Shown piece after piece: positions 1 through 64,000 of a stretch of DNA of 64,000 nt. The notes beneath the pieces are model-generated. The model ran no database searches and was not told the DNA's origin. It saw nothing but the letters and a program-made list of their open reading frames with translations. A program made the position numbers and the translations under genes. Origin of the DNA: Hutsoniella sourekii ATCC 700629 (GTDB lineage Bacteria > Bacillota > Bacilli > Lactobacillales > Aerococcaceae); NCBI RefSeq assembly GCF_000518205.1, contig NZ_JADD01000003.1:62001-126000 (forward strand). Direction: 5' to 3'. How positions within the stretch are numbered: position 1 is the first letter of the stretch; the number at the start of each line of letters is the position of its first letter.

Positions 1-332
1 ATTTATATGTCTTGGGACTGGGTGATGAAGTTAATTTAGTGAGTCTACAATTGGTTCAAGCAGCCAGAGGCGAAGGTTACTCGGCTGAACGTGATTATCT
101 GGGTCGTAGCTTGAAATCTCAGTACAAGACCGTTGACCGCTTGAATGCGGTATTAGTTGCTACAGTGGGAAGCAATGAATTAGAGTCAGGACAATTAACC
201 ATTAAAAATCAAAAAACAGGGAAGACTTTTGATGTTCAGTTATCAGATTTACTTTCAGATTTTGCCAGCTATTATCGCAAGTTTACCCAAGACACTTCCG
301 TGATTGATGAATTTTTTAAAGGAGGCTATTAA
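1..332 (+). CDS. hisS: Histidyl-tRNA synthetase, C-terminal part (5' truncated by window)
   Basis: The first complete codon is at position 3 and the frame is open to the window edge, so only the last ~110 residues are present. They match the anticodon-binding domain of class IIa synthetases: LGLGDE at the first strand, then [17 protein letters not shown] and [14 protein letters not shown], as in bacterial HisS. HisS charges tRNA-His with histidine in the cytoplasm. The next gene, aspS, begins 5 bases after the stop, and this hisS-aspS pairing is typical of Firmicutes. Any upstream regulatory leader lies outside the window. Confidence 0.93.
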
Positions 333-337
333 TTATT

Positions 338-2119
338 ATGAAGAAGAGAAGCCAGTATGCAGGTTTAGTAAGTCAAGTTAACGTCGGCCAAGTGATAACC
401 CTTAAAGGTTGGGTTCAAAGACGTCGGGACTTAGGTGGAGTTATTTTTATCGATCTTAGAGATCGCGAAGGTATCTGTCAAGTTGTCTTTAACGCTGAAA
501 ACCTTTCAGATGAAGACTTTCAAGCAGCTGACCACTTAAGAAGTGAATATGTGGTTGAAGTAACGGGGGAATTAATTGAACGTTCTAGCGATCAAGTAAA
601 CCCGAACTTGAAGACAGGACAGTTTGAGTTAATGGCTCAAGAATTAAATGTTCTAGCCAAGAGTAAAACGCCACCTTTCTATATTGAAGACGCTATTGAA
701 ACAGACGAGGAAGTTCGCTTACGCCACCGCTTCTTGGACCTACGTCGTCCAGAAATGCTGGCTAATATTCGCTTGCGTCATGATGTGGTTCAAGCTATTC
801 GCTCTTATTTGAATCGTTTGGATTTTATTGATGTGGAAACCCCTTATCTAACAAAATCTACTCCTGAAGGAGCCAGAGACTATCTAGTTCCAACCCGTAG
901 AGAAGCGGGAGCCTTCTATGCCTTGCCACAATCACCTCAATTGTTTAAGCAATTATTGATGGGTGCCGGTATTGATCGGTATTATCAAATTGTTCGTTGT
1001 TTTAGAGATGAGGATCTAAGAGGGGATCGTCAACCTGAATTTACTCAAGTCGATTTAGAAACAAGTTTCTTGAGTCAAGAAGAAATTCAAGAGATTGTTG
1101 AAGGAATGTTGAAGGAAGTTGTCTTAACTACTCGAGGCGAAAAGATTGAACAAGCCTTTCCTACTATTACTTATCAAGAAGCAATGGACCAATACGGAAC
1201 TGACAAACCAGATATTCGTTTTGGCTTGAAGTTGAAGGATGTATCTGATGTCGTAGTTAAGTCTGATTTCACGGTATTTAAGGGAGCAGTCGAAAGAGGT
1301 GGCCAAGTTAAGGCCATTAATTTAAAGGGACTGGCTGATAGTTATACGCGTAAGACTGCAGATGATTTGATTTCTGTTGTTAAACCTTATGGGGCCAAAG
1401 GTCTAGCGTGGGCTAAAGTGACTGAAGAAGGCTTTACAGGACCTATTGCTAAGTTCTTTAATATCGATGGCTTGTATGACGAGATGGTTGAGGCTTTAGA
1501 TGCAGAGCTTGGAGATATTATCTTCTTTATGGCTGATTCAGCCAGCGTGGTTGCTAATTCTTTGGCCGAACTTCGTAATTATTTTGGTAAAGTTCATGAC
1601 TTATATGACCCTAAAGAACTGGCCTTTGTCTGGGTAACGGATTGGCCACTGCTAGAATATGATGAAGATGCCAAGCGTTATGTAGCTATGCACCATCCAT
1701 TCACCTCACCACAAAATGACCAAGTAGCTGAACTCAAAGAAAATCCAGGTCAAGCTCTAGCTAATGCCTACGATGTTGTCTTAAACGGCTATGAAATTGG
1801 TGGCGGATCCATCCGTATCCATACGCGTGAAATGCAAGAGCAAATGTTCGAACTACTTGGATTTACACCTGCTGAAGCAGAAAGTCAATTTGGCTTCTTG
1901 TTAGAAGCCTTTGACTATGGATTCCCTCCTCATGGAGGTCTGGCACTTGGACTTGATCGCTTGGTTATGATCCTTGCTGGTCAACCAAATATCCGTGAAG
2001 TCATCGCCTTCCCTAAATCTGGCCGTGGAATTGATTTAATGACTAATGCACCTGACCGAGTGGACCGCTCACAATTAAAAGAATTAAATCTTGTGGTCAA
2101 AGCACCTAAAAAGGACTAG
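338..2119 (+). CDS. aspS: Aspartyl-tRNA synthetase
   Basis: This 593-residue protein has the usual bacterial AspRS length. An N-terminal OB-fold (about 1-105) binds the anticodon. The class II catalytic core follows, with [24 protein letters not shown] and the motif 2 segment [22 protein letters not shown] insertion domain lies at about 290-410, and motif 3 is [15 protein letters not shown] near the C terminus. It joins aspartate to tRNA-Asp. AAAGGAGG at 318-325 overlaps the end of hisS and sits 12 bases before the ATG, so the two genes are probably one transcript. Whether it also charges tRNA-Asn cannot be told from this window. Confidence 0.97.
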
Positions 2120-2129
2120 GTTACTGTCA

Positions 2130-3026
2130 ATGTATATCGGATCTCATGTATCTTTTAAGGGTGAAGAGATGTTGCTAGGAGCGGCTAAGCAAGCGGCTTC
2201 CTACGGGGCGAATGTCTTCATGGTCTATACCGGGGCTCCTCAAAATACTCAGCGTAAATCCATTGATTCTTTTAGAATTCGTGAAGGGCATGAATATATG
2301 AGAGCTACTGGCATTGAAACTTTAACCGTTCATGCGCCATATATTGTTAACTTAGCTAATACAACCAAGCCAGGCTATCATGACTTTGCAATTGAATTCT
2401 TGCAAGAAGAGTTGAGACGCGCTCATGCTCTTGGAGCGAGTCAAGTGACCCTTCACCCAGGCGCTCATGTGGGAGCAGGTGTTCAAAAGGGCTTAGACCA
2501 ACTTATTCATGGTCTAAATGAGGTCATTGACCCTAGTCTACCGGTTCAAATTGCCCTTGAGACTATGGCAGGCAAGGGGACAGAGCTGGGAAGAAATTTT
2601 GAGGAATTGGCTGAAATTATTGCCGGTGTCACTCATAATGAGAAGCTGTCAGTAACCTTTGATACTTGTCACGTTTATGATGCTGGCTATGATATCAAAA
2701 ATCAGCTGGATCAAGTTCTACAAGAGTTTGATCGCGTCATTGGGCTTGATCGCATTCAAGTGATTCATATTAATGATAGCAAGAATCCCATCGCTAGCCA
2801 TAAAGATCGCCATGCCAATATCGGTTATGGTCACTTAGGTTTTGACTGTTTAAATCAAATCGTTCATCTAAGCGAATTTAAGGAAATACCGAAAATCTTA
2901 GAAACACCATGGTTGACCCTAGAGCCAGGTTCTAAGAAGAAAGTCGCTCCCTATAAAGAAGAAATCGATATGTTTAAAAAATCGCAATTCGATCCTGAAT
3001 TATTTCCGGTAAATACAATTGATTAA
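2130..3026 (+). CDS. nfo: Endonuclease IV (AP endonuclease)
   Basis: The 298-residue product belongs to the Zn-dependent AP endonuclease 2 / TIM-barrel family, which cuts the backbone 5' to abasic sites in base excision repair. Metal-ligand segments are visible: [56 protein letters not shown], the [13 protein letters not shown] loop and ILETPW. I place the start at the ATG giving MYIGSHVSF, the normal family N terminus; an upstream in-frame GTG at 2091 would add 13 residues inside aspS. The ribosome binding site is weak, suggesting coupling to aspS. A strong hairpin follows the gene. Confidence 0.95.
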
Positions 3027-3030
3027 TAGA

Positions 3031-3068
3031 TTTACCCCTTTCTAATGGTCAAATTAGAAAGGGGTAAA
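3031..3068 (+). terminator. Terminator-like hairpin after nfo
   Basis: A perfect 16-bp inverted repeat (3031-3046 with 3053-3068) encloses a 6-base loop. The arms carry A/T tracts at their outer ends, so it could stop transcription from either side. It closes the hisS-aspS-nfo unit and insulates the phn promoter that follows. Confidence 0.8.
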
Positions 3069-3070
3069 AT

Positions 3071-3124
3071 ATTACCTAATATTTACGTAAAGTTTACACA
3101 AAATTTACAATAATCGTTTATAAT
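3071..3124 (+). promoter_or_regulatory. Pho-box-like direct repeats and -10 of the phn operon
   Basis: Four six-base repeats start exactly 11 bases apart: ATTACC (3071), TTTACG (3082), TTTACA (3093) and TTTACA (3104). They are followed by a perfect -10 TATAAT at 3119-3124 with no good -35 at 17 bp. This is the architecture known for PhoP-activated promoters of Bacillus: TT(A/T)ACA-type repeats, about 5-bp spacers, on one DNA face, replacing the -35. Because the operon encodes a phosphate/phosphonate importer, phosphate-starvation control is a natural inference. No phoPR genes are in this window. Confidence 0.72.
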
Positions 3125-3157
3125 AAGAGTGTATAAAATATAAGGAGGAATTCGCAT

Positions 3158-4189
3158 ATGAATTTCAAGAAATTTTTTACTGGCAGTTTGGCTGCTCTAG
3201 CGGGTTTGAGTCTCTTAACAACACCCCTTGTTAATGCTCAAGAAAAAACTCAAGTGGATGAACTAAAAGTACAATTTGTACCATCCAGAGATCCTCAAGA
3301 GATCTTGACTGAAACTGAACCTTTAGCAGATTTACTAACTCAAGAGTTAGCCAATCTAGGTTACGAAGTTGGCAAAGTGGATATTTCAGTTGGAACAAAC
3401 TATGAAGCGACCGGTGAAGCCTTAGCAGCTGGAACTGTTGATATCGGTTTTATTCCAGGTGGGACTTATGTTCTTTATGATGACGGGGCTGAAGTTATCT
3501 TAACTGCTACCCGTGACGGTCTATCCATTGATTCTGAAGATCCTAAGGAATGGAATGAAAACAAGCCTACTGAGCAGACGGAAGATCAAGTAACTTACTA
3601 CCGTGGTTTAATTCTAGCCGGTCCATCCGAAAAAGGACGCGAATTAGCGGACAAAATTAATAAGGGTGAACAATTGACTTGGGATGACATCAACTCAGCT
3701 AACTGGTCTGTAATGGGGACCTCTTCACCAGCTGGTTATATTTATCCTTCATTATGGATGCGTGAAAATTTTGATGGTAAGACCTTATCTGATCTACAAA
3801 AAGCTGTCCAATCTGATTCATATGCTTCAGCCTTTGCTCGTTTAGCTTCTGGTCAAGTAGATGTTCTAGTGACATTTGCTGATGCTCGTATTGATTACGC
3901 TGATCAATGGCAAGGGGAATTCGGTGGTAAGAATGATATTTGGACGGATGTAGATGTCATTGGTGTTACTAAGGGAATGATGAATGACACTATTTCAGTA
4001 TCGAAGAATTCTAAGACGCTAACGCCTGAATTAGTTGAAGCTATTCAACAAGCCATGATTAACATCGGTAATACCCCAGAAGGTAAGGAAGTTATTGATG
4101 TATACACTCATAAAGGCTATGTGGAAGCAAACCCAGAAGATTATGATGTCGAAAGGGAAGCTCAAAAATTACTTCGTGAAATGAACTAA
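3158..4189 (+). CDS. phnD: Phosphate/phosphite/phosphonate ABC transporter, substrate-binding protein
   Basis: This is a 343-residue PhnD-family protein. Diagnostic segments are LKVQFVPSRDPQEI, DISVGTNYEATGEALAAGTVDIGFIPGGTY and SSPAGYIYPSLWM. It would capture phosphonate, phosphite or phosphate outside the membrane and pass it to PhnC/PhnE. The N terminus is a signal peptide of about 28 residues, basic then hydrophobic, ending VNA/QEK. This fits signal peptidase I, and no cysteine is present to form a lipobox, which is unusual for a Gram-positive binding protein. AAGGAGG precedes the ATG. The Pho-box array lies directly upstream and a partial terminator follows, favouring high expression of this gene. 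Confidence 0.92.
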   Translation: MNFKKFFTGSLAALAGLSLLTTPLVNAQEKTQVDELKVQFVPSRDPQEILTETEPLADLLTQELANLGYEVGKVDISVGTNYEATGEALAAGTVDIGFIPGGTYVLYDDGAEVILTATRDGLSIDSEDPKEWNENKPTEQTEDQVTYYRGLILAGPSEKGRELADKINKGEQLTWDDINSANWSVMGTSSPAGYIYPSLWMRENFDGKTLSDLQKAVQSDSYASAFARLASGQVDVLVTFADARIDYADQWQGEFGGKNDIWTDVDVIGVTKGMMNDTISVSKNSKTLTPELVEAIQQAMINIGNTPEGKEVIDVYTHKGYVEANPEDYDVEREAQKLLREMN

Positions 4190-4217
4190 AATCAGTCAAT
4201 AGAATAGATTAAATATT

Positions 4218-4250
4218 AGGACCGTTGAATTAATGCGGTCCTTTTATTTA
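4218..4250 (+). terminator. Weak intrinsic terminator/attenuator between phnD and phnC
   Basis: AGGACCG (4218-4224) pairs with CGGTCCT (4236-4242) around an 11-base loop, followed by TTTTATTTA. The short stem and interrupted T-tract suggest partial termination. That would leave more phnD mRNA than phnCEE mRNA, a common arrangement for binding-protein-dependent importers. Confidence 0.6.
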
Positions 4251-4270
4251 GAATTGAAGAGGAGAAAATT

Positions 4271-5029
4271 ATGATTGAATTCAAGAATGTCGATAAAGTT
4301 TATCCTGGTGGCTATAAAGGGCTTTCCAATGTCAATTTAACGATTGAAGATGGTGAATTTTTGGCTATTATTGGTCGATCTGGGGCAGGTAAGTCTACTT
4401 TATTGCGTACGATTAATAAGATGCACCCAATCACTAGTGGGTCCTTAATTGTTAATGGTCAAGATGTGTCGAGTTTAGAAGGCGATTCATTAAGAAGTTT
4501 CCGTCAAGATGTTAGTATGATTTTTCAGCATTTTAATCTAGTCGAGAAAATAACTGCCCAGCAAAATGTTCTGACTTCATTTGTACCTAAGTTAAATAGT
4601 TGGCAACAAATTTTAGGGATTTATAGCGATGAAATGAAGGTTAAGTCTTTAGAAGCTTTGGATAGTGTAGATATTCTTGATAAAGCATACACACGAGTGG
4701 ATCAGCTATCGGGGGGACAAAAGCAGCGGGTGGCCTTAGCTAGAACTATCGTTCAAAATCCAAGTATTATCTTAGCGGATGAACCGATTGCTTCCCTAGA
4801 CCCTATTACTTCTAAACAAGTAATGGAGTATTTCAGACAACTCAATCAAAGAGACGGTATCACGATACTCTTAAATATTCACGATGTGGATATTGCCTTA
4901 GAATATGCTACCAGAGTCATCGGAATCAAAAAAGGGGAAGTTGTCTTTGAAGGGCACCCTGATCAAGTAGACCGAGCCGTCTTGGATTTAATCTACGATG
5001 GTAATCCTGATGAAATAATTGTGGATTAG
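4271..5029 (+). CDS. phnC: Phosphonate ABC transporter ATP-binding protein
   Basis: A 252-residue ABC ATPase with Walker A GRSGAGKST, Q-loop MIFQHFNLVEKITAQQNV, signature LSGGQKQRVALARTI, Walker B IILADEPIASLD and the H-loop LLNIHDVDIALEY. The KVYPGGYKGLSNVNL start and the ITAQQNVL segment are characteristic of PhnC. It powers import through the PhnE permeases at the cytoplasmic face. GAAGAGGAG sits before the ATG, and phnE begins 10 bases after the stop. Confidence 0.95.
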   Translation: MIEFKNVDKVYPGGYKGLSNVNLTIEDGEFLAIIGRSGAGKSTLLRTINKMHPITSGSLIVNGQDVSSLEGDSLRSFRQDVSMIFQHFNLVEKITAQQNVLTSFVPKLNSWQQILGIYSDEMKVKSLEALDSVDILDKAYTRVDQLSGGQKQRVALARTIVQNPSIILADEPIASLDPITSKQVMEYFRQLNQRDGITILLNIHDVDIALEYATRVIGIKKGEVVFEGHPDQVDRAVLDLIYDGNPDEIIVD

Positions 5030-5039
5030 GGGGATAATC

Positions 5040-5861
5040 ATGAATCTATTTGATAAAATTTTCAAGCCACATAAACATACCTTAGCTAATGGTAAGGTTG
5101 TGCTTGAGAAAAAATCGAGAACTCCGCTAATTCTTATTGTATTACTAATTGCACTTGTAGTTTCCTTGAATGTCACTGACTTTTCGCTACAACAAATTAT
5201 GGAAAATGGACGTAACATTTTAAATATTATTAAGGATATATTTAAGCCTAATTGGGGATACTTACCAGAAGTAGTTAAACCCTTGCTTGATACTATCAAG
5301 ATGTCATTATTTGGCTCATTTTTAGGGGCCATGTTTGCTCTACCTGCTGCCTTCTTAGCCGCTTCCAATATGGTGGACAATAATGTTATCAATTGGTTAG
5401 TCAAATTACTCTTTACTTTTATTCGTACGATTCCTACTCTAGTGTCCGCACTAATCGCTACTTACATTTTTGGTTTGGGGACTTTAGCCGGTACGGTTGC
5501 TATCTTTTTATTCTCTTTCTCTTATGTAGGGAAAATTATGTATGAGGCGATTGAAACCGTGGACATGGGAGCTCATGAGGCAATGATTTCTATGGGCTTC
5601 ACTCCATTCCAAGCCTTTTTTAGAGGTATTATTCCACAAATTATGCCTACCTATATTTCAACGAGCCTCTTTAACTTTGAAGGTAATGTCCGTTATGCCT
5701 CTATCCTCGGTTATGTAGGAGCAGGGGGACTGGGCCTTATTATCAATGAAAATATTGGCTGGCGTGATTATAATCGTGTGGGGACGATTTTATTTGCTCT
5801 CTTAATTACTGTATTTATCATTGAACAAATCAGCCGTTGGGCTAGACGTCGCTTAAGTTAG
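5040..5861 (+). CDS. phnE: Phosphonate ABC transporter permease, first copy
   Basis: A 273-residue integral membrane protein of the PhnE type. After a short cytoplasmic N terminus there are about six membrane helices, and the EAA coupling loop is recognisable in TVDMGAHEAMISMGFTPFQAFFRGIIPQ. I choose the ATG at 5040, 7 bases after AGGGGG, rather than the GTG at 5019, which overlaps phnC. It should pair with the next gene to form a heterodimeric channel. Confidence 0.93.
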   Translation: MNLFDKIFKPHKHTLANGKVVLEKKSRTPLILIVLLIALVVSLNVTDFSLQQIMENGRNILNIIKDIFKPNWGYLPEVVKPLLDTIKMSLFGSFLGAMFALPAAFLAASNMVDNNVINWLVKLLFTFIRTIPTLVSALIATYIFGLGTLAGTVAIFLFSFSYVGKIMYEAIETVDMGAHEAMISMGFTPFQAFFRGIIPQIMPTYISTSLFNFEGNVRYASILGYVGAGGLGLIINENIGWRDYNRVGTILFALLITVFIIEQISRWARRRLS

Positions 5862-5871
5862 GAGGATGAGT

Positions 5872-6687
5872 ATGTCTAAGGATAGAATTAAAAAGGTATT
5901 TGATGAAGAGCCTAACTATCGCCTCATTCAAACGATTGTGACGGTTTTAGTGATTGTTGGCTTGATTTGGTCTTCTTCTGTCGTTGATTTAAGTAACTAT
6001 AATGGTGATGGTTGGCAAGTGGCCTTATCGATTGTAAAAGGGTTGTTTACACCTGATATGGAGATGCTGACGGATTTTAGTGATGGAGGTTTATGGTATC
6101 TCTTGTTTGAGACCGTTTGTATCGCTTTTATTGGTACAATTATTGGTGGTTTATTAGCTTTACCGCTAGCCTTCCTCGCTTCTTCTAATATAGTCCCGTC
6201 ATGGTTAGCTTTTTTGGTTAATTTCCTAATTATGATGCTTAGAACGATGCCAGCTATTGTCTATGGATTGATGTTTATCCGAGTAACCGGGCCAGGGCCT
6301 GCTGCTGGGGTTTTAACTATGACCTTTACTTCAATTGGTATGTTGACTAAGCTATTTTCAGAAGCCATTGCTAATATCGATGGATCGGTGTTGGAAGCTT
6401 TTGAATCAATGGGGACGACAGTCTGGCAAAAAATTCGTTTTGGTGTCGTTCCTCAACTCTCAGCTAGCTTCTTATCTACATTGATTTATCGATTTGATAT
6501 GAATATTCGAGATGCTACGACTTTAGGTTTAGTGGGAGCGGGGGGTATTGGAGCGCCACTTATGTTTGCGATTAACTCCTACCGATGGAATCAAGTTGGA
6601 GCTATCTTGCTTGGCTTGATTCTACTAGTCTTAATCGTTGAGACCTTCTCAACCAGAATGCGTCGCCGATTAGCCTACGGTGAATAA
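5872..6687 (+). CDS. phnE: Phosphonate ABC transporter permease, second copy
   Basis: A 271-residue PhnE paralogue with about six membrane spans and the coupling-loop segment IDGSVLEAFESMGTTVWQKIRFGVVPQ. AGGAGG at 5860-5865 overlaps the previous stop. It sits 6 bases from the ATG at 5872 but touches the in-frame ATG at 5866, so 5872 is the better start. Two adjacent divergent PhnE proteins are usual in Firmicutes phn operons. No C-P lyase genes occur here, so the substrate may equally be phosphite or phosphate. Confidence 0.93.
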   Translation: MSKDRIKKVFDEEPNYRLIQTIVTVLVIVGLIWSSSVVDLSNYNGDGWQVALSIVKGLFTPDMEMLTDFSDGGLWYLLFETVCIAFIGTIIGGLLALPLAFLASSNIVPSWLAFLVNFLIMMLRTMPAIVYGLMFIRVTGPGPAAGVLTMTFTSIGMLTKLFSEAIANIDGSVLEAFESMGTTVWQKIRFGVVPQLSASFLSTLIYRFDMNIRDATTLGLVGAGGIGAPLMFAINSYRWNQVGAILLGLILLVLIVETFSTRMRRRLAYGE

Positions 6688-6706
6688 TCTTTAGTCGTTC
6701 TCTTTA

Positions 6707-6745
6707 AACGCTGATCTGATTCATCTTTCAGATCAGCGTTTTCTT
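6707..6745 (+). terminator. Intrinsic terminator of the phn operon
   Basis: A perfect 13-bp stem, AACGCTGATCTGA (6707-6719) with its complement at 6728-6740, is followed by a T-rich tail (TTTTCTTGTTT). It ends the phnDCEE transcript. Confidence 0.9.
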
Positions 6746-6842
6746 GTTTAGCAGACTAGATATACTTTTTAGTTTATCTAGCCGATTTCCTATGTTAAAA
6801 TTGTATTAATTAACATACAATATTAAATTTGGAGGAAATAAC

Positions 6843-8063
6843 ATGATTACAATTCAACTAAATCTCATTCAAACAATGGGAGTCGCCGTATTAACTATAT
6901 TATTTGGCAGGTGGTTGGGCCGTAAATTTCCAATTTTGGAAGCTTATTCTTTACCTGCAGCAATTACCGGAGGCTTGTTTTTTGCAGTAATTAACATGTT
7001 TTTACGATTATTTAATCTAGTCAACTTTGAGTTAGATACATCATTGTCTTCATTTTTTATGGTAATTTATTTTACAACTATCGGATTTGATGCCAGCTTT
7101 CAAGCCCTGTTAAAATCCAAAAATATTGTCATTAAATTTTTGCTTATTTCAGTTATTGCTATTATTGTTCAAAATATTTTAGCAGTTTCATTAGGGAGTC
7201 TTGTGGGTATCGAGCCTTTAATTGCCTTACTACTCGGGTCACCATCAATGGTAGGTGGGCCAGGAACGGCAGCAGCTGTTTCGCCAACTATCGCTGATTT
7301 AGGCTTATCAAGTGCGACATCTGTGGGTGTTATTGCAGCTACAATGGGCATCATAATGGGGAGTGTTTCTGGAGGGCCTATTGGTTCAAGTTTAGTTCAA
7401 CGATACCAACTTTCTTCCACAGATTTAGATGCTAGCGCCCAAAGAGTCGAAAAAATCAAAATTCACGAGGAAGTAGATTACTTAACAACTGATCGCGTAG
7501 CCAAAATGATTTATTTGACATTTATTTGTATGTTTCTAGGAACTTACTTAACTGAATTGATTAATTGGGGACTAGGCTTTATTGCTTCTGGAATGAGCTT
7601 TCCGGTTTATATTGGTCCGATGATCATTGCTTCGATTGTAAGAAATATTTCAGATAACCGCGAGCACGCTATTGTTGATAAACCTGCTATTAATGTTGGT
7701 TCAACTTTGGCCTTGAACTTATTTTTATCCTTAACCATGGTTAGTTTGGAACTTTGGACCGTTCTTGAAATCGCGCTACCAATGCTTCTTGTCCTCTTAG
7801 CTGAGATGGTCCTGACCTTGCTTTTTGCTTGGTTTATTGTCTACCGTCTGATGGGGAAAAATTACGATGCTGCGGTCATGACAGCTGGATTTGCAGGATT
7901 TGGAATGGGATCCTCTTCTAATGCGATGGCCTGTATGACATCAATTACCGATGAATATGGTCCTAGCCCCTTGGCTTTTCTAGCAGTTTCTATTGTAGGA
8001 GCACTCTTTATTGATTTCTTTAATATTTTTATTATCTTTGCTTTTATTCATGTTTTGTCTTGA
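6843..8063 (+). CDS. gltS: Sodium/glutamate symporter (ESS family)
   Basis: A 406-residue polytopic membrane protein with 10 or more hydrophobic spans. It carries the two inverted glycine-rich re-entrant segments of GltS: SPSMVGGPGTAAAVSPTIADLG followed by TMGIIMGSVSGGP in the first half, and MTAGFAGFGMGSSSNAMACM in the second. The family imports glutamate with sodium ions. GGAGG lies 7 bases before the ATG. The gene is a single transcription unit between two terminators. Its substrate is inferred from family membership only. Confidence 0.88.
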   Translation: MITIQLNLIQTMGVAVLTILFGRWLGRKFPILEAYSLPAAITGGLFFAVINMFLRLFNLVNFELDTSLSSFFMVIYFTTIGFDASFQALLKSKNIVIKFLLISVIAIIVQNILAVSLGSLVGIEPLIALLLGSPSMVGGPGTAAAVSPTIADLGLSSATSVGVIAATMGIIMGSVSGGPIGSSLVQRYQLSSTDLDASAQRVEKIKIHEEVDYLTTDRVAKMIYLTFICMFLGTYLTELINWGLGFIASGMSFPVYIGPMIIASIVRNISDNREHAIVDKPAINVGSTLALNLFLSLTMVSLELWTVLEIALPMLLVLLAEMVLTLLFAWFIVYRLMGKNYDAAVMTAGFAGFGMGSSSNAMACMTSITDEYGPSPLAFLAVSIVGALFIDFFNIFIIFAFIHVLS

Positions 8064-8087
8064 TTATTGAACAAGTATATCTGATAG

Positions 8088-8127
8088 AAAATAGCACCTC
8101 TCAAACTGAGAGATGCTATTTTTTTCA
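8088..8127 (+). terminator. Terminator between gltS and the convergent DUF1189 gene
   Basis: Arms AAATAGCACCTCTCA (8088-8102 region) and its near complement ending at 8122 form a 15-bp stem with one C-A mismatch, followed by seven T residues. On the minus strand the A-rich left flank gives a shorter U-tract, so it probably serves both convergent genes. Confidence 0.82.
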
Positions 8128-8132
8128 AGTGA

Positions 8133-9074
8133 TTATTTTTTAGAATCTGTATCCTTCTTCTGATCATCTTTATCTTTAGAGACTTGGTGATAGAGAGAAT
8201 TTTCTTTTTCATCTTCTACTAACTTCTGATACATATCATCTTCATCGTCTTCCATTTTCGTCAAAAGATGAACAATGAAGTAGGTATGGCTCCGGAAGCT
8301 ATAGATTAGGATGACAATGGTAGTAGTAGCGATGGTTACAAAGCCAAAGTGAAGGCTTGGGATTAGCCAAGTGACAATTTGTGCCAAGATAATTGGAACA
8401 AATGAGGTAACAACAGCAATTTTAATACGTTGCTTGAAATTCATAGGTTTGGACAGGCGTCGATTAAATACGATAAAGATTAGACTTGAAAGAATAAGAA
8501 TTTGCAACCAATAAATTATAAAACAAGTCACAAAAATCATGATAAAACCATAGATCTTAAGCAGGTCGGTTTGGTTTGCCATCACATTTAAAGCTGTGAC
8601 TAGGGCTTGATTATTCTTAAATAATTCCTGATAAATAGGAATTTGATTAATGATACCACCCGTAATAAAGTAGGCATTATTTTTAAAAAGTAAGAGGGTA
8701 AACATTTTGTCCGCTTCAATTAATTGCTTACGTTGGCTTGAAATAGGGATTGAGCGGCCATCCTCTTGACTTTCAATGCTTGAGTCAATAATTAATTGGA
8801 AGGTGGGAGAAGAATAATAAAGACTCTTATTCCCTTCAGCTAGTTTCAACTCACCCTCCTGGTAAGAAAAGTCAGGAATATACTCTTGCACATGCTGGCT
8901 GTCTTGGTTTAGTTGGCTAATGATAGGCACTAATTGTTTGTAACTTGTAGTAGTCATAAATAGCGTAGCAATCAAGGATAGGAGAATCAAAGACCAACCC
9001 TTGATGCGAACAGACTCTACGTAATAGCGAGGCTTTAGTAAAGCCTGGGTCAATAAGTTATAGAGAAACTTCAT
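8133..9074 (-). CDS. DUF1189 family membrane protein
   Basis: A 313-residue protein with an N-terminal membrane helix (about 26-46), an extracellular stretch containing IPDFSYQEGELKLAEGNK, three or four further helices from about residue 165, and a highly charged cytoplasmic tail (KMEDDEDDMYQKLVEDEKEN, ending in Lys/Asp repeats). The FxxLLTQALLKPRYYVESV start and the IPDF motif match DUF1189. The function of the family is not established. It lies 38 bases downstream of the YfhO gene on the same strand and is probably cotranscribed, hinting at a cell-envelope role. Confidence 0.78.
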   Translation of the reverse strand: MKFLYNLLTQALLKPRYYVESVRIKGWSLILLSLIATLFMTTTSYKQLVPIISQLNQDSQHVQEYIPDFSYQEGELKLAEGNKSLYYSSPTFQLIIDSSIESQEDGRSIPISSQRKQLIEADKMFTLLLFKNNAYFITGGIINQIPIYQELFKNNQALVTALNVMANQTDLLKIYGFIMIFVTCFIIYWLQILILSSLIFIVFNRRLSKPMNFKQRIKIAVVTSFVPIILAQIVTWLIPSLHFGFVTIATTTIVILIYSFRSHTYFIVHLLTKMEDDEDDMYQKLVEDEKENSLYHQVSKDKDDQKKDTDSKK

Positions 9075-9112
9075 TTTATCATCCTTTAATTATATGCGTA
9101 GAATTATAGTAA

Positions 9113-11755
9113 CTAATTCTGGAATGTTTTGCAACGCTTCTTCTCATAAAGAGCATTGAGCCCGACTAATACGAAACCAGCAAGGGAAGTTAGACCACCA
9201 TAAATGACTGCTTTTGGTCGGTAGCTTAATTCGACACGGTGGAATCCCTTGTTTACGGGGATAGCCATCAGAGTATCATCCAAAACGGGTAGGGGTTCGA
9301 CCGCTTGGCCATCCAATTGAATTTGCCAACTTTCGTCATAGGGAATGGTCATCAGCAAATAGCCTTGGTCTTGATTCGTTTGAATAGAACCACTGATATG
9401 GGTGTTAGAAAAGTGGTCTACTTTAAATAATTGATCTTTTTTTTCTGCAATCATCTGCTGGTACCGCTCTTCGTCAAATGAATAAAGATGGACTAGATTG
9501 GCTTTTAATTCGTCTTCTTTTAAGCTGAAACTAAAGGCATGCTGGCCCATTTGGTGATAACTTGCATTGGTAAGCTGGCGTTTTCTAAAGGTTCCATAGA
9601 AATTATATTTGGAGCCATCAAGTTTAAGCTCGACATTTTTACCACTAAACTGACTAGGTAAGGTGAAGTAATAAGGTCGATCGGTCGTAGTAAAGTTAAG
9701 GGTGACTTTTGCTTCCTGATCATCTCCTGCTAAGTTAGCGTAGGTGTAATAGTCTCCGTCGCCCTGATCAGTTACTTCTACATGGTCATATTCAACAGAA
9801 TCAAAACTTTGCTTTTGGAAGTAGGGTTGTCCGCTACCATTGTAGTCAATCAATCTTAAGAGTAATTCCTGGTTTTGAATCGGGAGATTCTCTTGAAACT
9901 GACTTGATTCAAGTACGATATCTGGGCTAACTTCCATAACCAGGCCTAGTCTGTCAATATTTTCTCTGATTAAATAACGATCAGCTTCTTGAATAATCGG
10001 ATAGGCTTCATTATCTAAATCTGTTGCTTCTTGATAGAGTTGATACTGGTCATCATTGGTATAATATGAAGCGTTGGCGGTTTTGTCAATGAGGTAACGA
10101 ACATTAAACAAATCATCTGTGAATAAAGTTCCATTAGTATAGACAGCAAATCCGGTGCCATCAGGTAGGCCTAAATGACCATAAAGACGTGGGACGTGAG
10201 CTTCTATGGTTGAACCAAAGTGGTCAAGTCCACTGTAATGACTATACATGGCTTCATTTTTTGTACGCATAAAGGTCTTGTTGATGCGGTAAAAGTCAGA
10301 TTCGTCATGTCGCAAGCCTGTGACTGCCTGATCCAATAACTGAGTGTAGTCTCTGAACTTGGATTGGTCGACATAAGACATTTCATTTAATATAAAAGCA
10401 GCATTTCCAGCTAGATCTACGCTGACCAATAGGAGCAATAAGCCTTCCTTCCATCTAATAGATGGGCTGGGGGCTTGTAAGATAATTAGACCAGTAATAA
10501 AGAATACTAGTGTAATTAAAATCTTTACCGGCTCTAGGAAGCTATAGGCATTGATCCATAAGTAAAAAATACAAACACCACTAAACGAAAGCAAGATTGC
10601 CAATAATTTCTTAATATTATAGGATTGTGGTCGCTTCACATAAGATTGAATCGCTAGAACAACCATAAAAAAGCTGGTTGTAAATGAAAATCTAAAATGA
10701 TACCAAATGGGAAATTGCCCCCCATGCCAGATTCGGTCAACAATTCGGTACCGGAAAGAGATAAAAAAGGCTAGAAAAATTAAACCAGCAATGATCTTGT
10801 CGGACCATTTGATTTTGCGATTTAAAAAATAAATGCCAAGCAAGACAAGGACTAGGGCTCCAACATAGAGATTGGGAGAACCTGATGACATTTCATCGAA
10901 ATTAAAGGCTCCAATAAACATCTTGGATAGAACGTCTTGGATACCATGGGCGGTTTCTAGGTTAAACTCCCATTTTAAATTGGCTCCCTTATTCTTAGTG
11001 ATCGAGTAAAGGGTAGGGATTAAAACGACAGCAGCGGATAAAACAGCTAATAGGGAGTTTTTGATAAAAATTAAGTACTGACCTAAGCTTTGCTTCCAGT
11101 TCCATTTGACTTGGTTTTCACTAATCAGGTAAATGGCATACATGGCTAGGAAGAGACATATCATATAGCCAATATAATAGTTAGAAACTAGCATTAGGGC
11201 AAGACTAGTAATATAAAGCCCACTCTTACCTTGCTGGAGTGATCGGTCTAAGCCCAAAGCAATAAGCGGAAGTAGGACCAAACCGTCTAACCACATAATG
11301 TTCAGGACAAAGACAACCATATAACTCATCAAGGCATAGCTTAAAGAAAAAACAGTATCCATTGGAAATTGTAATTGATATTTATGGCGAGCAAAATATT
11401 GAAAACTCAAACCTGTAGCAATAATTTTTAAGTAGGTAAGCAAGGTGACAGCCATATCGAAATTGCTTTCATTAAAGAAGAGTAGAATGAGATTAAAAGG
11501 GCTCATTAAATAATAAGCCCAAAGGCCCAACATCTCACCCCCAATGGCCTTTTGAAAGCTATATAAAAACATGGTAGGGTCCTTGGTTAAAGTTTCTTTA
11601 AATAAACTAAAAAAATCAATATATTGTTGGCCTAAGTCAACCGTTAATAATGTTTCATGGCCAAAGGGTATAAATTTGCAGAAGATGGCTATTCCCATTA
11701 AAATGAGGGAAAGTAAGGCAAAATTTATAAAGTATGGTTTCAATTTGTAAAACAT
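9113..11755 (-). CDS. yfhO: YfhO family membrane protein (probable teichoic-acid glycosylation)
   Basis: This 880-residue protein has about a dozen membrane helices in its first half. A large extracellular region (about 460-830) follows, and one C-terminal helix (VIYGGLTSLAGFVLVGLNAL) is close to the end. The N-terminal FGHETLLTVDLGQQYIDFF segment and the extracellular PYDESWQIQLDGQ segment are typical of YfhO. In Bacillus and Listeria, YfhO-type GT-C proteins are linked to transferring sugars from lipid carriers to lipoteichoic acid. The substrate here is unknown. An extended -10 promoter (TTTGCTATGAT on the minus strand, 11786-11796) lies 30 bases upstream and the ribosome site is GAGGTG. 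Confidence 0.85.
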   Translation of the reverse strand: MFYKLKPYFINFALLSLILMGIAIFCKFIPFGHETLLTVDLGQQYIDFFSLFKETLTKDPTMFLYSFQKAIGGEMLGLWAYYLMSPFNLILLFFNESNFDMAVTLLTYLKIIATGLSFQYFARHKYQLQFPMDTVFSLSYALMSYMVVFVLNIMWLDGLVLLPLIALGLDRSLQQGKSGLYITSLALMLVSNYYIGYMICLFLAMYAIYLISENQVKWNWKQSLGQYLIFIKNSLLAVLSAAVVLIPTLYSITKNKGANLKWEFNLETAHGIQDVLSKMFIGAFNFDEMSSGSPNLYVGALVLVLLGIYFLNRKIKWSDKIIAGLIFLAFFISFRYRIVDRIWHGGQFPIWYHFRFSFTTSFFMVVLAIQSYVKRPQSYNIKKLLAILLSFSGVCIFYLWINAYSFLEPVKILITLVFFITGLIILQAPSPSIRWKEGLLLLLVSVDLAGNAAFILNEMSYVDQSKFRDYTQLLDQAVTGLRHDESDFYRINKTFMRTKNEAMYSHYSGLDHFGSTIEAHVPRLYGHLGLPDGTGFAVYTNGTLFTDDLFNVRYLIDKTANASYYTNDDQYQLYQEATDLDNEAYPIIQEADRYLIRENIDRLGLVMEVSPDIVLESSQFQENLPIQNQELLLRLIDYNGSGQPYFQKQSFDSVEYDHVEVTDQGDGDYYTYANLAGDDQEAKVTLNFTTTDRPYYFTLPSQFSGKNVELKLDGSKYNFYGTFRKRQLTNASYHQMGQHAFSFSLKEDELKANLVHLYSFDEERYQQMIAEKKDQLFKVDHFSNTHISGSIQTNQDQGYLLMTIPYDESWQIQLDGQAVEPLPVLDDTLMAIPVNKGFHRVELSYRPKAVIYGGLTSLAGFVLVGLNALYEKKRCKTFQN

Positions 11756-11785
11756 ATTTTCACCTCTCTATTTTCACTGTCAACT

Positions 11786-11796
11786 ATCATAGCAAA
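11786..11796 (-). promoter_or_regulatory. Extended -10 promoter of yfhO
   Basis: Read on the minus strand, TTTGCTATGAT contains TGC directly before a -10 hexamer TATGAT (11786-11791). The -35 region is poor. It places the transcript start about 25 bases before the yfhO ATG. Confidence 0.6.
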
Positions 11797-11844
11797 AAAA
11801 GCAGTCAAGTTCACTAAAGCATCATTAAATGAATCTTGATTTTT

Positions 11845-11873
11845 TTGTGAAAGGAAGGATTATTTGCTATAAT
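11845..11873 (+). promoter_or_regulatory. Promoter of the class B PBP gene
   Basis: A -35 of TTGTGA (11845-11850), a 17-bp spacer and a perfect -10 TATAAT (11868-11873) preceded by TGC form a strong sigma-A promoter. The transcript would start near 11880, leaving a leader of about 65 bases. Confidence 0.8.
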
Positions 11874-11946
11874 TAATTGGATCTTTTGATATACTAGGTT
11901 AGATGTCACTAAAAGTGTGACTAGACTAATAGAAACGAGTGAGAGA

Positions 11947-14064
11947 ATGCCAAGATATAAAATCAAAAAAAATAAAAATCAATCGCATATCCCTAAACGA
12001 TTAAACTTGCTATTTTTTGTTGCCTTCTTGCTGTTTGGCGCTCTTTTTGTTCGTTTAGGATATCTCCAATTATATAACGGGGCTGCTTTTTCTAAGATGG
12101 TGGAAAGAACGGAATCGACCGTGTCGACCGGCTCTGTACCTAGAGGAATGATCTATGACAGTAAAGGGCGGATCATGGTAGGTAATCAGCCGGAATTGGC
12201 GATTCTATTTACCCGGGACCGGGATTCTCAAGTCTCTTCTCAAGATCTAATTAAGACAGCTACAGAGTTGGCTTCCTTGATTGAAGTGCCTATCTCTCAA
12301 TTAACTGAACGGGAGATGAAAGATTACTTTTTAGTGAAGAATGAGGATCTAGTGAATAGCCGACTTAGTAAAGACGAAAAGCAACTACCTGGACCGGAAC
12401 TCTATCAAGTTCAATTGGATCATATTTATTCTCAAGATTTAAACTTTTCAGATGCTGAGAAAAAGATTATTGTCTTGTTTAACCGGATGAATGGTGCCTA
12501 TGCCTTGTCAACGGTTACGGTTAAGAACCAGAACGTAACTCAAGAGGAAGTGGCTAGGGTGAGTGAACAGCTGGGGAATTTACCAGGGATCACAATTGGT
12601 ACTGACTGGCAACGAACTTACCCTGAAGGACAAATGTTACGATCCATATTTGGTCAGGTTTCTTCCGAACAGCTCGGCTTACCTAGTGAACAAGCCAAGA
12701 CCTACTTAGGGCGTGGTTATGCTATGAATGATCGGGTCGGAATTTCTTATCTAGAGCAAGAATATGAGGATGCTTTGAGAGGAACTAAGGCTGAATACAA
12801 TATTGTTACCAATTCTGCTGATGATATCTTATCAAATGAAGTTATTTATGAGGGGCGCAAGGGTGACAATTTGGTCATGACTATTGACCGCGATTTTCAA
12901 AAGAAGATTGAGGAAATAGCTGAAGATGAGTTAAAAAACATGACCAACCGTGGCCTCAATGACCGAGTCTACATCACGGCTATTAATCCTAAAAATGGGG
13001 ATGTATTAGGTGTAGCTGGTAAACGATTTGAATACGATGAAAAAACCGACTCCTATAATTATGACAAAATCGTTGATGATGCCTTAGGTGCAATTAATAC
13101 AAGTTATGGTATGGGATCTTCAGTGAAGCCCGCCATGGTTTCCATGGGCTACCAAGAAGGTGTGATTAGCTTAGATAATAATCGCATTATCGATGAGCCA
13201 TTGAAATTCCAAGCCTCTCAGGAGAAGTCCTCTGTATTCAACCGATCCGGACGGATGGAGATTGATGATATTGAAGCTTTACAAAAGTCTTCAAACATTT
13301 ATATGATCAAGCTAGCGATGCGTATTGGGGGACAAACCGAGTATGAACGTGATGGTGGCTTGACGATTAAAGCCTCAACGATCGATATTTTGAGAGGTCA
13401 CTTTGCTGAGTACGGACTAGGAACCAAGACAGGAATTGACCTTCCGAATGAATCGGAAGGATTCAGCCCAGATAGCGACCAGTTAGTTTCTGCCTTAGAC
13501 TTGTCCTATGGTCAGTTTGACCTTTACACGCCGCTTCAAATGGCGCAATATGTCTCAACTATTGCTAATGGGGGTATTCGTTACTCACCAAGACTAGTTA
13601 AACAAATTCGAGGTACTGATGCCAATGGTCACTTAGGGGATGTTCTAGAAGATATTGAACCGAAAGTGATGAACGTTATCCCGATTGATGCGGCAGCTAT
13701 GAAACGGATTCAAGATGGGATGTATCAAGTATCACATACCAATGACGGAACGGCCAGATACTATTTCCAAAATTATCCGCTCCATGTCGGATCTAAAACT
13801 GGTACGACCGAGGCCTTCTATGCTGGTCCAATCAAGTACGCTGCTAATCAACCGGTAACTAATGCGACTTATGTAGGGTATGCACCTTTTGAGAACCCTG
13901 AAATTGCGATTAGTGTTATTGTTCCTTACCTTGAAGAAGCGTCTTGGGGACGTGAATCAACCCGAATTGCTCACCGAGTGATGAATGCTTACTTTGGTTC
14001 TAAGAGTGATACGAAAGCTCAAATTGAATCTTATCTATCCACTTTCCAAGAACCCGCTTCGTAA
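11947..14064 (+). CDS. Class B penicillin-binding protein (PBP2/PBP2b type transpeptidase)
   Basis: A 705-residue bitopic protein with a basic cytoplasmic tail, one membrane helix (about 19-42) followed by LGYLQLYNG, the dimerisation domain with VPRGMIYDSKGR, and a C-terminal transpeptidase domain. Active-site motifs are S391-S-V-K394, SSN (in KSSNIYMIK) and KTGT (in VGSKTGTTEAF), so it should be active and bind beta-lactams. PBPs of this form act in elongation, cross-linking new peptidoglycan beside RodA. The ATG at 11947 gives the usual short tail; a GTG at 11917 is an alternative. The ribosome site is weak (GAGTGAGAG). Confidence 0.93.
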   Translation: MPRYKIKKNKNQSHIPKRLNLLFFVAFLLFGALFVRLGYLQLYNGAAFSKMVERTESTVSTGSVPRGMIYDSKGRIMVGNQPELAILFTRDRDSQVSSQDLIKTATELASLIEVPISQLTEREMKDYFLVKNEDLVNSRLSKDEKQLPGPELYQVQLDHIYSQDLNFSDAEKKIIVLFNRMNGAYALSTVTVKNQNVTQEEVARVSEQLGNLPGITIGTDWQRTYPEGQMLRSIFGQVSSEQLGLPSEQAKTYLGRGYAMNDRVGISYLEQEYEDALRGTKAEYNIVTNSADDILSNEVIYEGRKGDNLVMTIDRDFQKKIEEIAEDELKNMTNRGLNDRVYITAINPKNGDVLGVAGKRFEYDEKTDSYNYDKIVDDALGAINTSYGMGSSVKPAMVSMGYQEGVISLDNNRIIDEPLKFQASQEKSSVFNRSGRMEIDDIEALQKSSNIYMIKLAMRIGGQTEYERDGGLTIKASTIDILRGHFAEYGLGTKTGIDLPNESEGFSPDSDQLVSALDLSYGQFDLYTPLQMAQYVSTIANGGIRYSPRLVKQIRGTDANGHLGDVLEDIEPKVMNVIPIDAAAMKRIQDGMYQVSHTNDGTARYYFQNYPLHVGSKTGTTEAFYAGPIKYAANQPVTNATYVGYAPFENPEIAISVIVPYLEEASWGRESTRIAHRVMNAYFGSKSDTKAQIESYLSTFQEPAS

Positions 14065-14073
14065 TAAAAATAT

Positions 14074-14139
14074 AACTCCCAGCTTAGGAAACCGACAATC
14101 AATGATGACTGGATTGGATTGCTAAGCAGGGAGTTTTTA
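14074..14139 (+). terminator. Terminator of the PBP gene
   Basis: AACTCCC-A-GCTTAG (14074-14087) pairs with CTAAGC-A-GGGAGTT (14122-14135), leaving one A-A mismatch and a loop of 34 bases. The second arm runs into TTTTT. It ends the PBP transcript. Confidence 0.75.
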
Positions 14140-14194
14140 CTTTAAAAATTCTTATAACTTCCGACAGTTTTGAAGTGTTACAAATAATTTCCTA

Positions 14195-14287
14195 AAAAAG
14201 CCGCACATTTTGTTAGCAATCAGGGACGGGGCAAATCCCTTCAATGGGATCTGCCGTAGTCCACTAAAACAAAATGTACGACTTTTT
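14195..14287 (-). repeat. 93-bp compound inverted repeat; probable structured terminator or small repeat element
   Basis: Outer arms of 20 bases (14195-14214 and 14268-14287) enclose a second hairpin, in which GGAC pairs with GTCC and GCAAATCCC faces GGGATCTGC around the loop TTCAAT. The outer arms differ at two positions and the inner arms at one. All three are C-A mismatches in plus-strand RNA but G-U pairs in minus-strand RNA, so the minus transcript folds completely and ends in GGCUUUUUU. It lies just downstream of the minus-strand pair ending at 14333 and may be its terminator. A miniature repeat element is the alternative. Confidence 0.6.
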
Positions 14288-14332
14288 GATTTAATTATTA
14301 AGCTATGTATTTGATCTGTTTAAATAGATAAA

Positions 14333-14935
14333 TTAATAGTAATAATAGGCACCATTAGTAATAATAGAAGCTATGTCATGGATACTCATATCAGAGTTTA
14401 ATTCGTAGGTTCCAGTTTGAATAGCTGCATCGAGTCCCCATTCATCGATTAAGGCTTGGAATTCACTTGCAGAATTGATGAAGCCTTCAGCTTCTAATTG
14501 ACTAGCAATTTCTGAAGAGGTTTGTCCACTGACCACTTCAAAGCTACCATCAAGTTCAGGTTGAGCTTGGGCAGGTTCACCTGCGTTTTCCGGTGTTTCT
14601 TCAGTATTGCTCTCATCGTTAGGGTTAGCATTAGACGCTAGACTCGCCGTTGAACTTGATTGAGCGGTAGTTGAACTAGAAGATTGCTCACTTAAACTAC
14701 GTTTAGCTTCCTGATTAGCAGATTGTGCCTCTTGAAGAGAAGCATTCTCATCTTTAAGCGAGATAATTTCTTTTTCCTGGGAAGCTAATTGCGATTCGGC
14801 GTTAGAGTTAGAAACGAGTTGATTGACTTTTGTTCCCATCGGAGAGTTTCCTTGGGCAAAGATAGCAAATGCGCCAGTCAAAATTGCAGCAATTAGGAAG
14901 CCGATACCTAAGGAACGTAATGATTGTCTATTCAT
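14333..14935 (-). CDS. Membrane-anchored protein with MltG-like LysM-type N-terminal domain only
   Basis: A 200-residue protein with a membrane helix at about 8-29. A coiled-coil segment (about 45-80) and a Ser/Ala-rich linker (about 80-125) follow. The C-terminal module has FEVVSGQTSSEIASQLEAEGFINSASEFQALIDEWGL, which resembles the LysM-like domain preceding the catalytic part of MltG/YceG. The lytic transglycosylase domain itself is absent, so no cleavage activity is expected. It could bind peptidoglycan or partner with a full MltG elsewhere. It ends oddly in four tyrosines. AGGAAG precedes the ATG, and the previous gene ends 18 bases upstream. Confidence 0.7.
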   Translation of the reverse strand: MNRQSLRSLGIGFLIAAILTGAFAIFAQGNSPMGTKVNQLVSNSNAESQLASQEKEIISLKDENASLQEAQSANQEAKRSLSEQSSSSTTAQSSSTASLASNANPNDESNTEETPENAGEPAQAQPELDGSFEVVSGQTSSEIASQLEAEGFINSASEFQALIDEWGLDAAIQTGTYELNSDMSIHDIASIITNGAYYYY

Positions 14936-14953
14936 TCGACACTTCCTTTCAAA

Positions 14954-15334
14954 TTAACGATTTTCAATGTAGTCATCGACCACTTTTTGGATGGTCAAGG
15001 TATTTAAGTTAACCGACTGACTAATTTCATGCATTGTATATCCTTGGGAATAATATTGAATAATCTGATCCCGGGCTTCAGCTGATACTGGTTCTAATAC
15101 CATCTCAACTTCAGCAGGTTGGGCCACTAAGACATCTTGTCCTTCACCACTAGCAATGTATTGCTCTAAATCAGTTAGGCGTTGCTTAATAGTAAATAAC
15201 TCTTCTGATTGTTGAGCTGTGTATTCATCAATTTGTTCTTCTACTTCATCTAGATCATTATCTGCAAAGAAGGATGCAATCATTAAAATGATAGCAATAA
15301 CAACTAAAATAATGACTAAAATCCAAATATCCAT
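14954..15334 (-). CDS. Small membrane protein with coiled coil and HTH-like C terminus (DUF6115-like)
   Basis: The 126-residue product has one N-terminal membrane helix (about 3-23), an acidic coiled coil (about 26-62), and a C-terminal YSQGYTMHEISQSVNLNTLTIQKVVDDY segment. That segment looks like the compact helix-turn-helix ending DUF6115/SwrB-like proteins. The function is unknown. I start at MDIWILV because AGAGGTG lies 6 bases before that ATG; an upstream ATG at 15361 lacks a site. It is cotranscribed with the MltG-like gene. Confidence 0.65.
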   Translation of the reverse strand: MDIWILVIILVVIAIILMIASFFADNDLDEVEEQIDEYTAQQSEELFTIKQRLTDLEQYIASGEGQDVLVAQPAEVEMVLEPVSAEARDQIIQYYSQGYTMHEISQSVNLNTLTIQKVVDDYIENR

Positions 15335-15469
15335 AGGACACCTCTTTCTATTAGTAATCATTAACTATTTTAACAGATATAACATGCAATTCCAATATTA
15401 AAGCTGGATCAATTCGCTAAATTTCTGAGAATATTTTAAAAAAGACTGGTAAGTAAAAAGGCTATTTGC

Positions 15470-15475
15470 TATAAT
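15470..15475 (+). promoter_or_regulatory. Extended -10 promoter of rpmG
   Basis: ATTTGCTATAAT contains TGC plus a perfect TATAAT at 15470-15475. The -35 at 17 bp (TGGTAA) is weak. The same TTTGCTATAAT string occurs in front of three other genes in this window. Confidence 0.65.
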
Positions 15476-15530
15476 AATTTAGTATTCTTAATTTAAACGA
15501 AGAAAATATCTGACATTAGGAGGTTTGAAC

Positions 15531-15683
15531 ATGCGAGTAAATATTAACTTGGAATGTACTGAATGTGGTGAACGTAACTACCTGACAGTTAAGAATAGAC
15601 GTAATAACCCAGACCGTCTTGAAAAGAAAAAATATTGCCCAAGAGAGCGCAAAGTAACTTTACACCGTGAAGTGAAAAAATAA
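15531..15683 (+). CDS. rpmG: 50S ribosomal protein L33
   Basis: A 50-residue [20 protein letters not shown] onward, is a clear L33 with [15 protein letters not shown] and a basic end. L33 sits near the ribosomal E site. It has AGGAGG 6 bases before the ATG. Zn-binding L33 has two CxxC pairs. Here C9 and C12 are intact, but the second pair is C36-P-R-E39, so one zinc ligand is replaced by glutamate. It is a monocistronic unit with its own promoter and terminator. Confidence 0.95.
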
Positions 15684-15695
15684 GCTCATGATTTT

Positions 15696-15724
15696 AAGCT
15701 ACCCAATATTGGGTAGCTTTTTTT
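15696..15724 (+). terminator. Intrinsic terminator of rpmG
   Basis: AAGCTACCC (15696-15704) pairs with GGGTAGCTT (15711-15719) around AATATT, followed by a seven-T tract. Textbook rho-independent terminator. Confidence 0.92.
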
Positions 15725-15807
15725 GTCAATCATTGTCTTTGTTATTAAACGTGGTTATCATTAATTGAATATGATAGAATGTGTCTAGTATGGCAAAGGA
15801 GGCGCTT

Positions 15808-16395
15808 ATGGAAAATAAAAAAGCAATTCGTTGCCGAGTTTTAGATCTTTTGCGTGATATACATCCTAGTCAGCGTCAAATATGGGAAGCTGACTTATCT
15901 GAGTATTTACTAAATTATGTGAAGCAAAATAAAATTCGAAAAATTGGCTTTTACTACGGCTTTCATCCTGAAATTGATACCTATCCAATGATGCAAAGGC
16001 TATTAGACTTAGGTTTAGAAATTTATTTGCCGCGTATTCAAGATGATAGGCAGATGACCTTCCACCTCTATCAAGGGGATAGCCATATTGAGATAGTTCA
16101 AAAACGAATTCGCCAACCCAAATCATCGTGTCCGATGATTGAGGGAGCTCAAATAGATTTATTGGTGGTGCCTGGTGTGGCTTTTGACTTGGAAGGCAAT
16201 CGAATTGGTTTTGGTGGCGGCTATTATGATCGTTACCTTGCCCAAAACTCGGTAGCTACATTATCCCTGGTTCTGCCGGTACAAGTGTTTGAAGCCCCAT
16301 CTTGGAGCCAAGACCGGTATGATTTGCCAGTTGACAAACTATTAATACATCGAGGGCAAATCGTTCATTGCAGGAGGGACCGTTTTGAAATCTAA
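15808..16395 (+). CDS. 5-formyltetrahydrofolate cyclo-ligase
   Basis: A 195-residue member of the family that converts 5-formyl-THF to 5,10-methenyl-THF with ATP in folate metabolism. The signatures are GFYYGFHPEIDTYPMM, the PxVAFD-like LLVVPGVAFDLEGNRIGFGGGYYDRYL and a basic N terminus. AAAGGAGG at 15796-15803 sits 4 bases before the ATG at 15808; the upstream GTG frame start lacks a site. The 3' end overlaps the rhomboid gene by 11 bases. The same rpmG, cyclo-ligase, rhomboid, glucokinase order is common in Firmicutes. Confidence 0.92.
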   Translation: MENKKAIRCRVLDLLRDIHPSQRQIWEADLSEYLLNYVKQNKIRKIGFYYGFHPEIDTYPMMQRLLDLGLEIYLPRIQDDRQMTFHLYQGDSHIEIVQKRIRQPKSSCPMIEGAQIDLLVVPGVAFDLEGNRIGFGGGYYDRYLAQNSVATLSLVLPVQVFEAPSWSQDRYDLPVDKLLIHRGQIVHCRRDRFEI

Positions 16396-17053
16396 AACTT
16401 ATATCACTCATTTACTATTAGTTATCAACCTTGCTGTTTATTTCTTCATGCTTTTTAAATTTGGTACGACAGAAAATTCACTGGTCTTGATGAAGATGGG
16501 AGCGAATTTTGCCCCCTTAGTCTGGATAGAAGGTGAATGGTGGCGACTTATATCAGCAGCCTTTATTCATATTGGTATCACTCACTTGCTGATGAATATG
16601 ATTTCTCTTTATTTTATTGGTCAAGATTTAGAAAAGATTATCGGACCTTGGCGATTTTTAATCCTTTATATGGTATCAGCCATTGGAGGAAACTTATTCT
16701 CGCTTGTTTTTTCATCCGGGGCTGTTTCAGCAGGGGCTTCTACAGCTATATTTGGGATGTTTGCAGCCTACATTGGCCTGGCTAAGATGAATAGCCACTT
16801 AGAATTTTTACAAGCACGCGCGACCAGCTATTCGGTCTTAATATTGATTAATTTTATCAATGGTTTTCTAAGTCCTGGGATTGACAATTGGGGGCATTTC
16901 GGCGGTGCCTTGTATGGCTTTATAGTTACGTTTGTATTGGGATCTAGTACCAGTGAAAAGTCGATCAGTAAGGTCTCAATCTTTGCGATGCTTTTGCTTG
17001 TTCTTATTTCCTTTGTAATACTGGGATACGGAAAAATGAGTTTTACTTATTAG
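16385..17053 (+). CDS. Rhomboid-family intramembrane serine protease
   Basis: A 222-residue protein with about six membrane helices and a rhomboid core. The catalytic serine is S119 in AGASTAIFG and the catalytic histidine H171 in NWGHFGG, with the supporting HIGITHLLMNM segment (His-x3-His-x3-Asn) earlier. It should cleave membrane-spanning substrates in the bilayer. It is the GluP/YqgP type by neighbourhood but lacks the long soluble N-terminal domain of B. subtilis GluP. The start is a TTG at 16385, 6 bases after AGGAGGG, lying inside the end of the preceding gene. Confidence 0.92.
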   Translation: MKSKTYITHLLLVINLAVYFFMLFKFGTTENSLVLMKMGANFAPLVWIEGEWWRLISAAFIHIGITHLLMNMISLYFIGQDLEKIIGPWRFLILYMVSAIGGNLFSLVFSSGAVSAGASTAIFGMFAAYIGLAKMNSHLEFLQARATSYSVLILINFINGFLSPGIDNWGHFGGALYGFIVTFVLGSSTSEKSISKVSIFAMLLLVLISFVILGYGKMSFTY

Positions 17054-17061
17054 GAGGAGTC

Positions 17062-18048
17062 ATGAAAGATAAAATTATTGCCATTGATTTAGGTGGTACT
17101 ACTGCTAAATTAGCGATTATTAGGGTAGACGGAGCGATTGAGCATGAGTGGATCGTTGATACCGATAAGTCTAATCAGGGTTCTTTGATTGTTCCCAATT
17201 TAATAGATTCAATTCGTTCAACCTTATCGAATTTAGATATTCATTCTCAAGATTTACTTGGTATTGGAATGGGATCGCCGGGAACAGTTTCGTCCCAAGA
17301 TGAGACGGTTATTGGGGCCTATAATCTGAATTGGAAAAACCGACAAGAAGTTGGGGCTCAGTTTAGAGAAGCCTTTCAGCTACCATTTGCAATAGCTAAT
17401 GATGCAGATGTCGCAGCCTTAGGAGAACAGTGGTTGGGAGCTGGTGATCGGGTTCAAGATCTGGTGATGGTTACACTAGGTACGGGTGTTGGCGGAGGCG
17501 TAATTGTTGATGGAAAGATCGTAGAAGGATCAAGTGGAGGTGCGGGAGAGATTGGTCATATCACTATCTTACCAGACAGCCCGATTACTTGTACTTGTGG
17601 GAAGGCAGGATGCTTGGAAGCCTTAGCCTCTTCAACTGGTCTAATCAATTTAGTCCACCATTATCAAGCATCTTATGAAGGTGAATCTGAATTCTGTCAG
17701 CTGGTGCGTGATAATCAGAAGTTTGAGGCTAAAGATGTATTTGAAGCGGCCAAGGCGGGAGATTACTTTGCTATGGAAATGGTTGATTTCTATAGCTATT
17801 ATTTAGGCTTAGCTATCTCTCACATCATCAATATCCTCAACCCAGCTATTGTTGTACTAGGTGGAGGCGTCTCAAATGCAGGTGACTTCTTGTTAGGTAA
17901 GGTTAAGGAGAATTGTTACCCTTATGTATTTGAACCCCTGCGAGCAGCGACGAGTGTTCGCTTGGCTGAGCTTGGAAATCAAGCGGGTGTCCTGGGGGCA
18001 GCCCAATTAATTAATCAATTAGTAACGGAAGAAGGTCGAAGAATTTAA
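17062..18048 (+). CDS. glcK: ROK-family glucokinase
   Basis: A 328-residue cytoplasmic sugar kinase. It shows the phosphate-binding start AIDLGGTTAKLAII, the catalytic region ANDADVAALGE, GTGVGGGVIVDGKIVEGSSGGAGEIGH and the ROK zinc motif CTCGKAGCLEALAS. It phosphorylates glucose to glucose-6-phosphate, the precursor pool for the glg operon further on. TAGGAGGA precedes the ATG. The gene overlaps the next one by one base (TAATG). Confidence 0.94.
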   Translation: MKDKIIAIDLGGTTAKLAIIRVDGAIEHEWIVDTDKSNQGSLIVPNLIDSIRSTLSNLDIHSQDLLGIGMGSPGTVSSQDETVIGAYNLNWKNRQEVGAQFREAFQLPFAIANDADVAALGEQWLGAGDRVQDLVMVTLGTGVGGGVIVDGKIVEGSSGGAGEIGHITILPDSPITCTCGKAGCLEALASSTGLINLVHHYQASYEGESEFCQLVRDNQKFEAKDVFEAAKAGDYFAMEMVDFYSYYLGLAISHIINILNPAIVVLGGGVSNAGDFLLGKVKENCYPYVFEPLRAATSVRLAELGNQAGVLGAAQLINQLVTEEGRRI

Positions 18049-18443
18049 TGAGTTTAATTTATGCTTTAATGGCTATTTTAGTAATCGCAAGTTTGGCTTA
18101 TGGAATCTATTATTTAACCATGTTAGTTATGCGAAAGCGATCAGCAGAGATGGTTAACCAATATGAATTAGCTAAAGATATTAGACGTGTTCAGGTCATT
18201 GATGTTCGAGAAGAGCCTGAATTTAACGCCAAACATATTTTAGGTGCCAGAAATATACCCTCATCCCAATTTAAGCTAAGACTGGGCGAGCTGAGAAAGG
18301 ACAAGCCTATTTATCTGTATGATGATGATCTGACTCAAGCGTCTCGTGCGGCGAATCAATTGCGCAAAGCTGGCTATAGTGAGATCTATATTTTAGAGGA
18401 TGGTTTTGAATCTTGGACAGGTAAAACCAAGAGTAATATTTAA
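18048..18443 (+). CDS. Membrane-anchored rhodanese-like protein lacking the catalytic cysteine
   Basis: A 131-residue protein with a single N-terminal membrane helix (about 2-27) and a cytoplasmic rhodanese fold: VIDVREEPEFNAKHILGARNIPSSQF, then KPIYLYDDDLTQASRAA and GYSEIYILEDGFESW. The active-site cysteine that normally follows the I-Y-L-Y strand is aspartate (D92), and the protein contains no cysteine at all. Sulfur transfer is therefore not expected, and a binding or scaffolding role is more likely. It is translationally coupled to glcK. Confidence 0.88.
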   Translation: MSLIYALMAILVIASLAYGIYYLTMLVMRKRSAEMVNQYELAKDIRRVQVIDVREEPEFNAKHILGARNIPSSQFKLRLGELRKDKPIYLYDDDLTQASRAANQLRKAGYSEIYILEDGFESWTGKTKSNI

Positions 18444-18452
18444 TTATTAATT

Positions 18453-18506
18453 AAAAGCAAGAATGGTTCGATTAAATATTGATTTAACCGAACCATTCTT
18501 GCTTTT
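18453..18506 (+). terminator. Bidirectional terminator between the rhodanese gene and the small minus-strand gene
   Basis: An 18-bp perfect stem (AAAAGCAAGAATGGTTCG at 18453-18470 and its complement at 18489-18506) extends inward through A/T pairs to a loop of about 4. Flanking A4 and T4 tracts allow function in both directions. Confidence 0.9.
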
Positions 18507-18531
18507 GGATTTGTGTGAGCCGATAGGGCCC

Positions 18532-18675
18532 TTATTTAGCTAATAAGTTATAATAAATAGATAGACCTAGACTCATAACAATTGAAGCGAGGGTGACGAG
18601 TACAATGCTAAGAGCCAATACTTTTACTAAACGATCCATCCGAGATTTTTTCTTTTTTTGATATTTTTTACTCAA
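18532..18675 (-). CDS. 47-residue membrane protein, DUF4044-like
   Basis: The peptide begins MSKKYQKKKKSRMDRLVKVL, a strongly basic N terminus, and continues into one membrane helix, LALSIVLVTLASIVMSLGLS, with a short tail. This is the layout of the tiny DUF4044 proteins of Lactobacillales, whose role is unknown. The TTG at 18675 is chosen because GGAG lies 10 bases upstream and a near-consensus promoter lies just before. A longer frame from 18741 would start upstream of that promoter's transcript start. It has its own terminator. Confidence 0.7.
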   Translation of the reverse strand: MSKKYQKKKKSRMDRLVKVLALSIVLVTLASIVMSLGLSIYYNLLAK

Positions 18676-18707
18676 TCTTTTACATCTCCAATGTTTTCTT
18701 TTTTTAG

Positions 18708-18736
18708 ATTGTACTAGAATTTTGCGTGATTGGCAA
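18708..18736 (-). promoter_or_regulatory. Promoter of the small membrane protein
   Basis: On the minus strand, TTGCCA (18731-18736) and TACAAT (18708-18713) are separated by exactly 17 bp. The transcript would begin near 18701, giving a 25-base leader that carries the GGAG site. Confidence 0.78.
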
Positions 18737-18855
18737 CTCAACCTATAAGATGTGAAAAATATGAGTAAGACCTGTCAAAAAGTGGATATTTCTAATGAAA
18801 TTGTGTAAACTTGGGTTAGTGAAATCAATCAAATTATATAGAAAGAGGGAGTAGC

Positions 18856-19557
18856 ATGACTAAAGAAAAAAAACCAAGAGTACTAATTATCGAAGACGAG
18901 GATAATTTAGCTCGGTTTGTTGATTTGGAACTTGCACACGAAGGCTATGAAACAATGGTCTGCAATGACGGCCGCAGTGGACTCGAAGCTGCCCTGGAGG
19001 AGGATTGGGATGTCATTCTTCTAGACTTGATGTTGCCAGAATTGAATGGTCTTGAAGTGTGTCGCCGGATTCGTCCTGTCAAAGACACGCCGATTATTAT
19101 TATGACTGCTAGAGATTCTGTGATTGACCGCGTCTCTGGTCTTGATCAAGGAGCGGATGATTATATTGTTAAACCATTCGCTATTGAGGAATTATTGGCG
19201 CGCTTACGGGCCCTATTCCGCCGTATTCATCATGAAGAAGAGCAGAGAGCCACTCAACAGCCAACTGTTACTTACCGCGATTTAACCATCGAAAAGGCCA
19301 ACCGGGTTGTTAGACGCGGTAAAGAAGTGATTGAGCTGACTAAGCGTGAGTATGAATTGCTTCTTTATTTGATGGAAAACCTTAATATGGTCTTATCGCG
19401 AGATGTTCTATTAGATAAGGTATGGGGATATACATCTGAAGTGGAAACGAATGTCGTCGATGTATATATTCGTTACTTGCGTAATAAGATTGATAAGCCT
19501 GATCAAGAATCTTATATTCAAACGGTTCGTGGAACTGGTTATGTAATGAGAACTTAA
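18856..19557 (+). CDS. OmpR-family response regulator (CovR/ArlR-like)
   Basis: A 233-residue regulator. The receiver domain (about 8-122) has acidic residues E13/D14, the phosphoacceptor D57 in [15 protein letters not shown] in MTARD and K in IVKPFA. A winged-helix DNA-binding domain (about 135-232) follows, with [15 protein letters not shown] and [13 protein letters not shown]. The [14 protein letters not shown] segment is typical of CovR/CsrR and ArlR, regulators of virulence, capsule and autolysis. GAAAGAGGGA precedes the ATG. The sensor kinase starts at the last base of its stop. Confidence 0.9.
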
Positions 19558-21023
19558 TGATGAAAGATTCTAATGGTAAAAGAAAACAACCCCTTTCCTT
19601 GCGTTGGAAATGGGGAATTTTCTTATTTGTAATATTTAGTTCCCTATTTTTCCTAGTATTAAAGACCTACTCTCATTACTCACACAAGATCCAGATTGAA
19701 GCTTATCAAGAGCAAGAAAAAGAGAGCTTCATTCGTGTTCAAAACTACATGATCAATCACTTGTCTCAAGACCGAACAGATCTTCAAGGCTTGACGCAGA
19801 CTTTGAAGCGATTGTCTTTGGATGAAGTGACAATCGTAATCAAAAGCCCTAACAATGAAATTCTCTATCAAACGAGGCCCTCTGTCTCATTGCCTGAACT
19901 TGAACCTGACCATGAATGGGGCTGGGTGGAAAGTAATGGCGAGGAATATTTGGTCGGAGTTCGGACCTTGCTCCCTTATAACTACCCGCAGAATGCCTTA
20001 CAAATTGAATACTATGCCCATCCTAGAAGATTGTTAGCCCTCGTCAACGACCAGGATCGTTTGATTAATTATTTGATCCTCGTCTCAGTGATTCTGACTC
20101 TAATTGCTTCATTTTTATTAAGTCATCGTTTCTTGAGATTTTTAACTTATTTGAATAATTCACTGGACTTAGTAGAAGAAGAAAGTCTATCCGATATTCG
20201 AGTACGTAAACCCAGAAGTGATGATGAGTGGAGTGATTTAAGTCTGCATGTGAATCGTCTTCTTGATAAAATCGATAGCTATGTAACCAATCAAAAGCAA
20301 TTTGTTGAAGATGTCTCGCATGAGTTGAGGACCCCAGTTGCTATTGTAGAAGGACACTTGAAGCTGTTACAAAGATGGGGTAAGGATGATCCAAAGGTTT
20401 TAGCTGAATCCATTGATGCTTCTCTACAAGAGATCACACGCATGAAGGGACTCGTTCAAGAAATGCTGGACCTGTCAAGAGCTGACCATGTAGATGTGGA
20501 CTATAAAGATTCGATCACAGAAATATACTCCACAGCCAAGCAAGTGTATAATAATTTTGTTATTTTATACCCTGATTTTAATATTTTCTTGGATAGCGAT
20601 GAGGATTCAACACCGGCATATGTAAGGATGTATCGTAATCACTTTGAACAAATCTTAATTATTCTTCTCGATAATGCTGTTAAGTATAGCACCGATCGTC
20701 AGGAAATTCATTTATCCGTTAGTCGTAGCATTAACCAAATTGAAATTGCTGTACAAGACTTTGGCGAAGGCATGAGTGAAGAAGATAAAGATAAGGTTTT
20801 TGGTCGTTTCTACCGGGTTGATAAGGCGCGCTCAAGAGATAAGGGTGGTAATGGATTAGGTCTGAGTATTGCGCAACAATTGGTGACTACCTATCGTGGT
20901 AAGATTTGGGTAGACAGTTCACTTAATCATGGATCGATCTTCTATATCGAACTACCCTTGATAACAAACACTGAAACCATTAATAAATTGTTAAAAATTG
21001 AAGCCGAAAGAGATAGCTTCTAA
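19557..21023 (+). CDS. Sensor histidine kinase (CovS/ArlS-like)
   Basis: A 488-residue kinase. Helix 1 is at about 17-37, an extracellular sensor of about 130 residues follows, and helix 2 is at about 170-193. HAMP comes next, then HisKA with the phosphorylated H255 in FVEDVSHELRTPVAI. The ATPase domain shows N box LLDNAVKYS, G1 DFGEGMSE, F box FGRFYRVDKARS and G2 GGNGLGLSIAQQL. All motifs are intact. It is coupled to the regulator gene by a one-base overlap. The signal sensed is unknown. Confidence 0.92.
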   Translation: MMKDSNGKRKQPLSLRWKWGIFLFVIFSSLFFLVLKTYSHYSHKIQIEAYQEQEKESFIRVQNYMINHLSQDRTDLQGLTQTLKRLSLDEVTIVIKSPNNEILYQTRPSVSLPELEPDHEWGWVESNGEEYLVGVRTLLPYNYPQNALQIEYYAHPRRLLALVNDQDRLINYLILVSVILTLIASFLLSHRFLRFLTYLNNSLDLVEEESLSDIRVRKPRSDDEWSDLSLHVNRLLDKIDSYVTNQKQFVEDVSHELRTPVAIVEGHLKLLQRWGKDDPKVLAESIDASLQEITRMKGLVQEMLDLSRADHVDVDYKDSITEIYSTAKQVYNNFVILYPDFNIFLDSDEDSTPAYVRMYRNHFEQILIILLDNAVKYSTDRQEIHLSVSRSINQIEIAVQDFGEGMSEEDKDKVFGRFYRVDKARSRDKGGNGLGLSIAQQLVTTYRGKIWVDSSLNHGSIFYIELPLITNTETINKLLKIEAERDSF

Positions 21024-21028
21024 AATTT

Positions 21029-21065
21029 AAAGCCCTCAGAAATCGTATCGAATTCTGAGGGCTTT
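21029..21065 (+). terminator. Bidirectional terminator between the kinase gene and yidC
   Basis: AAAGCCCTCAGAA (21029-21041) and its complement TTCTGAGGGCTTT (21053-21065) form a perfect 13-bp stem between two convergent genes. Confidence 0.9.
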
Positions 21066-21076
21066 ATAGTCTTTAA

Positions 21077-22012
21077 TTATTTGCGATTTTGTTTACCTTC
21101 ATTACGTCTTTTGTTTTTCTTTGTAGGAACCAGTCGATCTGAATCAATTTCATGAGAAGGATTTACTCGTTTTTTACGAGGTTTGATTTGTTGCTTGTAC
21201 TTGGCAATTTCTTCTTCAACTTGTTGCTGGGCTTTTGGACGTACCACTTGATTCATATATAATTGTTGAATAACAGCCCAGATTCCACCAGCTAAGAAAT
21301 AAAGACCTAAACCAGCAGCAGAAGAATAAGAGATCCAACCAAGCATGATCGGATTCATTAACATCATGGTTCGGCTAGTAGAAGCAGCCTGCTCATTATC
21401 GCTTTGTGGCATGGTCTTAGTCATCAACCAGCCTTGAAGAGCGTAAACAATAACGACTGCAACGACGATCACCAAGCTACGTTCTCCTAGATGAATCCCG
21501 AGGAAGGTGCTTTGTTTAATCGCTTCAGAAGAACGAATGGCGGCATATACCGCTGAAATAATTGGTAACTGAAGGAGTAGTGGTAAGCATCCACCCAGTC
21601 CTCCCATCATGTTAATGTCGTATTTCTTGTAAACACCCATTAATTCATTTTGTAGTTCTGCTTGAACTTTAGGATCCTTGCTGGCTTGGATTTCTGCATT
21701 TATTTCATCTATTTCAGGCTGAGCAAACTTCATCTTAGCCTGAGACATCATGGAATCCCTAGTCATCTTCATAGAACTTGGCATCATAAGGATTCGAGTT
21801 AAGATGGTCACGATAATAATCGCAATTCCGTAGTTATTGCCAAAGAGGTTAGCAATCCAGTCTAAAAAATGCGCCATTGGTCGCCCAATATATTCATAGA
21901 CCCAACCTGAAGGGTTACCAGCTGAGTCATATGAGACACAACCAGTCATCACTAAGCAGACTAGCATCAGCAAACCTGCAAGTTGTAATAATCTTTTCGT
22001 TTTTTTGTTCAT
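21077..22012 (-). CDS. yidC: Membrane protein insertase YidC/OxaA/SpoIIIJ
   Basis: A 311-residue lipoprotein insertase. The signal ends in a lipobox VMTGC (C25), so it is lipid-anchored. The five-helix YidC core follows, with the groove arginine in VTILTRILMMP and AYALQGWLMTK-like later helices, and a basic tail (KPRKKRVNPSHE and KKNKRRNEGKQNRK) that may contact ribosomes. It inserts proteins into the membrane alone or with SecYEG. GGAGTGA is 5 bases before the ATG. The acylphosphatase gene lies upstream on the same strand, a frequent yidC neighbour. Confidence 0.95.
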   Translation of the reverse strand: MNKKTKRLLQLAGLLMLVCLVMTGCVSYDSAGNPSGWVYEYIGRPMAHFLDWIANLFGNNYGIAIIIVTILTRILMMPSSMKMTRDSMMSQAKMKFAQPEIDEINAEIQASKDPKVQAELQNELMGVYKKYDINMMGGLGGCLPLLLQLPIISAVYAAIRSSEAIKQSTFLGIHLGERSLVIVVAVVIVYALQGWLMTKTMPQSDNEQAASTSRTMMLMNPIMLGWISYSSAAGLGLYFLAGGIWAVIQQLYMNQVVRPKAQQQVEEEIAKYKQQIKPRKKRVNPSHEIDSDRLVPTKKNKRRNEGKQNRK

Positions 22013-22093
22013 ATCTTCACTCCATCATCAAATATTCATACTAGACAACTATACTGAACTTGCATTAATTTTTCAATGAAAATAAAAGAGTCT

Positions 22094-22369
22094 TTAATAG
22101 ATAATTCTAAAGTCGTGATACTGTTTAGCGAGCTCAATTTCATGGACTTCAACTTGCTTGATTTTCATCATTCGGTGTCGGGGTATCTTGATCAGTCGAA
22201 TAAACTCTCTGATAGATCCCTGATCGCCTTGAGCGATGACCTTGACTCTACCATCACTCAAATTTCTGACCGTTCCATAGACAGGAAGATGGCGGCTGCA
22301 TTCCTGAACGTGAAAGCGAAAACCGACCCCTTGAACCTGGCCTGTAAAAAGTATTTCATATGTCTTCAT
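22094..22369 (-). CDS. acyP: Acylphosphatase
   Basis: A 91-residue enzyme that hydrolyses acyl phosphates. Both signatures are present: GQVQGVGFRFHVQ, containing the phosphate-binding arginine, and GTVRNLSDGRVKVIAQG, containing the catalytic asparagine. AGGATG precedes the ATG. A divergent promoter region separates it from the FtsK gene. Confidence 0.94.
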   Translation of the reverse strand: MKTYEILFTGQVQGVGFRFHVQECSRHLPVYGTVRNLSDGRVKVIAQGDQGSIREFIRLIKIPRHRMMKIKQVEVHEIELAKQYHDFRIIY

Positions 22370-22407
22370 CTACTATCATCCTATTCGAAAAAATTCAATC
22401 ATCATGC

Positions 22408-22436
22408 TATACTAGATCTTGGTTTATTATAGCAAA
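22408..22436. promoter_or_regulatory. Divergent overlapping extended -10 promoters for ftsK and acyP
   Basis: On the plus strand ATGCTATACT gives a TGC-extended -10 at 22408-22413, directed at the translocase gene. On the minus strand TTTGCTATAAT gives a TGC-extended perfect -10 (22426-22431), directed at acyP. The start sites would lie within about 10 bases of each other, so the two promoters may compete for polymerase. Confidence 0.6.
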
Positions 22437-22465
22437 TACCTATTCGACTAGCGAGGGGGGAATCA

Positions 22466-25222
22466 ATGGCACAGTCACAACAATCAAGAAGTCAATCGGC
22501 TAAAACTTATCAATTAAATTATGTAATTGCTGGCTTAATCTTATTGTTTATCCACACAGTGGCTTTATTGCATTGGGGATTTTTAGGGATGATGATAACG
22601 AATCTATATCGGCTTGTTGTTGGTGAATTCTACCCACTAATAATGGTAGCAATTATTTCTCTATCCTTGTATATGATTATCAAAGGACGTAGACCAATCA
22701 TAGCTTGGCCAAGGCTTTTAGGTTTTTCTTTGGTAACTTTATCATTAGCAAGTTTTCTTCATTTTCAAAGGTTTAGTCCTTACCGAGCACAAGGTTATCG
22801 TATGATTAGTCAAGTCATTGATTTATTTAAGGATGACTTTTTAACGGGACAAGCTAATCAACCGCTCGGTGGTGGTGTAGTTGGTGCTTCAACTTATACC
22901 TTATTAACGCCATTATTAGGATTTATGGGGAGCTATTTATTGCTTGTTCTGATCTTTCTTATCGGTTTTTGTTTATTAGTAGGAATTAGCCACAGAGACC
23001 TAATCCAAGCTACTCAATCCCTAGGTCACTACTTAAGAATAATGGGCCAAAAATCCCGAACTAGCTTGAGTCACATGAAAGAAGTTTTTCAGTACGGGGC
23101 ACCGGGAGATACTCGTGTTGATGACGACGCAAGCGATCATTCTGAAATTGGTTCAGAAGCGGAATTAAATGAAGAAGGATATGATCAATTGACAAATTAT
23201 TATCGAGGGGAAGAAAATAAAAAAAATTCAACAAGTTTTCTTAATCGAATAAAATCAAGTTTTCTAAGAGATAAACAAGCAAGTCCTGAGGACCTCTATC
23301 ATCACCGTTACCAACCAGCTTTTAAGGAAGACAAGAATCAGGAATGGAAAGATTACAACCAAGGAGTTCCTAAAGCTCGAACAGCTGCTAAACAACGTCG
23401 TGAAAAAGATGTTATTTTGGATATGGATTATTTTGATCAGATGGACAGTGGTATTGATTCTTCGATTAATCAACAAGTCAATTCCAGTCCTTCTCAAGTA
23501 TTCAATGAACATAATAATTATCAGGACATTCCAATATCAACTAATAATCAAGTAATTCCCACTTATAATCAGACTAACATTCAGGACAATCACTCTAAAC
23601 TAGATGAAGATGAAGCAGAGACAAACCAGCAAAAGGACTCTCGAGCTCAAGAGGAATCTAGCAGCTTCAACCCAGACTTTGAATCACCAAAATTAGCGGC
23701 TAGTCATTGGCAAGATGCCGCTCATACCAAGCACCAAGTAGGTAGTAATGACTGGGATGAACTATTGAGGGAAGAAGAAAGCACTAGCCACCAAACACTC
23801 CCTAAAAATAAGGTGAAAGCTGGGAGCTATCAACTACCAGGTCTGGACTTACTAACTAAAAGACCAGTCGCAGACCAATCAGAAGAATATCAACATATTA
23901 ACCACAATATTGAGAAGTTGGAACGAACTTTTGATAGTTTCAATATCGATGCTAAAGTGGTCAAGGCTAACTTAGGTCCTGCAGTAACCAAGTATGAAAT
24001 AGAACCTGCCATTGGTGTAAAAGTTTCTAAGATTGTATCACTATCAGATGATATCGCCCTAGCTTTAGCGGCACCTGATATCAGAATGGAAGCTCCTATA
24101 CCAGGAAAATCCTTAATAGGAATTGAAGTTCCTAACAAGCAGGTCAGTGCGGTTTCTTTCCATGAGGTTGTGGAAGCAGGGCTTGAATCTGATAAACTGT
24201 TAGAAGTTCCCTTGGGGAGAGATGTTTCAGGAAGTGTCTGCTTAGCGGACTTAGCCAAGATGCCCCATCTGCTAATAGCAGGGGCTACAGGGAGTGGTAA
24301 ATCTGTAGGAATTAACGTTATTATCGTCTCCTTACTCATGAAAGCCCGTCCTGAAGAAGTAAAATTCTTAATGATTGATCCCAAGCAAGTCGAGTTAAAT
24401 TTATATAACGATATTCCTCACTTACTAAGTCCAGTGGTCACTAATCCACGGAAAGCAGCCCAAGCGCTGAACAAGGTAGTTCAAGAAATGGAGCATCGCT
24501 ATGAGTTGTTTGCTTCAGTCGGGGTCAGAAATCAAGAAGGCTATAATGATTATGTAGAAAAAGTTAACAAAGAAGAGGGAACAGGTTATCAAAAGTTACC
24601 AAAGATTGTGGTCATTATTGATGAGTTAGCGGACTTGATGCTGGTCGCTAGTAACGAAGTAGAAAATTCGATTATTCGTTTAGCGCAAATGGCTCGTGCG
24701 GCAGGCATACATATGATTATTGCCACCCAAAGACCTTCTGTGGATGTCATTACAGGGATCATTAAAGCAAATGTTCCGTCACGACTAGCTTTTGCAGTGT
24801 CAAGTGGGACAGATTCTAGAACCATCCTAGATAGTAATGGGGCTGAAAAATTACTAGGCCGAGGAGATATGCTCTTTCAACCGATGGGGATGAACAAACC
24901 CCTGAGAGTGCAAGGAGCCTTTATTTCAGATGATGAAGTGGAGCGAGTGACTAATTTCATTAAGGCCCAACGAGAAGCGGACTATGATGAAAATATGATC
25001 GTTAGTGAAGAAGAGATGGAGCAGGCCGAAATCTCTGAAGATGAGTATTTTGAAGATGCAATCGAGTTAATTAAGGGACAGGAAACCATTTCAATTTCTC
25101 AGTTGCAACGGTCCTTTAGAATTGGCTATAATCGAGCCGCGCGCTTGATTGATGATCTTGAAGCCATTGGTTATGTCAGTGGACAAGATGGCAGCAAGCC
25201 AAGAAAAGTACTAATCGATTAG
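22466..25222 (+). CDS. ftsK: DNA translocase FtsK/SpoIIIE
   Basis: A 918-residue septal DNA pump. Four membrane helices occupy about 18-175. A long low-complexity, charge- and Gln/Asn/Ser-rich linker (about 200-450) follows. The motor has Walker A GATGSGKS (K612), Walker [12 protein letters not shown] and the [17 protein letters not shown] segment. The C-terminal gamma winged helix ([25 protein letters not shown]) reads polar DNA motifs. It moves trapped chromosome out of the closing septum. GAGGGGGG precedes the ATG. Confidence 0.95.
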
Positions 25223-25229
25223 TAAAACA

Positions 25230-25239
25230 CGAACGTTCG
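25230..25239. promoter_or_regulatory. Perfect palindrome upstream of the nucleoside importer, possible operator
   Basis: CGAACGTTCG is a 10-bp perfect palindrome within AACACGAACGTTCGCC, centred about 70 bases upstream of the predicted start of transcription. The CGAAC core resembles PurR boxes of Firmicutes, and the operon is predicted to import nucleosides. It is not a LexA box, which needs four bases between GAAC and GTTC. The assignment is tentative. Confidence 0.4.
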
Positions 25240-25270
25240 CCAGTAAATGAAGGTGGAATATTTCTTTGGA

Positions 25271-25299
25271 TTGTTATCCATTGGCATAATCGATATAAT
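25271..25299 (+). promoter_or_regulatory. Promoter of the nucleoside importer operon
   Basis: TTGTTA (25271-25276), a 17-bp spacer and TATAAT (25294-25299) form a good sigma-A promoter. The transcript start is expected near 25306. Confidence 0.8.
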
Positions 25300-25331
25300 T
25301 ATTTTAGGTTAAAAATTTGGGAGGGAATGGA

Positions 25332-26357
25332 ATGAAAAAATTTAAGGCGTTGATGGCTACTTCAGCAATTTTAGGAGCTCTAAGTCCTGTAATGGTAGCA
25401 GCTGAGGATGATTTTTCTGCACTGATGATCACTGATATTGGCGGTGTTGACGATAAATCCTTCAACCAAAGTGGTTGGGAAGGGCTAACTGCTTGGGGTG
25501 AAGAAAATGGAAAAGAAAAAGGACCTCAAGGTTACGATTATCTTCAATCCAATAGTGATTCAGACTTTATCACTAATCTAAACTCAGGAATGGCAGCTAA
25601 TTTTGATATTATCTTTGGGATTGGCTTCAAGTTAGAGAATGCTTTAGCAGAAGTGGCAGAAGCAAATCCTGATCAAAAATTTGGAATTATTGATGCAACA
25701 GTAGATCTTCCAAACGTTGTATCAGCTCAATTTAAAGACCATGAAGCAGCTTTCCTTGCTGGAGTTGCAGCGGCGTCAACCACTGAAACAAATAAAATTG
25801 GCTTTATCGGTGGGGTAGAAGGTGTTATCTTAGACCGATTTGAAGCTGGTTTCGTAGAAGGGGTTAAGGCTGTTAATCCGGATATTGAAGTAAATGTTGA
25901 ATATGCAGGATCCTTTGATGATGCTTCACTTGGTAAGCAAATGGCAGCAGCGATGTATGCCAATGATGTTGATATCATCTTTTCAGCAGCGGGAGAAACT
26001 GGTAACGGAGTGTTTGCTGAAGCCAAACATTTAGTAGAAAATGATCCAGAACGTAAGATCTGGGTAGTTGGCGTTGACAGAGACCAAGATGCTGAAGGTA
26101 TTGTGGAAGTGGATGGACAAGAACGTCATTTAACCCTTACTTCTACCTTGAAAGGGGTCGGCGCTGCAGTTAAGCAACTAACTGAAGAAGCTCAAGCTGG
26201 AAACTTTGAGGCTGGCTACCGTGAATTTGGTCTTGAAGATGGTGGTGTTGGAATCACCCGCGGACAATTAAGCGATGATGTCTTCAAGTTAGTGGAAGAA
26301 TACCAAGAAAAACTAATCAATGGTGAAATCGAAGTTCCTGAAACACCAAAAAATTAA
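25332..26357 (+). CDS. BMP-family nucleoside-binding protein (PnrA/TmpC-like)
   Basis: A 341-residue substrate-binding protein of the basic membrane protein family. The family start MITDIGGVDDKSFNQSGWEGL is followed by IFGIGFKLENALAEVA, the ligand-site region GKIGFIGGVEG-like NKIGFIGGVEGVILDRFEAGF, and GVDRDQDAEG. Relatives bind purine nucleosides. The signal peptide ends near VMVAAEDD and has no cysteine, so it lacks the lipobox that anchors most Gram-positive homologues. The ATG at 25332 follows GGGAGGGA; an upstream frame start at 25317 lies inside that site. A terminator directly follows. Confidence 0.88.
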   Translation: MKKFKALMATSAILGALSPVMVAAEDDFSALMITDIGGVDDKSFNQSGWEGLTAWGEENGKEKGPQGYDYLQSNSDSDFITNLNSGMAANFDIIFGIGFKLENALAEVAEANPDQKFGIIDATVDLPNVVSAQFKDHEAAFLAGVAAASTTETNKIGFIGGVEGVILDRFEAGFVEGVKAVNPDIEVNVEYAGSFDDASLGKQMAAAMYANDVDIIFSAAGETGNGVFAEAKHLVENDPERKIWVVGVDRDQDAEGIVEVDGQERHLTLTSTLKGVGAAVKQLTEEAQAGNFEAGYREFGLEDGGVGITRGQLSDDVFKLVEEYQEKLINGEIEVPETPKN

Positions 26358-26369
26358 TTGAAAATTGCG

Positions 26370-26407
26370 GACCGAACACCACGAGATGTGTGGGTTCGGT
26401 CTTTTTT
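26370..26407 (+). terminator. Internal terminator between the binding protein and ATPase genes
   Basis: GACCGAAC (26370-26377) pairs with GTTCGGTC (26394-26401), extended by CCAC with GTGG after a bulged A, and is followed by six T. It lies inside the operon, so most transcripts should stop after the binding-protein gene and readthrough supplies the ATPase and permeases. Confidence 0.85.
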
Positions 26408-26426
26408 AAGGAAGGGGAAGACAATT

Positions 26427-27983
26427 TTGCCACAGGAAATAGTGATGGAAATGGCCCATGTTTCCAAAGAATTTGATGGTTTCTATGCCAACAAAAATAT
26501 CAATTTAAATCTGTATCAAGGGGAAGTACATGCACTACTAGGTGAGAATGGTGCTGGGAAATCTACCTTGATGAATATTTTGTCTGGATTATTAGAGCCC
26601 TCATCCGGACAAATTTTTATTAAAGGTCAAGCGGTGACAATCGATTCACCCAATGAAGCTAACCGACTTGGAATTGGTATGGTTCACCAGCATTTTATGC
26701 TCGTTGATGCCTTTACTGTTCTTGAAAATATTATTTTGGGTCAAGAACCCAATCAATTTGGCTGGTTAGATAAGGATGAGGCCAGAGAAAAAGTTCAATC
26801 CCTCATTGATCGTTATGGCTTAGAAGTAGATTTAGACTCTCGAGTTTCGCAAATTAGCGTGGGCATGCAACAACGAATCGAAATCTTAAAAGTTCTTTAT
26901 CGTGGGGCTGACCTTTTAATTTTTGATGAACCTACAGCTGCCTTAACTCCTCAAGAAATCGATGACTTAATGGATACCTTACGGGCCCTAACCGCTGAAG
27001 GCAAATCAATCATAATCATCACTCATAAATTAGAAGAGATTATGGCGGTTGCTGATCGCTGTACGGTTATTCGCCGAGGAGAATCAGTGGCTACTTGCCG
27101 GATTGAAGACACCAATTCACAAGAGCTAGCCAGCTTAATGGTTGGTCGATCAGTCTCTTTTCAAACTGAAAAGAAAGTGGCCCATCCTGGACAAACTGTC
27201 CTTCAAGTCGAAAATCTTAAGGTGAAGGATGGAAGAGGTCTCTTAGCTGTCAATGACTTGTCCTTGGAAGTTCGCTCAGGCGAAATCGTAGGAATTGCTG
27301 GAATCGATGGCAATGGCCAGTCCGAGTTGATGTTGGCTTTAAATGGTCTTCTACCTGTTGAAAGTGGTAAGTTGAGTCTTAAAGATCAAGATATGACTCG
27401 CTTAAGCCCGCGCCAAATTAATGAAGCTGGTCTAGCCCATATCCCTGAAGATCGCCATAAGCATGGTTTAATATTAGATATGACCGTTAAAGAGAACTTA
27501 TTGATCAAGGATTACTATCATGAGCCCTATGCAAATCATGGTTTACTTCAGGATGCGCCGATGACTAAGCAGGCCAAAGAATTAATCAATGCATTTGATG
27601 TACGAACTGTATCTGAGCAAGTAGCGATTCGTTCGCTTTCCGGTGGTAATCAACAAAAAGCAATTATCGCCCGTGAACTCTCTCAAAAACCAGACCTGCT
27701 CTTAGCAGCCAATCCTACTCGTGGTTTAGATGTAGGGGCGATTGAGTTTATTCACCAAGCCATTATTGACTCAAGAGACAGCCAAAAGGCAGTTCTCCTA
27801 ATGAGTTTTGAACTGGATGAAATAATGAACTTATCTGATCGAATTTTAGTTATGTATGAAGGAAAGATCGTCGCAAACCTAGAAGCATCCTCAACCAACC
27901 AAGAAGAGATAGGCTTGTTGATGGCGGGGACAAGATTAGAAGATATCCCGAGATTAAAGCAGGGGGGACAAGTTTATGCATAA
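26427..27983 (+). CDS. Nucleoside ABC transporter ATP-binding protein (tandem ATPase)
   Basis: A 518-residue protein with two fused ABC domains, as in NupA/YufO/RbsA. Domain 1 has Walker A LLGENGAGKST, signature ISVGMQQRIEILK and Walker B LLIFDEPTAALTP. Domain 2 has a degenerate loop GIDGNGQSELM, signature LSGGNQQKAIIARELS, and Walker B LLLAANPTRGLD, in which the usual D-E pair is changed. The start is TTG at 26427, 9 bases after GGAAGGGG and beyond the internal terminator. A frame opening at 26358 would run through the terminator. Confidence 0.9.
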   Translation: MPQEIVMEMAHVSKEFDGFYANKNINLNLYQGEVHALLGENGAGKSTLMNILSGLLEPSSGQIFIKGQAVTIDSPNEANRLGIGMVHQHFMLVDAFTVLENIILGQEPNQFGWLDKDEAREKVQSLIDRYGLEVDLDSRVSQISVGMQQRIEILKVLYRGADLLIFDEPTAALTPQEIDDLMDTLRALTAEGKSIIIITHKLEEIMAVADRCTVIRRGESVATCRIEDTNSQELASLMVGRSVSFQTEKKVAHPGQTVLQVENLKVKDGRGLLAVNDLSLEVRSGEIVGIAGIDGNGQSELMLALNGLLPVESGKLSLKDQDMTRLSPRQINEAGLAHIPEDRHKHGLILDMTVKENLLIKDYYHEPYANHGLLQDAPMTKQAKELINAFDVRTVSEQVAIRSLSGGNQQKAIIARELSQKPDLLLAANPTRGLDVGAIEFIHQAIIDSRDSQKAVLLMSFELDEIMNLSDRILVMYEGKIVANLEASSTNQEEIGLLMAGTRLEDIPRLKQGGQVYA

Positions 27984-29061
27984 AAATGGACAGAGAAAAT
28001 TATTAATCTCTCTATTATCTGTTTTGATAGGTCTTCTGGTAGGAGCCTTCATTATGTGGATTTCTGGTTACCATCCTTGGACCGGTTATCAGGCTTTAAT
28101 CCAGGGTGCAGTTGGCACTCCATTTAACATCGGCCAAACTTTGAGGGCTGCAACTCCTTTGATCTGTACGGGTCTAGCTTTCTCTGTTGCCTACACGGCC
28201 GGATTCTTTAATATCGGTCTGGCAGGCCAAGCTCTCATGGGCTGGTTGGCTTCGGTATCCTTTGCTTTGGCTTTTCCAGATTTACCTAAATTCATCTTAC
28301 TGCCATTATCAATTGTTATTGGGATGCTAGCAGGGGCCTTTTGGGCTGGAATTGCTGGGTATTTGAAGGCTTATTTCAAAACGAGTGAAGTGATCGTAAC
28401 CATAATGTTGAACTACATTGCGGTTTATGTAAATGATTATTTGATCCGTAATATTCTCACTGATCGGGCAGATGCCACGGATTTTATTTCAGATAATGCC
28501 AGTTTGAGAATCGATTGGTTGACTCAAGTAAGTGGGGGCTCCACCCTTCATGGGGGGATCTTCTTAGCTATTCTTGCAGTTATCTTGGTATCAATCCTAT
28601 TAAATAAGACCACGCTTGGCTTTGAATTGAAATCCGTTGGGCTGAATCCTCAGGCAGCTTCTTATGCTGGAATGGATGCTAAGCGAAATATTATTTTGTC
28701 AATGTGTTTATCAGGCCTTCTAGCTGGCTTAGGTGGGGTCATGAATGGTTTGGGAGAATTTAGAAATATCTTCCTGACTCAAGGTGTTGCACCGGCTATC
28801 GGATTTGATGGGATGGCTGTGGCCCTACTTGGAGGCTTGAGCCCGGTTGGTACGGTCTTATCTAGCTTACTTCTTGGAGCCTTGCAAACAGGAGGGAATC
28901 TGATGCCTCTAGCAGCGGGGGTTCCTAGTGAAATTGTTGATATCGTAACAGGTATTATTATCTTTTTTGTGGGAGCTAATTATGTGATCACCTATTTCTT
29001 TGATAAGAGTGCTCACATGCATAAAGTTAACCAAAATCAAGGAGGAAGCCAAGATGCTTAA
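27976..29061 (+). CDS. Nucleoside ABC transporter permease, first subunit
   Basis: A 361-residue polytopic protein of the BPD_transp_2 family, with about ten helices. Typical segments are RAATPLICTGLAFSVAYTAGFFNIGLAGQ, EVIVTIMLNYIAVYV and AYAGMDAKRNI-like ASYAGMDAKRNIILSM. It forms one half of the channel with the next gene. AGGGGGG precedes the ATG, which overlaps the ATPase gene by 8 bases. Confidence 0.9.
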   Translation: MHKNGQRKLLISLLSVLIGLLVGAFIMWISGYHPWTGYQALIQGAVGTPFNIGQTLRAATPLICTGLAFSVAYTAGFFNIGLAGQALMGWLASVSFALAFPDLPKFILLPLSIVIGMLAGAFWAGIAGYLKAYFKTSEVIVTIMLNYIAVYVNDYLIRNILTDRADATDFISDNASLRIDWLTQVSGGSTLHGGIFLAILAVILVSILLNKTTLGFELKSVGLNPQAASYAGMDAKRNIILSMCLSGLLAGLGGVMNGLGEFRNIFLTQGVAPAIGFDGMAVALLGGLSPVGTVLSSLLLGALQTGGNLMPLAAGVPSEIVDIVTGIIIFFVGANYVITYFFDKSAHMHKVNQNQGGSQDA

Positions 29062-30007
29062 CACATTATCACTTATTGTTTCCTCAACGCTCGTTTACTC
29101 GGCCCCACTAATTTTCACTGCTTTAGGCGGTGTTTTTAGTGAACGTAGTGGGATTGTAAATGTCGGTTTGGAAGGAATTATGGTCATGGGAGCCTTTAGC
29201 TCTGTTATTAGTAATTTGATGCTAGCCGACCAATTTGGTGTTTGGACGCCATGGATTGCGGTTGCCATTGCCGGATTAGTTGGACTTGTCTATGCGAGCA
29301 TTCATGCGGTAGCAACGGTTCATTTAAGAGCGGACCATGTTATTTCTGGTACGGTTTTGAATTTAATTGCTCCTGCATTAGGGGTGTTTCTAACGCGTTT
29401 AATGTTTGATGGCAAGGGCCAAACGGAAATGATCAGTCAATCGTTCGGCTATTTTAATTTTCCAGTACTAGCGCAAATTCCAATTATTGGTCCAATTTTC
29501 TTCAAGGGCACTTCTCTACCTGCCTATGTGGGGATCTTGCTGGCTATTCTAGCATGGCTGATTTTGAATCAGACACGGTTTGGTTTGCGCTTAAGAGCGG
29601 TGGGAGAAAATCCTTTGGCAGCTGATACTTTAGGAATCAATGTCTACGCCATGAGATATGCAGGGGTATTGATTTCTGGATTTCTAGGTGGAATGGGAGG
29701 CGGAGTCTTAGCTCAATCCATTTCGCTAAACTTTTCTGTTTCAACGATTGCGGGTCAAGGTTTTATGGCGATGGCAGCCATGATCTTTGGAAAGTGGAAT
29801 CCTTTAGGAGCGATGGGCGCAGCTATATTTTTTGGATTTGCCCAATGTTTAGCGGTGATCAGTTCTCAACTTCCAGTGATTGATAGTATTCCATCTGTAT
29901 ACTTGCAAATTGCGCCTTATGTGATTACAATAGTTGTATTGGTTTTAGTGGTTGGTCAATCACTTGGACCTGCTGCTAACGGTACCACGTACATTAAGAG
30001 CAAATAG
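29054..30007 (+). CDS. Nucleoside ABC transporter permease, second subunit
   Basis: A 317-residue permease with about nine helices and the family segments ALGGVFSERSGIVNVGLEGIMVMGAF, RADHVISGTVLNLIA, RLRAVGENPLAADTLGI and GQGFMAMAAMIFGKWNP. I start at the ATG at 29054, just after GGAGGAAGCC. This overlaps the previous gene by 8 bases; the upstream frame start at 29000 lacks a site. It completes a BMP-ATPase-permease-permease importer. Confidence 0.9.
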   Translation: MLNTLSLIVSSTLVYSAPLIFTALGGVFSERSGIVNVGLEGIMVMGAFSSVISNLMLADQFGVWTPWIAVAIAGLVGLVYASIHAVATVHLRADHVISGTVLNLIAPALGVFLTRLMFDGKGQTEMISQSFGYFNFPVLAQIPIIGPIFFKGTSLPAYVGILLAILAWLILNQTRFGLRLRAVGENPLAADTLGINVYAMRYAGVLISGFLGGMGGGVLAQSISLNFSVSTIAGQGFMAMAAMIFGKWNPLGAMGAAIFFGFAQCLAVISSQLPVIDSIPSVYLQIAPYVITIVVLVLVVGQSLGPAANGTTYIKSK

Positions 30008-30031
30008 AGAAAATTAAATCAATAAAAGTTT

Positions 30032-30060
30032 CCAGTACTTTGAGTACTGGTTTCTTTTTT
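30032..30060 (+). terminator. Terminator after the nucleoside importer operon
   Basis: CCAGTACT (30032-30039) and AGTACTGG (30043-30050) pair around TTG, followed by TTTCTTTTTT. The next ribosome binding site begins immediately after, so readthrough into yfmF is possible. Confidence 0.82.
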
Positions 30061-30072
30061 AGGAGTGAATCA

Positions 30073-31341
30073 ATGAAACAACTTAAGAACCAAAGCTATT
30101 TAATCTTTCAGCCTTCAACCAAATACAAAACTCAACGAATCTCAATCCGGTTCTTGCTCCCCTATACCATTCAAACTGCAAGTCAGATGACCTTGCTAGC
30201 TAGGATGATGGAAGCAGGATCTAAAGAGATTTCAAGTAAGTCAGAGATTGAAGCGATTCTTGCTGACTTGTATGGAGCTGACCTGTCTATTTCAGGTCAA
30301 AGACGGGGCAATTATTATGAAGTTTCCCTTTCAAGTACCATTATTAGAGAAAAGCTTGTCCAGGATAACTTAACTGAGCCTTGGTTTAACTTGATAGAAG
30401 AACTATTGTTTAATCAAGAATTTTCGCTAGAAAATTCCAATTTTAACAAGCGATTTAAGCTGGAAAAATCACTCTTATTGCAATATATTGACCGGTTGAA
30501 AGATTTACCAGCTCGATTGGTGACAAGGCGATTAATAGATACACTTTATCAATCGGATAAATCTCTTGCGGCTGGTTCTTTTGGCACTAAGGAAGCCGTT
30601 GAAGCCATCACTTCATCGGATATTCAAGAGGCTTATCAAACATTGCTCACAAAAAGTCATATAGTCGTATTGGTTCACGGCGAATTTGAGCAAAAGCAAC
30701 TTGAAAGTTGGATTAATGGTTGGCCAGTCCAATCCAGAGATCTAGAACTTGATTTTCAATCTAATATTATCCCTCTGCCTGATCAGCCCATCGGTTTCAA
30801 GAAAGAAAAGATCCAGGCTCAACAAGGAAATTTATTAATGGCTTACCGAATACCTAAGTCATTGAACTTTGAAGAAAGGGTTCTGGCCCTTGTCGCTAAT
30901 GGCTTATTTGGCGCTTTACCCACATCAAGATTATTTATGACGATTCGCGAACAAGAAAGTCTTGCTTATAGTATACATTCCAGTCTTAATTTGACGCGTC
31001 AATTACTTCTTGTTTCAGCTGGAATCCCTTTTGATAAGGGGGAATATGTCTATCGAGCAATTGAAGCCCAGCGTCAGGAACTCGTCCAAGATCTAGCTTC
31101 AGGATTGACCTTGGACGATGTTAAACTAACCTTCAAGAGTAATAATATTCAAGCCAGAGACTTTCAATCTAATGAGACGGACTTATTATTTAGTGAATTT
31201 ACTCGCCCTGAAGAAGACCATTCATTGGATCGATATTTACAAGTAATTCAGCAAATTAATAGCAATCAAATTCATGATTTCTTGGCAAATTTAACCGTTC
31301 AAGGCGCTTATTTCTTAGAAGGAGGGCCCATTCATGAATAA
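30073..31341 (+). CDS. yfmF: M16-family peptidase-like protein YfmF (inactive-type subunit)
   Basis: A 422-residue M16 (pitrilysin/insulinase) relative. The HxxEH zinc motif expected near residue 40-60 is absent (the region reads LLARMMEAGSKEISSK), so this is the non-catalytic partner. The substrate-binding R/Y segment REQESLAYSIHSSL is retained. In B. subtilis the homologue is associated, with its partner and YmfI, with EF-P 5-aminopentanol modification. AGGAG precedes the ATG at 30073. The catalytic partner overlaps its 3' end by 8 bases. Confidence 0.9.
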   Translation: MKQLKNQSYLIFQPSTKYKTQRISIRFLLPYTIQTASQMTLLARMMEAGSKEISSKSEIEAILADLYGADLSISGQRRGNYYEVSLSSTIIREKLVQDNLTEPWFNLIEELLFNQEFSLENSNFNKRFKLEKSLLLQYIDRLKDLPARLVTRRLIDTLYQSDKSLAAGSFGTKEAVEAITSSDIQEAYQTLLTKSHIVVLVHGEFEQKQLESWINGWPVQSRDLELDFQSNIIPLPDQPIGFKKEKIQAQQGNLLMAYRIPKSLNFEERVLALVANGLFGALPTSRLFMTIREQESLAYSIHSSLNLTRQLLLVSAGIPFDKGEYVYRAIEAQRQELVQDLASGLTLDDVKLTFKSNNIQARDFQSNETDLLFSEFTRPEEDHSLDRYLQVIQQINSNQIHDFLANLTVQGAYFLEGGPIHE

Positions 31342-32617
31342 AGAATTTTATCCATTGTTAGACGAGACCGTTTATCGTTATCAAATCAGTAATGGTTTAC
31401 ATCTTCAAGTTTTACCCAAAGCTAATTACCATCGTTTTTATGGGGTTCTATCTGCAAAATTTGGCTCCTTAGATAGGTGGTTAATAGATCCCTCCAATGA
31501 TCACTCTTTTGAAGTGCCAGCTGGAGCAGCCCACTTTTTAGAACATAAATTATTTGAAGGTCCTAATGGCTTGGACGCTTTTTCTTTATTTATGAAGCAT
31601 GGTGCTAACGCTAATGCCTTTACTTCCAAGCAACAGACCAGTTATTTATTTTCAGGATCCTATGAATTAGACTTAAATTTGAAACAATTACTCGATTTTG
31701 TCCAAACGCCTTCTTTTACAGCTGATGGGATTGAAAAGGAGAAGGGGATCATTCTTGAAGAAATGAAAATGTATCAAGATCAACCCACGACGAGACTTCA
31801 TCAAGAATTAATGACGGCCTTATATCCAAATCATCCCTTGAGTGAAGATATTATAGGGACGGCCCAATCGATTCAAAATATGACCTACAAGGATTTAATG
31901 ACGGCTTATCAGACCTTCTATCATCCTGAAAACATGTCACTGATGGTTGTAGGAGCGGTTAATCCTGCTCAAATTTATGACATGGTTGAAAAACATCAAA
32001 GAGACAAAACGATTGAAAAATCCTCCCTACAGGTAATGAAATTAGACCTTCCAGCTGATCAAGTAGATCGTAAGGAGATTTCATTAAGGGTGAGCCAGCC
32101 GATGTTGGCAATAGGCTTGCGGATGAAACCAGTCGACTTGTCAGGTTCAGATTTGTTGAAAGAAATAATTATAGGGCAACTATTTGCCGAGCTACTATTA
32201 GGACCTAGTTCAAACTACTATCATCAATGGTACGAGCAAGACTTGATTGATGATAGTTTTGCCTCTGCCATTATTTGCCAAGACCAAGGTCACTATCTTT
32301 TAGCCATTGGTACAAGTAAGGATCCATTGGCTTTACAGAAAGCTATTCAAGAAGCTGTATCCACTTGGCAAGATAGCCCAGATTTAACCCAAGCAAAATT
32401 AGAAAGCCTCATACGAGGTGAAAGGGGAGATCTCTTGCAAGATTTCAATTCCTTAGAATCGATTGCTTATCATTTGATAGATAGCCAATTTAATGGGTAT
32501 GATAGTCTACGAGCTTCCGATATATTAGCAACCATACAACTAGAGGATTTGATTAGATACGGGCTAGAATATATTCCTTCAGGAAAATGGTCTCATGTGA
32601 TTGGGCAACCTTTTTAA
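31334..32617 (+). CDS. yfmH: M16-family zinc peptidase YfmH (catalytic subunit)
   Basis: A 427-residue M16 protease with the inverted zinc motif HFLEH in GAAHFLEHKLFEG and the downstream glutamate in the GIILEEMKMYQD helix. With YfmF it should form a heterodimeric clam-shell peptidase. GAAGGAGGG precedes the ATG. In B. subtilis the next gene is ymfI, a reductase also tied to EF-P modification. Here rodZ follows directly, so that third component is missing from the locus. Confidence 0.92.
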   Translation: MNKEFYPLLDETVYRYQISNGLHLQVLPKANYHRFYGVLSAKFGSLDRWLIDPSNDHSFEVPAGAAHFLEHKLFEGPNGLDAFSLFMKHGANANAFTSKQQTSYLFSGSYELDLNLKQLLDFVQTPSFTADGIEKEKGIILEEMKMYQDQPTTRLHQELMTALYPNHPLSEDIIGTAQSIQNMTYKDLMTAYQTFYHPENMSLMVVGAVNPAQIYDMVEKHQRDKTIEKSSLQVMKLDLPADQVDRKEISLRVSQPMLAIGLRMKPVDLSGSDLLKEIIIGQLFAELLLGPSSNYYHQWYEQDLIDDSFASAIICQDQGHYLLAIGTSKDPLALQKAIQEAVSTWQDSPDLTQAKLESLIRGERGDLLQDFNSLESIAYHLIDSQFNGYDSLRASDILATIQLEDLIRYGLEYIPSGKWSHVIGQPF

Positions 32618-32664
32618 AGATTCTTAATTTTTTGACCCAGTTAGATATGTTTCTAATGAGAATA

Positions 32665-32673
32665 TGTTATAAT
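32665..32673 (+). promoter_or_regulatory. Extended -10 promoter of rodZ
   Basis: TGTTATAAT contains a perfect TATAAT at 32668-32673 with the TGn extension and no good -35 at 17 bp. It lies about 40 bases before the rodZ ATG. Confidence 0.65.
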
Positions 32674-32708
32674 GTTCTCTAGATGTATCATGATAAAGGA
32701 GTAAGATT

Positions 32709-33755
32709 ATGAGTGACTTAGGAAGTAAATTGAGAAAGGCCCGAATTGAGAAGGGTTACACTTTAAATACCTTACAACAAATGACAAAAATTCAAAAAAA
32801 ATATTTGCAAGCGATTGAAGAAGGAAACTATGAAGCGATGCCCGGAAGCTTCTACGTTCGTGCCTTTATCAAGCAATATGCAGATGTTGTGGGATTGAAT
32901 GGTGATGAGCTACTACTCGAATACGAGGCTGATAGTCTGGATGATGAGGAAGAAACGCCTCTGGTTCAAGACGGACAAGACGATCTGCCGTCTCGACTCA
33001 AACGCAATAATTCTGCTGAAAAGTCAACCTTTGAGGTTCTCCTATCCTATGCACCCATTGCAGGATTGGTTTTAATTATTATTTTGATAATGGCTATGTT
33101 ATTAATGGCTATTCAACAGATATCCCGTTCCGAGAACAAGGAAGTGGCGCAAGAAAGTCAAATCACAACAACCGCTGTCAGTGTATTAAGTCCTGAGAGT
33201 GCGTCTGAGGTTAGCGATGAGGAAGTTGCTTCTCAAGGAACGAGCGTGGTATCATCCAATACAAATCTTGCAGAAAATCAAATTCAAGTTGGTAATCAGA
33301 CCTTAACAATTCAGACCTCAGAATCAGGTGAATCAATCTATTTGATGGATGGTAATCCAGAGGATTATGAATTTGAAGTTAAGGGAAATTCATTTGCTTG
33401 GGTTGGAGTCTTTGAAGATGATCGTATTGTTCAGGATACGACTATTAGTGCTGATGATTCCGTTAAACATAAACCGTCTGCTGGCGTGAGACAAGTACAA
33501 ATTCGCTTGGGGTATCCTGAAGGTGGTCAAGTCTATGTGAATGGTGTAGAAGTGAAGGCACTTAATCCATATACTGCTGAGATTTTCACCTTCCAAAAAG
33601 AAGATGCTTCGAATCCTACTGACAATCCAGCTAGTCAAGAAACCATTGCTTTAGATGTTCCGACGGATGAGAGTCAAGTTGAAGCAGTTGATCAGGAGAC
33701 CCAGACAGAACAAGCGGCTACTTCGTATGAAGGGCCTGCTGTTTTAGCACCTTAG
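32709..33755 (+). CDS. rodZ: RodZ/YmfM family cell-shape protein
   Basis: A 348-residue bitopic protein. An N-terminal helix-turn-helix (about 1-70, KLRKARIEKGYTLNTLQQMTKIQKKYLQAIEEGNYEAMPG) is followed by an acidic linker and a membrane helix (about 115-137). A Ser/Glu-rich stretch leads to an extracellular DUF4115 domain (about 210-285), and the C terminus is an acidic Gln/Thr-rich tail. RodZ links the elongation machinery to the cytoskeleton or membrane. AAGGAG precedes the ATG. pgsA follows after 13 bases, as in many Firmicutes. Confidence 0.9.
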   Translation: MSDLGSKLRKARIEKGYTLNTLQQMTKIQKKYLQAIEEGNYEAMPGSFYVRAFIKQYADVVGLNGDELLLEYEADSLDDEEETPLVQDGQDDLPSRLKRNNSAEKSTFEVLLSYAPIAGLVLIIILIMAMLLMAIQQISRSENKEVAQESQITTTAVSVLSPESASEVSDEEVASQGTSVVSSNTNLAENQIQVGNQTLTIQTSESGESIYLMDGNPEDYEFEVKGNSFAWVGVFEDDRIVQDTTISADDSVKHKPSAGVRQVQIRLGYPEGGQVYVNGVEVKALNPYTAEIFTFQKEDASNPTDNPASQETIALDVPTDESQVEAVDQETQTEQAATSYEGPAVLAP

Positions 33756-33768
33756 AAGAAGGATTTTT

Positions 33769-34350
33769 ATGAACATAGCTAATAAATTAACAATATTAAG
33801 AATGTGCTTGATTCCGATCTTTGTAATTTTAATGATGGTAGATTTTAATTGGGGTCAGGTTGAATTTTTAGGGGCTCTTCTTTCGCTGGAGCAATTAGTG
33901 GCGGGTATTATTTTTATCTTTGCTTGTTTGACCGATTATTTAGATGGTTATTTGGCCAGAAAGTACCAATTAATTACGGCCTTTGGTGAATTTTTTGATC
34001 CCATGGCTGACAAGCTACTAGTTATTTCTGCTCTGCTACTCTTAATCCAAAAAGGACAAGTAGCTGCCTGGGTGGTTATTATTATTGTTTCTAGGGAATT
34101 GCTAGTGACAGGCTTGCGCGTTCTTTTGGCTCGATCCAATGGAAAGGTATTAGCTGCGGCCCTACCAGGAAAAATTAAGACAACCACGCAAATGTTAGCG
34201 ATTATTTTTTATTTATTTAATAATGCAGGTTTCACCTATTTACCTTTCTCCATTGCTGATTGTTTTCTCTATATTTGCCTTTTCTTTACGGTCTACTCTG
34301 GTTTAGACTACTTTTATCATGGTCGCTTCGTCTTTTACGACGTCGACTAG
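33769..34350 (+). CDS. pgsA: CDP-diacylglycerol-glycerol-3-phosphate phosphatidyltransferase
   Basis: A 193-residue membrane enzyme making phosphatidylglycerol phosphate from CDP-diacylglycerol and glycerol-3-phosphate. The CDP-alcohol phosphotransferase motif is complete: D-G-Y-L-A-R, eight residues, G-E-F-F-D-P-M-A-D. It starts with NIANKLTILRM as usual. AGAAGGA precedes the ATG. It is cotranscribed with rodZ and ends at a terminator. Confidence 0.95.
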   Translation: MNIANKLTILRMCLIPIFVILMMVDFNWGQVEFLGALLSLEQLVAGIIFIFACLTDYLDGYLARKYQLITAFGEFFDPMADKLLVISALLLLIQKGQVAAWVVIIIVSRELLVTGLRVLLARSNGKVLAAALPGKIKTTTQMLAIIFYLFNNAGFTYLPFSIADCFLYICLFFTVYSGLDYFYHGRFVFYDVD

Positions 34351-34357
34351 TTTATCG

Positions 34358-34390
34358 ACAATCCAAGCAAGTTGCTTGGATTGTTTATTT
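34358..34390 (+). terminator. Terminator after pgsA
   Basis: ACAATCCAAGCAA (34358-34370) and TTGCTTGGATTGT (34372-34384) form a near-continuous 13-bp palindrome followed by TTATTT. Confidence 0.82.
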
Positions 34391-34459
34391 ATGTTTAAAA
34401 ATATAAAATAAATAATGTAAAACTGAAAAAAATGTGTATTTATATAATAGGGGGATAAT

Positions 34460-35716
34460 ATGAAAGCAGAAATTATCGCTGTGGGCACTGAATTGTTAAT
34501 GGGCTATACTGTTAATACTAATTCTAGCGATATTGCTAAGAAGCTACTAGAAATTGGTATCGGAACTTACTATCAACAAGTGGTAGGTGATAATCCTGAT
34601 CGGATGCGTGAAGCAATTGAACTAGCTTCCAGCCGGTCAAACTTAATTATTTTAACGGGTGGCTTGGGCCCGACTCAAGACGATATTACTAAGGATGTCT
34701 TAGCAGATTATCTGGAAGAAACATTGATTGAGGACGACCAGCAAATAGAAAAAATTAATACTTATTTTGCTGAAAGAGGGAGAAAACCAACCTCTAACAA
34801 CTTCCGCCAAGGTCTAACCATATCAAATGGTCTAACTCTAGATAATGAAGCAGGTCTTGCCTGTGGCTTCGCTTACACAAATCAAAAAGATCAAATGTAT
34901 GTGGTTCTTCCAGGTCCTCCTTTTGAGATGAATGAGGTTCTGCAAAAAGAATTGCTCCCCCTACTTAAGGAGAAAAATGCTAGTCATGAAATTATTGATT
35001 CCTTGTATTTAAATTTTCACCAGATAGGCGAATCAAATGTGGCTGATCGACTAGATCATTTGATTGCTGAACAATCTAATCCAACCTTGGCTATCTATGC
35101 TCAACCAAGAAAAGTCACCGTTCGGGTTACAGCAAGCGGAAAGGATCAAGAGTCAGTTGACAGACTAAATCAATCAATGGCCCAAGAAGTATTGACAATC
35201 CTTTCCGAATATTTTATTGGTTATGGCGAAGAGCAATCCATTGAAAAGTATTTAGTTGAATTTTTAGCTGAAAAAAAATTGACACTTGCTGCCGCGGAAA
35301 GTTTAACCAGTGGATTAGTAATGGAATCCTTGTCCCGCGTACCCGGCGCCTCAAAGGTATTATATGGAGGCATGGTAACCTATCAAACGCCCTCAAAGGT
35401 TCATTTGCTGGGTGTGCCGCAAGACTTAATCAATGAATATACCGTGGTTAGTCATGAAGTAGCCCAATCCATGGCACAAGCTATCCAAATGAAAGCCCAA
35501 ACGGATTTTGGTCTAGCCCTCACTGGGGTAGCAGGACCGGATCCGCTAGAAGGCTCTCAACCAGGAACGGTTTTTATTGCGATTGCTCAAAAGGGCTATC
35601 CTACTGTTTCTAAGGAATTAACGATTACCGGCCGACCAAGACAAGTCGTTAAAGATGTAGCCAAGACAGAAATATTAACCTACCTAAAAGATTTAGTTGA
35701 AAACAGAGAAAATTAG
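34460..35716 (+). CDS. cinA: CinA family protein (nicotinamide-nucleotide amidase)
   Basis: A 418-residue two-domain protein. The N-terminal MoaB/COG1058 domain has AEIIAVGTELLMGYTVNTN and LTGGLGPTQDDITKD. The C-terminal CinA deamidase domain (about 255-410) has LAAAESLTSGLV, YGGMVTYQTPSK and ALTGVAGPDPLEGSQPGTVFIA. It recycles pyridine nucleotides, and in streptococci it is induced with recA during competence. AGGGGG precedes the ATG. The LexA box of recA overlaps its stop codon. Confidence 0.93.
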   Translation: MKAEIIAVGTELLMGYTVNTNSSDIAKKLLEIGIGTYYQQVVGDNPDRMREAIELASSRSNLIILTGGLGPTQDDITKDVLADYLEETLIEDDQQIEKINTYFAERGRKPTSNNFRQGLTISNGLTLDNEAGLACGFAYTNQKDQMYVVLPGPPFEMNEVLQKELLPLLKEKNASHEIIDSLYLNFHQIGESNVADRLDHLIAEQSNPTLAIYAQPRKVTVRVTASGKDQESVDRLNQSMAQEVLTILSEYFIGYGEEQSIEKYLVEFLAEKKLTLAAAESLTSGLVMESLSRVPGASKVLYGGMVTYQTPSKVHLLGVPQDLINEYTVVSHEVAQSMAQAIQMKAQTDFGLALTGVAGPDPLEGSQPGTVFIAIAQKGYPTVSKELTITGRPRQVVKDVAKTEILTYLKDLVENREN

Positions 35717-35727
35717 AACATACGTTC
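35716..35727. promoter_or_regulatory. LexA/SOS box of recA
   Basis: GAACATACGTTC matches the Gram-positive SOS consensus GAAC-N4-GTTC with both half-sites perfect. It begins at the last base of the cinA stop and lies just upstream of the recA promoter, where LexA would repress until DNA damage. The cinA gene itself would not be under this box. Confidence 0.9.
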
Positions 35728-35732
35728 CCTTT

Positions 35733-35763
35733 TTGCTTGCTTATTAGTTAGTATAAGTATAAA
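35733..35763 (+). promoter_or_regulatory. Promoter region of recA
   Basis: A -35-like TTGCTT (35733-35738) is followed by TATAAG (35752) and TATAAA (35758-35763). The latter gives a 19-bp spacer and the overlapping second TTGCTT (35737-35742) gives 15, so the exact pair is uncertain. The start site lies within about 40 bases of the SOS box. Confidence 0.5.
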
Positions 35764-35794
35764 ATGAAATAGAACTACGAATCGGAGGTAAATT

Positions 35795-36850
35795 ATGGCT
35801 GATAAAGAAAGACAAAAAGCCTTAGATATGGCTTTAAAAAATATAGAAAAAAACTTTGGTAAGGGAGCCATTATGAAGTTGGGTGATAAGAGTGATACCC
35901 AAATTTCAACTGTTCCATCCGGATCTTTAGCACTGGATGTTGCCTTAGGAGTTGGAGGTTACCCAAGAGGTCGGATTATCGAGTGTTATGGACCCGAATC
36001 TTCAGGTAAGACGACTGTTGCCCTTCATGCGATCGCTGAGGTGCAGAAGAATGGTGGGGTGGCGGCTTTTATTGATGCTGAACACGCCTTAGACCCAGAA
36101 TATGCTAAAAATTTGGGGGTCAACATTGATGAATTGCTTCTATCTCAACCGGATACAGGCGAGCAAGGACTTGAAATTGCCGATGCACTTGTTGCTTCCG
36201 GTGCGATTGATATTATCGTTATTGACTCTGTAGCTGCTCTAGTTCCTCGAGCAGAAATTGAAGGAGAGATGGGAGATGCCCACGTTGGTCTTCAAGCACG
36301 TTTAATGTCTCAAGCTTTGCGTAAACTATCTGGAGCCGTAAATAAGACTAAGACAATCTGTTTCTTCATTAACCAAATCCGGGAAAAAGTTGGTATTATG
36401 TTTGGTAATCCTGAAACAACGCCTGGTGGGCGCGCTTTGAAGTTCTACTCAACGATCCGGTTGGAAGTCAGAAGAGCTGAAACAATTAAAGACTCAGGTC
36501 AGATGATTGGAAATCGTACTCGAATTAAAGTGGTCAAAAACAAGGTCGCTCCTCCATTTAGAGAAGCCATGGTCGATATTATATATGGCCAAGGAATCTC
36601 ACAAGAAGGTGAACTTGTTGATATGGCTGCGGATATCGATGTTATTAAAAAAGCTGGATCCTGGTATTCATACGGTGAAGAAAGGATTGGACAAGGCCGA
36701 GAGAGTGCTAAACAATTCCTGATTGATAATCCGGAAATCAAAAAGATTGTCGAACAAAAGGTGCGGGCTCATTATAATATTGGTGAAGAGGTTGAAGATG
36801 AACAAGCAGAAGAGTCAGCCGAAGAAGCAACGCAATTAGAATTAGACTAA
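35795..36850 (+). CDS. recA: Recombinase RecA
   Basis: A 351-residue RecA of normal length. Walker A is GPESSGKTT, loop L1 follows [23 protein letters not shown], loop L2 contains [16 protein letters not shown], and the acidic tail ([17 protein letters not shown]) is typical. It forms filaments on single-stranded DNA for homologous repair and stimulates LexA self-cleavage. TCGGAGGT precedes the ATG. It is monocistronic between the SOS-controlled promoter and a hairpin at 36856. Confidence 0.98.
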
Positions 36851-36855
36851 TATGA

Positions 36856-36890
36856 AAGCTAGTTTGGGACTTCCTAGACTAGCTTATTTA
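36856..36890 (+). terminator. Probable terminator of recA
   Basis: AAGCTAGT (36856-36863) and ACTAGCTT (36878-36885) pair, with partial inner pairing of GGGA and TTCC, followed by the weak T-tract TTATTTA. Confidence 0.65.
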
Positions 36891-36946
36891 AATAATTCGC
36901 TCAAAGCTATCAAAGCGATCATCGATTGATTTCACTTAGTAATTCA

Positions 36947-36975
36947 TTGACTAATTTTAAATTAAAAAGTATGAT
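36947..36975 (+). promoter_or_regulatory. Promoter of rny
   Basis: TTGACT (36947-36952) and TATGAT (36970-36975) are separated by a 17-bp A/T-rich spacer. The transcript would start near 36982, leaving a leader of about 65 bases. Confidence 0.8.
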
Positions 36976-37046
36976 AGTCTTATGTAGAAATACATAGCTA
37001 AATATCCAATTTAAAAATTATTCAATATAGATTCGGAGGTGAATTT

Positions 37047-38606
37047 ATGGACTTTATGTCAATTGCCTTCGTGATCGTTGCATTGATTATTGGGATAGTT
37101 GTTGGCTTTCTTATTAAGAATATTTCAGATAAAAACCAAATTGATAATGCTAGAAATAATGCTGAAACTATTGTAGATGATGCGATTAAGCAAGCACAAT
37201 CATTGAAGCGGGAAGCTTTATTTGAAGCGAAGGAAGAAAATTTAAAGTACCGTAATGAAATAGAAGAAGAGTTAAAAGAACGACGAATGGAAGTGTCTCG
37301 TTCCGAACAACGTTTGATTCAAAAGGAAGAACACTTAGATACAAAAAGTAATACTTTGGATCAACGCGAATTGAATATGGAAACCAAAGAACAGGATCTT
37401 CTTGAAAGAGCTAATCATCTTGAACAACGAGGTCAAGAAGTTGAGGCGCTCATCTCTAAGCAAGAGGAAGAACTTGAACGGGTTGCCATGATGTCTAGAG
37501 AAGAAGCGCGTCAGACGATTATGTTAGAAGCAAAGGTTGAACTAGACAATGATTTAGCAGTGATGGTTCGGGACCGAGAACAAGAAGCCAAAGAAGAGGC
37601 CACTCGTAAAGCTAAAGATATTATTTTAGCAGCAGTTCAAAAGACATCAGTAGATGTTGTAACAGATAATACGGTATCCGTTGTTCACTTACCTAATGAC
37701 GATATGAAAGGTCGGATCATTGGGCGAGAGGGACGAAATATTCGTACTTTTGAAAGTTTAACTGGAATTGATTTGATCATTGATGATACTCCAGATACAG
37801 TCGTATTAAGTGGATTTGATCCGATACGTAGAGAAATTGCTAAGATTGCACTTGAAAAATTAATTCAAGATGGGCGTATTCACCCAGCTAGAATTGAAGA
37901 GATGGTTGAACGAGCTCGCAAAGAAATTGATGAGAAGATTCGCGAAATGGGCGAAGAAGCTATTTTTGAGTTAGGCATTCATTCGATGCATCCTGATTTA
38001 ATCAAGATAGTTGGTCGCTTGGCCTACCGAACTTCATACGGTCAAAATGTATTGAAACATAGTATCGAAGTTGCAAAATTAGCTGGCTATATTGCGAGTG
38101 AATTTGGAGAAGATACGAATATGGCTAAGCGAGCGGGGCTCCTACATGACTTAGGTAAGGCATTAGATTACGAAGTGGAAGGAACCCATGTGGAAATTGG
38201 TGCTGAAATTGCAAGACGTTATAAAGAAAACGAAACTGTAATCAATGCGATAGCTTCACACCATGGTGATATTCCTGCAACCAATGCCATTTCGGTTATT
38301 GTTGCTACAGCTGACGCCTTGTCTGCTGCCAGACCGGGTGCTAGAAGTGAATCTCTTGAAAATTATATTCATCGTTTACAACAGTTAGAAGAAATTTCGA
38401 ACAGTTTTGATGGAGTCGATCATAGTTACGCAATTCAAGCGGGCCGTGAGTTGAGAGTTATTGTTGAACCGAATAAGATCAATGATCCACAAGCAGCGAA
38501 ATTAGCTTACCATATTAAGAAACGTATTGAATCTGAAATGAACTATCCAGGTAATGTGAAAGTAACGGTCATTCGTGAGACAAGAGCGATTGAAGTTGCT
38601 AAATAA
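37047..38606 (+). CDS. rny: Ribonuclease Y
   Basis: A 519-residue membrane-tethered endoribonuclease. An N-terminal helix (about 5-24) is followed by a long coiled coil (about 30-200), a KH domain with [16 protein letters not shown], and an HD domain with [22 protein letters not shown] and SHHGDIPA. It starts decay of many mRNAs in Firmicutes as part of the degradosome-like network. GGAGGTGA precedes the ATG. The recA-rny adjacency is conserved across the phylum. Confidence 0.97.
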
Positions 38607-38612
38607 GAAATT

Positions 38613-38642
38613 AATACCAGGCTTCAGCCTGGTATTTTATTA
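38613..38642 (+). terminator. Terminator of rny
   Basis: AATACCAGGCT (38613-38623) and AGCCTGGTATT (38626-38636) form a tight 11-bp stem, followed by TTTTATTATT. Confidence 0.9.
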
Positions 38643-38690
38643 TTTAAGGGGGTAGCTAGCTTTAATTAAGGGATAAAGAGTGGCTTTATC

Positions 38691-38719
38691 TTTATTTCAA
38701 AAGAAAAAACCACTATAAT
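38691..38719 (+). promoter_or_regulatory. Promoter of the PerM-like gene
   Basis: A perfect -10 TATAAT (38714-38719) lies 17 bp after a weak -35 TTTATT (38691-38696), about 30 bases before the start codon. Confidence 0.6.
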
Positions 38720-38749
38720 TTATTTAATACATTAGAAAGAGGTGATTAT

Positions 38750-39901
38750 TTGAATCATTGGAGACAATTAGATCGATTAATCATGAAATATTTGCTCATT
38801 GCGGGCGTCATTATTCTATTGGTTTTAAAGTTTGACTGGATTAGGCAATGGTTAGATAAAGTTGTTATTATCCTTAGTCCGATTCTTATTGGAGCAGGAA
38901 TGGCTTATATCCTAAATATTTTGATGGTCTTCTTTGAAAAGTATTATTTCCCTGAAAGCGAAGAGGATTGGGTAGAGAAAACTCGACGGCCGGTGGCTAT
39001 TACTTTAGCAATTATTGTGGTAGCAATGACAGTTGTAATCGTGATGAGCTTAATTATTCCGCAATTAATTTCAGTTATTCAAGAATTTATTCGAATCATT
39101 CCATTAGTCCTTAATCAATTGCAAATGTGGTTGAATAAGAACCGAGAATTGATTCCGGTTATTGGGGATTATATTGGACAAATTGATTTTAATTGGCAAC
39201 AAATTGTAAGAAGAGCGATTAACTTAATCAATAATATGACTGGAAATTTAATTGGAACAACCCTTTCTACAGTAACCTCTCTATTTAGCTTCTTGGTTAA
39301 CTTTTTATTATCTTTGATGTTTGCTATTTATTTACTAGTATCAAAAGAAAAATTAGGCAAGCAATTCAAACGATTTTTGAGTGCTTATACTCAACCTAAG
39401 TGGAACAAACGGATTCTCTATGTCTTAGATGTTCTTGATTATTCCTTTTCAAACTTTATTACTGGAGAAGTTATTGAAGCATTTATTCTTGGAAGTATGG
39501 TAACAGTAGGAATGTGGATCTTTCAATTTCCATATGCAACTATGATCGGAGCCTTAACAGGGTTCACTGCCTTGATACCAATTATTGGTGCCTATCTATC
39601 TGGGGCGGTAGGTTTCTTGCTGATTTTTGTGCAGTCTCCGCTTCAAGCTTTAGCCTTCTTAGTTTTTATCCTGGTTGTTCAACAAATTGAAGGTAATTTG
39701 ATCTATCCTCGAGTGGTTGGTAATTCGATTGGTCTACCATCTATATGGGTTCTTGCTTCAATTACAGTTGGCGGTGGTTTGTGGGGCGTGATGGGTATGC
39801 TTTTAGGTGTTCCTATTGCTTCGGCACTTTACAAACTCTTGCAAAATAATATTCGATATCGCGAAAGAGCAGGCAAAATGAACGAGCAGATTGAAGCTTA
39901 G
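38750..39901 (+). CDS. AI-2E/PerM family transporter
   Basis: A 383-residue membrane protein with seven or eight helices. The family signature regions include LSPILIGAGMAYILN near the N terminus and, at the C-terminal side, FPYATMIGALTGFTALIPIIGAYLSG and VVQQIEGNLIYPRVVGNSIGLPSIWVL. Members export small molecules or sodium ions; the name AI-2 exporter should not be taken as a proven function. The start is TTG at 38750, 3 bases after AAAGAGGTGA. It is not obviously cotranscribed with rpsB, which has its own promoter. Confidence 0.85.
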   Translation: MNHWRQLDRLIMKYLLIAGVIILLVLKFDWIRQWLDKVVIILSPILIGAGMAYILNILMVFFEKYYFPESEEDWVEKTRRPVAITLAIIVVAMTVVIVMSLIIPQLISVIQEFIRIIPLVLNQLQMWLNKNRELIPVIGDYIGQIDFNWQQIVRRAINLINNMTGNLIGTTLSTVTSLFSFLVNFLLSLMFAIYLLVSKEKLGKQFKRFLSAYTQPKWNKRILYVLDVLDYSFSNFITGEVIEAFILGSMVTVGMWIFQFPYATMIGALTGFTALIPIIGAYLSGAVGFLLIFVQSPLQALAFLVFILVVQQIEGNLIYPRVVGNSIGLPSIWVLASITVGGGLWGVMGMLLGVPIASALYKLLQNNIRYRERAGKMNEQIEA

Positions 39902-39932
39902 GAGAATATTTAGATAAAGCGACTTTACCGTC

Positions 39933-39961
39933 TTGCTTTTTGCCAGTGCTTCATGTAAGAT
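39933..39961 (+). promoter_or_regulatory. Promoter of rpsB
   Basis: TTGCTT (39933-39938), a 17-bp spacer and TAAGAT (39956-39961) predict a start near 39968. The leader would be about 112 bases long. Confidence 0.6.
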
Positions 39962-39987
39962 AATAGACGGTATTAAACCAAAACACA

Positions 39988-40050
39988 CGCTTGTTGGATA
40001 ACTCTTAAGGTGCTTTCTCACGGGAGTTTAAGAGCTAGGCGAAGCAAGCG
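39988..40050 (+). ncRNA. Structured leader of rpsB, candidate S2 autoregulatory RNA
   Basis: CGCTTG (39988-39993) pairs with CAAGCG (40045-40050), enclosing a second helix CTCTTAA (40002-40008) with TTAAGAG (40028-40034). Inside it GTG and CAC can pair. The outer helix ends just before GGAGG at 40051-40055 and the second GGAGG at 40068-40072. Ribosomal protein operons often carry such leaders for feedback by their own product. Control by S2 is inferred from position only. Confidence 0.5.
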
Positions 40051-40079
40051 GAGGAAAAAAACCAAATGGAGGAATTATA

Positions 40080-40850
40080 ATGTCAGTAATCTCAATGAAA
40101 CAGTTATTAGAAGCCGGTGTCCACTTTGGTCACCAAACACGTCGTTGGAATCCAAAAATGAAGAAATATATCTTCACAGAGCGTAATGGTATCTACATTA
40201 TCGACCTACAAAAAACCGTTAAATTAGTAGATGATGCATACAATTTTGTGCGTGATCAAGCGGCTGATGGAGCTGTCGTTTTATTCGTAGGAACTAAGAA
40301 ACAAGCTCAACAATCAATTGAAGAACAAGCTAAACGTGCAGGTCAATACTATGTTAACCACCGTTGGTTAGGTGGTCTATTGACTAACTGGGAAACAATT
40401 CAAACAAGTATCAAGCGTCTTAAAGAAATTGAAAAAATGGAAGAAGACGGTATGTTTGAAGTATTACCAAACCTTGAAGTTCTTGAATTGCGCAAGGAAT
40501 TAGAGCGTCTCGAACGTAACTTAGGTGGTATTAAAGATATGCCACGTAAACCAGACGTAATCTACATCGTTGATCCTCGTAAAGAACATATTGCGATCAA
40601 CGAAGCTAAGAAACTTCAAATTCCAGTCGTAGCAATGGTGGATACTAACTGTGATCCGGATGTTGTAGACTATGTTATCCCTTCAAACGATGATGCGATC
40701 CGTGCTATCAAGCTAATTACACAAGCTATGGCTGATGCAGTTATCGAAGGTAACCAAGGTCAAAGTCAAGATGCTGGTGAAGAAGAACAATCTGATAAAG
40801 AGTTCTTTGATAACTTATTCGATTCAGAAGAAGAAGCTGGCCAAGAATAA
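40080..40850 (+). CDS. rpsB: 30S ribosomal protein S2
   Basis: A 256-residue S2. The start [28 protein letters not shown] and the segments [13 protein letters not shown] and [22 protein letters not shown] are diagnostic. The end is an acidic tail ([26 protein letters not shown]). S2 joins the back of the small subunit late in assembly. ATGGAGGAATTATA precedes the ATG. tsf follows after a terminator, the conserved rpsB-tsf order. Confidence 0.98.
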
Positions 40851-40865
40851 TCGAATTATAAATGT

Positions 40866-40927
40866 AACTGACTTAATTCAGGCTATCAACAGGGACTGAC
40901 CTTGGACCTGTATTAAGTCAGTTTTTT
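40866..40927 (+). terminator. Terminator/attenuator between rpsB and tsf
   Basis: AACTGACTTAAT-T-CAGG (40866-40882) pairs with CCTG-T-ATTAAGTCAGTT (40907-40923), with one T-T mismatch and a 24-base loop, then runs into TTTTTT. It should lower the amount of tsf mRNA relative to rpsB mRNA. Confidence 0.8.
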
Positions 40928-40961
40928 GTTAAATGACTTAAAATTTGAGGAGGAGTATTGA

Positions 40962-41840
40962 ATGGCAAAAATTTCTGCTAAACAAGTAAAAGAGTTGCGC
41001 GATATGACAGGTGTAGGGATGATGGATGCAAAGAATGCCCTAACCGAAGTTGATGGAGATATGGATAAGGCAGTCGATTTTCTTCGCGAAAAAGGCCTAG
41101 CAAAAGCAGCAAAAAAAGCAGATCGTATTGCAGCTGAAGGTCTAGCTGCTACCTATGTTGATGGAAATACTGCTGCTATTATTGAAGTGAACTCTGAAAC
41201 TGACTTCGTAGCTAAAAACGCAGAATTCCAAAATTATGTTAAAGTTATTGCTGAAGCCGTTGCTAAAAACAAACCAGCTAATATGGATGAAGCCTTAGCC
41301 TTAGAAGTGGATGGCCAATCAATTGCTGATTTAGTGACAGAAGCCACCAATAAAATCGGTGAAAAGATTTCATTCCGCCGTTTTGAATTATTGGAAAAAT
41401 CAGATGATGATGCTTTCGGTGAATATTTACATAATGGTGGCTTGATTGCTGCTCTTACTTTAGTGGAAGGAACCACGGACTCTGATTTAGCTCGTGACAT
41501 TACGATGCACGTTGCTGCTATTAATCCTCGTTATGTTAATCGTGATGAAGTTCCTGAGGATGTATATAATAAAGAGGAAGAAATTCAAAAAGAAATCGCC
41601 TTAAACGAAGGCAAGCCTGAAAATATCGTTGAAAAAATGATTAAGGGTCGTATGAATAAGTTCCTATCTGAAATTAGCTTAACGGAACAACCTTTCATCA
41701 AAGATGGTGACCAAACAGTTGGTCAATATGCCGCTAGCAAGAATGGTACCGTAACAAAATTTGTTCGTTACCAAGTTGGTGAAGGTATGGAAAAACGTGA
41801 AGAAGATTTCGCAGCAGAAGTTGCTTCACAAATGAAATAA
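40962..41840 (+). CDS. tsf: Elongation factor Ts
   Basis: A 292-residue nucleotide exchange factor for EF-Tu. The N-terminal UBA-like domain [21 protein letters not shown] is followed by the TDFVAKN motif in [15 protein letters not shown]. It has the usual length of Firmicutes EF-Ts. GGAGGAG precedes the ATG, which stands downstream of the rpsB terminator. A second terminator follows the gene. Confidence 0.98.
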
Positions 41841-41847
41841 TTTATTT

Positions 41848-41871
41848 GCCCCAGTTACTGGGGCTTTTTTT
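41848..41871 (+). terminator. Terminator between tsf and pyrH
   Basis: GCCCCAGT (41848-41855) pairs with ACTGGGGC (41857-41864), followed by seven T. The very short loop and long T-tract make a strong intrinsic terminator. The pyrH ribosome binding site starts about 20 bases later. Confidence 0.9.
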
Positions 41872-41909
41872 AGGGAATGTTAGGATTACAAAGAAGGGGA
41901 GTGGCTTTT

Positions 41910-42629
41910 TTGCAACCGAAGTACAAGCGCGTTGTTTTGAAATTAAGTGGAGAAGCTATTGCAGGGAGTAAAGGCTTTGGATTGGATCCAGCTACCATCC
42001 AAATGATGGCTCAAGAAATCAAGGATATTTATGATTTAGGAGTCGAGATTGCTATTGTCGTAGGTGGCGGTAATATCTGGCGAGGATCAACAGGTGAAGA
42101 GATGGGTATGGAACGTGCTCAAGCTGATTATATGGGCATGTTAGCAACGATTATGAATGCTTTAGGTCTTCAAGATGTTCTTGAAAATAATGATGTTCCA
42201 ACCCGTGTGCAAACTTCCATTGAGATGCGTCAAATAGCTGAACCATATATTCGTCGTAAAGCGATTCGCCATCTGGAAAAAGATCGTGTGGTTATCTTTG
42301 CTGGTGGTACAGGGAACCCTTATTTTACGACTGATACGACGGCAGCCCTGAGAGCCGCTGAGATTAATGCTGACGTTATTTTAATGGCTAAAAATAATGT
42401 CGATGGGGTCTATGATTCAGATCCATCTATCAACAAAGAAGCGATTAAATATGAAAATCTAACCCATCTTGATGTTATTGCCAAAGGGCTAAAAGTGATG
42501 GATGCGACAGCTAGCTCCCTAAGTATGGATAATGACATTCCTCTAGTTGTTTTCAATTTAAACGAGCCCGGAAATATTCGACGAGTGGTATTAGGCGAAA
42601 ATATCGGAACGACTGTTTCTAGGGACTAG
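41910..42629 (+). CDS. pyrH: Uridylate kinase
   Basis: A 239-residue hexameric UMP kinase of the amino-acid-kinase fold, making UDP for nucleotide and cell-wall sugar synthesis. Motifs are [44 protein letters not shown] and [15 protein letters not shown] choose the TTG at 41910 because AAGGGGAG lies 8 bases upstream and the product then begins [16 protein letters not shown]. The ATG-led frame at 41877 has no site and starts within the terminator tail. Confidence 0.95.
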
Positions 42630-42651
42630 TAGAGTGATTTATCGGGAAAAA

Positions 42652-42662
42652 TTTGCTATAAT
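42652..42662 (+). promoter_or_regulatory. Extended -10 promoter of frr
   Basis: TTTGCTATAAT has a perfect -10 (42657-42662) with a TGC extension. A second TATAAT occurs 13 bases downstream at 42670-42675. The -35 is weak. Confidence 0.65.
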
Positions 42663-42697
42663 TAATCTAATATAATCACATCAAGGAGGATTTATTT

Positions 42698-43258
42698 ATG
42701 TCAGCTGACCAGTTATTACCCAAAACAAAAGACCGTATGCAGAAATCAGTTGAGGCTTATCGTCGTGAAGTAGCTACTATTCGTGCTGGTAGAGCAAATG
42801 CTAGTATTTTAGACCGAGTTCAAGTGGAATATTATGGGGTGCCTACGCCATTAAATCAGTTAGCAAGCATTACGATTCCAGAAGCTAGAATGTTGGTCAT
42901 TTCACCTTACGATAAATCAAGTTTAGGCGAAATCGAAAAAGCTATCCAAAAAAGTGATGTGGGAATCACACCAAACAATGACGGTGACGTCATTCGATTA
43001 GTAATTCCGGCTTTAACGACAGACAGACGTAAGGAATTAGTTAAGGTAGTTAGTCAAGAGCAAGAAAATGCTAAGATTAGCATCCGTAATATTCGTCGAG
43101 ATATGATTGATGAAGCGAAAAAACTTGAAAAAAATAACGAATTAACTGAAGATGATCTTCGTCAAGCTGAAGAAGATATCCAGAAAATCACTGATGATGC
43201 TATCAAACAAGTAGAAGCAATTACAAAAGAAAAAGAAGAAGAAATTATGAATGACTAA
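42698..43258 (+). CDS. frr: Ribosome recycling factor
   Basis: A 186-residue RRF of standard length. It has the central [30 protein letters not shown] segment and the C-terminal helix ending in [16 protein letters not shown]. With EF-G it splits the post-termination ribosome. AAGGAGGA precedes the ATG. pyrH-frr adjacency is conserved, but an own promoter and a terminator allow independent control here. Confidence 0.98.
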
Positions 43259-43267
43259 TTTTAACTA

Positions 43268-43296
43268 AAGCCAATGCCTGCCATTGGCTTTTTTAT
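43268..43296 (+). terminator. Terminator of frr
   Basis: AAGCCAATG (43268-43276) pairs with CATTGGCTT (43282-43290), loop CCTGC, followed by seven T. Confidence 0.92.
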
Positions 43297-43377
43297 TATG
43301 GATAAATCTAATCGAATAGAGGCTATCAAGTGCTAGGATAAATTATCCGGTAAAAGGGATACTTTTTTCCTCTAGTT

Positions 43378-43386
43378 TGTTATAAT
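43378..43386 (+). promoter_or_regulatory. Extended -10 promoter of uppS
   Basis: TGTTATAAT carries a perfect -10 (43381-43386) and a TGn extension about 30 bases before the uppS ATG. No good -35 is visible. Confidence 0.62.
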
Positions 43387-43419
43387 TAATCAAGTAATCA
43401 ATCATGAAGGAGTCGTTTC

Positions 43420-44142
43420 ATGGATAGAGAATTAAAAATCCCCAATCATGTAGCCATTATAATGGATGGCAATGGCCGTTGGGCTACCAAGCGATTCATG
43501 CCAAGAGTAATGGGCCACCGTAAGGGAGTCGAAGCCATTAAGAGTATCACCATTAAAGCCCATCAATTAGGCATAAAAATATTGACACTTTATGCTTTTT
43601 CCACAGAGAATTGGGCTCGCCCTAAGGAAGAAGTCAATTATTTAATGAACTTGCCAAAAGATTTTTTTACTGACTTTTTACCTCAGATTATGGAAAATAA
43701 TGTAAAGGTTCAAGTAATGGGAGATATCGCTGGTTTACCCGAGTCCACTCATGACATATTAAATAAAGTATTAGACCAGACCAAAGACAATACGGGGTTA
43801 ATCCTAAATTTTGCGATTAATTATGGTAGCCAGCAGGAGATTACCCAGGCAGTTAAAAATATTGCCAAAGAGGTTCAACTGGGTGTGTTAGACTCAGAAG
43901 CAATTGATGAAAATTTAATTGCTGATCATTTAGAAACAAGTCGGTATGGTGATCTAGCCAATCCTGATCTTTTAATTAGGACGAGTGGCGAGTTACGTTT
44001 AAGTAACTTTTTATTGTGGCAATTAGCTTATAGTGAATTTTATTTCACTGATATTTTGTGGCCAGATTTTGATGGACAAGCACTTGAAGAGGCGGTACTT
44101 GCTTACACTCAAAGAGATCGTCGTTTTGGCCGGCTAAAATAA
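43420..44142 (+). CDS. uppS: Undecaprenyl diphosphate synthase (isoprenyl transferase)
   Basis: A 240-residue cis-prenyltransferase making the C55 lipid carrier for peptidoglycan and teichoic acid assembly. Visible motifs are [14 protein letters not shown] (catalytic Asp), [17 protein letters not shown] and the C-terminal [30 protein letters not shown] precedes the ATG. It opens a run with cdsA, rseP and polC. Confidence 0.97.
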
Positions 44143-44161
44143 TTTAATTAAGGAGCATAAT

Positions 44162-44959
44162 ATGCGACAACGTTTAGTGAGTGCCATCATTGCAATTATT
44201 TTATTTGTCCCCTTTGTCATTAAAGGTGGGGGCTATTTTGCATTTTGTATGGCTGTGTTAGGAATCGTTGCTATTTATGAATTTATTAAGATGAGTGGCT
44301 TAAGTTTTATGGATTATGGGATTGGTCTAATTGCTTCGTTTGGCATGCTAGCCTTATTAATTCCAAATTATTTATTGCCCGCACCCTTAGCTACGATTCA
44401 TTTAGATTATTTTTTCTACCTGTCGACTGTTTTTCTACTTTTACTTATGGTCATTAAGAACCAGAAAATCGCTTTTGCTGATATTACGGGTATTATTTTT
44501 GCAATGATATATATTGGTTATGGATTTGGTTTTTTGGTTCAAATTCGTGAACTAGGAATCTTAACTATTCTATACCAATTCTTAGTGGTTTGGTCGACTG
44601 ATATTGGCGCTTATGTCTTTGGTCGTCAATTTGGCAAGAGAAAATTGGCACCCCACATCTCGCCCAATAAAACCATTGAGGGATCTCTGGGAGGAATAGC
44701 CTTATCAACTGTTATTGGGATCATTTATGTTAACTTATTTAACCCAAACTTTGTCATGTTAACGAATGTTTGGATCTTGACGATTGTGATGTCAATTATG
44801 GGGCAGTTAGGTGATTTGGTGGAATCGATGATTAAGCGTCATTTCAAGGTAAAAGATTCGGGTAATTTTATGCCGGGTCATGGTGGAGTACTGGATCGTT
44901 TTGATAGTATGATTTTTACCAGTTTTATTTTTATGATGTGGTTGAATATATTTTCTTAG
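44162..44959 (+). CDS. cdsA: Phosphatidate cytidylyltransferase
   Basis: A 265-residue membrane enzyme with about seven helices that converts phosphatidic acid and CTP to CDP-diacylglycerol, the substrate of PgsA encoded at 33769. The signature is in the C-terminal half: KTIEGSLGG, then LGDLVESMIKRHFKVKDSG and LPGHGGVLDRFDS-like MPGHGGVLDRFDSM. AAGGAGC precedes the ATG. Confidence 0.95.
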   Translation: MRQRLVSAIIAIILFVPFVIKGGGYFAFCMAVLGIVAIYEFIKMSGLSFMDYGIGLIASFGMLALLIPNYLLPAPLATIHLDYFFYLSTVFLLLLMVIKNQKIAFADITGIIFAMIYIGYGFGFLVQIRELGILTILYQFLVVWSTDIGAYVFGRQFGKRKLAPHISPNKTIEGSLGGIALSTVIGIIYVNLFNPNFVMLTNVWILTIVMSIMGQLGDLVESMIKRHFKVKDSGNFMPGHGGVLDRFDSMIFTSFIFMMWLNIFS

Positions 44960-44975
44960 ATGATGGAGTGAGTAA

Positions 44976-46241
44976 ATGACGACAGTCTTAACTTTTTTAT
45001 TAATCTTTTCAGTAATCGTAATCATCCATGAGTTTGGACACTTTTATTTTGCTAAGAGAGCTGGGATTCGCGTTAGGGAGTTTGCAATTGGCATGGGTCC
45101 CAAATTATTTAGTAAGCAAGGATCCGACGGAACAGCTTATACCCTAAGAATGTTGCCACTGGGCGGTTATGTCCGTATGGCGGGGGTGAATGAAGAGGAA
45201 GAGATTCAAGCAGGAATGCAAGTGGGCCTTGAATTTGGTCAGGATGATCAGGTGGTAACGATCAATCTGCAAGATCAATCGGATGGTAATCAATTACCTG
45301 TTCGGGTAGATTATGTTGACCTACTGGATGAAATGGTTATCGAAGCCTATCCTCAAAATAGCGACGACTTAATTAGATATCAGGTATCGGATCATGCTCA
45401 AATTATTGAAGCAGATGGAACAATTATTCAAGTGGCTCCTCGATCTACTCGTTATGAAAGCGCCAGTGTTGGTCATAAATTAATGACTAACTTTGCTGGA
45501 CCAATGAATAACTTTATTTTGTCTGTCATAACTTTTATTGTTGTGGGTCTATTATTGCCGGGAATACCTAGTGGCAGTAATGTTATAGGGGAAGTGATTG
45601 AAGACTCCCCAGCTCAAGTAGCTGGTCTAGTAGCCGGCGACCAGATTTTGTCAATTAATGGTGTCGAAGTTGAAACTTGGTCGGATGTTCAAGGCGAAAT
45701 ATTACCACATCCTAACCAAGAACTCGATTTAATGGTTCGACGTGGAGGAGAGCAAAAAAGCTTAACTGTTAAAACTCGGTCGGTTACCCAGGAACAGACA
45801 GGACAAGAGTATGGACAAATTGGCATTACCCAAAGTCTGTCTAAAGACTTATTTTCTAGAATTAAGTATGGTTTTACGACCACATGGGCCATTATGACTT
45901 CCATTGTAATAGCCATCTATCGCCTGATATTTGTTAACTTTGACTTAAATATGTTGGGTGGACCGGTTGCTATGGCGCAAATGACTAATCAGGTTGTTCA
46001 ATTTGGTTGGCTTTCAGTTTTAGAGCTTTTGGGTATGCTTTCAGCTAACATCGGAATGCTCAACCTCTTTCCAATACCAGCATTGGATGGTGGTAAGATT
46101 CTGTCTAATCTAATTGAACTGGTCAGAGGTAAACCAATAAGTCAGGAAAAAGAAGGAATCATTAGTCTCATTGGTGTTATCTTACTCTTGATTCTGATGG
46201 TCCTAGTTACTTGGAATGATATCAGTCGTTTATTTAATTAA
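44976..46241 (+). CDS. rseP: RseP/RasP-type site-2 zinc metalloprotease
   Basis: A 421-residue intramembrane protease. Helix 1 carries HEFGH in VIIHEFGHFYFAKRAG (catalytic Glu between zinc His), and the third zinc ligand is in NLFPIPALDGG. A PDZ domain (about 200-275) contains GVEVETWSDVQGEI. It degrades membrane-bound regulators and signal peptides. In most Lactobacillales proS lies between rseP and polC, but here the interval is only 64 bases with a hairpin. Confidence 0.95.
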   Translation: MTTVLTFLLIFSVIVIIHEFGHFYFAKRAGIRVREFAIGMGPKLFSKQGSDGTAYTLRMLPLGGYVRMAGVNEEEEIQAGMQVGLEFGQDDQVVTINLQDQSDGNQLPVRVDYVDLLDEMVIEAYPQNSDDLIRYQVSDHAQIIEADGTIIQVAPRSTRYESASVGHKLMTNFAGPMNNFILSVITFIVVGLLLPGIPSGSNVIGEVIEDSPAQVAGLVAGDQILSINGVEVETWSDVQGEILPHPNQELDLMVRRGGEQKSLTVKTRSVTQEQTGQEYGQIGITQSLSKDLFSRIKYGFTTTWAIMTSIVIAIYRLIFVNFDLNMLGGPVAMAQMTNQVVQFGWLSVLELLGMLSANIGMLNLFPIPALDGGKILSNLIELVRGKPISQEKEGIISLIGVILLLILMVLVTWNDISRLFN

Positions 46242-46247
46242 TAAGAG

Positions 46248-46284
46248 AAGGATGTTATGGTTAGCCTTAGCATCCTTTCTTTTA
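46248..46284 (+). terminator. Weak terminator between rseP and polC
   Basis: AAGGATG (46248-46254) pairs with CATCCTT (46271-46277), with partial inner pairing of TTATGG-type sequence, followed by TCTTTTA. The moderate tail suggests partial readthrough into polC. Confidence 0.6.
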
Positions 46285-46305
46285 TCGAAAGGGGTCAACA
46301 ATTAA

Positions 46306-49300
46306 TTGGAAGATAAAAGAAGTTTATTTAAGGTGCTTTTAGATCAAATTCAGTTAAATAATGAAGATTTACGTGACCACTTACAGGCAGCCAGTGTAGT
46401 AAAAGTTGATATAATGGTTCAGTCAAAGGCTTGGCACTTCTATCTAAGAAATCCTAAACGGATCCATCCAGATGCTTACCAAATCTTTCAAGAGAAGATT
46501 CAATCAGCCTTCCATGAAGTTGGAGACATTGAGGTTTATTGGCAATTCGACGAAGATTCTCCGGATCAAGAAGTAATCCAACACTATTGGTTTGCTATGC
46601 TATCTAGTCTTTATAAAGAAAAGCCCTTCATTAAGGCATGTTTAGACCACGCTAACTATACTTACAACGATGGAAAACTTAGTGTCGGCTTATCTAGTCA
46701 AAATTCAGTAGATTTATTAATCAACAAGTATCATCCACTATTAATGAAACGTTTACAACAAGTAGCTATCAGTGATTTAGAGATTGATTATTATTTGGAT
46801 GAATCTCTCAAAGACCAGGAAATCGGTTCATTTAGAGACCGCCAATCCCAAGAAGATGAAGAAAATCTTTTGCAGGCCTTAGAAGCTCAATCACGAAAAG
46901 AAGAACTGGCACAAATCAGTCCAATAGATCAAGAAATTGAACCGATTGGTAAGGACATTCCCAATGGTCCAATCCTACCTATGAATGAATTGGAGGATAA
47001 TCAATATCGTCAGATTATTGAGGGCTATATTTTCCACAAAGAGTCTAAGGAACTTAAGGGTGGGAACATCTTGCTTATAATGCAAGTCACTGATTATACC
47101 AGTTCTGTTACTGTTAAGTTGATCTCAGGACGACGCATCAAGGCTTCTTCATTTGATCTCTATAATAAAGGAGATTGGATCCGATTAGAAGGAGATATGG
47201 TTCCTGATAATTATACTTCGGAACTGTACTTTCGACCTCGAAGTGTTAGAAATATTAAACCTAAGATGGTTCGAGAAGATCAAGCACCAGAAGGTAAACG
47301 CCGAGTAGAACTACATGCTCACACTCAAATGAGTCAATTAGATGCAACCAACTCTGCCACGGATATTATTGCTCAAGCTGCCAAGTGGGGACACCCGGCA
47401 GTAGCTATTACTGATCATGCAACGGTTCAGTCTTTTCCTGAAGCCTATCGAGCAGGTAAGGCCCACGGCATCAAAGTGCTTTATGGGATGGAAGCTTATG
47501 TTGTTAATGATGGCGAGCCGGTAGCATATAATTTAACCGATCAAGTACTTGATACGGCTACCTATGTGGTTTTTGATGTGGAAACAACAGGTCTTTCTTC
47601 GGTTTATGATGTTATTATTGAATTAGCCGGGGTGAAAATGCAAGAGGGTGAAGTTGTAGATACCTTTGAAACCTTTGTTAATCCTCATCGCCCAATTTCA
47701 GCTTTAATCACTGATTTAACTGGTATATCTAATAGCATGGTAGCTGACGCACCGGATATTGATTCGGTTATGCAAGACTTCAAAGAATTTTGCCAAGGAA
47801 GTATTTTAGTGGCCCATAATGCTAGTTTTGATATGGGTTTTATTAATAAGGCCTACAAGAATTTAGGTATGGAAGAAGCTAAAAATCCAGTCATTGATAC
47901 ATTGGAATTATCACGCTTAGTAAATCCAGAGCTAAGAGCTCACCGGTTAAATACGTTGGCTAAACGCTATAATATTCCACTTGAGCAGCACCACCGTGCC
48001 GTTTATGATTCTCAGACAACCGGTTACTTGCTCTATAAAATGTTGGAGCAGGCCCGGGAGGATTATGATATCACTAATCATCAGCAACTCAATGACTTTA
48101 TGGGGCAAAACGATGCCTACAAACAGGCCCGTCCCTTCCACGCTAGCTTACTTGTTCAGAGCCAAGAAGGACTCAAAGATCTCTTTAAGCTAGTCTCTGA
48201 ATCTAACTTGAATTATTTCTTCCGTGTACCAAGAGTACCCAGAAGCCTGTTAAACAAATACAGTCAGCATTTATTGATTGGTACAGCTTGCAGTGAAGGC
48301 GAGGTCTTCTCGGCCTTGTTAGAAAAAGGCTATGATGAGGCATTAAAATTAGCCAAAAATTATGACTATATTGAAGTGCAACCCCCTCAGGCTTATCAGC
48401 AACTCATTGACGAAGAGCGGATCAAATCTCAAGAAGATTTACAGGCTTTGTTACAACAGATGATAGACTTGGGTAAGGAATTGAAGATTCCAGTGGTTGC
48501 AACCGGAAATGTTCACTACCTCGATCCTAAAGATAGTATTTACCGAGAAGTTATTGTCCAATCTCTTAAAGTCAACGCAAACCGTCAAGTCAAGTTACCT
48601 CCATTGCATTTTCGAACAACTGATGAGATGCTAGAAGACTTCTCCTTCTTAGGTAGTCAAGTGGCTCAGGAGATTGTTATTGAGAACCCTCAAGCTCTTG
48701 CTAATTCAATTGATGAGATTCAGGTCATCAAATCAGATTTATATACTCCGAAGATTGAAGGGGCAGAGCAAGAAATTACTGACTATTCATACAAAGTGGC
48801 ACATCAAATGTATGGCGATCAATTACCTCAATTAGTGGAAGATCGAATAGAAAAAGAACTGGCCTCGATCATATCCAACGGTTTTGCTGTTATTTATTTG
48901 ATTTCGCAAAAGTTAGTACTCAAATCAAATGAAGATGGCTACCTAGTTGGTTCTCGTGGATCCGTAGGTTCAAGTTTGATCGCTACTTTAACAGGAATTA
49001 CAGAAGTGAATCCTTTGCCCCCTCATTATTATTGTCCGGATTGTCATTACAATGAGTTCTTTACTGAAGGGGAATACGGTTCAGGTTATGATTTACCGGA
49101 TAAAGAATGTCCCCATTGCCACAAAGCTTTAAAACGTGAAGGACAGGATATTCCATTTGAGACTTTTTTAGGTTTTCATGGTGACAAAGTTCCAGATATT
49201 GATTTGAACTTTTCAGGTGAATATCAAGCCCGAGCTCACGCCTATACCAAAGAGCTTTTTGGTGAAGACTACGTTTACCGAGCCGGAACTATCGGAACAG

Positions 49301-50613
49301 TCGCACAAAAGACAGCCCTTGGATATGTAAGAGGTTATTTGGAGCATACGGGTGGTCAATTACCCCAAGCCGAGAAGGAACGGTTGGCTCATGGAATTGA
49401 AGGAGTCAAACGAACTACCGGCCAGCACCCTGGTGGGATTATTGTTATTCCTGATTACATGGATGTTTTTGATTTTACACCAATTCAATATCCCGCAGAT
49501 GACTTAGGAGCCGAGTGGCGGACCACACACTTTGATTTCCATTCTATTGATGAGAATGTCTTGAAACTGGATATTCTAGGTCACGATGACCCAACAATGA
49601 TTCGGATGCTCCAAGATCTCTCCGGTATTGATCCATTGACCATTAATGTCACTGATCCTGGAATCATGCAACTCTTCCAAGGAGTTGAAGTCCTAGGGGT
49701 TAGCCCTGAACAGATTTACTCCGAGACTGGAACGCTGGGCATTCCAGAATTCGGAACTAATTTTGTTAGAGGCATGGTAGCAGAGACAAGACCTTCAACT
49801 TTTGCTGAATTATTAAAGATTTCAGGTCTTTCCCATGGGACAGATGTTTGGTTAGGAAATGCTCAAGAACTTATCCGTAATAATGTGATTCCTTTTGCGG
49901 AGGTTATTGGCTGTCGTGATGATATTATGGTTAATTTAATTCATTATGGCCTAGACGATGGACTAGCCTTTAAGATTATGGAGAGTGTTCGTAAAGGGAA
50001 GGGAATTCCTGATGATTGGCAAGAAGAAATGAGAGCGCATGAGGTACCTGAATGGTATATTGAATCTTGTCTAAAAATTAAATACATGTTCCCTAAGGCT
50101 CATGCGGCAGCTTATGTCATCATGGCTTTGAGAGTGGGCTATTTCAAGGTCTACCACCCATTGCTCTATTATGCTGCTTATTTCTCAGTTCGGGCCAAGG
50201 ATTTTGACCTGGTTGCAATGTATCAAGGCAAGGAAATGGTCAAACGACGAATTAGAGAAATTAGAGACAAAGGTTTTAGCGCCACTAACAAGGAAAATGT
50301 TTTAATTACTGAATTGGAGATCGCTAATGAAATGTTGGAACGTGGTTATCATTTCCAGATGGTTAATTTGGAAAAATCAGATGCCAAAAACTTTATTATT
50401 GAAGGGGATTCTCTGATTCCACCGTTTCGCGCAGTCCCAAGTTTGGGAACTAATGTTGCTGAGCAAATTGTTAAAGCTAGAGAAGAGGCAAGCTTCCTTT
50501 CAAAAGAAGATTTACAAAAAAGAGGTAAGGTATCCAAGACGATTATTGATTATCTCACGGAACATGGTGTTTTAGATGGTTTACCAGATGAAGATCAGTT
50601 GAGCTTGTTTTAG
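46306..50613 (+). CDS. polC: DNA polymerase III PolC (alpha subunit, Gram-positive type)
   Basis: A 1435-residue replicative polymerase with built-in proofreading. After an N-terminal domain and OB fold (about 235-330), the PHP domain starts at RRVELHAHTQMSQLDA and is interrupted by a DEDD exonuclease (VVFDVETTGLS, HNASFDMGF, HHRAVYDSQTT). The zinc finger CPDCHYNEF with CPHC follows, then the catalytic core with DIDLNFSGEY and LKLDILGHDDPTM. The start is TTG at 46306, 12 bases after GGGG. It is convergent with glgP. Confidence 0.97.
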   Translation: MEDKRSLFKVLLDQIQLNNEDLRDHLQAASVVKVDIMVQSKAWHFYLRNPKRIHPDAYQIFQEKIQSAFHEVGDIEVYWQFDEDSPDQEVIQHYWFAMLSSLYKEKPFIKACLDHANYTYNDGKLSVGLSSQNSVDLLINKYHPLLMKRLQQVAISDLEIDYYLDESLKDQEIGSFRDRQSQEDEENLLQALEAQSRKEELAQISPIDQEIEPIGKDIPNGPILPMNELEDNQYRQIIEGYIFHKESKELKGGNILLIMQVTDYTSSVTVKLISGRRIKASSFDLYNKGDWIRLEGDMVPDNYTSELYFRPRSVRNIKPKMVREDQAPEGKRRVELHAHTQMSQLDATNSATDIIAQAAKWGHPAVAITDHATVQSFPEAYRAGKAHGIKVLYGMEAYVVNDGEPVAYNLTDQVLDTATYVVFDVETTGLSSVYDVIIELAGVKMQEGEVVDTFETFVNPHRPISALITDLTGISNSMVADAPDIDSVMQDFKEFCQGSILVAHNASFDMGFINKAYKNLGMEEAKNPVIDTLELSRLVNPELRAHRLNTLAKRYNIPLEQHHRAVYDSQTTGYLLYKMLEQAREDYDITNHQQLNDFMGQNDAYKQARPFHASLLVQSQEGLKDLFKLVSESNLNYFFRVPRVPRSLLNKYSQHLLIGTACSEGEVFSALLEKGYDEALKLAKNYDYIEVQPPQAYQQLIDEERIKSQEDLQALLQQMIDLGKELKIPVVATGNVHYLDPKDSIYREVIVQSLKVNANRQVKLPPLHFRTTDEMLEDFSFLGSQVAQEIVIENPQALANSIDEIQVIKSDLYTPKIEGAEQEITDYSYKVAHQMYGDQLPQLVEDRIEKELASIISNGFAVIYLISQKLVLKSNEDGYLVGSRGSVGSSLIATLTGITEVNPLPPHYYCPDCHYNEFFTEGEYGSGYDLPDKECPHCHKALKREGQDIPFETFLGFHGDKVPDIDLNFSGEYQARAHAYTKELFGEDYVYRAGTIGTVAQKTALGYVRGYLEHTGGQLPQAEKERLAHGIEGVKRTTGQHPGGIIVIPDYMDVFDFTPIQYPADDLGAEWRTTHFDFHSIDENVLKLDILGHDDPTMIRMLQDLSGIDPLTINVTDPGIMQLFQGVEVLGVSPEQIYSETGTLGIPEFGTNFVRGMVAETRPSTFAELLKISGLSHGTDVWLGNAQELIRNNVIPFAEVIGCRDDIMVNLIHYGLDDGLAFKIMESVRKGKGIPDDWQEEMRAHEVPEWYIESCLKIKYMFPKAHAAAYVIMALRVGYFKVYHPLLYYAAYFSVRAKDFDLVAMYQGKEMVKRRIREIRDKGFSATNKENVLITELEIANEMLERGYHFQMVNLEKSDAKNFIIEGDSLIPPFRAVPSLGTNVAEQIVKAREEASFLSKEDLQKRGKVSKTIIDYLTEHGVLDGLPDEDQLSLF

Positions 50614-50625
50614 TTATTATCCTCA

Positions 50626-50666
50626 AAAAAATCGGACTACCGTTTCAAACGATAGTCCGATTTTTA
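50626..50666 (+). terminator. Bidirectional terminator between polC and glgP
   Basis: AAAAATCGGACTA (50626-50639 region) pairs with TAGTCCGATTTTT (50653-50665), extended by CGTTT with AAACG after single mismatched bases. A and T tracts flank both sides. Confidence 0.92.
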
Positions 50667-50667
50667 T

Positions 50668-52959
50668 TTATTTCTTGATAGCCTTGTTTTCTTGTTCTAG
50701 ATGCCAAATATCTTCATTGTACTCATTGATTGTGCGGTCACTTGAGAAGTAACCTGCTTCACCAATGTTCTTAATCACACGGCGGGTCCACCTATCATGA
50801 TCTTCATAATCAGCATACATTTTTTCTTTTGTATCGATGAATTCTTCTAAGTCGATTAAGGCCATAAAGTAGTCCTTGTTAGAAATATCACTGTGTAGAC
50901 GGCGAAGTCTTTCTTCATCTCCTAGGTAAAGCATACCCGGACTTAAAATAAAGTCAACTAAAGGCTTAATTCTTTCGCGGTAGTAGTAATCGTGAGCGTT
51001 ATAGCTATTATTAGCATAAATATCCACAATTTCAGAACTTTGCTTTCCAAAGATATAAATATTTTCTCGTCCAACGCGTTCAGCGATCTCTACGTTGGCA
51101 CCATCTAGAGTACATAAGGTTAGGGCGCCATTCAACATAAACTTCATGTTTCCTGTACCCGAAGCTTCCTTAGAGGCTAGAGAGATTTGTTCGGATATAT
51201 CCGCGGCAGGAATTAGGTATTGAGCAGCCGTTACGTTATAGTTTTCAACAAAGACAACTTTTAAGTGCTTATTAACATCTGGATCATTATCAATGATCTG
51301 AGAGAGGGTGAGAATCATGTGGATGATATCTCTCGCGATTGTGTAAGCACTGGCCGCTTTACCTCCGAATATAATAGTGATAGGTGTTTTTGGAATATTG
51401 CCACTCTTGATTGAGAAATACTTATGAATGACATAAAGGGCTAGCATTTGTTGACGTTTGTACTCGTGGATACGTTTGATTTGAATATCAATGATTGAAT
51501 GCTCATCGATTTCAACACCTTGATGTACGTCTAACCAAGCCTTTAATCTTTGTTTATTGGTAAATTTAATGGCTCTTAATTTAGTATTGACACTAATATC
51601 ATCCTGATAGTCAAGTAATGGGGTCAGATCTGAATTAGTACGCCATTCTGACCCAATTAATTGATCTAAATAAGTAGCTAATTCAGGGTTACAGTCCATA
51701 ATCCAACGACGGAAGGTGATCCCATTAGTTTTATTGTTGAATTTTTCAGGATAGATATCATAAAAGTGTTTTAATTCTGTATTTTTTAAGATGTCAGAGT
51801 GAAGGCGGGCCACGCCGTTAATGCTGTATCCGTAATGAATAGACATATTAGCCATATGAGCACGTCCATGCTCGTCAATGATTTTAACCGCATTGTTATT
51901 AGGGAAATCGTTTTGAACTAGCTCATCTAATCGTCTAATAATATGGGCAGCATCTGGACATACCAAATCTAAATCACTCATCGGCCACTTTTCTAGGGCT
52001 TCAGCTAGAATCGTATGGTTGGTATAGGCTACCATGCGTCTAACAATACCGACTGCTTCGTCGAATTTAATACCATGGTCTGTAATCATCAAACGAATCA
52101 ATTCAGGGATAACTAGTGCTGGGTGAGTATCGTTTATTTGGATAACGGCATATTCATCTAGGTCATGGACGTTAGATCCTCTTTCGATAGCCTCCTCAAT
52201 AACTAATTGGGCCCCATTGGATACCATAAAGTATTGTTGATAAATACGTAATAATTCACCTGAGTGGTCAGAGTCATCAGGGTATAGAAATAGGGTTAAG
52301 TTCTCTTCAATATTTCCCTTATCAAAGTGAATCGTACCTTCTTCAATAATGTCTGATGAGACAGAATCAAGATCAAACAAACGTAAACGGTTCCGCTTGT
52401 TATGCTTGTAGCCTAAAACGTTGATATCATAAAGGGTTGAATTCAAACTAAAACGGCCGAATTTAACTTCGTATGATTTTTTGTTCTTTTTAAGCCAGCT
52501 ATTTTCTGTGATCCATGCATCAGGAACTGCTTTTTGGTTGTTGTCTTTAAATACTTGACGGAAAAGTCCAAAGTGATAATTCAAACCAACGCCATCACCA
52601 TTAATACCTAAAGTGGTAATTGAATCGACAAAGCAAGCAGCCAGTCGTCCTAGACCGCCATTACCAAGAGAAGGTTCATTTTCAGCTTCTTCAATCGCCA
52701 TTAAGCTTTTACCATTAGCTATTAATTCATTATTGACCTCGTCGTAAATACCCAAATTCAATAGGTTATTGGAAAGTAGTTTACCAATTAAGAATTCAGC
52801 TGAGAAATAATAGAGCTTTTTCTTTTGGTTGTGGTGGGTATTCAAGCCATCTGAGCGGTCAGCTACTAAATCAAGAATCGCCTTATAAAGTTCAGCATCC
52901 GAACATTCGCGAATAGGCTTATTGAAAGCCTTAGTAACATAGGATTCTAGTTTTGCCAT
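50668..52959 (-). CDS. glgP: Glycogen/starch phosphorylase
   Basis: A 763-residue alpha-glucan phosphorylase that releases glucose-1-phosphate from stored glycogen. The N-terminal half shows EPSLGNGGLGRLAACFVDS, and the pyridoxal-phosphate lysine is in KEASGTGNMKFMLNGALTLCTLDGANVEI. It is somewhat shorter than the ~800 residues common in Bacillus. AAGGAG precedes the ATG. In B. subtilis glgP is the last gene of glgBCDAP; here it is alone on the opposite strand 2.8 kb from glgB. Confidence 0.96.
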   Translation of the reverse strand: MAKLESYVTKAFNKPIRECSDAELYKAILDLVADRSDGLNTHHNQKKKLYYFSAEFLIGKLLSNNLLNLGIYDEVNNELIANGKSLMAIEEAENEPSLGNGGLGRLAACFVDSITTLGINGDGVGLNYHFGLFRQVFKDNNQKAVPDAWITENSWLKKNKKSYEVKFGRFSLNSTLYDINVLGYKHNKRNRLRLFDLDSVSSDIIEEGTIHFDKGNIEENLTLFLYPDDSDHSGELLRIYQQYFMVSNGAQLVIEEAIERGSNVHDLDEYAVIQINDTHPALVIPELIRLMITDHGIKFDEAVGIVRRMVAYTNHTILAEALEKWPMSDLDLVCPDAAHIIRRLDELVQNDFPNNNAVKIIDEHGRAHMANMSIHYGYSINGVARLHSDILKNTELKHFYDIYPEKFNNKTNGITFRRWIMDCNPELATYLDQLIGSEWRTNSDLTPLLDYQDDISVNTKLRAIKFTNKQRLKAWLDVHQGVEIDEHSIIDIQIKRIHEYKRQQMLALYVIHKYFSIKSGNIPKTPITIIFGGKAASAYTIARDIIHMILTLSQIIDNDPDVNKHLKVVFVENYNVTAAQYLIPAADISEQISLASKEASGTGNMKFMLNGALTLCTLDGANVEIAERVGRENIYIFGKQSSEIVDIYANNSYNAHDYYYRERIKPLVDFILSPGMLYLGDEERLRRLHSDISNKDYFMALIDLEEFIDTKEKMYADYEDHDRWTRRVIKNIGEAGYFSSDRTINEYNEDIWHLEQENKAIKK

Positions 52960-52997
52960 AGTTATCTCCTTATTCTAAAAAACTATTATTTTATTAT

Positions 52998-53006
52998 ATT
53001 ATACCA
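52998..53006 (-). promoter_or_regulatory. Extended -10 promoter of glgP
   Basis: On the minus strand TGGTATAAT gives a perfect -10 (52998-53003) with a TGn extension, about 40 bases before the ATG. Upstream lie an 8-bp inverted repeat CCTTTTAG-N5-CTAAAAGG (53070-53090) and a motif shared with the glgB upstream region (53036-53050). Confidence 0.6.
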
Positions 53007-53118
53007 TGAATATTCGATAAGACCAGTTTTATTTAAAAGTCAATATAATCATAGTTTAAAGGAAAGAATCCTTTTAGTATCTCTAAAAGGGGTAGTCGCT
53101 TGTATAAAATTGACAAAA

Positions 53119-53212
53119 AAGAATTATTTAATTGTTTTGATTTCCATTTATTTATGTATGCGCAAGAAATAAATGGAAAACTTAAATCATCAAAACAAAT
53201 CAAATAATTCTT
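53119..53212 (-). terminator. Nested double hairpin between popT-like gene and glgP
   Basis: Outer arms of 23-24 bases (53119-53141 and 53189-53212, two differences) enclose a separate perfect 13-bp hairpin (53141-53153 with 53167-53179). In minus-strand RNA the outer stem ends in CUUUUUUG, so it should terminate the upstream DUF368 gene. The nested design is far larger than the other terminators here. No gene lies in the 262-base interval. Confidence 0.7.
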
Positions 53213-53221
53213 AAAAGACTT

Positions 53222-54076
53222 TTATTTATATTTTTCTTCTAGTTGCGCCATCCAATGACCAAGCGCGGTTCCTAGAATTAGCATCAAAAGACATAGAAGG
53301 TATTGAACAAATGTAAAGCCTTGGTAATCAGTTGGAATAATCATTAATGTAGAAGCAATTACTACCCCTAAGATAAAGTGGAAGAATTGACTATAATAAT
53401 GATCGAAAATCCATTGGATCAACTTAGCGAAAAGTAAAATCGTAACTAAACCACCAATTGCAATTGGTATAATAACAGAAAAGTCTAGCGTCTTAAACCC
53501 ATCAGCCATTTGCTGGTATAAACCTAAGTAAACGATAAAATTTGAAGGGCTTAAGCCTGGAATGAGAACGCCTAATGCAATCAGTCCTCCACACAGACAC
53601 CAAGACCAAAAGTTAGCATCGATGGAATTAGTAAATTGTTGATTACCCATATAGAGAACCGCTAACCCGAAGAAAAAGGATAGGACCATAACTGAGATAT
53701 CTAGGCGATCCCGACCTTTAGCTCCAGCTTCTTTCCATAAGGCCGGGAAAGTTCCAAGTATCGCTCCTACGAAAAACCAGAGGATGATCGTGTAGTAATT
53801 CCCCAAAAGATAGGAAACACCCCATGATAATCCGGCGATGCCAGCTAAACCCCCAAGACCAACCGGAATAAAAAATAAAACATTCTCAATAAACTTGTCC
53901 GTGAGATTCGCTAAAAAACGAATAATTCGCTCATATAAACCAAAGATAGCTGCTAGGGCCCCACCTGAAATTCCCGGAATAATGAATCCAGAACCGATAA
54001 AAGCGCCTTTAATAAATCGTAACCACCAACTTTGAGACTGATTAAGCTCGTCAGTGTGAGTAATAGATTTTGACAT
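53222..54076 (-). CDS. popT: DUF368 family protein, probable undecaprenyl-phosphate translocase (PopT type)
   Basis: A 284-residue membrane protein with about nine helices. The DUF368 hallmarks are FIKGAFIGSGFIIPGISGGALAAIFGLYERI near the N terminus and its second-half echo LGVLIPGLSPSNFIVYLGLYQQM. DUF368 (PopT) proteins have been shown in S. aureus and Vibrio to return undecaprenyl phosphate to the inner leaflet. That would complement UppS encoded at 43420. AGGAGG lies 6 bases before the ATG. The symbol is inferred from the family. Confidence 0.83.
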   Translation of the reverse strand: MSKSITHTDELNQSQSWWLRFIKGAFIGSGFIIPGISGGALAAIFGLYERIIRFLANLTDKFIENVLFFIPVGLGGLAGIAGLSWGVSYLLGNYYTIILWFFVGAILGTFPALWKEAGAKGRDRLDISVMVLSFFFGLAVLYMGNQQFTNSIDANFWSWCLCGGLIALGVLIPGLSPSNFIVYLGLYQQMADGFKTLDFSVIIPIAIGGLVTILLFAKLIQWIFDHYYSQFFHFILGVVIASTLMIIPTDYQGFTFVQYLLCLLMLILGTALGHWMAQLEEKYK

Positions 54077-54190
54077 AATAACCTCCTAAAAGATATGTTA
54101 TTATTCTAGCCTTTCAAATCATTAGATTCAAGAAATTAAGGCAATTGACAAGCCAAGAGATTAAATTAAAATAGAAGAAAGGAGGGACCG

Positions 54191-54448
54191 ATGATGGTTG
54201 CAAAATTTTACTTTAGTGATAAATGTCCTGATACGCCAGAGTTTCAGAAGGCATTAAATTCATTTGGAATAGACTATCAAGCTGTTAACATTACCGATTC
54301 CATGGCTAATCTCAAGGAGTTCTTGTCTTTAAGAGATCAACGAGAAGAGTTTGATTCGGCGAAAGAGTTAGGAAGGGTAGGCATTCCCGTTTTACTAACA
54401 AGTAGTGATTTATTACTTTTTGATACAACAGATTTGGAGAGACTTTAA
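54191..54448 (+). CDS. Glutaredoxin-like small protein
   Basis: An 85-residue thioredoxin-fold candidate. KFYFSDKCPDTPEFQKAL has a single cysteine in a C-P-D-T motif, and the family-like VNITDSMANLKEFLSLRD and GRVGIPVLL segments contain the cis-proline. It resembles the glutaredoxin-related proteins found in Lactobacillales, whose substrate is unknown. GGAGG precedes two tandem ATG codons (54191 and 54194); either could be the start. cdd starts 3 bases after its stop. Confidence 0.75.
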   Translation: MMVAKFYFSDKCPDTPEFQKALNSFGIDYQAVNITDSMANLKEFLSLRDQREEFDSAKELGRVGIPVLLTSSDLLLFDTTDLERL

Positions 54449-54451
54449 GGT

Positions 54452-54856
54452 ATGGATAGACAAGTAGAGGAGTTAATTAATGCGGCTCGCGAGGTGAGGG
54501 CGCTAGCTTACGCTCCGTATTCAAAATTTCCAGTAGGAGCTGCCATTCGAATGAAGGATGGACAGATTATTCAAGGGGTCAATGTAGAAAATGTTTCCTT
54601 TGGAGCTACAAATTGTGCTGAAAGATCAGCCTTATATAGTTCAATTGCTCAAGGCTACGCTCCCAAATCTACTGTTGCAATTGCTATTTGTGGCGATACT
54701 GATTCCTACTTACCCCCTTGCAGTATATGTCGTCAAGTATTGGTTGAATTATGTGATTTAGATACCCCTGTTTATTTAACGCGTGCTGATGGTGAAATTT
54801 TAGAATTAACGATTGCTGACTTGGTGCCGTATGCTTTCGATTCGATGGAAATCTAA
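54452..54856 (+). CDS. cdd: Cytidine deaminase
   Basis: A 134-residue zinc enzyme converting cytidine to uridine. Motifs are YSKFPVGAAI, the N-V-E-N substrate segment, NCAERSAL (zinc Cys and catalytic Glu, the C-A-E form) and PPCSICRQVL with two more zinc cysteines. It ends with IADLVPYAF. It is cotranscribed with the glutaredoxin-like gene. It is functionally linked to nucleoside uptake by the importer at 25332-30007. Confidence 0.95.
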   Translation: MDRQVEELINAAREVRALAYAPYSKFPVGAAIRMKDGQIIQGVNVENVSFGATNCAERSALYSSIAQGYAPKSTVAIAICGDTDSYLPPCSICRQVLVELCDLDTPVYLTRADGEILELTIADLVPYAFDSMEI

Positions 54857-54925
54857 CCGCGTATATTTTGAGTTCCTTGTTTTAGTTTGTTATATTTAAA
54901 GTAAAATGAGATAAGGAGAATGATT

Positions 54926-55303
54926 ATGGCACAAAAATTATTACATGCGTGTTTAAGAGTCGCTGATCTAGAAGCTTCGAAGAAATTCTACATGGGAGTT
55001 TTTGATTTTGAAGTTAACCGCGAAAAAGATTTTCCAGAAGATGCTTTTACATTATCTTACCTAACTGTACCCGGTGGAGATTTTGAATTAGAACTTACCT
55101 ATAATTATGATGGTGGCCCATATGAGATCGGTAATGGCTTTTCTCACTTGGCCTTAGGCGTTGATAATTTAGAAGAAACTTACAAAAAAGCCAAAGATTC
55201 AGGTTATGAGACAACTGAAATGAAAAGTTTATCTGATGGTTCTGTTTCTTTCTTCTTCATTACGGATCCAGATGGTTACCGTCTAGAAGTGATGAGTAAT
55301 TAA
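54926..55303 (+). CDS. gloA: Lactoylglutathione lyase-like VOC enzyme (glyoxalase I)
   Basis: A 125-residue vicinal-oxygen-chelate protein. The metal-binding residues of glyoxalase I are all present: His in LLHACLRVADLE, Glu in FELELTYN, His in FSHLALGVD and Glu in YRLEVMSN. It likely detoxifies methylglyoxal, with the thiol cofactor unknown in this group. AAGGAGA fits the ATG at 54926 (spacing 6) better than that at 54920. A terminator follows. Confidence 0.9.
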   Translation: MAQKLLHACLRVADLEASKKFYMGVFDFEVNREKDFPEDAFTLSYLTVPGGDFELELTYNYDGGPYEIGNGFSHLALGVDNLEETYKKAKDSGYETTEMKSLSDGSVSFFFITDPDGYRLEVMSN

Positions 55304-55331
55304 GCCTTCATTTTATTTCTTATGATTTTTT

Positions 55332-55377
55332 ATCCTTAAGTAATAGATTATCTATTACCTAAGGATTTTATTTTTAT
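55332..55377 (+). terminator. Terminator of gloA
   Basis: ATCCTTAAGTAATAGAT (55332-55348) pairs with ATCTATTACCTAAGGAT (55350-55366) with one mismatch, followed by TTTATTTTTA. Confidence 0.85.
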
Positions 55378-55379
55378 AT

Positions 55380-55749
55380 TCTAATGATATTTATACAATA
55401 GGTTCAGTAACTAACGCTTGAATTTTTTAATGCTTGTAAAAGACAGCTTAAAATATAATAAAAAATAAAAGTCAATATAGTCCCATTTAATTCAGAGATA
55501 GGAAGAGTATTTTGAGGGAATCATCGCTTGAAAAATAATGTAAGCAAAACAGATTAGTCTTGAAATCAATTCAATCTTTTTAGTCCGGTAGTCAACTAAT
55601 TTCAATAAGTGAAAAAATTTTGAAAAAAATTAACAAAAAATTAGAATATTTATCACTTATAGGGTATAATGAAAACAAAAGAAAGCGAAAAAAAATTTAT
55701 CAATTAAATTAAGCGCTTACAACCATCTATCCGTGAAGGGGGTAATGCA
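55380..55749 (+). promoter_or_regulatory. Long upstream region of the glgBCDA operon with promoter and cre-like site
   Basis: No gene is seen in these 370 bases. A perfect -10 TATAAT (55665-55670, after GGG) has only a weak -35 (TTAGAA at 55641). ATTAAGCGCTTACA (55708-55721) matches the CcpA-binding optimum at 12 of 14 positions. It lies about 30-45 bases into the transcript, where it could act as a roadblock. Further upstream, 55468-55530 carries AAAAGTCAATATAGTC and TCGCTTG, both echoed upstream of glgP. AAGGGGG at 55736-55742 serves glgB. Confidence 0.68.
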
Positions 55750-57780
55750 ATGAATATTAAGTCTGAGCTTCCAGATAATATAATGGATGACATTTATTAC
55801 TTCAATAAGGGCGTCCATCGAAGCGCCTATAAGTTTTTGGGGAGTAAACGTCGAGTAGTAGATGGAGAGATAGGATACCAATTTACTGTCTGGGCTCCCA
55901 ATGCTAATAATGTCAGCATACAAGGTGACTTCACCCAATGGCACCTTGTAGGTATGAATCGCCTGGACGGTGGCATCTGGACGATTTATTTTTCAGGAGA
56001 TATTAAAGGGGATAAATATAAATATGCTGTTGATAACGGTCGAGGGCATGTTGAATACAAATTAGATCCCTTCTCTTATCGAAATGAAATCAGTCCTAAA
56101 GATGCTTCGATTGTCTGGGACTTACCAAAATTGGAATGGGCTGACCAAGAATGGATGGCTAATCAAAATAAGGAACGCTTATTTAAATCGCCCATCCAGA
56201 TTTATGAGGTTCACCCTGGTTCTTGGCGTCGACACCCGGATGGCCGTGAATATAATTTAAGCGAACTTGCCGATGCCTTAGTTCCTTATGTAAAGGATAT
56301 GGGCTATACCCACATCGAACTTATGCCGGTCATGGAACATCCGTTAGATGCTTCTTGGGGCTATCAAATTACTGGATATTATGCGATAAATGGTAGGTAT
56401 GGAACACCGGAAGACCTTCATTATTTTGTCGATCTAGCTCACCAAAACGGGATTGGTGTCATGGTTGATTGGGTACCTGGACACTATTCGCGCAACAGTA
56501 ATGGTCTGGCCTACTTTGATGGAACGCCTTGTTACGAGTATGAAGATAGTAATAAAGCTAATAATGTGGGCTGGGGAGCACTAAATTTTGATCTTGGTAA
56601 AAATCAAGTTCAAAGTTTCCTTATATCGAATGCCATGTATTGGTTGAAAGAATACCATTTGGACGGTATTCGGGTGGATGCCGTAACTAATATGCTCTAC
56701 CTTGATTTTGATGATAAACCTTGGACGCCTAATGAGGATGGATCTAACCATAATCGACAAGGGGTCGAATTTATCAAAAAATTAAACCAAACTATTCATG
56801 AAGAATGTCCTCACGTCTTGACCATGGCGGAGGAAAGTACTGATTGGAAAGGGGCTACTCATCCAGTTGAAGAAGGAGGGTTAGGCTTTGATTATAAATG
56901 GAATATGGGTTGGATGAACGACACCCTTAAATTTATTGAGCTAGATCCAGTTTATCGGCCAGCTAGTCTTCGTTTAATCACCTTTGCCTTTATGTATCAG
57001 TACAATGAACGCTATATTTTGCCATTTTCTCATGATGAGGTGGTCCATGGTAAACGGTCGATGTTGGATAAGTTCCCATTATCAAGACGTGACCAATTCG
57101 CTAATTTGCGACTGCTCTATGGTTATAAGATGGCCCAACCTGGTAAAAAATTAAACTTCATGGGCAACGAACTTGGACAGTACTTAGAGTGGCGTTTCAA
57201 TGAGGAACTTGACTGGGCTGGCTTGCAGCAGGAATTTAATAAAGAATACCAATATTATATTCGAACCTTAAATCATTTAGGTCTTGCTGAGGCATCCTTA
57301 CATGAATTGGATCATGATCCACTAGGGATGCAAGGGATAGATGCGGATGACTTGGAAGAAGGCGTTCTAAGTTTCTTGAGAAGGTCCAGCCAAGAAGATG
57401 ATTTCATGGTTTGTGTCTTCAATTTTACACCAGTGGAACGAAATCCAAAGCGGATTGGAGTGCCTTATCCGGGTAATTACCAGGTGGTGTTGAATTCTGA
57501 ATTAGAAGAGTTTGGTGGCAGATGGACGCATAGGCATGGAACCTTAACCAGTCAAGCTGCTCCTAGTGATGGTTTTGAACAATCCATTGAGCTCATTGTT
57601 CCAGGATTTGCTGCACTCTTTATTAAGCCGGAGACAATTGACTTACAAGCTCAAGACCATAGTGAGAAGGATTCTGTTGCAAAAGTGAATCCTAAGGATC
57701 CATCTAAAACCAAGTCAGCTGATAAAGCTAAAGCAAAATCGTCTCGTCAAAAGAGAAGAAAACGTGGTAAAAAAAGGTAA
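55750..57780 (+). CDS. glgB: 1,4-alpha-glucan branching enzyme with basic C-terminal tail
   Basis: A 676-residue GH13 branching enzyme. The N-terminal CBM48 region has [20 protein letters not shown]. The GH13 motifs are [36 protein letters not shown] (nucleophile Asp), TMAEEST (acid Glu) and [13 protein letters not shown]. It forms alpha-1,6 branches in glycogen. Beyond the normal all-beta C-terminal domain there is a tail (about 632-676) with 17 Lys/Arg, ending [13 protein letters not shown], which is not part of the enzyme core. It heads the glgBCDA operon. Confidence 0.96.
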
Positions 57781-57793
57781 TCAATTATATAGA

Positions 57794-57833
57794 AAGGAGA
57801 CGAACAAGCCAGCCTTGTTCAAATACTTACATG
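57794..57833 (+). promoter_or_regulatory. Hairpin-spaced ribosome binding site of glgC
   Basis: AAGGAGA (57794-57800) is 30 bases from the ATG at 57831, far beyond normal spacing, and no alternative in-frame start or closer site exists. Between them GAACAAG (57802-57808) and CTTGTTC (57814-57820) form a perfect 7-bp hairpin with loop CCAGC. Folding removes 19 bases and leaves an effective gap of 11, a usable spacing. This resembles the known case of phage T4 gene 38. Confidence 0.65.
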
Positions 57834-58982
57834 AAAAATGAATTAATCGGTATGATTCTTGCTGGAGGGCAAGGAACCCGTTTAGGTGTATTAACTAAAA
57901 ATATTGCTAAGCCGGCCGTTCCATTTGGTGGTAAATATCGAATCATTGACTTTGCGATGAGTAATTGTGCTAATTCTAATATTCGTAATGTCGGGGTCGT
58001 GACTCAATATCAACCTTTAATCTTAAATGACCATATTGGCCGTGGGGATGCTTGGGGATTAAATGGACGTAATAGTGGAGCTACGGTCCTTCAACCCTAT
58101 TCAAGTGCAGATGGTGAAAAATGGTTTAAAGGGACCGCTAATGCTATTTACCAAAATATCTCATACATTGACTCCTTGGATCCGGAATATGTTCTGATTT
58201 TATCAGGTGACCATATTTACAAGATGGACTATTCAAAAATGCTAGATTTCCATAAGGAAAACAATGCTAGCTTAACCGTCGGTGTACTTCCTGTTTCGAT
58301 GGAGGAAGCGTCTCGCTTTGGTATTATGAATACTGACCAAGGTAATCGGATTATTGAATTCGAAGAGAAACCGGCAGAGCCTAAATCGAACTTAGCTTCG
58401 ATGGGTATTTATATTTTCAGCTGGCCAACGCTTCGCCGCTATCTAGTAGAAGATGCTGCAAAAGATAGAAAATTAGAAGACTTTGGACATGATGTCATTC
58501 CAACCTATTTGAAGAATGGGGAAAATTGTTTTGCTTATTCCTTCCATGGCTACTGGAAAGATGTGGGAACCATTGAATCCCTTTGGGAAGCAAATATGGA
58601 AATTCTCGACCCTGATCATCCATTAAATCAAACCAAGGATTCATGGCGTGTTTATTCCTCAACACCAATTACTCCACCGCAGTTCTTGACTCAAGAAGCT
58701 GAAATTAAACATTCAACCGTTGTTGACGGTTGCTTCATTGCAGGTCAAGTTTCTCATTCAATTCTCTCGCAAGATGTTGTGGTTGGTTTGAACAGTTCAG
58801 TAGACCATTCAATTATTATGAGTGGAACAACAGTGGGAGAAAACTGTAAAGTAGAATATGCCATTATTGGAGAGGGCGCAGTTATTGCAGATGGCGCGAA
58901 TGTCATCGGAACCCGAGATGAGATTGCAGTTGTAGGATTTAACGAAACGATTGGAGGGCCTAAGAACGATGGCGAACAGTAA
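57831..58982 (+). CDS. glgC: Glucose-1-phosphate adenylyltransferase, catalytic subunit
   Basis: A 383-residue ADP-glucose pyrophosphorylase. The nucleotide-binding loop [38 protein letters not shown] and the substrate segments [11 protein letters not shown] and FEEKPAEP are intact. A left-handed beta-helix follows (about 290-370). It makes ADP-glucose, the committed step of glycogen synthesis. The C terminus overlaps glgD by 14 bases. Confidence 0.96.
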
Positions 58983-60114
58983 ACTAGCAGCAATTATTAA
59001 TTTAACGGAAAATAATGATCACTTAAAACCTTTGACTAATAATCGTCCTATTGCTTCATTACCCTTTGCTGGGCGTTACCGCATTATTGATTTTGCTTTA
59101 TCAGATATTTCCTATGCAAATATTGATTCTGTAGCCTTATTTATTGGTGGATCCGGGCGCTCGATCTATGACCATATTCGGTCAGGTATCGCTTGGGACC
59201 TACAATCAGATATTGGAGGAGGAGTCTTCACCTTCTCACAACAAGACTGGAAACATCAGTACAAGATCGAAGAAGAACATGAAGATTATTATTATAATCA
59301 TCGTATTTATCTGCAAAGATCTAAGGCAGAGTATGTTTATATTGCTGGTTCTAATATCATTAATAATTTGGATATTCGCTCAGTGGTTCAACAACACAAG
59401 CTTACCAATGCAGATGTAACTGTTGTCTATCACAATGCTGAATCCAGTGAGTTATCCGCTAAGGTCAATGAAAATATGGCTCTTGAATTTTCTGAAGGGC
59501 ATGCTTTAGCAGGATTTGTTCCCCTTTGTGATGCCATTGATGCGCCACGGGTGAATGTTTCATTGGATCAATACATTGTTTCTGCTGATATTCTTTTTGA
59601 AATGATGGAAAGAGCGCTTGAAGATCAAGTTTATAAGTCTATCAATGACTTAATCTTGCATTATATCAATGATTATACGATTAACACTTATGAATATACT
59701 GGTTATACAGCCTTTATCGACTCCATTGATAATTACTTTGCAGCTAACTTGAATATGTTAGACCGGGTGCAGTTTAATTCGCTCTTCCATGGTAGTATTC
59801 CGGTGTTAACCAAGTCTAAACATGGTGCCCCTACTTACTATAGTGGAGATTCTAATGCTAAATGTTGTATCGTAGCTACTGATACTCAAGTTTATGGACA
59901 TATTTATCATTCAGTTATTAACCGTCGTGTGACAATCGAACAGCACGCGAGTGTTGAAAACAGTGTGATTTTACAGGGTGTAAAGATTGGTGAAGGAGCG
60001 GAAATTAAATACGCTATTATCGATAAAAATACAACCATCGCACCTGGAGCAAAGGTGATAGGATCTCCAGATAACATTATTGTTATCGAAAAAGGCTCTC
60101 ACATTCAAGCTTAG
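58969..60114 (+). CDS. glgD: Glucose-1-phosphate adenylyltransferase, GlgD subunit
   Basis: A 381-residue paralogue of GlgC. The N-terminal catalytic loop is altered: where GlgC has AGGQGTRLG it has [13 protein letters not shown], although [13 protein letters not shown] is kept. This is the usual non-catalytic partner in Firmicutes, raising GlgC activity in a heterotetramer. GGAGGG lies 10 bases before the ATG at 58969; an upstream in-frame start at 58951 lies before this site. glgA follows after 8 bases. Confidence 0.94.
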
Positions 60115-60122
60115 GAGGTAAC

Positions 60123-61559
60123 ATGAAAGTATTATTTGCGGCAGCAGAAGCTGCACCCTTCTTCAAAACAGGGGGCTTAGGCGATGTTGCCTATGCCTTG
60201 CCCAAAGAATTGGTTAAAAAAGGGATCGATATTCGTGTCGTTCTTCCTAACTATATGCAGATGCCACAGCAATATAAGGACCAATTAGAAGAAGTTTTTC
60301 ATTTTCGTTTTCAATTAGGTGTCAAAAATGTATACTGTGGCATTAAGAAACTTGAGATGGATGGAGTTGTTTACTATTTCATTGATAACTTAAGTTACTT
60401 TGACCGGGCGAGTCTATATGGTGAATGGGATGATGGTGAACGGTTTGGATTTTTTGCAACGACCATCATTGAGATGCTTGAAGTTATTGACTGGATTCCG
60501 GATATTATTCACTGTAATGATTGGCACACCGCTATGGTACCTGTTCTACTGGTGGACCGATATCATTGGAAAAATCGATTACAAAATATTCGTAAAGTCT
60601 TAACAATACATAATCTTCGTTTCCAGGGAATTTATGAGCCCAAGATTTTAGAAAATGTTTTCGGTACATCGTATAATACCTTTACAGAGGACGGCTTGAA
60701 ATATTATGACCGGGTTAACTTCTTAAAAGGTGGTATCAACTTCTCTGATCGAGTAACCACGGTTAGTCCTACCTATGCATATGAGATTATGACTCCAGCC
60801 TTTGGAGAAGGCTTGGAAGGGGCTCTGCGCCATAATCATTGGAAAGTTCGTGGGATTATTAATGGAATTGACTATGATATCAATAATCCAGCAGATGATA
60901 AGCTAATTCCTCACCACTTTACGATTGATGATCTCAAGGGTAAGAAGCTTAATAAACTAGCCCTTCAGAAACGACTAGGTCTACCTGAAAAAGAAGACGT
61001 CGCCCTGATAGGTGTGGTTAGTCGGTTAACGGATCAGAAAGGGTTCCAATTGGTTGAAGAGCGACTGAATGAATTATTGCAAGCAGAGGTGCAAGTAGTC
61101 ATTCTAGGAACTGGTGAAGCACAGTTTGAGCATTCATTTAGATACTTCCAGGATGTCTATCCTGATAAAATGCGGGCTTGTATTGATTTTGATATTCAAC
61201 TGGCTCAACAAATTTATGCTTCGGCGGATATGTTTTTAATGCCGTCGGCTTTTGAACCATGTGGTTTATCTCAAATGATTTCAATGCGCTACGGTACCCT
61301 ACCGATAGTTCATGAGACAGGTGGTTTAGCAGATACCGTTGAGCCTTATAATCAATATACGGGAGCCGGTACAGGTTTTTCATTTAACCAGTTTGACTCA
61401 TATATTATGCTAGAGACCATCTACCGGGCTTTGGATGTTTACTATAATCAACCTGAAGCTTGGCAAAAATTGGTTCATCAAGCAATGAGTCGCGACTTTT
61501 CATGGGAGCGACCTGCCCAGGAGTATTTTCAACTTTACCAAGGTTTATTAGACAGCTAA
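60123..61559 (+). CDS. glgA: Glycogen synthase (ADP-glucose)
   Basis: A 478-residue GT5 enzyme that extends alpha-1,4 glucan from ADP-glucose. The start KVLFAAAEAAPFFKTGGLGDVAYALPKEL contains the KxGGL ADP-glucose site. HCNDWHTAMVPVLL and the C-terminal MPSAFEPCGLSQMISMRYGTLPIVHETGGLADTV are conserved. AGGAGGT precedes the ATG. It closes the operon before a terminator. Confidence 0.97.
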   Translation: MKVLFAAAEAAPFFKTGGLGDVAYALPKELVKKGIDIRVVLPNYMQMPQQYKDQLEEVFHFRFQLGVKNVYCGIKKLEMDGVVYYFIDNLSYFDRASLYGEWDDGERFGFFATTIIEMLEVIDWIPDIIHCNDWHTAMVPVLLVDRYHWKNRLQNIRKVLTIHNLRFQGIYEPKILENVFGTSYNTFTEDGLKYYDRVNFLKGGINFSDRVTTVSPTYAYEIMTPAFGEGLEGALRHNHWKVRGIINGIDYDINNPADDKLIPHHFTIDDLKGKKLNKLALQKRLGLPEKEDVALIGVVSRLTDQKGFQLVEERLNELLQAEVQVVILGTGEAQFEHSFRYFQDVYPDKMRACIDFDIQLAQQIYASADMFLMPSAFEPCGLSQMISMRYGTLPIVHETGGLADTVEPYNQYTGAGTGFSFNQFDSYIMLETIYRALDVYYNQPEAWQKLVHQAMSRDFSWERPAQEYFQLYQGLLDS

Positions 61560-61587
61560 TGTAATTAATATTAAGCTAACCATTTAT

Positions 61588-61618
61588 ACCAGATTAGATG
61601 ACTTCTAATCTGGTTTTT
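61588..61618 (+). terminator. Terminator of the glgBCDA operon
   Basis: ACCAGATTAGA (61588-61598) pairs with TCTAATCTGGT (61604-61614), loop TGACT, followed by TTTTT. Confidence 0.92.
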
Positions 61619-61761
61619 GGGATGGTCATAATTTTTTAAGATAAATTCACAAATCTTTCACAGGCTAGAATTTTAAAGTAAAAGAGGGAAACAACTAGCT
61701 TAATTGAGTTTATTTCAAGTATGATAAGATAAAGTATGTTTCTAGTAGGGGAGGGAAGTCA

Positions 61762-63897
61762 ATGTCTCAAGAAAACAAGACCAATAGTTTTCCAAAGCAG
61801 CGATTGACTCGTAGACAACAAATGTGGCAAGGTTTTAAAAATTTATGGACCTATTATCGAGGTTGGAAGTGGCTAATTTTTATAACGATGAGCCTCTCCC
61901 TAGCTTTATCCACCTATCTAGTTGTTCTAGCCAAGACGACTAGCGTGAATACACTTCAGGAAGCCTTGGTATCTAAGACCACCATCTATGATTATCAAGA
62001 CCAAGTTGCAGGTACTATGAATGGGCAAAAAGGAACTTATGTCGATTTGTCCGCTATTTCAGATGAGATGAAACAATCTGTAGTGACCACTGAGGACAAG
62101 CGGTTTTATCAGCATGGTGGATTTGATACGATTGGTATGGGTCGGGCCTTTGTCAGACTATTACTAAATCGTGATACCTCTGGTGGTGGCGGGTCTACCA
62201 TCACCCAACAATTAGCCAAAAATGCCTTTTTATCATTAGATCAAACGTTCCAAAGAAAACTAAAAGAATTATTTCTTTCTTTGGAATTAGAAAAAGAATA
62301 TGACAAGGATCAAATCTTGGAAATGTATCTCAACCACGCTTATTTTGGTAACGGGGTTTGGGGAGTTGAAGATGCTGCCCAGGCTTATTTTGGCCATAGT
62401 GCTGCCAGTTTGAATTGGAACGAAAGTATGGTATTAACAGGAATGTTGAAGGGACCTTCAATATTTAATCCGGTTGATGACTACCAGGCTGCAATTGACC
62501 GTCGAAATGTTGTGGCCGATTTACTTGGCAAGGAGGGCCTCTTATCTCCAGAAGACGTCCAGTATGTCCAATCAGCACCAATCAATGTTTATGGAAATTT
62601 TGAAGTGGAGGATGACTATCAATTTCCTTATTATTTTGACGCGGTTATTGATGAAGCTTCAAGGCTAGCTGGCATACCTGAAGATGACCTTATCGGAAAA
62701 GGCTACCAAGTCTTTACTAATTTGAATCCTCAATTTCAATCGGCTATTGATGAAAGTTACCAGCTACCCGGTTTTTTTCCCGATAGTCAGGAGGGGGAGC
62801 CATTAGTCCAAAGTGCTAGTGTCGTCATTGACCCACAAACGGGAGGTATTGCTGCTGTATATGGAGGCAGGGGCGAATATGTATATCGTGGCTTTAACCG
62901 GGCAGTTGATATGAGACGGGCGCCGGGATCTACCATAAAGCCTTTGGCTATTTATACTCCTGCTTTAGAGGCGGGGTATAAGATCCATTCAACAGTACCC
63001 GATCAAGTCAAGTCTTATGATGGTTGGCAACCTGAAAACTATAATCACTATACTGAACCAAGCGGGGAAACTAGCTTGTATTATGCTTTAGCTCAGAGTA
63101 AGAATACGACCGCTGTCCACTTACTCGATGAATTAGGGATCGATAAAGCAGTGGAAAAATTGAGACAGTTTGGCATACCTCTCAAAGAAGAAGATAAGAA
63201 TTTAACACTCGCCCTAGGGGCCTTGAGTAAGGGGGTAACTCCACTAGAATTAGCTAATGCCTATAGTGCATTTGCTAATCAAGGTATCCGCAGAGATAGC
63301 TTTTTTATAAGGAAAATATTAGATGCAGCAGGTAATGTTGTGTATCAAAATGAGAAGCCGGCCAAGCATATGGTAATGACTAAGAACATTGCAGCTGATA
63401 TGACTAGTATGATGCTTGATAGTTACGGCGGATATGGTACAGGTTATGGAGCTGGCCCTGATTTTGGTCAACTAGCAGGAAAAACGGGGAGTACGGAGAC
63501 AACAGAAGGATCCACTGATACTAGGGACCGTTGGATGGTGGGCTACACGCCAGACTTTGTTATTGTTTCTTGGGTTGGGCTAGATGAGATTGGGGATCAA
63601 TCTCTGGATCAAATTATGCCTAGCGGAATGGGACAGTTGTTTAATTACCAGACCACTCAACTAATGACCTACTCTAATCAGACCCCCTTCAACTTATTGC
63701 CCGCTTCTGCTATGGAAGAATCTACTAATTCAATCTCATCCAACAATTGGCAAGATCAAACTGGACAATTACTGGACCAGGCTAGTCAATGGGTGGAACA
63801 AGAGCTACCAGGTGTTCTTCAAGAAATTGAAAGCAACGGAAGGGTGATTGTTGATGAATTGCGGGATTGGGTGCAGTTTAATTGGCCTTTTAATTAA
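61762..63897 (+). CDS. Bifunctional class A penicillin-binding protein (PBP1A/2A type)
   Basis: A 711-residue enzyme with a basic cytoplasmic tail and one membrane helix (about 37-58). The GT51 transglycosylase domain has TTEDKRFYQHGG (catalytic Glu) and GGGGSTITQQLAKN. The transpeptidase domain has S-T-I-K in APGSTIKPLA, SKN in AQSKNTTAV, and KTGST. It polymerises and cross-links peptidoglycan. The C-terminal ~70 residues are Ser/Gln-rich. GGGGAGGGA precedes the ATG. It lies just before a YlbF-family gene. Confidence 0.94.
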   Translation: MSQENKTNSFPKQRLTRRQQMWQGFKNLWTYYRGWKWLIFITMSLSLALSTYLVVLAKTTSVNTLQEALVSKTTIYDYQDQVAGTMNGQKGTYVDLSAISDEMKQSVVTTEDKRFYQHGGFDTIGMGRAFVRLLLNRDTSGGGGSTITQQLAKNAFLSLDQTFQRKLKELFLSLELEKEYDKDQILEMYLNHAYFGNGVWGVEDAAQAYFGHSAASLNWNESMVLTGMLKGPSIFNPVDDYQAAIDRRNVVADLLGKEGLLSPEDVQYVQSAPINVYGNFEVEDDYQFPYYFDAVIDEASRLAGIPEDDLIGKGYQVFTNLNPQFQSAIDESYQLPGFFPDSQEGEPLVQSASVVIDPQTGGIAAVYGGRGEYVYRGFNRAVDMRRAPGSTIKPLAIYTPALEAGYKIHSTVPDQVKSYDGWQPENYNHYTEPSGETSLYYALAQSKNTTAVHLLDELGIDKAVEKLRQFGIPLKEEDKNLTLALGALSKGVTPLELANAYSAFANQGIRRDSFFIRKILDAAGNVVYQNEKPAKHMVMTKNIAADMTSMMLDSYGGYGTGYGAGPDFGQLAGKTGSTETTEGSTDTRDRWMVGYTPDFVIVSWVGLDEIGDQSLDQIMPSGMGQLFNYQTTQLMTYSNQTPFNLLPASAMEESTNSISSNNWQDQTGQLLDQASQWVEQELPGVLQEIESNGRVIVDELRDWVQFNWPFN

Positions 63898-63971
63898 AGC
63901 AAGAAAAGTTGAAAATACATGGATTCCTTGATAATATGAAGGAGTACTTAGATTTTAAGGAGGATATGCGA

Positions 63972-64000
63972 GTGGCAAATAACATATATGATACAGCCAA
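63972..64000 (+). CDS. YlbF/YmcA-family protein, N-terminal fragment (cut by window end)
   Basis: Only about nine codons remain, reading VANNIYDTA. The IYDTAN start is characteristic of YlbF-family (DUF964) proteins, small helical regulators that affect RNase Y activity in B. subtilis. The GTG at 63972 is favoured: AAGGAGGA (63957-63964) is 7 bases away, whereas the in-frame ATG at 63966 is only one base from the site. The assignment rests on very few residues. Confidence 0.55.

Follow-up and report, generated by a model that had tools for sequence, protein, structure and literature searches.

Position and anatomy of the hairpin

The window, a 64,000-nucleotide stretch of Hutsoniella sourekii ATCC 700629 DNA, contains a 93-bp compound inverted repeat flanked by a convergent gene pair: a penicillin-binding protein (PBP) gene on the plus strand and a yceG-like gene on the minus strand. 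Both sequence and fold placed this repeat at 14195-14287, where a first-pass annotation had reported it. The features of the region, with the evidence for each in brackets, were as follows:

11917-14064, plus strand: convergent penicillin-binding protein gene with PBP_dimer and Transpeptidase domains (open reading frame, Pfam domains)
14073-14138, plus strand: separate terminator-like hairpin of the PBP gene, T-tailed and compound (sequence, T-tail scan)
14195-14287, minus strand: compound hairpin, very probably a long intrinsic terminator of the yceG-like gene (fold, 3' T run, equivalent position in relatives)
14195-14214, minus strand: outer 3' arm, which carries the U tract and ends in GGCUUUUUU (sequence and fold)
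14230-14255, minus strand: inner 10-bp hairpin, GGCAGAUCCC-AUUGAA-GGGAUUUGCC (RNA fold)
14268-14287, minus strand: outer 5' arm of the minus RNA, AAAAAGUCGUACAUUUUGUU (RNA fold)
14333-14935, minus strand: gene upstream of the hairpin, encoding a YceG-like (MltG/YceG-like) protein of 200 aa (open reading frame, Pfam)

Between the stop codon of the yceG-like gene and the start of the hairpin lie 45 nt. Only the first 64 of the 275 positions of the Pfam YceG model were matched by the 200-aa protein, therefore most of the YceG domain appears to be absent. Relatives of the protein are encoded in Ruoffia, Eremococcus and other Aerococcaceae, a kinship that places the host genome in this family, and a short form was also observed in many relatives, with open frames of about 170-240 aa.

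RNA folding of the minus strand gave a single long, imperfect stem with 38 pairs in total, which bore out the proposed architecture of 20-base outer arms and an inner hairpin. The outer arms were paired throughout, two U-G pairs included, and a bulged middle helix of eight pairs connected them to the inner 10-bp hairpin, in which one pair was G-U. This RNA terminates in GGCUUUUUU, a six-U tract. Its minimum free energy (MFE) was -50.1 kcal/mol compared to a mean of -20.9 for shuffled sequences (z -8.9). On the plus strand, the MFE was -35.9 kcal/mol compared to a shuffle mean of -19.2 (z -5.1), and the fold was followed by five T (TTTTT). Since none of the 200 shuffles was equally stable on either strand, the fold is far beyond chance on both. 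The three arm differences were confirmed to be all C-A on the plus transcript and all G-U on the minus transcript; the statement that the repeat pairs fully only as minus-strand RNA thus holds where the arms are concerned, although a strong hairpin also forms on the plus strand.

The plus-strand fold and its terminal TTTTT would also suit an element acting mainly as a two-way terminator common to both convergent genes. However, a separate hairpin with a T run, at 14073-14138, follows the PBP gene itself, and the plus fold is weaker than the minus fold by about 14 kcal/mol; we consider this explanation unlikely. Possibly, the hairpin is weakly active as a terminator on the plus strand too. In PMC1852404, bidirectional terminators flanked by A and T runs are described, as are long terminator stems in Neisseria that make room for uptake signals.

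Hairpins at the equivalent position in relatives

We examined 31 loci 3' of the yceG-like gene, among which 28 gave a yceG match (the window's own included) and three gave none; L056, L057 and L058 were omitted because, judged by length, their contigs duplicate those of L028, L034 and L031, respectively. The convergent yceG/PBP order was found in 16 other loci, all of which (16/16) had a hairpin 3' of yceG. By scan, this was a plain T-tailed hairpin in 15 of the 16, spanning 20-50 nt and starting at most 65 nt from the stop codon, and the fold of the 16th (L045) presented a long stem with a TTCTTT tail. Only loose hairpins, with spans of 183-184, were detected in L029 and L031. The window hairpin, at 93 nt, exceeds every compact hairpin at the orthologous positions (20-50 nt).

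No sequence likeness to the window hairpin was seen in the folds or the scan of the 16 convergent loci, and a DNA search against the relatives' hairpins at that place matched no more than short stretches. The intergenic sequence of the relatives at this place was also unlike that of the window, the genomes compared being all from outside the genus. T-tailed hairpins of unlike sequence thus occupy the same place, which suggests that the terminator position is kept while the hairpin sequence turns over. As the relatives carry plain terminator hairpins here, the regulatory RNA that had been proposed from the size and shape of the repeat is unsupported.

Size, shape and G-U pairs of terminator-like hairpins

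The T-tail scan took in roughly intergenic sequence over about 454 kb of the host genome (464,000 bases scanned, which correspond to about 453.5 kb of distinct sequence because locus L063 and the window share about 10.5 kb). It returned 85 simple T-tailed hairpins, which may include a few doubles, and 17 distinct compound places, listed in 19 rows since two hairpins appeared on both strands. Thirteen of these 17 places span 100 nt or less, the window hairpin and the PBP hairpin included; of the other four, the one in L073 spans 140, and the three with spans of 163-197 appear to be loose pairings that arose by chance. Two compound hairpins were more stable than the window hairpin (-49.5 in the same scan), one in L073 near 480 (-71.8) and one in L061 near 4576 (-50.4). 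Long compound terminator-like hairpins therefore seem to be rather common in the host genome, with the window hairpin among the strongest. What the first-pass annotation said of an RNA fold from the minus strand, 3' of the MltG/YceG-like gene, is supported. Its view that size and two-storey structure exceed what a terminator needs is not, given 13 compact compound T-tailed hairpins, similar in size and shape, in about 454 kb.

Long compound hairpins with a T tail are also found in the host genome at 53120 (minus strand) and 40922 (plus strand) of the window, in L061 and L073 at the positions given above, in L072 near 12251 and in L078 near 15299, and no common sequence was evident among them. 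In four relatives (100 kb each, 400 kb in all), the scan, run without a shuffled control, returned 79 simple hairpins and 15 compound rows representing 14 places, four of them spanning 100 nt or less. The host genome seems richer in long compound T-tailed hairpins than the four relatives sampled.

We then considered the arm differences, which had been taken to suggest selection for a minus-strand RNA fold. Stems of one-sided T-tailed hairpins were counted in sequence that was not limited to intergenic regions, with G-U and A-C scored alike. G-U exceeded A-C by 79 to 21 in 100 such hairpins of the host genome and by 76 to 15 in 92 of the four relatives. Two-sided hairpins had been dropped before the count (37 in the host genome and 39 in the relatives), and the window hairpin was among them because of the A run at its 5' side. 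A terminator would thus show G-U at all three differences on its transcript strand about half the time (0.79 cubed = 0.49). The pattern supports a minus transcript and nothing beyond a terminator, the G-U excess being general here. Overall, neither the one-strand G-U signature nor the two-storey hairpin should by itself signal a new RNA, since both are ordinary features of the terminator-like hairpins in this Aerococcaceae genome.

Search for a small RNA

An independently transcribed small regulatory RNA of about 95 nt would require a minus-strand promoter of its own, at about 14322-14294, and would end at the same U tract. A promoter-like match, TAAACA-17-AATAAT, is present at 14322-14294 on the minus strand with the right spacing for a start at the hairpin, and the minus fold is very stable. 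This match is weak, however (9/12), and such matches occur at a frequency near chance expectation (26 in 6 kb vs 16.9 in shuffles). An Rfam search over 13900-14600 gave nothing near a gathering score. The best weak resemblance on the minus strand was to RNA-OUT (RF00240), which likewise forms one long imperfect hairpin, but the score of 19.2 bits (E 0.76) was far below the gathering score of 41, and the neighbours of the window hairpin are the PBP and yceG-like genes, with no adjoining transposase. In addition, no structural relative stood up in 59 other Aerococcaceae genomes. Taken together, these results make a stand-alone small RNA very unlikely.

A related explanation is a lineage-specific, dual-purpose 3' element, in which the terminator would also yield a stable small RNA derived from the yceG-like 3' end, for example via RNase III or from a putative promoter at about 14322-14294; we regard this as very improbable. 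If a small-RNA explanation were true, a cell-wall gene of the YceG-like family would have a 3'-derived regulator.

Search for a mobile repeat

The repeat had also been proposed to be a miniature transposable element, for which multiple genomic copies would speak. A DNA search of the whole host genome found the hairpin in a single copy, with no further ones at the DNA level. Searches of 40 related genomes at the DNA level gave short low-scoring stretches only, and no relative of the hairpin was found in plasmid and phage sequences. With one genomic copy and no plasmid or phage relative, a dispersed repeat is not supported. Apart from the A/T ends of the arms, nothing resembling a target duplication was visible at the hairpin. 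Arm-like DNA matches on contigs 3 and 18 of the host genome had no such hairpin and were taken as chance.

Miniature inverted-repeat transposable elements (MITEs) and dispersed hairpin repeats include BOX and RUP in pneumococcus. The window hairpin shares with them a small size, an intergenic position and long terminal inverted repeats, but it is single-copy, with no family members in its genome. It could be a MITE-like element of which one copy is left, with terminal repeats that incidentally act as a terminator. In favour of this, nested hairpins are dispersed in the genome of another member of the Aerococcaceae, G011. A structure model built from the window hairpin alone (R1, one sequence) was searched against 59 other genomes of the family (60 genomes searched) and gave a good match in one place, in G011 (E 1.3e-4), with a further match in G073 (E 0.35). 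The matched place in G011 is a member of a genuine family of hairpins dispersed in that genome.

We rejected the membership of the window hairpin in this family that R1 had suggested. A second structure model, R2, built from seven G011 copies, scored the window hairpin at 34.9 bits (E 4.0e-4 genome-wide), yet it ranked a plain 48-nt terminator-like hairpin of the host genome higher, at 37.5 bits. A sequence-only HMM of 10 G011 half-copies gave no match at the window hairpin in 464,000 bases, with E values up to 50, and the arm and GTGGAACCGTC core sequence of the family were thus not found there. An exact match of the window hairpin to a G011-like pattern was set aside as circular, because the pattern had been derived from both sequences. 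Judged from these scores and sequences, the resemblance to G011 looks like that of a generic hairpin with A/T flanks, and a MITE origin of the hairpin has very little probability.

Proposed function of the hairpin

We propose that 14195-14287 very probably acts as a long compound Rho-independent terminator for the yceG-like gene on the minus strand, a function deduced from anatomy and position. A stable hairpin is directly followed by a U tract a short distance (45 nt) past the stop codon of a gene on the same strand, an A run lies on the opposite side, and a terminator-like hairpin occupies the same place in the relatives. It differs from the usual Rho-independent terminator in its length of 93 nt, its stem of about 38 pairs and its inner second hairpin. 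Most likely, it is an ordinary, if unusually long, intrinsic terminator, and neither a new regulatory RNA nor a mobile repeat. A literature search on repeats and terminators in Aerococcaceae returned nothing relevant.

RNA polymerase exiting the yceG-like gene would transcribe the inverted repeat, and the 38-pair hairpin would form at the six-U tract and end transcription. The outer and inner storeys would be the base and the top of a single long imperfect stem. With its A-rich left end and a T run on the opposite strand, the repeat may also provide a weak back-up stop for plus transcripts that pass the PBP terminator. More speculatively, the extra stem length could shield the 3' end or make the RNA a target for RNase III.

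A dispersed hairpin family in G011

The hairpins of G011 (3.2 Mb) form a dispersed, diverged nested-hairpin family (G011:C1; loci L134-L147, L153 and L161-L171), with arms near TCCGRACNTTTAATTATAGTG, a core of GTGGAACCGTC ... CGTTCTTAACAC, variable inner hairpins and often a T tail. The stem covaries: among seven copies, seven of the 26 pairs change on both sides, a value reached by none of 500 shuffles, and slid controls were far lower. R2 matched 36 places in G011, some of which may be plain terminators. A search of 13 family loci against Rfam at gathering score found no family, and the exact core TATAGTGGAACCGTC was absent from all others of the 60 Aerococcaceae genomes. A second dispersed motif of G011, approximately TTTAAATAAATATCACTGCTTC, immediately precedes many of the family hairpins (L145, L149-L153 and others). 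This motif was also observed before a plain terminator or alone, and as an inverted pair in L152.
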